Made by a program: the position numbers and the translations under genes. From Candidatus Pacearchaeota archaeon (GTDB lineage Archaea; Nanobdellota; Nanobdellia; Pacearchaeales; GW2011-AR1), in the NCBI GenBank assembly GCA_018303945.1, contig JAGVXD010000006.1:1-37057 (forward strand): a stretch of DNA of 37,057 bases. Direction: 5' to 3'. Positions 1 through 37,057 of the stretch are shown in pieces. Each line of letters begins with the position of its first letter. Within the stretch, counting starts at the first letter, position 1. A model generated the notes under the pieces. That model did no database searches, was not told the origin of the DNA, and saw nothing but the letters and a program-made list of their open reading frames with translations.

Positions 1-1
1 A

Positions 2-379
2 GTAAGAAAAGTAAATGGAATATACTTGCTTGATGGAGATACTTCTTTTGTTCCATATGGTTCTTTTGAGCGAGGCGTACAAGAACACGGAAAGTTTTTA
101 GAAGGCGGACTTGCAAGAGGATTAGTTCATACTTCAGATAAGAAAGCAAATATATTATCTCCTATTGCAAATGATACTGAATATCCTAAAGGGGTTAATG
201 TTTCTGGATTTGATTCAGTTAATGAACTTATTGTGAGGGTTGTTTGCTTGGGCTCCGACTGGGGTCTTGACGGCGGCAGGTTGTGTGTCGGCGGCGACGG
301 CTGGATCGTCAGCGGCGACGGCTATGTTTTTGGGGGGTTGGTTTCCCTCGATTCCGAGCGAGCGGACGCAAAAAATTAG
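2..379 (+). CDS. C-terminal part of an unidentified protein (5' end outside window), with an anomalous GC-rich Gly/Asp-rich tail
   Basis: Frame is open from base 2 to the stop at 379 (VRKVNGIYLLDGDTSFVPYGSFERG...); the last ~45 codons are GC-rich (GGDGWIVSGDGYVFGG). Confidence 0.45.
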   Translation, partial: VRKVNGIYLLDGDTSFVPYGSFERGVQEHGKFLEGGLARGLVHTSDKKANILSPIANDTEYPKGVNVSGFDSVNELIVRVVCLGSDWGLDGGRLCVGGDGWIVSGDGYVFGGLVSLDSERADAKN

Positions 380-431
380 TGTGGATTCATGATTTCGGTA
401 TATTTTTAAATGAGAACTAACTCTTGGGAAT

Positions 432-3101
432 ATGGATAAAAAACAGGTGTTGATTGTGATTCTTCTTGTTGTGGTTATTGTAGGAGCATTTGCAGAAGCA
501 AGCGTCACCCTTAATAATGAGACAATAAAGAGAACATACACTACCGGAGAAAATATTGAGGGAAAGATTAAAGTAAGATTTACGGGAGAACCTGCATCAA
601 GTATTATAAAAAGCAATTTTCTAGGCGAGATAAGCTTGTTTAGTCTCCTTAATGCAAATAATTATGAAGAGGGAGTTGAATATAATTGCAGTTATCCCGG
701 ATGTGGAGATACTTATGAAGCGAAAGGGGAGGTAAATAGAGTGCAGATTATCAATGGGAGCGATTCTTTTGCCGGATTTGTCATTAACGATGCTGATGTT
801 TCCATAGAAGAATTAGATTTAGTCATATCAAGTTCCAATGGTCCTAGCTGTACAACTCCCATAAGAATTATTCCATTGGACAACAAAGATATTGAACTAT
901 CTGCAATAGATTATGTTAAATCGGAGCTTTCCTGTCCGATAGAATCCAACGGATGCTTTGATAATTCTTTACAAATTTTAAGCTATAAAGATGTAATTCT
1001 CACACCTCAACCCTCATGCACTAAAATATACTTAAAATCTGCTCCTTCTTATGAACTTGGAGCGATAATAAACGCTACCAATAATCAGAGCAAAATAATA
1101 TTTGAATTATTTGATAATGAGAGCAATTTTCTAGATAGCTGTACAGTCAATTCTCCGGGGCTTGGAAAGCAGACAGCGAAATGTATTGTGAACTGGAGCA
1201 TAATTTCAGAAAGTGACCATGTTGTATGCCTCTATGCCGAATCAGATAATAGAGAATATTCTATTCGTTCTGAACAGTCAAGCCCGTCATGCGGAGGAAG
1301 CGGACTTGAATTTAACCCTAAAAGAGATTATGAAGTATTTGTAAGGCCACTTGCTTTTAACTCTATAAGAAATTTAAGCATATCAAAAACACTGAACGAA
1401 ATATATGGTATATTGCTGGCTGAAGAAGCTGACTTATACATTGAATCTATATATGGGAGAGATTGTTCAGATGGGTGCATTATACCTATTAAAATAAAGG
1501 GAATAAACCAAGAGCTAAGCATAATAAACAGCACATTGATTTACCGCTCTGGAAATGAAGTAATACAAGGAGGGGCTGTAAACCGACTTGATGGCTCTCC
1601 ATCCCAGATATCCTCAAATGGACCTTTAAACATTGAGCTTTCACATGCTAAGTTTAATATTCCGGTAGATTCTAACCAGAAAAATCTCCAGATTTACTGG
1701 AGAGCAGACCCATTATTTTCTACAGCTATACCTATTACTCTGAAAAAAGGATTTGAATTTTCTATCAGACCCATATTTGTTAATATTGGAATTCCTACTA
1801 TGTTCACGATAATATCCAATGTCAATATAAGCTCGTCTGTTTGGGAATTTGGAGATGGAAGTCCTGAAGTTGGAACTTCGGGAAACAAAGCAATCTATAG
1901 ATATTCTGAAATAGGCAATTATACGTTGATGGTATCTGCAAGAGGGCCACAAGGAGCAAGTGTGACCAAAGAAATAGAGATTAATGTTGGAAATGCTTCG
2001 TCATCGGTTAATCAGTTAATCAATCAGTCCAAATCCAATATAATCAGGATAAAAAAGTCAATGGCTGTTCTAAGTGTTCCTGCCAGAAATTTATTGGATG
2101 AAAGACTGAATATCAGTTTACAGGAGAAGAATATTGCGGAGCTAGAAAATATTTCGCGCTCTGGATTAAATGAGAGCGACTATGTTGGATTAATAGAACA
2201 AATAACCAATTTAAACATTCCATATGATATTCAAATATCTGAACGCGGGCTCGTGCCTCTTGAACTGGGCTTTTCCGCAATCGCCCCGGAATATTCTGTT
2301 GGATTGAGCAATGAATCTATTTCAGAAGAAAAATTAGATGAATTAAAACTTAATCTAATAGACTGGAACAACAGAAATTATAAGAGCAGTGTTGAGTATT
2401 CTATAATATCTTCTCTGGATGAAAGCGGAGATAAAACTCCTATTGCGACTTCCTTCAAGATTAATCTGGAAAAGATAAGCGATGTGGAATCTAACCAAGA
2501 GTTTCTCATTATAGACTATCCTTATGAAGAAATAAATTTTGCTTCCCAATACAATGCCCAGGCAATAAATTCAGAGTCTTATTCGGGAACTGCTGTTTCT
2601 CTCTCTAACCAAAACGCCCTAGAGTTTGCACTGTCGGGAGAAGTCGCTATGGAAGATTTAGGAATGTATATCTCTCCACCTTTGGAAAAGATAGGAAATT
2701 ACAAATCCCGGTCTTTCTCAATAGGAGAAAGAGAATTTCCGAGAGGAACTCTTATAGCCCTTATTACTATTTTAATTGTTGGTGCATTGATAATTTATAT
2801 AGCGTTGCAAGAATGGTACAAGCGCAGATACGAAAGATATTTGTTCAAAAGTTCTGATGATATTTATAATCTGATTCACTTCATATATAATGCAAGACAG
2901 ACTGGCAATGAAGATAATTCTACCAGGAAGAAAATAATAGATAATGGATGGAACAGAGAACAGGCATCTTATGCCTTTAAGAAAGCAGATGGAAAAAGAA
3001 CAGGCATGTTTGAAATACCTATCTTCCGCTCTATTGAGAAAAGAAAAATTCTTGAGGAGATGGAGAAGCGTAGAATGGGCGGCGAGCGTAAGGTTTATTA
3101 A
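432..3101 (+). CDS. Secreted/membrane-anchored surface protein with PKD domain and C-terminal TM helix plus cytoplasmic tail
   Basis: N-terminal signal-like hydrophobic segment; PKD-like motif VWEFGDGSPEVG...YRYSEIGNYTLMVSA; C-terminal TM (GTLIALITILIVGALIIYIALQ) followed by a basic tail. Confidence 0.85.
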   Translation: MDKKQVLIVILLVVVIVGAFAEASVTLNNETIKRTYTTGENIEGKIKVRFTGEPASSIIKSNFLGEISLFSLLNANNYEEGVEYNCSYPGCGDTYEAKGEVNRVQIINGSDSFAGFVINDADVSIEELDLVISSSNGPSCTTPIRIIPLDNKDIELSAIDYVKSELSCPIESNGCFDNSLQILSYKDVILTPQPSCTKIYLKSAPSYELGAIINATNNQSKIIFELFDNESNFLDSCTVNSPGLGKQTAKCIVNWSIISESDHVVCLYAESDNREYSIRSEQSSPSCGGSGLEFNPKRDYEVFVRPLAFNSIRNLSISKTLNEIYGILLAEEADLYIESIYGRDCSDGCIIPIKIKGINQELSIINSTLIYRSGNEVIQGGAVNRLDGSPSQISSNGPLNIELSHAKFNIPVDSNQKNLQIYWRADPLFSTAIPITLKKGFEFSIRPIFVNIGIPTMFTIISNVNISSSVWEFGDGSPEVGTSGNKAIYRYSEIGNYTLMVSARGPQGASVTKEIEINVGNASSSVNQLINQSKSNIIRIKKSMAVLSVPARNLLDERLNISLQEKNIAELENISRSGLNESDYVGLIEQITNLNIPYDIQISERGLVPLELGFSAIAPEYSVGLSNESISEEKLDELKLNLIDWNNRNYKSSVEYSIISSLDESGDKTPIATSFKINLEKISDVESNQEFLIIDYPYEEINFASQYNAQAINSESYSGTAVSLSNQNALEFALSGEVAMEDLGMYISPPLEKIGNYKSRSFSIGEREFPRGTLIALITILIVGALIIYIALQEWYKRRYERYLFKSSDDIYNLIHFIYNARQTGNEDNSTRKKIIDNGWNREQASYAFKKADGKRTGMFEIPIFRSIEKRKILEEMEKRRMGGERKVY

Positions 3102-3123
3102 AACACTTTTCTCTTAAAGTGAT

Positions 3124-3762
3124 ATGTTCAAGAGAATTATAAAATTTTCAGGCAAGCTTCTGAACAGAATGTTTAGAAAGAAGATAAGCATAAAGATAGG
3201 TTTTTACGGGCCTCCTAATGCAGGAAAGACTTCAATTGCAAATAAAATATGCAAAGACTGGACTGGAGAAGAAATAGGGGTAGTAAGCAGAATTCCTCAT
3301 GAAACAAGGCATGTGCAGTTTAAGGAGAAAGTAGAAATTAATTTTAAAGGCAAAACACTTACTTTCAAGATGGTAGATACACCTGGAATTGCAACAAAAA
3401 TAGATTACGAAGATTTTCTCCATTATGGTGTGAAAAAAAGCGAAGCCAAAAAAAGAGCTAAAGAAGCTACTCAAGGAATAATAGAGTCAATACAATGGCT
3501 TGATGACATGGATGCAGTTGTTGTGGTTTTGGACGCAAGTGAAAATCCTTATTCTCAAGTCAACATTACAATAATTGGCAATCTTGTTGCCAGAAAAATA
3601 CCTATACTAATAGTGGCTAACAAAATAGATTTACGCAAGGCGGATATAAAGAAAATTCAGGCTGCATTTCCAGAATACAAAGTAGTCGGGATATCTGCCA
3701 AAGAAGGAACTAATCTTGATGGTTTTTACGCTGAACTTTTTGAACTGGCTAAAAGAACATGA
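3124..3762 (+). CDS. oapA: Era-like GTP-binding protein (OapA-like)
   Basis: P-loop GPPNAGKTS, DTPG, NKID motifs; followed directly by DUF2073 and a Zn-ribbon gene, the known archaeal cluster. Confidence 0.85.
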   Translation: MFKRIIKFSGKLLNRMFRKKISIKIGFYGPPNAGKTSIANKICKDWTGEEIGVVSRIPHETRHVQFKEKVEINFKGKTLTFKMVDTPGIATKIDYEDFLHYGVKKSEAKKRAKEATQGIIESIQWLDDMDAVVVVLDASENPYSQVNITIIGNLVARKIPILIVANKIDLRKADIKKIQAAFPEYKVVGISAKEGTNLDGFYAELFELAKRT

Positions 3763-4157
3763 AGACTAAAGATAAAAAGATAAGGGGTTTAAGTCTGCAG
3801 GTTATACCTTACTCTGAAGTGCAGACGCTTTCCATTTCAGAGAGAGTTAAGAAGATTCTTTCGTTAGTTCTTAGCAACAAGATAGTCCTTCTTCATGGAA
3901 GACTGCGCGCTGAAGAAGAAGCCCGGCTCATTGAAGATACTATGGCTCTTGTAGACCACATAAAGAATTTCAAAGGAATAGAGCTAGCAGTTATAGAGCC
4001 GGATCTTAAAGATAGCTCTATGTTAAGCAAGATGAAATATGGGATAGCAAAGAGACTTGTTGGCGACAGCAGTGCTCTTACAGTAATTGGTCCTGCTTCT
4101 ATAATCAAGGAAATAAAGAGGGACCCTAAAAAGATAGAGCTTCTCTTGAATGATTAG
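3759..4157 (+). CDS. oapB: DUF2073 / OapB family protein
   Basis: Sequence resembles the DUF2073 family (LSLQVIPYSEVQTLS...ALVDHIKNFKGIELAVIEPD); overlaps the Era-like GTPase by 4 nt. Confidence 0.75.
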   Translation: MKTKDKKIRGLSLQVIPYSEVQTLSISERVKKILSLVLSNKIVLLHGRLRAEEEARLIEDTMALVDHIKNFKGIELAVIEPDLKDSSMLSKMKYGIAKRLVGDSSALTVIGPASIIKEIKRDPKKIELLLND

Positions 4158-4212
4158 TTTAGTTTTTCAGATTCACATAAATATTTATTAAGCCTTGTAA
4201 ATTTGGGATTCT

Positions 4213-4596
4213 ATGGCATATAGGTGTGTTCACTGCTCTGAAACTTACAGAGACGGCTCTGAAGAGATATTAAATGGATGTGCATGTGGGAGCAAATTTT
4301 TCTTCTATATGAAAGATGAGAAATATCAGGAGATATTAAGACAGAAAGCAAGTGCAGGAGACATTCCGGTGCTTAGTGAAGAAGAGAAAATACAGATAGA
4401 ACAAGATGTAAGGGAAATTGCCGGACTTGAAACTGACACCTCTGTGCCGGTTTTCCTTGATTTTGAGAGCATAAAAATAGTCAAGCCCGGAAAATATCTT
4501 CTTGACCTTGCAAAACTATTTAGCCAAACTAAACCGCATGTTTACCAGCTAGAAGATGGCAAATATATTGTTGATTTGAGCCCTCTTGAAAAGTAA
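4213..4596 (+). CDS. oapC: Zn-ribbon protein, OapC-like
   Basis: N-terminal CxxC...CxC zinc ribbon (YRCVHCSETY...LNGCACGSKFFFYM); context downstream of DUF2073. Confidence 0.75.
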   Translation: MAYRCVHCSETYRDGSEEILNGCACGSKFFFYMKDEKYQEILRQKASAGDIPVLSEEEKIQIEQDVREIAGLETDTSVPVFLDFESIKIVKPGKYLLDLAKLFSQTKPHVYQLEDGKYIVDLSPLEK

Positions 4597-4600
4597 TATC

Positions 4601-4676
4601 AGAAAATCCTTCGGATTTTCTTGTGATCGAAGTGTTCCACGCACTGAAGTGCGTGGTTTGTCAGACACTTCGACAT
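4601..4676. repeat. Dispersed two-hairpin element, copy A
   Basis: AGAAAATCC-TTC-GGATTTTCT hairpin followed by TCGAAGTGT...[CCACGCAC tgaa GTGCGTGG]...ACACTTCGA; second copy at 27941-28016 (69 of 76 identical by hand alignment). Confidence 0.85.
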
Positions 4677-4711
4677 CGGACAATTTAAAAAGCAATGCTG
4701 ATTACTTCAGT

Positions 4712-6040
4712 ATGATGAAAAAAATAGCTGATATTATGGAATTAAATCCTTCAAAAGAAGAAATTGATTTCTTAAAAGATATTGTCAAGAGAGTAACTAA
4801 AACGCTAAAAAGAGAAATAGATGCTAGAAAGATAAATGCCGGCGTATTTGTTGGAGGGAGCTTTGCAAGAGAGACTTTAGTTAAAGACAAGACTTATGAT
4901 ATAGATATTTTTATCAGATGCAAAGGCGAGGTAGATAAAATATACAGCAAGCTGGAGCCGGCAATACGGAAGATATCAGAAGGCATTGGAGAAATGGAAA
5001 TCATCCATGGAAGCAGGGATTATTTTAGAATTACCGTGAATTCTGATAATTGTGCCATTCTGCGGCAGAATTCTCTGGACGGTAAATTAAATTCAAATAT
5101 CGTCTTAGAGGTAATCCCTGTAAAACACGTGAACAGCCCTTATGAAATAAATAATGTTACTGACATGAGCTACTCCCATGTGTATTATATTAAGAAGAAA
5201 ATCAAAAAAAATCCTAAAATAAGAAATGAGATTATATTTGCCAAAGCTTTCTGCAAAGCACAGGGAGTATATGGAGCTGAGAGTTATGTACGCGGTTTCT
5301 CCGGATATGCAATAGAATGCCTGATTATAAATTATGGCTCTTTCTTAAAGATGGCCAGGGAAATAGCCAATTCCAGAGAAAAAATAATATTGGATCCTGA
5401 AAAGAAATATAAAAACAAAGACGAGATTGCAGTAAGCATGAATGAGAGCAAACTCAAAAGTCCAATTGTACTTGTTGACCCGACTTGGAAAGAAAGAAAT
5501 GTCCTTGCCGCCTTGAGCGATGAAACATTCATAAAATTCCAGTCCGCCCTAAAGAGATTTCTCAAGAAACCTAATGAATCTTTTTTTAGATATGAAGAAA
5601 TTAGTGAGAAGAAGATAAAATTAGAAGCTGAAAAGAAAAATGCCGTATTATTTCACCTAAAAATCTTAACCCGTGGGCAGCACGGAGATATTGCAGGAAC
5701 AAAACTAAAAAAAGTGCATAGTTTTTTACTGTCGCGCATAAGAGAGAGATTTGAGGTGATTAATCATGTTTTCATTTATAAAGGAAGTGATTACGCTGAT
5801 ACTTATTATGCAGTAAAGCAGTTTGAGAAATCAATAAAACGCGGACCTCCCATATCTATGAAGGAGAATGTTTCTGCTTTCAAAAAAGAACATAGAAAAA
5901 CATTTGTTAAAAATGGAGTAATCTATGCTATAGAAAAACCTATGAAAGCAGATAGAAAGATTTTAGAGGACATTATTAACAAGTATAAGAGAAATATAAT
6001 TGAGATTGGTGCTGAATCAGTTGAATTATTGATTCTGTGA
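4712..6040 (+). CDS. cca: CCA-adding enzyme (archaeal class I tRNA nucleotidyltransferase)
   Basis: Nucleotidyltransferase motif GGSFARETLVKDKTYDIDIF; archaeal CCA features (YYIKKKIKKNPKIRNEIIFAKAFCKAQGVYGAESYVRGFSGYAIECL). Start moved from 4586 to 4712 because AATTTAAAAA (4683-4692) gives a TATA box ~25 nt upstream and the upstream codons lie in the hairpin repeat. Confidence 0.9.
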   Translation: MMKKIADIMELNPSKEEIDFLKDIVKRVTKTLKREIDARKINAGVFVGGSFARETLVKDKTYDIDIFIRCKGEVDKIYSKLEPAIRKISEGIGEMEIIHGSRDYFRITVNSDNCAILRQNSLDGKLNSNIVLEVIPVKHVNSPYEINNVTDMSYSHVYYIKKKIKKNPKIRNEIIFAKAFCKAQGVYGAESYVRGFSGYAIECLIINYGSFLKMAREIANSREKIILDPEKKYKNKDEIAVSMNESKLKSPIVLVDPTWKERNVLAALSDETFIKFQSALKRFLKKPNESFFRYEEISEKKIKLEAEKKNAVLFHLKILTRGQHGDIAGTKLKKVHSFLLSRIRERFEVINHVFIYKGSDYADTYYAVKQFEKSIKRGPPISMKENVSAFKKEHRKTFVKNGVIYAIEKPMKADRKILEDIINKYKRNIIEIGAESVELLIL

Positions 6041-6814
6041 GTTTTTCAAGGCATTTTCTACTATATTAGCCAAAGATTCTGTAAAGAATGGTGAGTTCAA
6101 CCATACACCCATTTCCTCTTCTGAATGTTCAGGAGTTATCATGATGAGAGCCTGTTTCTTGTCAGAAATTATAAATCTGCCCGGATTATCAGTCTGCCTT
6201 GATTTTATATTTAATCTTGTAGTAAACCTTCTTACTCTCTCCGGGTCGCCTGAAAGTGCAAGCTTAATCTTTATGTTATTTTTATATAGCTTTTCTAATG
6301 CGGGCACTAGAACACGGCTCTTGTCTTCAAAGTCAACAATTGATGTGCAAAGCACAAGTTCTTTCTCTGTGTTCTCAACTAAATCGCGCATCTTCCCCAT
6401 GATATTTGAACGGCCTTTTAATGAGCCTGTGATTTCGTGCGATTTTATTGGTGAGATGCCGGAGTTATGAAGTTGTTCAAGCTCTGCATATTCCGATGTT
6501 GCCTTAAGTTCTGAAAGAGTTTTAACTCTCTCATGTGCGTCATTCATAGTCTTAGTTTTCATCTTCTCAATTATTTCTGTTGGTTTTATAGAGATATATT
6601 TAACTGGCTTTCCTATCTTAGTTATTGCAAATCCTCTCTTTTCCAAAGACTCTAAGACATCATATGTTCTGCTTCTTGGAACCCCGGATAATTCTGATAC
6701 CTCTCCGGCTGAAGCTATGCCTTTTGAAAGCAAAGCTAGCCAGACTTTAGTTTCGTAAATATTAAGATTAAAGTAGTCCTTTATTCTCTTAACTAGTTCC
6801 TGCTTAATTATCAT
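6026..6814 (-). CDS. TrmB-family transcriptional regulator
   Basis: wHTH YETKVWLALLSKGIASAGEVSELSGVPRSRTYDVLESLEKRGF, followed by a TrmB-type C-terminal region; start taken at MIIKQEL rather than the longer ORF start 6880. Confidence 0.85.
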   Translation of the reverse strand: MIIKQELVKRIKDYFNLNIYETKVWLALLSKGIASAGEVSELSGVPRSRTYDVLESLEKRGFAITKIGKPVKYISIKPTEIIEKMKTKTMNDAHERVKTLSELKATSEYAELEQLHNSGISPIKSHEITGSLKGRSNIMGKMRDLVENTEKELVLCTSIVDFEDKSRVLVPALEKLYKNNIKIKLALSGDPERVRRFTTRLNIKSRQTDNPGRFIISDKKQALIMITPEHSEEEMGVWLNSPFFTESLANIVENALKNSQNQ

Positions 6815-7010
6815 TTTAACGGGTCTCCTCTCTGCCTTCAAAGGCATAGTTAAAATTAAATAAAGAAAAAACAGGACCACCTGGAGAAATCCTCTTCGCA
6901 GTACTCATATTGGAAAATTTGCCTTTATTTACGTCTGTCATGAGATAGTAACAAAATTCGGAGTATTTAAACTTTTCTATTGTTGTAACTATAAAATAGT
7001 ATCCTACCTA

Positions 7011-7925
7011 TTAGTATATTATGTAAATTAGCCCTATGGCAGCGAAACATCCTGCCGATATGAAGGGCATTGCAGGATAAAACTTCCCTTTTTCTGAAAA
7101 GTAAAATAGTATGGAAAGAGCGATAGTTGCCCCAAGTGAAACTATTATTGCCGGAACAAGACCGAACTGGCGCAAAACTACTCCTGCAACAATAATTGGA
7201 AATACTATATCTCCGCCGCCCAAGATAGCAACATTTACCTTTATGGATTTTTTTGAGGCGTTTGATTTACTTCTTATTAACTTTATTTTATTGTGAATAT
7301 ATGGTATGAACAAACCTGAAAATACGCGCAGTTTCTTTATCTGATAACGCGCCATCTTCTGCATAAATCCGGTATGCCAAACAGCGTAAATATCGTAAAG
7401 GGAAATAATTACCAGAAGGATAAGTGTAGTCCAGATATTCAATAGAGGAACGAATATAGATGCAATTCCCGGATAAATTAAAAGCTCTGTAAAATTATGA
7501 ACTACTATATGCCTCTTAAATATCTTAAGATACGCCAAAGGCAGAGAAATTAGCAGGGCAATAAATGAAGAATAAGGTATAGATTGAATTGCAGCGTTTA
7601 TGGTTATGCCTATTGCAAGAACCACTACGACAAAAAACCAAATTCTTAGAAAGGTCTCTGCACGAAGGCTCATCAAAAGGACCATCAAAGCAAGTGCTAT
7701 AATGAAAGCAGTTATTATGGAGATAAGAGTATATTTCTCATTTGTATCCTGTGGAGGATTTGTGCCGTAAGGCATATTATAATGAGTTACATTTAATATA
7801 GTTCCGTTTTCATCCTGAACTTCTTCTATGACTGGAGAATATGCTGCTATGACTGCCAAGCCTATAATTTGTGCGATTAAAAACATCACCACTAGAATAT
7901 AAGTAATGATTGCAGAATGTTTCAT
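7011..7925 (-). CDS. Presenilin/signal-peptide-peptidase family intramembrane aspartyl protease (PSH-like)
   Basis: Multi-TM protein with YD (SLYDIYAVW) and GxGD (LGGGDIVFP) motifs and a PAL-like YPAMPF segment. Confidence 0.85.
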   Translation of the reverse strand: MKHSAIITYILVVMFLIAQIIGLAVIAAYSPVIEEVQDENGTILNVTHYNMPYGTNPPQDTNEKYTLISIITAFIIALALMVLLMSLRAETFLRIWFFVVVVLAIGITINAAIQSIPYSSFIALLISLPLAYLKIFKRHIVVHNFTELLIYPGIASIFVPLLNIWTTLILLVIISLYDIYAVWHTGFMQKMARYQIKKLRVFSGLFIPYIHNKIKLIRSKSNASKKSIKVNVAILGGGDIVFPIIVAGVVLRQFGLVPAIIVSLGATIALSILFYFSEKGKFYPAMPFISAGCFAAIGLIYIIY

Positions 7926-7962
7926 GTAGTAATAAGAGCAGAGGTGTTTTTAAGTTTAGGGG

Positions 7963-9843
7963 TTATTTTAATCTGACGGTCTCTAAATTACGAGGAACGA
8001 CAGTTTCAACCCTATTTAGTTTATATAAAGTTGAAGCAAGATCCAAACTCTTTGATACTTCTCCGTGGTTGACTATTATCTTCTTTGGTCTAGGAGTCAT
8101 TCTGCTTACATACTGCAGCAATTCATTTCTTCCAGAGTGCGCTGAAAAACCACTTATCGTTTCCACCCCCATATTAATTGAGACTTTCTCATTGTCTACA
8201 AACACTTCTTTAGCTCCTTCCTGAACTTGTCTCCCAAGAGAGCCTATTGCCTGATAACAACCAAAAACTATTAAGTTATTATTTCCGCTAGCTAAATTCT
8301 TAAAGTACTCTACTGAAGCTCCTCCAACCAACATACCTGATGTTGCAATAATTATACAAGGTCCTCCCTCAAGGACTTCCTTGCGCTCTGCAGGACTTCC
8401 TACACGCTTGAGAATGTCTGATATAAACGGATTATTATCCTGAAAAATCTGGCTTCTTACAGAGGCACTCAAGAAATCTGGATAAGCTGTATGAATAGCA
8501 GTTATATCCCAGACCATTCCATCTATATATACCGGGACCTTGGGAAGATCTCCTGTACGAATTGCCTCTTCTACTCTAAGAACTGTCTCCTGTGCGTGCC
8601 CAAGGCCTAATTCTGGAAGAAGAATCTTTCCATTATGTGAAATGGTCTCTTTCACCATCTCTATAAATTTATGCTCCATTTCCTGCCTAGGCGGCAAAAC
8701 ATCATCTTTTGAGCCATAAGTCGATTCTATTGTTAATGTTTCTATGCGTGGAAAATGATTCACGGCTGCGTCGAGAAGACGCGTTTTCGCATATTTTGTA
8801 TCACCTCCATAAACTAAGTTATGAAGACCATTCCCTATGTTTATGTGCACTTGCGCTGAACCTAAAACGTGTCCAGCGTTATAGAGAGTTATCCTTATGT
8901 CTGGCGTTATATCTGTGACTTCCCCATATTCCAGACAGACGGAATGCCTGACCATCTCCTTGATATCTTCTGCCCTGTATAGAGGGGAAGCTGCTTGTTT
9001 ATATGCTACTCCCACAAAGTCCAAAGCTAAAAGGGCGGCGATGTCCCGAGTTGGAGCAGTCAGGTAAACAGGGCCTTTATATCCCATCTTATATAAATAT
9101 GGGATGAGCCCGCTATGGTCTATGTGTGCATGAGAGAGAATGATAGCATCCACCGTATTCAAATCTCCTATTTCACAAACATTAAGATATGGAAATCTTT
9201 CCTGCCCTTCGGAAATTGCAGGATTTATTCCGCAATCAAGAAGAACTTTGGAACGAGGAGTATGAAGAAGAAGACAAGAACGGCCGACTTGCCTTCCACC
9301 ACCTAAATAAGTAAGACGCACCCACATATCCATTTTTTCTGGGTTCCACTCGTTGTATATTTTCTTACCTATCTCATGCAGAAACTTACGCCGATAAGTG
9401 TTATTAGCATAGAGTACCGAGCGTATCTTTTCAGTAATTTTACTTGGAATAGCCGAACTTCTTTGCACTGTTGGAGACCAGAAAGTGGTGCGCTTTATAT
9501 CCTGAAGTATTGAGCCTTGCTTTCCAATAACCATGCCAGGTTTTTTTGCTTCTATTACGACTGTGCTGCGCTGAACATCAAATATAATATTTTCTATCCC
9601 TGCTTCTTCAGGCACTATTGCGCGGATGGTCTTTTCAGTCTCGTCTTCGCTTGCAAGAATTTTGTTCTCCGCCCGAAGTTCTATTCTCTTCTTAATTTTG
9701 TCCACTACTTCCTTAACTTTAGATTCTCCAGTCCTGAAAAATTCCTTGTCTGAGGTGTAGAGAACTATGTTCGCTCCTTCAAAATTCGCATCGCTTACAA
9801 CTTTTGGTAGTTCGTCTTTTATACTCTTCAAAATGTCTGCCAT
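7963..9843 (-). CDS. fttA: aCPSF1/FttA: KH domain + metallo-beta-lactamase/beta-CASP ribonuclease (transcription termination factor)
   Basis: KH segment GMVIGKQGSILQDIKRTT; HAHIDHSG metallo-beta-lactamase motif; SGFSAHSGRNELL C-terminal motif. Confidence 0.93.
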   Translation of the reverse strand: MADILKSIKDELPKVVSDANFEGANIVLYTSDKEFFRTGESKVKEVVDKIKKRIELRAENKILASEDETEKTIRAIVPEEAGIENIIFDVQRSTVVIEAKKPGMVIGKQGSILQDIKRTTFWSPTVQRSSAIPSKITEKIRSVLYANNTYRRKFLHEIGKKIYNEWNPEKMDMWVRLTYLGGGRQVGRSCLLLHTPRSKVLLDCGINPAISEGQERFPYLNVCEIGDLNTVDAIILSHAHIDHSGLIPYLYKMGYKGPVYLTAPTRDIAALLALDFVGVAYKQAASPLYRAEDIKEMVRHSVCLEYGEVTDITPDIRITLYNAGHVLGSAQVHINIGNGLHNLVYGGDTKYAKTRLLDAAVNHFPRIETLTIESTYGSKDDVLPPRQEMEHKFIEMVKETISHNGKILLPELGLGHAQETVLRVEEAIRTGDLPKVPVYIDGMVWDITAIHTAYPDFLSASVRSQIFQDNNPFISDILKRVGSPAERKEVLEGGPCIIIATSGMLVGGASVEYFKNLASGNNNLIVFGCYQAIGSLGRQVQEGAKEVFVDNEKVSINMGVETISGFSAHSGRNELLQYVSRMTPRPKKIIVNHGEVSKSLDLASTLYKLNRVETVVPRNLETVRLK

Positions 9844-9852
9844 GATAAAAAA

Positions 9853-10509
9853 TTACTTATATTCTGCTACTATTTCTTCAGAAACAACGTGCTTGATGCC
9901 TTCTTTTGTGATTGAATATACATCAATACCATTACCTGAACCTACATCGCGCTGGGTAGAAGATTTTATACATTCCTTAGCTAACTCTATTCCTTCTTTT
10001 ACAGCTAGGTCTTTCTTATACGCTCTTTCAAGGAATCCTAAAATATAAGGCATGCCTGAAGAGAAGTTGGCATCGTAATCCTCAACTTCCATAGCCGCTC
10101 CTGCTGGTTCAATAGTATACAACGAAGCCTTGCCATTCTCATCTATTCCCCCTATTAGAGTGCCGACTATGCTTGGAATCATTGTCGGGGTCCTTATATT
10201 TCTATAAATTATCATACCTAGGAGATTGGCTGCTTCCTCTACTGTGGGGCGAGACTTTGTTTTTAACTCCTTAAGACGAAGCTCTGCGGCGATAACTTTG
10301 TTAGTTAGCTCTAAATCTGCAACTCCTCCCGTATAAGAGGCTACCAAATAATCGTTTATTTTTCTTATTTTCTGCTTAGACTTATTCATGACTATGCTTC
10401 CTGCTGTAGTGCGGCGATCTGCACCTATGACTACTCCGTCTTTGCATACAATGCCTACTATGCTGGTATTTGACTTAAGCATATTCTGACCAATATCGTT
10501 GTTCATCAT
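9853..10509 (-). CDS. psmB: 20S proteasome beta subunit
   Basis: SNTSIVGIVCKDGVVIGADRRTT, KIRKINDYLVASYTGG, STQRDVGSGNGIDVY; TATA-like TTTAAATA (minus strand) near 10545. Confidence 0.93.
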   Translation of the reverse strand: MMNNDIGQNMLKSNTSIVGIVCKDGVVIGADRRTTAGSIVMNKSKQKIRKINDYLVASYTGGVADLELTNKVIAAELRLKELKTKSRPTVEEAANLLGMIIYRNIRTPTMIPSIVGTLIGGIDENGKASLYTIEPAGAAMEVEDYDANFSSGMPYILGFLERAYKKDLAVKEGIELAKECIKSSTQRDVGSGNGIDVYSITKEGIKHVVSEEIVAEYK

Positions 10510-10683
10510 TAGAACTCAAAGCCTCTAAATTTTTTATCAGAGCTAAGTATTTAAGTTTTTTGGTTGGCTGGAAAGTTGGAATTTAAGGCATTATCCGGCA
10601 GAATATTTAATGTTTGTCAGATTTTTTGGTTTACGGACTGATTATTTTTCCTGATTTTTCTTAGATATCCTTTCTAAAATAAG

Positions 10684-10711
10684 TGTCCTAGGTCAGGACA
10701 TATGTCCTAGG
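10684..10711. promoter_or_regulatory. Direct repeat/palindrome cluster TGTCCTAGG-TCAGGACATA-TGTCCTAGG upstream of psmB
   Basis: TGTCCTAGG at 10684-10692 and 10703-10711; perfect palindrome AGGACATATGTCCT at 10695-10708. Confidence 0.45.
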
Positions 10712-10845
10712 CTACCGAAAATTAATTTCTATCACTATAATTATATTATGCTTTCATCGATTATCTAGATAGAGAAATGTGTACAAATATGTAATCTAAC
10801 CTGGCAGTTATCCATATTATCGCATACTCTTGCTGTGCTGCCCTT

Positions 10846-12927
10846 TTATGCCAAATTACTCTGTTTTAGAGAGTCTTTTTTATAATCTACTTCTGAAATA
10901 TCTCCCTGTTTGCGCAGATGTATTATGTGGTCTACGAATCCCTCTATTTTCTGCTCGTGGCTGACTATAATAAGCTGTTTAACTGTAACTTCCTGAAGAA
11001 CATCTCTTATTCTCTCTATCTGTGCCTCTGAAAATCCATCCGTCGGCTCGTCAAGTATAACTATGTCCTGAGTCTTAATCTGACTAAGAACGGAGTTAAT
11101 TGTCTGATTAAGGGCAAGCCGGTACGCTAGAGCAACTGCTGTACGTTCGCCTCCTGAAAGAAAAGAATAATCCATTTCAACTTCTCCCTGCATTATTAGG
11201 GGTGTAAAATTTTCATCAAGCTGAACTTCGAATGATTCTCCTCCAATCATGTGAAACCATTTGCTGAATATTCTTGAAAATTCTCTTCTTAATTTTAGCA
11301 AAATCTGCATTTCAGTAAAATTAATTAAATTTGAAAAGTAATTTGATATCCAGTCCGTTAGGGAAGCAAGTTCTGCGAGTTTTTCCCCCCTCAATTCCTT
11401 ATTTGAGATGACGTCTCTTAACTGTGAGATTTCCTTTTCAGTCAGTTCTATCTCTTTTCTAAGCTCCGCGATTAATATTTCAGTGTTCTTTTCGGTGACA
11501 AATGCTTTCTTAAGCTCCTCTTCCTTCTTTCTGTATAACAATTCATATTTAGAGAATTTAAGAATGTTTTCCTTTAAACTTGAAGTGTGGCTTGAAAGAA
11601 ACGATATATCCTTCTCAAGCTCATCTTTTGATTTTTCCATCTCTGATTTTTTGACCCTTAGTTTCTCTATATAAGACTGTCTTGCTTTCCTTATTTCGTG
11701 CTCTAATTTATCTTTTTCGTATCTTGATATATCTTGCTTGGAATTTTTTATGGATAATGAAAGCGAGAAGATTTCTCCCTTTAGAGGTACAAGCTGTTTT
11801 TCTATCTGCACCACTTTTGTTTCTGTTTCATTGATTATATTGTGCTTATGCGGCTCCGGAACATCCTGCAGACAGGCAGGACAGAATCTCATGCCGAATA
11901 TTCTTTTCTTTTTTTCCTCATTCTCTTCTTTTGCCTCCTCCAGAGAAGTTATGCGGCTTATTGTTGAGACGTATGCCGCCTGCAAAGATTCAAGATTGCT
12001 TCTCTCTTGATTGAGAAGAGATATAGAATTATTATATTCTGTCTCATTGAATTGAATTCCTGCAACCTCAAGAGACTTTGATATTTCTGCAAGTTCTTTG
12101 TTTAAGGATTTTATCTGTTCATTCTTTGAAGAAATAATAATTCCTGTTTTCTCCACTTCCTTCTCAAAATTCTCTTTTTCCTTTATGTTTTTCTCTAAAT
12201 CCTGAAGCTCTCCTTCCAGCTGCTTGCGAGTAGATATATTTTCTGTGAAAGAAATTTCTTTCTCCCTGCAATTCTGCTCTAATAATATTACTCTCTCTTT
12301 TAAAACTTCTGCGCGCGCTTTATCAAAATCAAGAGACTTCAATTCCCCCTGTAGAACCTTTGTCTCCTCCTTTAAGCTATTAATTACAATTAAAGAGTTT
12401 TCCCTGACTCTCTTGTATTTATCTATGCCAAATATGTGGCGCAAGACATTAAGTCTTGTTTCCGAATCTTCAGTTATAATCTGCTTCATCTGCTCTTGCG
12501 GTGTATAGACAGTATAACGATAGAGAAGATTGTTTTTTTTGATGAATTCTCCAGGGTATCCCAGCAAAGAAAGAATCTTGCTTTTAAGTTCTGTTACCGA
12601 ACATTCCAAAGTGTCTCCGTTTAAAGTAATGGCTGAATAGTCATTTGTTATTGACTTGTTTTCTCTTTTCAGATGCCGTTCTATCACAACAATATTTCCG
12701 TCTATCTCAAACTCCAGCATTACTTCTCCCGCATTTGTTGATGCTCTAAGCAGAGCAGAACCTTTCTGTCCGGGCTGCAGTCCAAAAAGAGCATATTCTA
12801 TGGCTAATAACAGCGTTGTCTTGCCAGAGCCGACGTCACCCGCCAATAAGAGAGAGCCATCGGGAAAATCTATTGTGCTCTGTTCATAGCTTCTTATATT
12901 TTTTAAAGTAATCTTTTTTATTTTCAT
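10846..12927 (-). CDS. rad50: Rad50 DNA double-strand break repair ATPase
   Basis: Walker A GDVGSGKTTLL; zinc hook FCPACLQDV; long coiled coil; signature LSGGERTAVALAYRLAL; Walker B IVILDEPTDGF. Confidence 0.95.
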   Translation of the reverse strand: MKIKKITLKNIRSYEQSTIDFPDGSLLLAGDVGSGKTTLLLAIEYALFGLQPGQKGSALLRASTNAGEVMLEFEIDGNIVVIERHLKRENKSITNDYSAITLNGDTLECSVTELKSKILSLLGYPGEFIKKNNLLYRYTVYTPQEQMKQIITEDSETRLNVLRHIFGIDKYKRVRENSLIVINSLKEETKVLQGELKSLDFDKARAEVLKERVILLEQNCREKEISFTENISTRKQLEGELQDLEKNIKEKENFEKEVEKTGIIISSKNEQIKSLNKELAEISKSLEVAGIQFNETEYNNSISLLNQERSNLESLQAAYVSTISRITSLEEAKEENEEKKKRIFGMRFCPACLQDVPEPHKHNIINETETKVVQIEKQLVPLKGEIFSLSLSIKNSKQDISRYEKDKLEHEIRKARQSYIEKLRVKKSEMEKSKDELEKDISFLSSHTSSLKENILKFSKYELLYRKKEEELKKAFVTEKNTEILIAELRKEIELTEKEISQLRDVISNKELRGEKLAELASLTDWISNYFSNLINFTEMQILLKLRREFSRIFSKWFHMIGGESFEVQLDENFTPLIMQGEVEMDYSFLSGGERTAVALAYRLALNQTINSVLSQIKTQDIVILDEPTDGFSEAQIERIRDVLQEVTVKQLIIVSHEQKIEGFVDHIIHLRKQGDISEVDYKKDSLKQSNLA

Positions 12928-14072
12928 ATTTGTAAAATCTTGCGCACCTCTGTCAGCAATCTATCCTCAAATACTGCTGATTTCTCATCCTCTCCCTTGT
13001 CTATCTGCAGAGACTTAAAGAGAGGGAAGATGAGGTCATTAAACTTGCTTGGATTGCTGTCTGAAAACTTCTTCAGAATGTGCTCTTCGATATTTACCGA
13101 ATCTGAAAGGTCAATAAGTATTTCCTGCTCGGCTACTTGCAGCTTTGCCGTGCTTTTTAGAAGGACATATACGCCTTGCTTCTTAACGTAATCTTCTATA
13201 CGAGAAAAATCTATATCTGATGTTTTGCCCTGTTCCAGAAATCCATAAAGTTTTATAATTACTATCTTATCCTGCAGACTTTCACTTCCAAGTCTTTTTA
13301 TTATCTCATCTGTAAGTGTAAGTGCATTGCTACTTTCTATTGCTAAACTTATAACCTGCTTCAGACGGACTTCATGTCTTCTTATTTTTCCATTATCTAT
13401 TATATAGAAAGAGCCGCCCTGCAATTCCTCAAGCTCTGCAAGATTATTGGGGAATATTGGACCTGAATATACCCTTCCCTCCTTATTGTAATTTATATGT
13501 AAATGAGCAAGAGCAAGGTAATCTACCTTTGGAAGCATTTTTTCATCTACGGCCTTTATTGGAAGAGTGCCTACTGCATCCCTTATTGCAGTATGGAGCA
13601 TTAAGATTTTAAACAATCCAGGGGCATCCTGCAGACGTATTCTCTCCAAATCATCTACCTCTAACCCTGATTTCTTTCCAGGGTATCCGTAAATTGCTAC
13701 ATTTCTAAATATCGTTGGCTCCAACATTAATTTTCCCTGGCGCTCTTCAAAAACAGAGACATTCTTGCAAAACCCTGCTTTTTCTAAAACATCTAAAAAA
13801 GTTTTTCCTGAAGCTGAATAGTCATGACTTCCTGCTATTAAGAAAACTGGTATTTTTGCTTCTGCAAATTTACGAAATTCTCTAAATGTATCTTTTAGAG
13901 TGTCTATAGGAGGGTAAGCAGAATCAAATAAATCACCAGCCATGAGAACAAAATCAACTTTCTCACTTAAACATATATCCACTGCTTTTTGAAAAGACTT
14001 AAAATTCAACTCCTTGAGCTCCGGCTGTCTCCACCCTCCGAGATGACAATCCCCCATGTGTGCAAATTTCAT
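12924..14072 (-). CDS. mre11: Mre11-like DNA repair exonuclease
   Basis: Metallophosphoesterase motifs GDCHLGG, AGDLFD, AGSHD, LAHLH; overlaps rad50 by 4 nt. Confidence 0.92.
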   Translation of the reverse strand: MKFAHMGDCHLGGWRQPELKELNFKSFQKAVDICLSEKVDFVLMAGDLFDSAYPPIDTLKDTFREFRKFAEAKIPVFLIAGSHDYSASGKTFLDVLEKAGFCKNVSVFEERQGKLMLEPTIFRNVAIYGYPGKKSGLEVDDLERIRLQDAPGLFKILMLHTAIRDAVGTLPIKAVDEKMLPKVDYLALAHLHINYNKEGRVYSGPIFPNNLAELEELQGGSFYIIDNGKIRRHEVRLKQVISLAIESSNALTLTDEIIKRLGSESLQDKIVIIKLYGFLEQGKTSDIDFSRIEDYVKKQGVYVLLKSTAKLQVAEQEILIDLSDSVNIEEHILKKFSDSNPSKFNDLIFPLFKSLQIDKGEDEKSAVFEDRLLTEVRKILQI

Positions 14073-14113
14073 AGATAAGCGAGAAAAATGAAGTTATTTA
14101 TAGATTGTTGTAA

Positions 14114-14590
14114 TTAACGACATTCCAGAGTTCTGGTAATAACTGCATTGTCGCAAAGAGAAAACCTGTCCCGTGACCTGACAGCTGGCTGAAGTTCTAG
14201 CGAGTTTTCACCTACAATAGCTATTCCTGTATTAAGAGGTATTTTAAGAATGGTTGATTGTCCGGGAGCAAGGCCATTCTGCCCTATTTCAACACTTTCT
14301 GAATTTATTAATGGCTTTACTTTTTTATCTTTACTGCCCAGTCTTAAGTAAAGAGCATCTATAGTGAAAAGTCCCTTGTTGTAAACAGTTACATTTATTT
14401 CATTTATACTGCATGAAACATTGAGGATTGTTGCACTAATTGTATCTGGGCAGGTTGCTTTATCTTTAGGAACCAGAACCTGGAGGTAAGTATATACAAG
14501 AACACTTATGCCTACAGCTATTATAATCAAAAGTGTATAAGCCACCATTTCGCTTATGCCTTTATTATCTGTAAATAACGACTTGTTCAT
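14114..14590 (-). CDS. Archaeal type IV pilin-like protein
   Basis: N-terminal DNKGISEMVAYTLLIIIAVGISVLVYTYLQ (class III signal/pilin-like helix), extracellular beta-rich remainder. Confidence 0.75.
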   Translation of the reverse strand: MNKSLFTDNKGISEMVAYTLLIIIAVGISVLVYTYLQVLVPKDKATCPDTISATILNVSCSINEINVTVYNKGLFTIDALYLRLGSKDKKVKPLINSESVEIGQNGLAPGQSTILKIPLNTGIAIVGENSLELQPAVRSRDRFSLCDNAVITRTLECR

Positions 14591-15182
14591 TTCTTACCTT
14601 TTTCCTGACCACTAAGTAAAAGTTCTGCCCTTGCTGTAATGTAAACGGCCTGCACACTATATCATTATCGCTATCCAGAGATTTGGTTCTTTCCGGTTGA
14701 GTATCTGTCTCTTCTCCTTCTATTCCTCTTTGCTCCGGAGTAAGGCATAAAGTCACTTGCCCTGGCTGAACTGTTGCAGATGGATTTTGCCTAAAGAGAT
14801 TGGGACTATCGGCATCTCCTTCTTCGGAGGAGGATACATGTAATTTTTCAACATCTGCGTTTTTAGGGTTTATCTGGTCTAAACTTAGATAATATATGTC
14901 AGTTTCATTTCCAAAAAATATCTCGAAATTACTGTCAGGATTTTGCTCTGAATAATACAAAGCTAATTTCGTTATATCCTCCTGTATCTTATCTTCATCC
15001 TTGGAATTAATTACTCCGTTGTCATAGACTTGCTGCAATTCAGAGCGAAGCTCTGTAGATAAATCATATACTGCCGCATCCTGTCTTTCTACTGATGCCT
15101 CATTGTAAATAGTCCCGAATCCAATTGTAATGCCTGAAATTATCAGTGCGGCTATCAGAAATATCTGTCCCTTTTTTAACAT
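14565..15182 (-). CDS. Pilin-like/secreted protein with N-terminal TM
   Basis: MLKKGQIFLIAALIISGITIGFGTIYNEA; overlaps the downstream pilin-like gene. Confidence 0.65.
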   Translation of the reverse strand: MLKKGQIFLIAALIISGITIGFGTIYNEASVERQDAAVYDLSTELRSELQQVYDNGVINSKDEDKIQEDITKLALYYSEQNPDSNFEIFFGNETDIYYLSLDQINPKNADVEKLHVSSSEEGDADSPNLFRQNPSATVQPGQVTLCLTPEQRGIEGEETDTQPERTKSLDSDNDIVCRPFTLQQGQNFYLVVRKKVRNEQVVIYR

Positions 15183-15243
15183 GCATAGATAATAAGAAGC
15201 AAGTTTTTATATGTTATGCTGAATTGCAATCATGTATAGAAGT

Positions 15244-15499
15244 GTAGACGGGGAGGTTGCTTGGTTTTGCCATGAAAGCTACCTTCATCCTTTCTCGGCT
15301 TTGCTACCCTGCAAGCACCATGCTTCCTGATGAGGGCTGCTCCGATCAAGGCCTGACCCGGTTCACAAGAGCACGATCGAGCAGGACAAAACGTCAACGT
15401 CCGGAAGAAGACCCCCATGACTCTGCCTTACGCGCTCCTTTCAGCCCACCATGACGCCCGTTTGTGGTAAAGCACGGGGCGAACGTGCCACTGGTCTAC
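15244..15499 (-). ncRNA. ffs: Signal recognition particle RNA (SRP/7S RNA)
   Basis: Minus strand reads CCGGGTCAGGCCTTGATCGGAGCAGCCC (helix 8 GGUCAGG...AGCAGCC); termini GTAGAC/GTCTAC pair; GC-rich island; TATA-like TTTATAAG upstream near 15520-15530; T-run after the 3' end is absent, so the 3' boundary is approximate. Confidence 0.9.
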
Positions 15500-15642
15500 T
15501 TTTAGAAGAGCCATAAGAGATTTATAAGTTTATTGATTTCGATGAAAATATTCTGTGAGCGAAACATGGCAGAACTTACAGAGTTGCATTATTACGGTAA
15601 ATATATTGAAAAACATAACTGTTCAATTTGCTATGTCCTTTA

Positions 15643-15804
15643 CTATAAATCTTCTATCTGCTTCTTAATCTTGTGAACTTCACTGCTGACTCTTGGAATG
15701 GTGCGGGGAACTGACTTGTGCATTATAGCTCTAATTAAGAGTAAAATCAACAGAAACAAGAGGAAGAATACTGTTGTCGCCCAAAGTATCATTATCATTT
15801 CCAT
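15643..15804 (-). CDS. Small membrane protein, 53 aa (below ORF-track cutoff)
   Basis: Hand translation: MEMIMILWATTVFFLFLLILLLIRAIMHKSVPRTIPRVSSEVHKIKKQIEDL*; one TM followed by a basic helix. Confidence 0.6.
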   Translation of the reverse strand: MEMIMILWATTVFFLLFLLILLLIRAIMHKSVPRTIPRVSSEVHKIKKQIEDL

Positions 15805-15863
15805 ATTGTTATTGCTTACTGACTCTATTTAAGAATTGTGATAGCAGAGTATATCAGAGAATA

Positions 15864-17537
15864 CTACATTCTCTCAATTACTGATATGTTGAGAAGAGAA
15901 AGTGCGTTTTTTAGGACTTGTGAAAAAGAGTCTACAAGAGAAAGGCGGAAATGCTCGTTTTCTGCTCCAATGACTTTTTCCTTGTGATAAAATTCATTGA
16001 ATAGTTGGGCTAGCTGGAATGAATAATTAGCTATGAGATTAGGAGAATATTGCATATAGGAGTTTTCAACTACTGATGGAAATTGGCTTAGGGCAAAGAC
16101 AATTCTCTTTTCTAGGTCGCTTAAGTCGGAAAATTCAATCTTTGAAGAGGGCTTGTATTTTGCCTTTCTCAATATATTTCTTGCACGGGCGAAAGTATAT
16201 AGTAGATATGGGCCTGTGTCGCCCTCGAAAGAAAGAAATCTTTCTATGTCAAATATTATATCATTCATTCTGTAATTCTTTAAGTCTCCATATAATATTG
16301 CTGAAAGTGCAATAGATTTTGCGCGGCTTTCAATTTCTTTTTTGCTTAGGTCTTGATACCTATTCTCTATCTCTCTTCTGGCAAGCTCTATCGTTTCATC
16401 AAGAATTTCAGACATAGATATAGTTTTTCCTTTTCTTGTTGCAAATTTCTTTCCATCTCGGTCTAAGTAAAGCCCGTGTGCTACATGAACGCAATTGTTC
16501 GCCCACTTGAAACCTGCCAGCTCCAGAACCTTAAAGAACTGCTTGAAATGCAAAGACTGCTCTGATCCAACTTCGTAAATCATTTTGTCAAATTTATAGG
16601 AGTTATACCTATCTATTGCGGCAGTTATATCTCTAGTTGCATAGAGAGTAGCACCGTCGCTCTTTCTTATAAGGCAGACTCCAATGCCATATAAATTTAA
16701 ATCTACAACTTCTGCCCCCTTGTCTTTTTTTATCAGTTTTTTACTTTTAAGCAGATTTATAGTTGCATCCATTTTTTTATTGTAAAGAGATTCTCCTGAA
16801 AGCACATCAAATTTTATATTCAAAAGAGAGTAAATCTTGTTAAATTCCTTAAGGCTAAGGTCTCTAAATTTCTTCCAGAACTTGAGTGCATCCTTGTCTC
16901 CCGCCTCCAATTTTCTGAACCAATCCCTTGCCTCCTGTTCCATTGATTCGTCTACGTTTGCTTTAACATATATATCCTGCAAGTGTTTTATAGGGTTCTT
17001 CTTTAGTTCTTGCTCTTTGCCCCATTTCTTATATCCTGCGATAAGCATTCCAAATTGCGTCCCCCAATCTCCCAGATAATTTATCTTAATTGTTTTATAA
17101 CCTAGAGATTTGGCCAGATTGGAAATTGCATTGCCGATGATAGTTGACCTTAAATGCCCTATTCCGAAGGGCTTTGCTATGTTTGGAGCGGATAAGTCTA
17201 TTACTATGGTTTTTCCCTTGCCTAAAGTAGAAGAGCCGTATTTACTTCTTTCCTTGAGAATTTTCTGAATAACTGAAGAGGCAAGATGCTTTCGGTCCAG
17301 AAAGAAGTTAAGATATGGTCCTACAGCCTGAATATTCTCAAAGTCTGGAGAGGAGATGTCTGAAGAAATCTCTTTTGCAATCTCAACAGGATTTTTCTTA
17401 AGAAGAATTGATAAGGAAAAACATGGGAAAGCATAATCTCCTAAAGAAGAATCCTTAGGAATCTCAATTAAAGATAAAATCTGCTCTTTAGGCAAGCCCG
17501 TCTTTTTATGCATTAAGTCTGCTATCTTTTCTTTCAT
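15864..17537 (-). CDS. argS: Arginyl-tRNA synthetase
   Basis: HIGH-type motif APNIAKPFGIGHLRSTIIGN; NYLGDWGTQFG; KFATRKGKTISM; DALR-type C-terminus. Confidence 0.96.
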   Translation of the reverse strand: MKEKIADLMHKKTGLPKEQILSLIEIPKDSSLGDYAFPCFSLSILLKKNPVEIAKEISSDISSPDFENIQAVGPYLNFFLDRKHLASSVIQKILKERSKYGSSTLGKGKTIVIDLSAPNIAKPFGIGHLRSTIIGNAISNLAKSLGYKTIKINYLGDWGTQFGMLIAGYKKWGKEQELKKNPIKHLQDIYVKANVDESMEQEARDWFRKLEAGDKDALKFWKKFRDLSLKEFNKIYSLLNIKFDVLSGESLYNKKMDATINLLKSKKLIKKDKGAEVVDLNLYGIGVCLIRKSDGATLYATRDITAAIDRYNSYKFDKMIYEVGSEQSLHFKQFFKVLELAGFKWANNCVHVAHGLYLDRDGKKFATRKGKTISMSEILDETIELARREIENRYQDLSKKEIESRAKSIALSAILYGDLKNYRMNDIIFDIERFLSFEGDTGPYLLYTFARARNILRKAKYKPSSKIEFSDLSDLEKRIVFALSQFPSVVENSYMQYSPNLIANYSFQLAQLFNEFYHKEKVIGAENEHFRLSLVDSFSQVLKNALSLLNISVIERM

Positions 17538-17566
17538 GAAGATTCTGTGTAAAGGAGATTAATAAA

Positions 17567-17851
17567 TTATTCCTTCAGCTGGTGGCCACATTCAATACAG
17601 AACTTATCATTTTCATTAATGGGCTTCTTGCATCCGGGGCAATTTGTCATGGGAACTGCCATCTTACCTCCACATTGGGGACAGAACTTCTGGTCTTCGT
17701 CCCCGCCTCTGCCGCATTTGGTGCATTTAGGCTTGGGCTTTTTACGTTCTATTACTGCCTTGTATCCTGCCTTGCCTGAAACAACCTTTGAAAATGCATC
17801 CTGAATAGATGACGGGTCTTCATATCTTCGTAAATCTATATTGCTTCCCAT
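17567..17851 (-). CDS. Double zinc-ribbon protein
   Basis: CTKCGRGGDEDQKFCPQCGGK and CPGCKKPINENDKFCIECGH. Confidence 0.8.
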   Translation of the reverse strand: MGSNIDLRRYEDPSSIQDAFSKVVSGKAGYKAVIERKKPKPKCTKCGRGGDEDQKFCPQCGGKMAVPMTNCPGCKKPINENDKFCIECGHQLKE

Positions 17852-17938
17852 GTTCTTTTTTATTATTGGTGAAAGAAAAGAGCCATTTAAAAATTTATTT
17901 ATGGTGTGGTTTACAATTTTTATTTAAGATGTTAATAA

Positions 17939-18010
17939 GCCTCTAGGGGGAATTGAACCCCCGGCCTACTGATTACGAATCAGTCGCTCTACCGACTGAG
18001 CTATAGAGGC
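17939..18010 (-). tRNA. tRNA-Thr (anticodon CGT)
   Basis: Minus strand: GCCTCTATAGCTCAGTCGGTAGAGCGACTGATTCGTAATCAGTAGGCCGGGGGTTCAATTCCCCCTAGAGGC; cloverleaf with anticodon loop TTCGTAA; no genomic CCA. Confidence 0.95.
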
Positions 18011-18463
18011 GTAATGATAGAAAAAATAGAGAAGTTATAAATCTTGACATATTAATCTTGTGTGTATCTGTATCTCCAAACTTTAATATCGTTATTGCAA
18101 TAACTAATTATGGGTTTTATTTGCTAGTGAGAAACATCTTTGCAATCCTATTATTTTTTATTTCTTCTCTAAAAGATTAAGATTGGAAATACATGCACAA
18201 TAATTTTAAGAGAGAAATATTGTTGAATGTGTTTTATCATCTCTGAAAAAAGCAGAAATAAAATAAGACCTATTTGGAGCAATTAAAACTTAGAAGCAAC
18301 CAGACCATAGTGAAAAAACGCGAGATGGGACGGCATATTTTGTTTTATAACTTCAAAGAGAATATATCTTTTTTATTTTAATCTTAAAATTTTACTGACT
18401 TTAGACAAATCTGAAAAAACGAAGAATTTATAAAGGACTCCTACCAAGTAATAAAGTAAAAAG

Positions 18464-21400
18464 ATGGTGGGTAAATATTCGCGTTTGTCCTTGCTTGCAG
18501 CGTTTTCTATAGTTTTTATTCTGGCTATTGCAGGATTTGCTTCTGCAATGAATGCAAACTTTACTATAAATAATCCATCTAGTTTTTACAACTTTGGACA
18601 AAATGACACTTTTAATTTTTCTATTGGAGCAATGACTGAAAATATTACTCATGTTGTAATATTGTTTACTTCTACCGATGCCGACCCGGATATATTTGTT
18701 GTGGATGGTAATGGAACGACAGCAAGCAACATAACATTTAGGAATGCAAGCAGTGATGCTGGGGCGTCTACGACTATTAATTTGACGTTTGAAAACACAA
18801 CTGCTGCAGGAATTATTCCAAATGGGACGACAAGAAACTTTTGGATTACTGTCAGGTCAAGGTCTAACTCGCAATCTGCAATGGCATTTACTATAAATAC
18901 AACTGGAATAACTGGAGCTACCAATTTAAGCGTTACTTCTTCTCTGCAATTCTATCCTGCTTTTGCATTTACAGGATATGTAAGAAATGAAACTGGATGT
19001 TCAACCTGCTGGCAAAACGGCACAAATGTTACAATTTATGGCATAACTCGTGACCCTACTGGAGGTCCTTCCACTTCTGCGGCATTGTCCTCCACAATGA
19101 CTAATTTATCGGGATACTTTAGACTTGCAAACGTAAACGCTTCCCCTAACTTCCAAGGATACCAGCTTAAGACAATTTTCTATAATGTTAGTGGGCTTGC
19201 AACTAAAACTGGAATGCCCTTGCCTGAATTTCCTTCTTTCATGTATTATAATAGCCGAGGCGGCGGAGAAGGAGGAGAAGAGATGTTTGATATGACTCTT
19301 AATGGTGGAACATTCTATCTTCAACCGGGGTTCACAATCAATCTGACTGCGACTAACGGCACCTCTAACGTCTCATTTGGATATGAAGTTATAGATAATG
19401 CTCTTGGTTTCCCTGTTGAAAGCCAGTTCCAGAAGAAAACTTACAATGAAGTTATTGTCCTACCTGCTAATAGAGCATATACTATCTCATTCTTTAGGAT
19501 GTTTTCCTTCCCGGGAAGTTCATTTGGATACTTAATGGACCCTACTGCGTGTGATATGAATAATCTAAGCAGAAGAGACAATATGAATGACAGCACATGT
19601 CCTGCACCACCTAAAGCATACAACATTAACAAGTCAACTGCTGTTGGGGGGGCAGTAATACAAACAAACCAAAGTCTGGTAATGAGAAAAACAACAATTC
19701 ACGGATGCATAAATGTCCAAGCAGGAGCTAATAACAGCGACATTAATATTACGAGTATTTCAATAAAAATGTTGCCTTGGACCACGGATACTGGAAGCTT
19801 TGTCCCTCCAAGAAGTGGAGATGATGGTTCAATAAATCTTACGAGAGACATTAATATTACATATCCTGGATGTTTTGCATATTATAACTTTTCACTCTTG
19901 AATCAAACTGGATATATGCTAGAATTTTATGCAGGAAATGCCTCGCTGGGCAATGCTTCTGCCAATCCTGCAGCAGCAAACAATCTTGCTGCTTTCCAAA
20001 ACCTAACAACTAATGATAATCTTGAGGTTAATGTAACTCTATACAAACTTGCAGGAAACTTTTATAACACAAACACCAGCGGAGTATCTGTAAACACTTC
20101 TTTAATGAAGGTAAATATAATCAACTCTACCGGAGGACTTGTAACAACTAATGTTAATGTAAACCTCAAGGTCAGAAATAGGGCAGCTGGAATAGGGACT
20201 GTTTATTATATTGTTGATTCGCAGAGTATTTCAAATGGGACATTCTATGTGCCAGTATTAAACAATTCCAATTATGCTAAAGTTATGGTATTTTCACAGA
20301 ACGGTCCTCCTAGAGAGACTTCAATGAACTTAAGTGCTTCAGAAATAAATATAACTGTACGCTCAATGGGTATGGAGAAAGGATTTAGAAAATTCCAAGA
20401 TAATGGAACACTTGACACTGTAAATACTACGAGTACGCCTATTCAAATGAGATTCTTGCAGACTACTCCAGAGTGTAGTATTCCGGATGCACCATCATCT
20501 TGTGAAATTACAAATATGAGTGCCGGAAACTTCAATCCCTTAAAGGCATTGCTGGCAGGAAAAGTAAACATGGAAATAAAAATTACTTCCACGAATGTTT
20601 CATTGATATTTCATGATTATGATATGATGTCTGCTAAACAACCACCTATGGAATCTATCCTGGAAGAGAATGCTTCGGCAAGAACAAATGAGGCAGGCAC
20701 ATCTGTTCAAGAAACTTGGAACTTTGGAAGCTTTGCTCCGGCTGACTCTTATACGAACGTAACAATAATTATTCCTTATTCGGACAGCTCTAGCGCATCT
20801 ACTTACTTAAATGACAGCGCGGCAGCCAATCTTTCCATTCCATTATTATATGATGAAAATTCCAACTTATTATATAATTCAAGTCGTGGAGATGTTCCGG
20901 CTAACCTAACTGAAGATTTCTTAGAATATAATAATTCATTCTACAGGGCACTTATTAATTCAACTAATGGAATAAATGTAAGCAAGGAAGATATAAGCAG
21001 TGTTGCATTCATGAATACTTCTGCTAACTATTTGGCATTGAAAGTTCCTCACTTCTCGACTATAGGTGCTGTTGTTTCAGGCTCTGCACTTGCCACTACT
21101 TCAAGTTCTACAACGAGCACGAGCACAAGCAGTGGAAGTGGAAGTGGAAGTGGAACAACATCATCATATTGGCAAAATACTTTTGCTAAAGATGATAAAG
21201 AACTAAGTGTACTTGCTTCTATAAACCAGTTGTTGCGTATTCGTGAGCGTGTAAGCATTAAAGTAAATAGTGAAACACACCATGTTGGAGTTGTAGAATT
21301 AAGTTCCACCAGCGCAACAGTAAATATTTCATCTATCCCTCAACAAGCAGTATTAAAGACTGGAGAATCTGCCAAGTTTGACCTTACAAATGATAATTAC

Positions 21401-21730
21401 TATGATGTTCTTATAACGCTTAATTCAATTGTAAGTAGCTATGGGACGAAAGCCAACTTAACAATTGCTTCTATTCGTGAAATGAAGCCTTCAGCCAATG
21501 CCGGAACAACTGATAGTGTGGAAGATCCTTCTGAAGATGCAACAAATTCAATTTCACAACCACAAGGGCTTATCGTTGATAAGAAAATGCCTACCACGGT
21601 ATGGATAATTGTCATAATAATTGTGCTTGTTGCATTGGCGGTGGTTTACTATTTTGTATGGGGAAAAGATAAAGATATAAGGTCTCGAGTAAAAATAGGT
21701 CAGCACAGCAAAGATATAAAAGTGCATTAA
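18464..21730 (+). CDS. Large surface (S-layer/adhesin-like) glycoprotein with Ser/Thr/Gly linker and C-terminal TM anchor
   Basis: Signal peptide (LSLLAAFSIVFILAIAGFASA), many N-x-S/T sequons, TTSSSTTSTSTSSGSGSGSGTTSS linker, C-terminal TM VWIIVIIIVLVALAVVYYFVW; TATA-like TTTATAAA near 18428. Confidence 0.8.
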   Translation: MVGKYSRLSLLAAFSIVFILAIAGFASAMNANFTINNPSSFYNFGQNDTFNFSIGAMTENITHVVILFTSTDADPDIFVVDGNGTTASNITFRNASSDAGASTTINLTFENTTAAGIIPNGTTRNFWITVRSRSNSQSAMAFTINTTGITGATNLSVTSSLQFYPAFAFTGYVRNETGCSTCWQNGTNVTIYGITRDPTGGPSTSAALSSTMTNLSGYFRLANVNASPNFQGYQLKTIFYNVSGLATKTGMPLPEFPSFMYYNSRGGGEGGEEMFDMTLNGGTFYLQPGFTINLTATNGTSNVSFGYEVIDNALGFPVESQFQKKTYNEVIVLPANRAYTISFFRMFSFPGSSFGYLMDPTACDMNNLSRRDNMNDSTCPAPPKAYNINKSTAVGGAVIQTNQSLVMRKTTIHGCINVQAGANNSDINITSISIKMLPWTTDTGSFVPPRSGDDGSINLTRDINITYPGCFAYYNFSLLNQTGYMLEFYAGNASLGNASANPAAANNLAAFQNLTTNDNLEVNVTLYKLAGNFYNTNTSGVSVNTSLMKVNIINSTGGLVTTNVNVNLKVRNRAAGIGTVYYIVDSQSISNGTFYVPVLNNSNYAKVMVFSQNGPPRETSMNLSASEINITVRSMGMEKGFRKFQDNGTLDTVNTTSTPIQMRFLQTTPECSIPDAPSSCEITNMSAGNFNPLKALLAGKVNMEIKITSTNVSLIFHDYDMMSAKQPPMESILEENASARTNEAGTSVQETWNFGSFAPADSYTNVTIIIPYSDSSSASTYLNDSAAANLSIPLLYDENSNLLYNSSRGDVPANLTEDFLEYNNSFYRALINSTNGINVSKEDISSVAFMNTSANYLALKVPHFSTIGAVVSGSALATTSSSTTSTSTSSGSGSGSGTTSSYWQNTFAKDDKELSVLASINQLLRIRERVSIKVNSETHHVGVVELSSTSATVNISSIPQQAVLKTGESAKFDLTNDNYYDVLITLNSIVSSYGTKANLTIASIREMKPSANAGTTDSVEDPSEDATNSISQPQGLIVDKKMPTTVWIIVIIIVLVALAVVYYFVWGKDKDIRSRVKIGQHSKDIKVH

Positions 21731-21733
21731 AAG

Positions 21734-21940
21734 ATGAAGTCTGGAAATAGAAGGTCATTTCGCTCCGTATTTGACAGCATACCTCCCTTTCTCACAATAT
21801 TCCTTGCGGCGCTTATTATTTTAATAGTTGGAGTAAGCATAGCACAGTTATTTATTCTTGCATTGATTGGAGGGTTTATTGTTTTTGTCTTTGTAGTTTT
21901 AGGTGCAGTTTGGCTATGGTTTAAGCAGGCAGAGCATTGA
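21734..21940 (+). CDS. Small two-TM membrane protein
   Basis: 68 aa; PFLTIFLAALIILIVGVSIAQLFILALIGGFIVFVFVVLGAVWLW. Confidence 0.65.
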   Translation: MKSGNRRSFRSVFDSIPPFLTIFLAALIILIVGVSIAQLFILALIGGFIVFVFVVLGAVWLWFKQAEH

Positions 21941-21981
21941 AGAGAGCAAAAACCTTTAAATCCTGCACTTCTGTGTATTTG

Positions 21982-23814
21982 ATGCAAAAAGAGATACTTA
22001 AAATTATAAAAGAGAATGGACTTACTCCTTTCAATAAAAATAAAAATTCCAATCGTGGCAAGCTGAGGGATATTTTTAAGCCTCAAATTGTAAACTATCA
22101 TAGTGAGCTAGGGGGTATTGCACCCAGTTTGAGCAATAAAAAGACGATAAGAGCTAAAAAAGAAAACTCTTTCAAAACTGCGGAAGCCAGACTGGTTTAC
22201 AACAAAGTAGTGAATGAGATTAATTCTTATTTTATATTTCCAGACACTTCAAAAATTATTAATCTTCTTGGTACGTGCACTGAATGGGAAGAAATAAGAA
22301 AAAGACAGAAATTCTTCTCTGATAACTCTAAGTTAGATATGAGCTATATTCTTGAAAGAATAAGTATTCCAAAGCCTATCTGGAAACCTTCGTATAGTGT
22401 TGTAGTTGTGACTGAAAATGAGCAGACATTTGTCAGTTTGAAATCTCTTTCGTGTCCGGTATTATTTATAACGGGTGAGGACGATGTCAGAGATTTACAG
22501 AATTATGAGCTTATACAAATGATTGATTGTGATAAGTTTGAAGGCATTATTGAGAGTTTACCGCAAGCAATAAAAATAGCGGGCCTGGAGAGCGTATTTC
22601 CTGAAAGATATCTTATGATTCTGTCTGGATGGAAAGAGAACTTGGCTCTTCTAAAAAGTTCAAATCTTCCTGAAGAAATAAAAGAATCTGTTAATGAGCT
22701 GAACGAACTCACAAGAATATTAGAGAGTGAAAATGGAGATGTTGTATCCTTAGAAAAAGCGCAGGAGGAACTGGAAAGAATAAATGGGGAAGTATTTAAG
22801 CAATTAGAGAATATAACTTTGAAAGGGGAATCTTTGAAAACCATTTTTAATAAGGGGGGCCTTCCTAAAGAGGTTAATGATATAATTAAAGAATGTGTTG
22901 GCAAATCAATCCTTCCTGAAGAAGTTTTTGTATATTCTATCCCTCTTGGACTTGATGAAAACGAACTTCGTAAGTTAATATTCTTTAAGGAGTCAAGAAA
23001 GAACAGTGAAGCCTCAATTAAGATTCAAAAAGCCAGCCATATTCTTAGAGAAATACCTGAAAAATTGCAAAATCTGGCTGATAATCTAATACTTTCTGAT
23101 TTTATTAATGGAATATCCTCTTTCATGAAGAGACAAGAAATATTTCCTAAAGAATCGGAAGATATATGGATAAATAACTCCAGTAATTTATTTTTATCTC
23201 CGGCACAGCCAATATCTTTTCATCTGAATAAAGAAAATAGATGCTCTATATTGACTGGGGCCAATAGCGGAGGCAAGACGACCTTGCTAGAGCACATTAT
23301 CCAGATAATCTCCGTCTCATTGCTTGGCTTGCCCTGTAAGGGAGAAGTTTCTCTCCCGGTCTTCTCAAGCATATATTATTTTGCAAAAAACCGAGGCTCT
23401 GCCACTCGAGGAGCTTTTGAAACTCTTCTTACTCAATTTTCAAGCATATCCGGAGACAAGAAAACATTGATTCTTGCTGATGAGATAGAATCAGTTACGG
23501 AACCTGGAGTGGCGGGTAAGATAATATCTCTTACTGCTTCCTATTTCATAAAGAAAGAATGTTTTTTAGTTATAGCGACGCATTTAGGTCATGAAATAAA
23601 AGAAAATCTTCCTGTGTCTGCGCGCATTGATGGAATAGAAGCAAGAGGATTAGATGAAGACTATAATCTTATTGTTGATCATAGCCCCGTTCTTGGAAAA
23701 TTAGCTAACTCCACGCCGGAGCTGATTATTGAAAAGTTAGCAAAGATTCAGCCTGAAGAATATCTAGTTCATCTCTCAAAGTCGCTGGAAGAAATGAGAA
23801 ATTGTTTAATTTAA
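21982..23814 (+). CDS. MutS-family (MutS2/archaeal MutS-related) ATPase
   Basis: Walker A LTGANSGGKTTLLEHI, GATRGAFETLL-like region, DEIESVTEPG, ATHLGHEI. Start revised to 21982 because CTTTAAATC near 21955 is a TATA ~25 nt upstream and the 21937 start is TTG. Confidence 0.85.
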   Translation: MQKEILKIIKENGLTPFNKNKNSNRGKLRDIFKPQIVNYHSELGGIAPSLSNKKTIRAKKENSFKTAEARLVYNKVVNEINSYFIFPDTSKIINLLGTCTEWEEIRKRQKFFSDNSKLDMSYILERISIPKPIWKPSYSVVVVTENEQTFVSLKSLSCPVLFITGEDDVRDLQNYELIQMIDCDKFEGIIESLPQAIKIAGLESVFPERYLMILSGWKENLALLKSSNLPEEIKESVNELNELTRILESENGDVVSLEKAQEELERINGEVFKQLENITLKGESLKTIFNKGGLPKEVNDIIKECVGKSILPEEVFVYSIPLGLDENELRKLIFFKESRKNSEASIKIQKASHILREIPEKLQNLADNLILSDFINGISSFMKRQEIFPKESEDIWINNSSNLFLSPAQPISFHLNKENRCSILTGANSGGKTTLLEHIIQIISVSLLGLPCKGEVSLPVFSSIYYFAKNRGSATRGAFETLLTQFSSISGDKKTLILADEIESVTEPGVAGKIISLTASYFIKKECFLVIATHLGHEIKENLPVSARIDGIEARGLDEDYNLIVDHSPVLGKLANSTPELIIEKLAKIQPEEYLVHLSKSLEEMRNCLI

Positions 23815-23854
23815 GACAAATCCTACTTATATCAATCAATAATTATTCTTACAT

Positions 23855-24457
23855 ATGAGAGCTAATACATTCTTGGTAGTCATGCTCGCAAGCTGTATTC
23901 TTTTACTGTCAGGAATACGGGCAGATGCCTATGGAAGTTTATTTGTAGATAATGATATAATTGTAGGTGATAATGACAGCGAAGAAACTTCAATGGAAAC
24001 AGGCGTGGAAGTAGATTTTGATGCTGAAGCGACAAGCAACTTAAAGGAAGATGAATCAAATTCAGAGAGAATATACTTAATTGGTGGCTCTAATAAAACT
24101 AAGACTTTATTAATTGGAAATATAGAAGCAACCACTGAACTAGATATTGAGGTAGAGCCGTTTAATGGAAGCACTTCGGTAGTTGTTTCCTTAAATTCTA
24201 AGAAAGTTAAAGTGATTAATCCTGAAGAAGCTTATATTACGGGAAAAAGTGCTTTGAATGCTTCATGTGAAAGAGGATGTTCTATTGAATTAAAATTAGA
24301 AAACAAAAACGATTTATTATATGTATTTTACAATAATAAGGGGGTTGTATTGCTTAAATTTATGCCTTTAACTATAAGCGAAAAGGCAATTATTAATGCT
24401 GAAAGTGGGGTAGTTATAGATGTTAAAAAGCCCTGGTGGATGAGATTTTCTTCATAA
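23855..24457 (+). CDS. Secreted protein of unknown function
   Basis: Signal peptide TFLVVMLASCILLLSGIRADA; no recognised domain. Confidence 0.6.
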   Translation: MRANTFLVVMLASCILLLSGIRADAYGSLFVDNDIIVGDNDSEETSMETGVEVDFDAEATSNLKEDESNSERIYLIGGSNKTKTLLIGNIEATTELDIEVEPFNGSTSVVVSLNSKKVKVINPEEAYITGKSALNASCERGCSIELKLENKNDLLYVFYNNKGVVLLKFMPLTISEKAIINAESGVVIDVKKPWWMRFSS

Positions 24458-24746
24458 GCTGAAATGAGGTCTTAATACTGGTATTATTCTGATTTCTATG
24501 ATTCGGATAGGCCTTCTGCCGTTTTACGGACTTGTGTTGAAGGCCTTGAAGAATCAATTTCCTTAAGGAGCATTAAACCCAAAAGAGGAGGCTTAATCAA
24601 ACAAGAAGTAGGATCAAACGTCCCCTTGTGGGAAAAAGAGGTGATAATATATTTAGAAGAGGTAAGTATTTAAATCTTTCTATTAATGCGAACTTATTGG
24701 AAATTATGGCAAACTGTGACTAATTAAACGAACTTATGGGCTGAAT

Positions 24747-25073
24747 CTATAAGTGGGGGTTATCCCGAAGAAGCTTTGAGGTTAGAAGAATAATGATTAA
24801 GCTGATTAATGTAATAAATCCTGAAGTCAGAATGCTCAATGCCGCACTACTTTGGATATGTGTAAGACGCTGGACGAAATCCTGTGCTGTATCAAAAACT
24901 GTCTGACGCCAAGTAAATGCGATAGTAAAACCTAGTGTTACAACTATAATTAGTCTTAGTTCTTTTTTAAATTCGCGACGAAAATTATCCCCCCATGCCA
25001 GAAATTCACCTAATTTACTATGCATATTTCTATATTGAAATACTTGTTTAAAAATATGATGTTTTCTCAACAA
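24747..25073 (-). CDS. Two-TM membrane protein (possibly DUF5654-like)
   Basis: EFKKELRLIIVVTLGFTIAFTWRQTVFD...LSILTSGFITLISLIIILLTSKLL. Confidence 0.55.
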   Translation of the reverse strand: MLRKHHIFKQVFQYRNMHSKLGEFLAWGDNFRREFKKELRLIIVVTLGFTIAFTWRQTVFDTAQDFVQRLTHIQSSAALSILTSGFITLISLIIILLTSKLLRDNPHL

Positions 25074-25116
25074 GGGACAAGAATTATAAAGTTAAGATAT
25101 ATTGAAATAACATAAG

Positions 25117-25824
25117 ATGAAAAAGAAAATTCTTAGTTTGTTAATTGCTCCATTTATATATTCTGCTAGCTCGCAGATAAGAATAAACGAAATTGTTACA
25201 AATCCTCAACAAGACCATAACGCTAGCGGGAGTGTGACAGATACCGATGAGTATTTAGAGTTATTTAATTATTCTGGCCAGCCCAATAGCTTGCAAGGAT
25301 GGAGACTTGAATTAATAGATACTACTCCTGAAAGCATTAGTTTAAGCAATATTATAATCAATCCTGGAGAGTTTTATGTTGTTCAGAATCCCCGAGGAGA
25401 GCAGAATAATAATGGGAGAGTTGAATTATATGATAGCTTAAGCAATTTAGTTGATTCTGTGAGTTATGGAACATGGTTGGGGGCTACAGTCACTAATGCC
25501 AACGCTACCGGATTGTTTAATGAGTCTTTATCGAGGTATCCTGACGGAAGCACTAATTGGGTAAAAACCTATGCTTCAAGAGGGAGAACAAATTTTCCTT
25601 CTCCAGAGGAAAGGACAATGCTTTATATTTTTAGAGAGCAAGATGGAAATAAAGTGGGTATTGAAGTAATTGGAGCATCTCAAAGAGAAAGTGTTTTACA
25701 GACAATCAATTCTCTTTCTGATACTAACTGGACGGATATATACACGAACAGAATGCCATTTAGATTTACAAATGACTCTTTCTCTCAAAGATTTTACAGA
25801 ACAAGAGAAGAGTATCTCCGATAA
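25117..25824 (+). CDS. Secreted lamin-tail-domain (LTD) protein
   Basis: Signal peptide; RINEIVTNP...DEYLELFNYSGQPNSLQGWRLEL...SNIIINPGEFYVVQN...LVDSVSYG. Confidence 0.8.
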   Translation: MKKKILSLLIAPFIYSASSQIRINEIVTNPQQDHNASGSVTDTDEYLELFNYSGQPNSLQGWRLELIDTTPESISLSNIIINPGEFYVVQNPRGEQNNNGRVELYDSLSNLVDSVSYGTWLGATVTNANATGLFNESLSRYPDGSTNWVKTYASRGRTNFPSPEERTMLYIFREQDGNKVGIEVIGASQRESVLQTINSLSDTNWTDIYTNRMPFRFTNDSFSQRFYRTREEYLR

Positions 25825-25888
25825 GATTTAACATGAATATATTATAATATAAAAGTTTAAGAACTTCTAAACTTCTCTAAAAAGTACA

Positions 25889-26311
25889 ATGAATAGAAGA
25901 AGAATTGCTCCCACTTTTATGTTGCCTTCTGAATTTCCAGATCCGGATGTAAGAGATATTTATGTTGTTCTTCGTGGAGGAATAGATAATGTTTGTGTTA
26001 CTTCCGCTCAAGAATTTAAATGCCCTGGCGATCTATTCTATCTATTTCCTAATTCTCTGTCGTATGAAGGAACATTGAGGTGTTATAGAACAGATGACAA
26101 TTCACTGATTGAGCCACTTTTAAGACAGCTAGTAGAGAGAAATAATGGTTTTGTTGATTGGACTATGGTTCTTGATCAAGGACAAGCGGCATATTGTGCT
26201 CTCAAAGAACAACTTGCAGGCAAAAAGTGCATGGGAGCAATTCTTAGATTTACTAATGAAGGTGAATTGTATCTCCCAAGAAAAGAGAAAGTAGAGATTT
26301 TATCTTCTTAA
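25889..26311 (+). CDS. Hypothetical protein
   Basis: Uninterrupted 140-aa ORF with normal composition; no domain recognised. Confidence 0.5.
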   Translation: MNRRRIAPTFMLPSEFPDPDVRDIYVVLRGGIDNVCVTSAQEFKCPGDLFYLFPNSLSYEGTLRCYRTDDNSLIEPLLRQLVERNNGFVDWTMVLDQGQAAYCALKEQLAGKKCMGAILRFTNEGELYLPRKEKVEILSS

Positions 26312-26407
26312 CCCTCCGCCAACTCAAAACATTTTCTTAGCTAGTTTGTGCTTCCTCTTTAAGTCAATTATAACAGTAAATCTTCTGATTAATACGAACT
26401 TATTACT

Positions 26408-26443
26408 ATGCTGAAAGATTTAAGCGAAAGGAAAAAGATTACG
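26408..26443 (+). repeat. Short dispersed repeat, copy 1 (encodes MLKDLSERKKIT)
   Basis: ATGCTGAAAGATTTAAGCGAAAGGAAAAAGATTACG, nearly identical to 27454-27489; preceded by ATACGAACTTATT. Confidence 0.7.
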
Positions 26444-26846
26444 CCTTGGGTGTGACCCTGTACCCTTTCAACCGTTTTGGTTCTTCATAGTATCCAGAAT
26501 GTGTGTGTCTAGATTTTCTATGTCTTGTCCCTTCCACAATAATATCGATTTCGTCCACCATCTGTTGTTCGCTCAGATTCCTTAAAAGCGATTTAACGTG
26601 GCTCTCTAGAAAATTAGTATATTTTGGAGTGTCTTCTTTTAGAGCTACTAACCCTTTAGAAACTACTGAAAGAGGAAAATAACTTTCCCTATAATCTTGA
26701 TTTAAATCTCTAAGTCTTGCAAGAATAGTGTCTTCGTCCACTGAGTTCGCTATAGAGATTAGTTTAGTATCTTGAATAGATGGACTTAGTTGCAGCTTCT
26801 TCATTAATCTCTTATTTCTGGACAGTAGATAAACCTTTCTCTTCAA
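26439..26846 (-). CDS. Hypothetical protein
   Basis: 135-aa ORF; C-terminus basic (EEPKRLKGYRVTPKA); no domain recognised. Confidence 0.5.
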   Translation of the reverse strand: MKRKVYLLSRNKRLMKKLQLSPSIQDTKLISIANSVDEDTILARLRDLNQDYRESYFPLSVVSKGLVALKEDTPKYTNFLESHVKSLLRNLSEQQMVDEIDIIVEGTRHRKSRHTHSGYYEEPKRLKGYRVTPKA

Positions 26847-27136
26847 AAAATATGTGATTATGGGGCTTTAGAGGCAATTAATTACACATACCGATAAATC
26901 TGATAAATGCGAACTTTTTGGTTGAAAAAGGGCTCTAAACGGCGGTTAATGTATCTTATACGAACTTCTTCGTTGCTCGTGGAAGTAAGAATTAAACGAA
27001 TTTTGTAGTTCAATTTCGATAGGGGCTTTCGAAAGACTTATTAGTGATGGTGGTCCATCTTGGTTCAGTCCAGGTATATTGGCGCACTGAATAATCGATA
27101 TTGTCCCACCCATTTCTTATCATGTGAGAATGGGCT

Positions 27137-27186
27137 TCTTTCCATACTATTTTACTTTTCAGAAAAAGGGAAGTTTTATCCTGCAA
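27137..27186 (+). pseudogene. 50-bp fragment of the presenilin-like gene (inverted copy of 7070-7119)
   Basis: tctttccatactattttacttttcagaaaaagggaagttttatcctgcaa is identical to the reverse complement of 7070-7119; encodes LSILFYFSEKGKFYPA in both. Confidence 0.8.
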
Positions 27187-27283
27187 GTCCTCCGAAAACT
27201 AATATTGAGAACCCTAAGATTTCTCCAAGTGTTTTCGCATTGCTCATAGAAAAATAAAGAATAGGGAGTTTTTAATCTTTTCT

Positions 27284-27382
27284 GCCGGGCGCGTTCGGCT
27301 TAGAGAACCTCCTACGGGTTCCTCTCACCTCCAGCAACCTACCGAACGCAGTTGATGCCGGGCGCGTTCGGCGCTTCGCGCC
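27284..27382. repeat. GC-rich structured element with two identical 16-bp direct repeats (GCCGGGCGCGTTCGGC)
   Basis: Direct repeats at 27284-27299 and 27357-27372; complementary CCGAACGC at 27342-27349; hairpin GGCGC-TTC-GCGCC at 27370-27382. Confidence 0.75.
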
Positions 27383-27453
27383 TCACAAATTATTGAAGCT
27401 ATGATTTCTTAGATTAGAGCGGAAATTTAAATATTTAAACGAACTATATTTGG

Positions 27454-27489
27454 ATGCTGAAAGATTTAAGCGAAAGAAGAAAGATTACG
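27454..27489 (+). repeat. Short dispersed repeat, copy 2 (encodes MLKDLSERRKIT)
   Basis: ATGCTGAAAGATTTAAGCGAAAGAAGAAAGATTACG; preceded by TTTAAATATTTAAACGAACTATATT. Confidence 0.7.
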
Positions 27490-27590
27490 CTAAAGGGTTG
27501 TGAACATCTTATTGATTAAATAGGGCTGGCTAATTGGAACTTATGTCAAGAATGAAGGATGTTAGAAGAACGAGTAGGGTATATGATATA

Positions 27591-27722
27591 TTAAAATAGG
27601 GCTAAAATTCCTACGATTATCAGGTAAATTGCGACAACGTAGTTAAGAAAGCGAGGCCAGATTAAGATTATTATACCTGCAATTATGGCGAGAATTGCCG
27701 AGAGAGTTATTGCAAAAGCCAT
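27591..27722 (-). CDS. Small membrane protein, 43 aa, DUF3096-like
   Basis: Hand translation: MAFAITLSAILAIIAGIIILIWPRFLNYVVAIYLIIVGILALF*; resembles DUF3096. Confidence 0.7.
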   Translation of the reverse strand: MAFAITLSAILAIIAGIIILIWPRFLNYVVAIYLIIVGILALF

Positions 27723-27796
27723 GAGAAAATGAGGTAAAATGAAATTATAAACTAATGTTGTCGGTGTGAAGACTACGAAAAATGAAATTGTGGATG

Positions 27797-28016
27797 AAAA
27801 AGTCCTTGCGTATACCTTGGCTTAAACCTCAAGGACTTTTTGCTAAGTCCTTGATGGCACTCAAGAATCTTTGATTCTTGATGAGACGAGGTTTGTTCTG
27901 GACTTTTGGATGCAGAAAAAACGCAGAGGTTTTTCTGAATAGAAAATCCGAAGGATTTTCTTGTGCTCGAAGTGTTCCACGCACTAAAGTGTGTGGTTTA
28001 TCAGACACTTCGACAT
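27797..28016. repeat. Array of about five adjacent hairpins, including copy B of the dispersed element (27941-28016)
   Basis: AAAAAGTCCTTG/CAAGGACTTTTT (27797-27841), CAAGAATC-TTT-GATTCTTG, AGAAAAA..TTTTTCT, AGAAAATCC-GAA-GGATTTTCT, TCGAAGTGT..ACACTTCGA with internal CCACGCAC..GTGTGTGG. Confidence 0.75.
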
Positions 28017-28040
28017 GAAAAAGTCTTGTCGACGATAGAG

Positions 28041-28130
28041 GGTGTTTAAGCTGTTTAAACAGCTGTTTGTTTTTGATTTTATGGTGTTTAACTATTTATT
28101 TTTAGTGTTTAGGGGTGTTTGAAGAGTGTA
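28041..28130. promoter_or_regulatory. Operator-like cluster: GTGTTT/CTGTTT repeats and overlapping palindromes upstream of the coiled-coil/wHTH gene
   Basis: GTGTTT at 28042, 28084, 28105, 28115; palindromes AGCTGTTTAAACAGCT (28049-28064) and AAACAGCTGTTT (28057-28068). Confidence 0.65.
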
Positions 28131-28206
28131 AAATGCTTATAGTCACACTTGGCTTATTAAGCCTTATAAACGCAATATTTAAATAGTCTGGCGTTGGTAT
28201 AGTTGT

Positions 28207-28851
28207 ATGTTTGAGTGGCTTTTTGGTGGAAAGGTGAGAAAGCTTGAAGACCAGACTAAAATTGGTTTCTCTGCTGTAAAAAAAGATATGGAGGTGGTTG
28301 GAAAATGGATTAAACACCTTGATGGACAAGATAAACAGCTGTTTGATTCTCTGCAGGAAATAAAACAAGAATTATCGACGATCAGAGATGAAGTGGAAAG
28401 TTTGAGAGAGGGTGTTGGAATTATCTCAAACACCTCGAAAGACAAACAGCTGTTTGAAAAAACAGGTGTTTATGGCAAACAAACAGCTGTTGAAGTTGTT
28501 GAAAAAGGTGTTCAAACAGGTGTTCAAACAGGCAGTTTTTATGAAATTTTCAAAAATTTATCTTTGAATGAAAGAGCATTATTATTTACTTTAATGAATA
28601 GCGAAATGAAGCTAAGTTATGAAGATTTGGCTCTGCTTTTAGGAAAAGAGAGATCTACGGTAAGAGGACAAATTAATGCTATAAAACAGAAAAGTGAGGG
28701 GCTAATTGAAGAAATTACCGAGAAAAATGGTAAAAAAAGAGTATATGTGCCCTTGGAAATTAAGGAAAAGCTAGCAAAATATGCGAAAGTGAGAGTTGTA
28801 AAAAGAAAGAAAGGTTCGGTTAACACGAAGATAGGAGAAAATAATGAATAG
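28207..28851 (+). CDS. Coiled-coil + winged-helix DNA-binding protein with repeat-rich linker
   Basis: N-terminal coiled coil (KQLFDSLQEIKQELSTIRDEVESLREG), linker with GVQTGVQTG, C-terminal wHTH (SLNERALLFTLMNSEMKLSYEDLALLLGKERSTVRGQINAIKQK); TATA ATTTAAATA near 28179. Confidence 0.75.
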   Translation: MFEWLFGGKVRKLEDQTKIGFSAVKKDMEVVGKWIKHLDGQDKQLFDSLQEIKQELSTIRDEVESLREGVGIISNTSKDKQLFEKTGVYGKQTAVEVVEKGVQTGVQTGSFYEIFKNLSLNERALLFTLMNSEMKLSYEDLALLLGKERSTVRGQINAIKQKSEGLIEEITEKNGKKRVYVPLEIKEKLAKYAKVRVVKRKKGSVNTKIGENNE

Positions 28852-29101
28852 TCGCTTACAAATATACTTAAAGAAAATGAAAAGTGAGAGTCCAGAGATT
28901 AGATTTTTCATGAGAAGTGGAGTAAAAAATAGAGAAAGTGAGTGGAAAGAACATTTTTGGAGACAGGTAATAAAAATGGAGCAGAAAGTGAGAGCCAGAT
29001 ACAGCTTAGAAAGTGTATTTTTAAATGAAAATTCAACAAAAAATGAGGGAATATTGGGTAGAAAATCAATGTTTCTGAAAAACTGGGAAAATAGTGAGTG
29101 A
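28844..29101 (+). CDS. Small basic hypothetical protein
   Basis: 85-aa ORF overlapping the upstream wHTH gene by 8 nt; no domain recognised. Confidence 0.45.
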   Translation: MNSRLQIYLKKMKSESPEIRFFMRSGVKNRESEWKEHFWRQVIKMEQKVRARYSLESVFLNENSTKNEGILGRKSMFLKNWENSE

Positions 29102-29183
29102 TTTAAACGAACTTTAATGAGAAGAGAAATAATGAAAAGTTTAGCTGTAGATATGTGAATTACTTATTCGGTGAGCGGTATAA

Positions 29184-29873
29184 CTAAATCTCGCGCAAAG
29201 CTATCAGAGTTTGAAGTGAGGCCATTTTCTTAAGTTCTAGGGGGATAGAAAGAATAACTTTTTTATTGTTCTCCTTAATTTTTGTTAATGGAACTCCTTT
29301 TCGCATGATTTTAAGTGCGTAATCGCGAATTGAACTTTCAGAAAGCTTAAGTTTGGTGGAAATAAGAGAGTAATCAACGATAAGCCCTTCTTCTTCAAGC
29401 TGATAAATGGTCGCAAAAACAAGCATTTCTTGAGAAGTTAGCTTCTTAAATTGCCGACGAAGATCTTTCTTTAAGTCGTCGAGAGAATTAAGGACTTCTG
29501 AAACTTGCTTTAAAGATGGTGGTGATGTAATTGAGGCTTGAAAGGGGGATTTTGTGTTTGAGATTATGTGTCTGTCTGTCTGTTGGTTTGTCTGTCTGTC
29601 TGTTGGAACCCCCCTATTTCCTGTGGAGATATCTGAAATTGGGCTTTTTACGGCTTCTAGAGGCATATTATAAAGTTCGTTTAAATTATCTGTTGGAATT
29701 GAGTGCCTGTTTGTTTGTTGGAGAGAATCTTGTGTTGGAATATGTGTTGGAATATGTGTTGGATTTAAAATTTGTTTTAATTCTATTAGTTCGGAAGATA
29801 TTGCCTCTAACTCCTCCTTTAAATCTGATATGTCTTGCTTTACTTTGGAAAAGGCCTCTTTTACAGGATCCAT
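29184..29873 (-). CDS. Coiled-coil + winged-helix DNA-binding protein (paralogous architecture to 28207-28851)
   Basis: MDPVKEAFSKVKQDISDLKEELEAISSELIELKQIL coiled coil; linker PTHIPTHIPTQ...VPTDRQTNQQTDRH; C-terminal wHTH KLTSQEMLVFATIYQLEEEGLIVDYSLISTKLKLSESSIRDYALKIMRKG. Start at 29873 chosen from TATA-like TTATAA near 29897. Confidence 0.75.
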   Translation of the reverse strand: MDPVKEAFSKVKQDISDLKEELEAISSELIELKQILNPTHIPTHIPTQDSLQQTNRHSIPTDNLNELYNMPLEAVKSPISDISTGNRGVPTDRQTNQQTDRHIISNTKSPFQASITSPPSLKQVSEVLNSLDDLKKDLRRQFKKLTSQEMLVFATIYQLEEEGLIVDYSLISTKLKLSESSIRDYALKIMRKGVPLTKIKENNKKVILSIPLELKKMASLQTLIALREI

Positions 29874-29907
29874 GTAGATTATAGAGTTGGGGAAGTTATA
29901 AAGATTA

Positions 29908-30192
29908 TTATGTTTGGGTGTTCTTTTGTAGTTTAGCGTATGCAGAATATGCTTCATCGGTAAGACGCCAACGGCGTCTTCGTAAGTAGTTTATGCCTTG
30001 TGGATTTTTTACCACTTCAGTTATTAACTTGTTGGACTTTATCTCCTCAAGAAGTGAACGTGTGAACTCTTCATCGCGCGCTATTTCCTTTGCTATTTCA
30101 AATGTAAATTTAAGTTCTGGAGAAACTGAATAAAGATAATGTAAAATCTGTTCAGTTATCTTGTCTTTTTTAGATTGTGAAAGGCGAGGCAT
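29908..30192 (-). CDS. Small winged-helix protein
   Basis: KKDKITEQILHYLYSVSPELKFTFEIAKEIARDEEFTRSLLEEIKSNKLI...RRRRWRLTDEA. Confidence 0.6.
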   Translation of the reverse strand: MPRLSQSKKDKITEQILHYLYSVSPELKFTFEIAKEIARDEEFTRSLLEEIKSNKLITEVVKNPQGINYLRRRRWRLTDEAYSAYAKLQKNTQT

Positions 30193-30295
30193 GTTAGTAA
30201 ATAGAATAAAGAGTTATTAAATTTATTTGGCTTGATTTGAAATGTATATCTTCAATTATAGATTTGTTTAAAAAGAAAGGTTTATATTCTAAAAC

Positions 30296-30691
30296 ATGGA
30301 TAAACATATGAATAAATTAGCTCGCTCGACATTGGAAAGAGGATTTATGTATATAGGACAAATGAGTGAGTATCATTGTAAAAATAATGTGGGATGTCTT
30401 ATTACAAATGTTTCATGTGTTAATAATGGGTTGTCTGAATTTTATAGTGTTAGTACAAGAGTGCCAAGTAAAAAGGGGTTGGAAATGGGATTGGGGGGAG
30501 CAATAACAGTTTATTTGACTAGAGTCCTTAGGCATGTAGTTAACTTAATTGAAAATAATCCTGATAAAAAGCGTATAATTAATTGGGATAATGGGCTGAA
30601 AGCCCATATGTATGTTGTTGAAGAATTGAAGAATGGAAGAAAAGTAACTGATGAGTCTTTGGCTGAACAGCTTTGGGGTCGGAGAACTTAA
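30296..30691 (+). CDS. Hypothetical protein
   Basis: 131-aa ORF, no recognised domain. Confidence 0.5.
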   Translation: MDKHMNKLARSTLERGFMYIGQMSEYHCKNNVGCLITNVSCVNNGLSEFYSVSTRVPSKKGLEMGLGGAITVYLTRVLRHVVNLIENNPDKKRIINWDNGLKAHMYVVEELKNGRKVTDESLAEQLWGRRT

Positions 30692-30758
30692 AAATTACTA
30701 CTTATTTTTGGGACTTTTCAGATAGAAGATTTAAATAGTAAAAACAAATGGGGATTAT

Positions 30759-31169
30759 ATGAATACTTTAAAATATATGGTGAATGGTATGGGGGGAGCT
30801 GGAGTGTTTGCACTTGGAGCAATATTTTATGATTCATGCAATTCTAAACTTTCGGATGTGAGAATTAACTTAATGGAAGAAGCAAAGAGATATCGTTCTT
30901 CTCCTATTTCTGTTGAATATGATAAAGTTGTTGCAGACATGAAAAAATATGATATTACGCCTCAACAATTGAAAGAACTTGCAGCAAAGCTAGAAGATAA
31001 TAATAATCTTAATGTGATAAGAATGATTCCCAAATCTCAAGAGGCTGTGATAACCCAATTGGATGAAAGTTTTGATAGAATTATATTCCCAGCTATGGGG
31101 ATTGGGGCGGTTTTGGGTATTGGTGTAACTGGTTTAATGAGAATGAGAGAAAAGAAGTTGCAAAGTTGA
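30759..31169 (+). CDS. Hypothetical membrane protein with N- and C-terminal hydrophobic segments
   Basis: GGAGVFALGAIFYD and AMGIGAVLGIGVTGLMRM. Confidence 0.55.
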   Translation: MNTLKYMVNGMGGAGVFALGAIFYDSCNSKLSDVRINLMEEAKRYRSSPISVEYDKVVADMKKYDITPQQLKELAAKLEDNNNLNVIRMIPKSQEAVITQLDESFDRIIFPAMGIGAVLGIGVTGLMRMREKKLQS

Positions 31170-31236
31170 ATCTATTTAGTTTAATATTGTGTTCTGGCGG
31201 TAGGTTTATATATCTTGATGGAAAGAGTTTAGTACT

Positions 31237-33843
31237 TTGTTTTTCTTTTTAATCATGATGAACATAAATTACATAGAACAATCAAGCAATGAGGATACTC
31301 GCGAGCTGCTGCACCCTTTGGTTAGGGAATGGTTTTTTGGAAGATTTAAAGACTTTTCTTTGACACAGCTATACACTGTCAAGCCTATTTGGGAGAGAAA
31401 AAATATACTTATCTGTGCTCCGACTGGTGGGACAAAAACATTAAGTGCTTTTCTTGGTATATTGAATTATATTGTTGGGCTTGCGGTAAAGGGGGAACTG
31501 GAAGAGAAGATGTATGCGGTTTATGTAAGTCCATTGAAAGCACTTTCTAACGACATTTTCGTCAATCTTATTCAGCCCTTGAAAGAAATTACGGAGTTGG
31601 CTGATAAAAAGGGGTTGAAAATGCAAGAAATAAGAGTGGGCTTGAGAACGGGAGACACAGAAGTTAAAGAAAGAGTAAAGCAGGCTAGAAAGTCGCCACA
31701 TATTTTTGTCACGACGCCCGAAAGCCTTGCAATTGTACTTGTAACGCCTAAATTTGTTGAAAAAATATCTGCTTTGGAGTTTATTGTTGTTGATGAGATA
31801 CACGCAATGACCAATAAAAGAGGAGTTTTTTTAAGTCTCGCCCTTGAGCATTTGTGTTCTATAAGTCTAATTGAACCTGTGCGGATAGGTTTGAGCGCCA
31901 CTATTTCGCCTTTGGAAGAAATTGCACATTTTCTTGTAGGAAAAGGAAGAGAGTGTCTAATTGCAGATGTAAAATTGCTGAAAAAAATTGAGATTGAACT
32001 GGATTATCCTGGAGAGAGTATATTAGAATCTGAAAATATGTCGAGCCAGAGAAGACTTTACCATTTGCTGGATGAAATGATAAGCAGTCACAAAACGACT
32101 TTGATATTTACAAATACCAGGAACGCGACTGAAAGAATTATACATCATCTTGACTTGCACTTCCCTGGAAAGTATATGGGGATAATTGGAGCTCATCATA
32201 GCTCAATGAGCAAAGATAAAAGATTTGAAATTGAAGACAGACTGCGTAAGGGAGAACTGAAAGTTGTTGTGAGCAGTACAAGTCTTGAGCTGGGTATAGA
32301 CATTGGAAGCATTGACTTGGTAGTCATGTTAAGAAGCCCAAAAAGTGTTTCCCGTGCGCTTCAAAGAGTTGGAAGAGCAGGGCACAAACTCCATGAAAAC
32401 CCAAGAGGGAGATTTATTGTTTTAGACAGGGATGATATGGTAGAGTGTGCGGTCCTGATGAAAGAGATGATTGAGAAGAAGATTGACAGAGCTGAAATTC
32501 CTAAAAATGCCTTAGATGTTTTAGCACAGCATATATTTGGAATGGCTATAAGTAAGATTTGGGATGTAAATGAGATGCTGAATACTATTAGGAAGAGCTA
32601 TTGCTATGAAAATCTTACCCGTGAAGACTTTTTGGATGTGGTCAGCTATTTAGCTGGAGATTATGCTTTAGAGTATAGACATGTTTATGCAAAAATATGG
32701 TATGATGCAGAAAAAAAGCAAATTGGGAAAAAAGGAAAGCTTGCAAGAGTTATTTATATGACTAATATTGGCACTATTCCTGAAGAAGGTTTTATATCGG
32801 TTGTCATTGGAGAGAAAGAAGGCAAGGGAAATGAAGTTGGAAAGATTGATGAAGGATTTTTAGAGAGAATGAAAAGAGGAGATATATTTGTTTTGGGGGG
32901 CCATAAGTATCAGTTTCTATATACTAGGGGAATGAAAGCGTATGTAAGGGCAAACGTATCAAAAAATCCGACTATTCCTTCGTGGTTTAGCGAAATGCTG
33001 CCATTGAGTTTTGATCTTGCTTGTGGAATAGGCAGATTCAGAAAATTGGTGAAAGAAAGATTGGGAGATGAGAATAAATGCGTTAAATTTATACAAGAAT
33101 ATCTATATTGTAAGGAAAATATTGCTAAGGAAATATACGAATACTGTAAAGAGCAGAATGATTTCTCGTTAATGCCTGATGAGGGGATGATTGTTGTGGA
33201 GAAATTTAGAGAAGAAAAGGAATTTTTAGTCTTTCATAGTATGTATGGGAGAAGAGTAAATGACGCCCTGGCCAGAGCTTATGCCTATGCTGCAGCAGAG
33301 CTGCGCTACCGAGATGTGGAGATGGGGATAAGCGACCATGGTTTTTTCATTGCGGCTGAAAATTTGGATGAAAACAAAATTATGCCTTATGTAAATTCAA
33401 AAAATATAAGGATTATATTAAAAGAAGCTATTGAAAAAACAGATGTACTTAAAAGAAGATTCAGACATTGTGCCTCAAGAAGCTTGATGATTTTAAGAAG
33501 CTACAAGGGGATGTCTAGGAGTGTTGGGAGACAGCAAGTACACTCTGAATTCATTATAAGCGCAGTAAAGAAAGTCAGCAACGAATTTCCTATCCTGCGT
33601 GAAGCAAGAAGAGAAGTTTTTGAAGATTTAATGGATATAAAAAATGCGGAAGAAGTTCTGCGATGGATTGAACAGGGAAAGGTGAAAATGAAGAGCGTTA
33701 AGACCCCTATTGTCTCTCCGTTTGGAGTAAGCCTGATGATGCAAGGAAGAAGTGATTTAATAAAAATGGAGGACAAGGCTTCATTCTTAGAGAGGATGCA
33801 TGAATTGCATTTGAAGGTAATTAAAAGCAAGACGGCTAGTTAA
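31237..33843 (+). CDS. lhr: Lhr-type superfamily 2 helicase
   Basis: APTGGTKTLSAF (Walker A, variant), VSPLKALSND, TTPESLAIVL, VVDEIHAM, GLSATISP, SSTSLELGIDIGSIDLVV, LQRVGRAGH. Confidence 0.9.
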   Translation: MFFFLIMMNINYIEQSSNEDTRELLHPLVREWFFGRFKDFSLTQLYTVKPIWERKNILICAPTGGTKTLSAFLGILNYIVGLAVKGELEEKMYAVYVSPLKALSNDIFVNLIQPLKEITELADKKGLKMQEIRVGLRTGDTEVKERVKQARKSPHIFVTTPESLAIVLVTPKFVEKISALEFIVVDEIHAMTNKRGVFLSLALEHLCSISLIEPVRIGLSATISPLEEIAHFLVGKGRECLIADVKLLKKIEIELDYPGESILESENMSSQRRLYHLLDEMISSHKTTLIFTNTRNATERIIHHLDLHFPGKYMGIIGAHHSSMSKDKRFEIEDRLRKGELKVVVSSTSLELGIDIGSIDLVVMLRSPKSVSRALQRVGRAGHKLHENPRGRFIVLDRDDMVECAVLMKEMIEKKIDRAEIPKNALDVLAQHIFGMAISKIWDVNEMLNTIRKSYCYENLTREDFLDVVSYLAGDYALEYRHVYAKIWYDAEKKQIGKKGKLARVIYMTNIGTIPEEGFISVVIGEKEGKGNEVGKIDEGFLERMKRGDIFVLGGHKYQFLYTRGMKAYVRANVSKNPTIPSWFSEMLPLSFDLACGIGRFRKLVKERLGDENKCVKFIQEYLYCKENIAKEIYEYCKEQNDFSLMPDEGMIVVEKFREEKEFLVFHSMYGRRVNDALARAYAYAAAELRYRDVEMGISDHGFFIAAENLDENKIMPYVNSKNIRIILKEAIEKTDVLKRRFRHCASRSLMILRSYKGMSRSVGRQQVHSEFIISAVKKVSNEFPILREARREVFEDLMDIKNAEEVLRWIEQGKVKMKSVKTPIVSPFGVSLMMQGRSDLIKMEDKASFLERMHELHLKVIKSKTAS

Positions 33844-33863
33844 GATAAGATATAAATAATAAT

Positions 33864-34391
33864 ATGGCGAAAATAGGATACTTGGGACCGAGAACTAACA
33901 GTGAAAAATGTGTGGAAATTTATGCTCTGGATAGAGATGAGAGATTTCCATACTCTAGAATTGAAGAGGTTTTTGAAGCGTTAAGAGAAGGAAAAGTTTC
34001 GCATATAGTTGTGCCTGTAAGAAACTCTATAAGAGGATATATAAATAATCATTTGGATATGATTAGAGAGAAAAATCTGGTTAAAATTAAGGAAATAACT
34101 ATTCCTATATCACATTCCATAGGTTGTTTTGGAGAAAAGAGAGATTTAATTATTTCTCATCCTCAAGCCATTATGCAATGTGAATATTACCTAAAAGAAC
34201 ATTTTCCAAATGCCGGGAGAATGCCCGCCTCTAGTACAGACGAAGGGGCGAGGAAAGTTGCAGAGAGAAAGGGGGGAATAGCAATTGCAAACAGAGAGAC
34301 TTTGATGTATCATGGACTTGCCGTGTTAAAAGAAGATATAGTCCGTGATAATTATAGTATTTTTTGGGTGTTAAAAAATGGTAGATATTGA
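33864..34391 (+). CDS. Prephenate dehydratase (PDT)-domain-like protein, probably divergent at the active site
   Basis: KIGYLGPRTNSEKC...HIVVPVRNSIRGYIN...LIISHPQAIMQCEYYL...GGIAIANRETLMYHGLAVLKEDIVRDNYSIFWVL. Confidence 0.75.
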   Translation: MAKIGYLGPRTNSEKCVEIYALDRDERFPYSRIEEVFEALREGKVSHIVVPVRNSIRGYINNHLDMIREKNLVKIKEITIPISHSIGCFGEKRDLIISHPQAIMQCEYYLKEHFPNAGRMPASSTDEGARKVAERKGGIAIANRETLMYHGLAVLKEDIVRDNYSIFWVLKNGRY

Positions 34392-35088
34392 ATATATGGG
34401 GAAGTGTTTGCTGATAAGGCAGATGGAGAAGAATACGATTGTTGTTGGAGACTTACATCTGGGATATGAAGAAGCTCTTAACAAGGCAGGAATATTTGTA
34501 TCAAGAAAGATGTTTGTCGAGATGATAGAATACTTTGATAAATTTTTTGACAGAGTTGGAAAAGTAGAAGAAATTGTTTTGTTAGGGGATGTTAAGCATG
34601 ATTTTGGAAGTATATTGAGGCAGGAATGGGAAGATACTCTAAATTTAGTTAAATATTTCAAACAGAAGAGTAAAAAAGTAATAATAATTAAGGGAAATCA
34701 TGATAAAATTGTGGAGCCATTGGCAAAAAAAGGAGATGTGAAAGTTGTGGATTATTATATAGATGGGGAGATTTGCTTTATACATGGTGAGAGAGATTTT
34801 GAAGAAATACATAATAAAAAAATAAAATATTGGATTCTTGGACACGGACACCCTGCAGTTGTGCTGAAGGATGGGGTGAAAGAAGAAAAATATAAATGCT
34901 TTTTGTCTGGAAAATATGAAGGAAAGGAAATTGTGATTGTGCCGAGCTTTATAGAGCATAACGAAGGGAGCGACCCGAGAGAACACGATTTAGGATTAGC
35001 CTGGAATTTCCAGCTAGAAAAATTTAAAGTTAGAGTTATAGGAGAAAACTTGCAAGTTTTTGAGTTTGGAAACTTAAGAAAATTATGA
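34378..35088 (+). CDS. ICC-like metallophosphoesterase (COG1407-like)
   Basis: VVGDLHLGYE, LLGDVKHDFG, KGNHDK, FIHGERD, LGHGHPAV; overlaps the PDT-like gene by 14 nt. Confidence 0.88.
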   Translation: MVDIEYMGKCLLIRQMEKNTIVVGDLHLGYEEALNKAGIFVSRKMFVEMIEYFDKFFDRVGKVEEIVLLGDVKHDFGSILRQEWEDTLNLVKYFKQKSKKVIIIKGNHDKIVEPLAKKGDVKVVDYYIDGEICFIHGERDFEEIHNKKIKYWILGHGHPAVVLKDGVKEEKYKCFLSGKYEGKEIVIVPSFIEHNEGSDPREHDLGLAWNFQLEKFKVRVIGENLQVFEFGNLRKL

Positions 35089-35529
35089 TTGGGATTTTTC
35101 TTCTTTGGGCTGAAGCTTCACAAGAGGAAATGGAATATGTGGTGGTAAATTGAGCTGCTCTTCAAGATCTAAGGCCTTTGCAGAACATTTCTTGAGAATA
35201 AAGTTTAACAATGGCACTCTCACGGGAGCAGGAATTTCTTTCTTCTTCCATGATTTTAAAAGGTCCTTCACTTCATCTTTTGTAGCTGAAAGAAGAATAT
35301 TCCCTTCAAAAACAACCTCTCCATTTTTCTCTCCTTTTTTATCTGGCGTGGTGGAATAACTTATTCCGAACTTAAAGTTTATTTTTACGGCTTCTGCTTC
35401 TTTGAGCAGGGGCATTTCCTCCTTATTGACTTCTGTGAACTCTATATCTGTATTTATTGAAGAGTTTGACTTAAAAGAAAGAGAGCGTTCTGCAGCGATT
35501 TTTGTAAATGTACATCCTATTACTTGCAT
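35083..35529 (-). CDS. Hypothetical protein, possibly SecB-like fold
   Basis: C-terminal pattern VPLLNFILKKCSAKALDLEEQLNLPPHIPFPLVKL resembles SecB-like proteins; weak evidence. Confidence 0.45.
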   Translation of the reverse strand: MQVIGCTFTKIAAERSLSFKSNSSINTDIEFTEVNKEEMPLLKEAEAVKINFKFGISYSTTPDKKGEKNGEVVFEGNILLSATKDEVKDLLKSWKKKEIPAPVRVPLLNFILKKCSAKALDLEEQLNLPPHIPFPLVKLQPKEEKSQS

Positions 35530-35643
35530 GTTATTAAGTGTGTGGGGGTGTTTTTAAAATTATGTATAATCTGAGCTGTAAAGTAAGCGGGAGTTATTAT
35601 TAACTTTAAGTTAAAAAACGAAACATATTTTATTTGAATTAAA

Positions 35644-36444
35644 TCAAGCTAAAGGATCAGCCATTTTCTCTCTAAGAGCTTTCATAAAACCTGAACCAAG
35701 CTTTTTCTCGCTTATTCCGCCATCCAAAGCTTTATGAACCTCAACCCATGTTTTTTCATATTCTCCCTTTTCGTAATAAAGAAAAGCGAGACTTCGATGT
35801 ACTTTAGGTTCATCACTAATTGCTGTTGCTTTGTTTAAATTCTCTTCGGCTTTATTCAGACAATCTATACGTTCCTTTGAAAAATGATAACATTGAAGCA
35901 TAATCTCTGAGTAATCAACATATACCCAAAAATATTCTTTATCTTGATTTGTCAGCTCGATAGCCCTCTCGTACATTGCTGTTGCATTTTCATATTCTTC
36001 GTATTTACCATACATATAACCATAACCAGCAAAAATACAAGGGTTCTCATGATCTAATAGCCATCCCTGATTAAATCTTTTTATAGCTGTTTTTGCATCG
36101 TTGTTGTTAAAATATTCAAATCCGCGATTGCAAGCATGATTGCTCGCATTTCTTTTATCTCCATTACTCAAAGAGAGAACCTCGTTTACAAAATCATCAT
36201 CAACTTTTGCTATCGCATCAGTCCTCCCATTTTTATATTGTTCATAACTTGTAAAACCATACATTGGAATTTCATTAGAATGTATATAGGTGTAATTCGT
36301 ACCAGCGAAAAAATAGTAAAGAAAAAGTGCTAAAAAACCTAAAATTAACAATCCGATAATAGATAGTACAGGAACACCTACCCAGTAGAATAACTTACTA
36401 TGCTTTCTTCCCTCTTTTGTCATGCAATTAGTAGATTTATTCAA
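35644..36444 (-). CDS. Membrane-anchored TPR protein
   Basis: N-terminal TM (VPVLSIIGLLILGFLALFLYYFFAG) followed by TPR-like repeats (AIKRFNQGWLLDHENPCIFAGYGYMYGKYEEYENATAMYERAIEL). Confidence 0.75.
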   Translation of the reverse strand: MNKSTNCMTKEGRKHSKLFYWVGVPVLSIIGLLILGFLALFLYYFFAGTNYTYIHSNEIPMYGFTSYEQYKNGRTDAIAKVDDDFVNEVLSLSNGDKRNASNHACNRGFEYFNNNDAKTAIKRFNQGWLLDHENPCIFAGYGYMYGKYEEYENATAMYERAIELTNQDKEYFWVYVDYSEIMLQCYHFSKERIDCLNKAEENLNKATAISDEPKVHRSLAFLYYEKGEYEKTWVEVHKALDGGISEKKLGSGFMKALREKMADPLA

Positions 36445-36462
36445 ATTTAAACCTTTCTAACC

Positions 36463-37057
36463 TTAATTTGCAGACAATCTAATCAACCCCAACCATCTAT
36501 TTTCTCCTAGATTTAACTCTTGTCCTGCCCTATTGCATGGAACTTCATCTAAAGTTGTATGTGCTTCTATAAAGTTATGTTGAATGATCAATGCATTCAT
36601 AAGTATGGGAGCAGACCATAATGCTTTCAATCCTCTAAAGTCATCTACTCTGTCTTTAATCTTCATAAAAACAGTTTCTATCCTATAATTATGTATTTTT
36701 GTAACACTTGCATTTTGTATCTTATGCTCAACTGTTAAACCGCCAATCTTGTTAGAATAGAAAAGTTTTCTAAATGCTTTAGGGTAGAAAACTCCGCCAT
36801 CAGTCTGAATAAACTTAGGTTTTCCTTTTTGAATTGACTTAAATAAGAATTTTTGTGCTTCTATTGGATTACCAGATAAACTATAATGAACTCCTGTAAT
36901 TAATCTGGTATCCCAATCAAGACAACACCAAAACCTATCATCTCTCCCACCGCAATCAGTGAAGCTCCCCACCCCAAGAGGTTTGCCTGCGGGCAAATCC
37001 TCACTTCGTTCGGAGTGAGGCATCTGACGACGACTAAACAAAATCGAACAGCTTAAG
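36463..37057 (-). mobile_element. DDE transposase/integrase, C-terminal part (continues beyond window)
   Basis: WCCLDWDTRLITGVHYS...FIQTDGGVFYPKAFRKLF...HNYRIETVFMKIKDRVDDFRGL resembles the DDE catalytic core of IS6-like transposases; frame open to the window edge. Confidence 0.75.
36979..37020. repeat. Tandem hairpins embedded in the 5' part of the transposase reading frame
   Basis: TTTGCC-TGCG-GGCAAA and CCTCACT-TCGTTCGG-AGTGAGG; read in frame as MPHSERSEDLPAGKPLG. Confidence 0.65.

Follow-up and report, generated by a model that had tools for sequence, protein, structure and literature searches.

Two paralogous winged-helix genes with embedded DNA sites and a coding ORB in the probable replication-origin region of Pacearchaeota

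Why are the linkers of two neighbouring winged-helix proteins spelled by short repeated DNA words, and what might be the function of the locus that carries them? The question is raised by a 37,057-nucleotide stretch of a Candidatus Pacearchaeota genome (contig JAGVXD010000006.1; hereafter the window), in which gene A (28207-28851, + strand; 214 aa) and gene B (29184-29873, - strand; 229 aa counted from a conserved Met, the mechanically called ORF extending beyond it to 29957) are convergent. A preliminary description made from the window alone had placed the two genes correctly, and had credited their products with a common layout of coiled coil, linker and winged helix-turn-helix (wHTH) domain. 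In the AlphaFold model of the gene A product, a helix (residues 3-79) is followed by a disordered segment (79-109) and a confidently predicted C-terminal wHTH (111-194); the linker encoded by the DNA sites corresponds to residues ~79-110. The model of the gene B product comprises a helix (3-36), a long disordered linker (~37-120), a second helix (121-143) and a wHTH (147-228). The proposed layout therefore holds, except that the N-terminal coil of B is short (~34 residues). Profile-profile comparison aligned A and B over 162 columns (probability 96%, E 3e-9), indicating that the two proteins are paralogues and that their common layout stems from homology. No named family was recognised, and the preliminary description likewise gave none: searches of Pfam, NCBIfam, PHROGs and the PDB gave nothing specific, fold comparison pointed to a generic MarR/ArsR-type wHTH only, and the PDB profile and fold searches returned generic coils and wHTH domains only. 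In one relative (G206, L248:3350-4066, - strand), an endonuclease-like N-terminal region, recognised by eye, is fused to a B-type wHTH in a gene that adjoins gene B.

Gene A is present in 72 and gene B in 69 of 92 relatives, normally as single copies side by side, and a gene B profile matched 217 of the 378 genomes of the class; since the homologues are kin, these counts and those given below do not represent independent events. Named records among the relatives of gene A are overwhelmingly metagenome-assembled genomes of Pacearchaeota or Nanoarchaeota. The arrangement is convergent, with B after A, in all 68 named loci, and either tandem or convergent in more distant families. Directly upstream of gene B and co-directional with it lies gene C (29908-30192, - strand; 94 aa), a wHTH protein by eye that family searches assigned to no family and that is a conserved partner in 63 of the 68 named loci, where the gene order runs A, B, C, an unnamed gene, a PRC-barrel gene, orc1, PolD DP1 and PolD DP2. 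A mobile or viral origin of A and B was rejected, as the genes are single-copy, keep their gene order and have no viral relatives.

Both genes contain the repeated words that the preliminary description had noticed. In gene A, the word AAACAGCTGTTT occurs at 28333-28344 (read in the frame KQLF) and at 28444-28455, AAACAGGTGTTT at 28460-28471, and two copies of TGTTCAAACA, spaced by 12 bp, at 28509-28530 (GVQTGVQT). A further cluster (GGTGTTTAAGCTGTTTAAACAGCTGTTTG, GGTGTTTAA and GTGTTTAGGGGTGTTTG; 28041-28122, + strand), which had been overlooked, lies upstream of the gene and includes AAACAGCTGTTT at 28057-28068. These words exceed chance: the 68 homologues carry a mean of 4.4 per gene versus 0.67 in synonymous shuffles, and half-sites G[GC]TGTTT number 5.8 per 300 bp upstream of gene A versus 0.10 in random windows. 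They are also specific to the locus: the 803.7-kb genome has only four occurrences of AAACASSTGTTT, each of them within 28057-28471, in the promoter of gene A or the gene itself. A genome-wide nucleoid function was therefore rejected. The same word is, moreover, read in more than one way by the protein: in homologues of gene A, AAACAG[GC]TGTT occurs 31 times in one frame (mostly KQVF or KQLF) and 62 times in another (mostly QTAV or QTGV). A different word, ATCGACGA, lies in the coiled-coil codons of gene A (28374-28381; LST) and again upstream of it (28029-28036), and the matching Leu-Ser-Ser/Thr codons of homologues are conserved as TTA TCG (TCG/ACG). This ATCGWCGA word is frequent genome-wide in G002, and is perhaps a wider regulatory motif.

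Other elements were observed upstream of gene A. A near-palindromic sequence, GTGCACTTAGGTTAGCTTAGT (up to 5 substitutions allowed), is found 150-860 bp away in 37 of 67 loci, all within L157-L236 (e.g., L225, L216, L231 and L213), whereas G200 and G002 each have a single match close to the locus and the window has no convincing one; it might serve in recombination or be bound by a protein. Of the 68 loci, 27 have a serine recombinase gene ~2.6 kb before A (e.g., L183:6275-7123, - strand), and gene A is preceded in L014, L011, L030 and L059 by a second ORB-like sequence with TTCGACA after it.

The linker of gene B contains an element that the preliminary description had missed, a match to the archaeal origin recognition box (ORB). 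The sequence TCCACAGGAAATAGGGGGGT (29608-29627, - strand), which encodes STGNRGV, is a 46.8-bit match to the position weight matrix (PWM), differs at three positions from the published common ORB motif, TCCA[CG]T[TG]GAAA[TC][GA]AAGGGGT (PMC4164010), and is the one place in the 804-kb genome where the family pattern is matched exactly; the archaeal consensus has also been given as CTTCCAGTGGAAACGAAAGGGGT (PMC4153887). STGNxGV is the best-conserved peptide of the gene B linker, with TTCCAYWGGAAAYNNRGGGGTT as its coding DNA. Within the 68 named loci, 67 carry in gene B an ORB with at most four mismatches out of 20 (none in 9 loci, one in 22, two in 20, three in 14 and four in 2), and 46% show at most one mismatch versus 1.9% of synonymous shuffles. 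The element extends to other families of the class, where it was found in 19 of the 20 loci examined (L256, from a same-family genome, being left out), with one exact match. In the 640-kb genome G069, the sole PWM match above 13 bits falls in gene B. There is usually one ORB per gene and no cluster, although three B genes carry an additional one in another frame, giving VPQE. The codons underlying the ORB are fixed at their synonymous sites (Ser TCC in 39/39, Gly GGA in 38/38, Val GTT in 37/37 and Thr ACA in 36/36), whereas the wHTH codons of these genes conform to codon usage.

Directly 3' of the ORB, gene B carries a tract with a 4-bp period (TCCAACAGACAGACAGACAAACCAACAGACAGACAGACACA; 29560-29607, - strand). 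Additional words, CCAACAAACAAACAG and three copies of CCAACACA spaced by 12 bp, are present at 29704-29763 (- strand), and the linker repeats include TGTCTGTCTGTCTGTTGG twice and TGTGTTGG three times. At lag 4, the tract showed an identity of 0.78 among 39 relatives and of 0.65 among 19 distant loci, versus 0.26 in a control window of the wHTH; the corresponding values for synonymous shuffles were 0.57 and 0.47. The period is usually 4 bp, L147, L149 and L151 showing longer repeats of roughly 12 bp and L252 no clear 4-bp period. The repeated unit differs by lineage: the tract is (CARA)n in Pacearchaeota, with CA in fixed phase to the ORB, and CAAT, GCGA, CACG, CACT or others elsewhere. It adjoins the ORBs of gene B only, and is absent both at orc1-proximal ORBs and in four genomes in which B was not detected; the tract is thus not a general companion of ORBs. 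The fixation of synonymous sites, the use of one word in two reading frames and the 4-bp periodicity of coding DNA indicate that selection acts on the linker DNA, and the first two rule out conservation of the protein as the cause. On these grounds, it appears to be the DNA sites that dictate stretches of the A and B proteins, and not vice versa.

If the words are binding sites of the encoded proteins, each lineage should carry its own linker word in the promoter as well, a check that the preliminary description had put forward. The expectation held for gene B across 19 distant loci, where a tract word scored 7.7 upstream of its own gene versus 1.1 in the upstream regions of other genomes (permutation p=5e-5; the zero of L254 is uninformative, its start codon being probably misplaced), as would be predicted if B co-evolves with its sites. 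In Pacearchaeota, the CAGA tract word was not evident just upstream of gene B. Words found both in a gene and in its own upstream region, together with MarR/ArsR-type folds, would also suit plain auto-repressors with intragenic operators, kept near orc1 by conserved gene order. We consider this highly improbable, because simple autoregulation would leave unexplained the ORB present in nearly all gene B homologues and its fixed synonymous codons.

Most relatives have a single strong Orc1/Cdc6 gene, which shares a contig with A/B in 58 of 84 genomes, at a distance of 2-33 kb in all 58. Counted by gene A, orc1 is on the same contig in 40 of the 63 genomes that have both, at 3.0-16.6 kb in 40/40; in the distant-family set (20 distant-family genomes plus G200), it is on the gene B contig in 18 of 21, at 2-33 kb. 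In the window's own assembly, a different contig carries orc1, close to its edge (C5:850), and has an ORB-like match at C5:469; the window itself bears at its right end an ORF resembling a DDE transposase (36463-37041), which may relate to the absence of orc1 from this contig. GC skew was weak in the four genomes considered, with its maximum at the locus in G200, ~12 kb off in G069, and nothing clear in G068 and G002. In genome G049 (93% complete), orc1 is present but neither A nor B was detected, and the pair may therefore be dispensable; G026, which is without A and B, is also without a strong orc1 match, as if the region were missing from the assembly. Judged by the coding ORB of gene B and the close linkage to orc1/cdc6, the locus probably belongs to the chromosomal origin region.

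Many genomes also possess an inverted ORB pair upstream of orc1 that resembles a classic oriC, and the ORB of gene B may for this reason be secondary. Replication could start at that pair, with the gene B ORB and tract, 1.5-15 kb away, acting as a distal site of Orc1 titration or negative control, similar to bacterial datA. The gene B ORB is usually nearer the consensus than the pair, which would suit a titrating site, and there is an archaeal precedent in oriC2 of Haloarcula hispanica, where a downstream ORB cluster has been proposed to exert negative control (PMC4010727). However, the ORB of gene B is usually single, and titration would account neither for the lineage-specific tract nor for its recurrence upstream of B; we regard this possibility as doubtful.

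An origin-proximal array of sites, confined to the locus and lying inside the gene of its presumed binder, could alternatively be a centromere. Bacterial parS sites are located near oriC, and proteins made of a coiled coil and a wHTH might serve in chromosome segregation, with the linker DNA as a parS-like element. This is improbable, as the HTH_ParB domain of Pfam scored 15.3 bits with gene A, far under its cut-off of 22.6, and did not match gene B, no ParA/SegA-like gene was identified by family search among the conserved neighbours scanned, and the gene B ORB would again be left unexplained.

Taken together, the locus is probably part of the chromosomal replication-origin region, and A and B would be co-initiators or regulators linked to the origin, with their sites lying within their own genes in the manner of phage lambda O and pSK41 Rep. 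This reading builds on the observed ORB match, DNA-level selection, locus specificity of the sites, linkage to orc1 and co-variation of tract and upstream word; from these we infer which protein would bind which site, and a role in initiation. Orc1/Cdc6 would bind the ORB of gene B, whereas B would bind the tract and A the A-words, both through their wHTH domains and as coiled-coil dimers. The matching upstream words would let A and B each control their own synthesis, and the disordered linker would exist largely because the embedded DNA must be kept. The earlier idea of a locus carrying both a putative binder and its own target array is thus indirectly supported, the linker DNA being under selection and its words fitting the idea; what that idea lacked was the origin setting. 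A bolder proposal, which we hold to be unlikely, is that the chromosomal origin itself lies inside gene B, where the ORB and the 4-bp tract would form an initiation unit, comparable to the bacterial DnaA box with its DnaA-trio, read by Orc1/Cdc6 and a co-evolving, self-encoded co-initiator; the linker of a protein would then be dictated by origin DNA throughout the class.

In the literature searched, we found no account of the replication origins of Pacearchaeota or Woesearchaeota, for which the locus supplies a specific candidate origin element that lends itself to testing, along with two unnamed proteins encoded next to orc1. The DNA-level constraint is long-lasting, shaping a coding linker across an archaeal class, and the lineage-specific tracts with their matching upstream words provide a natural series for the study of protein-DNA co-evolution.

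The nearest working analogues are a phage and a plasmid replicon, in which sites lie inside the gene of their own binding protein. In phage lambda, ori maps within the O gene, so that the origin iterons lie in the gene of their initiator (PMC5043065). The lambda system differs from A and B in several respects: it is phage-borne and has no ORB, its iterons are 19-bp inverted repeats, and there is no common sequence family, the phage replication O family domain giving no match to A or B in Pfam or PHROGs. In pSK41, the Rep boxes occupy the centre of rep and encode a linker of the Rep protein, a member of the RepA_N group, and deletion of this linker is tolerated provided that a functional ori is supplied (PMC5703833). 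Rep is likewise a wHTH protein with central, linker-encoding sites; however, it is plasmid-borne and its wHTH is N-terminal, whereas A and B are chromosomal, carry a C-terminal wHTH and an associated ORB, and have no Pfam match to RepA_N. Within the archaea, WhiP and UBP of Sulfolobus are also non-Orc1 proteins tied to origins, WhiP being a winged-helix initiator encoded beside oriC3 and UBP binding an origin motif. Sites in their own genes have not been described, the WhiP origin is without ORBs, and neither protein was recognised as a relative in the sequence and fold searches, of which those by PDB profile and fold yielded generic coils and wHTH domains only.

A comparable setting is the archaeal oriC with its Orc1/Cdc6 and ORBs: the ORB of gene B fits the common motif, and the orc1 and PolD genes are near. 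Known ORBs have been sought and described in intergenic DNA, whereas that of gene B is coding and highly conserved. Ori-Finder 2 scans intergenic DNA only (PMC4164010) and would therefore miss it. Finally, although the DnaA-trio of bacterial origins is a trinucleotide, and the tract of gene B has a 4-bp (sometimes ~12-bp) period and is absent at other ORBs, the two arrangements may be analogous, each consisting of an initiator box followed directly by a tract of short-period repeats.
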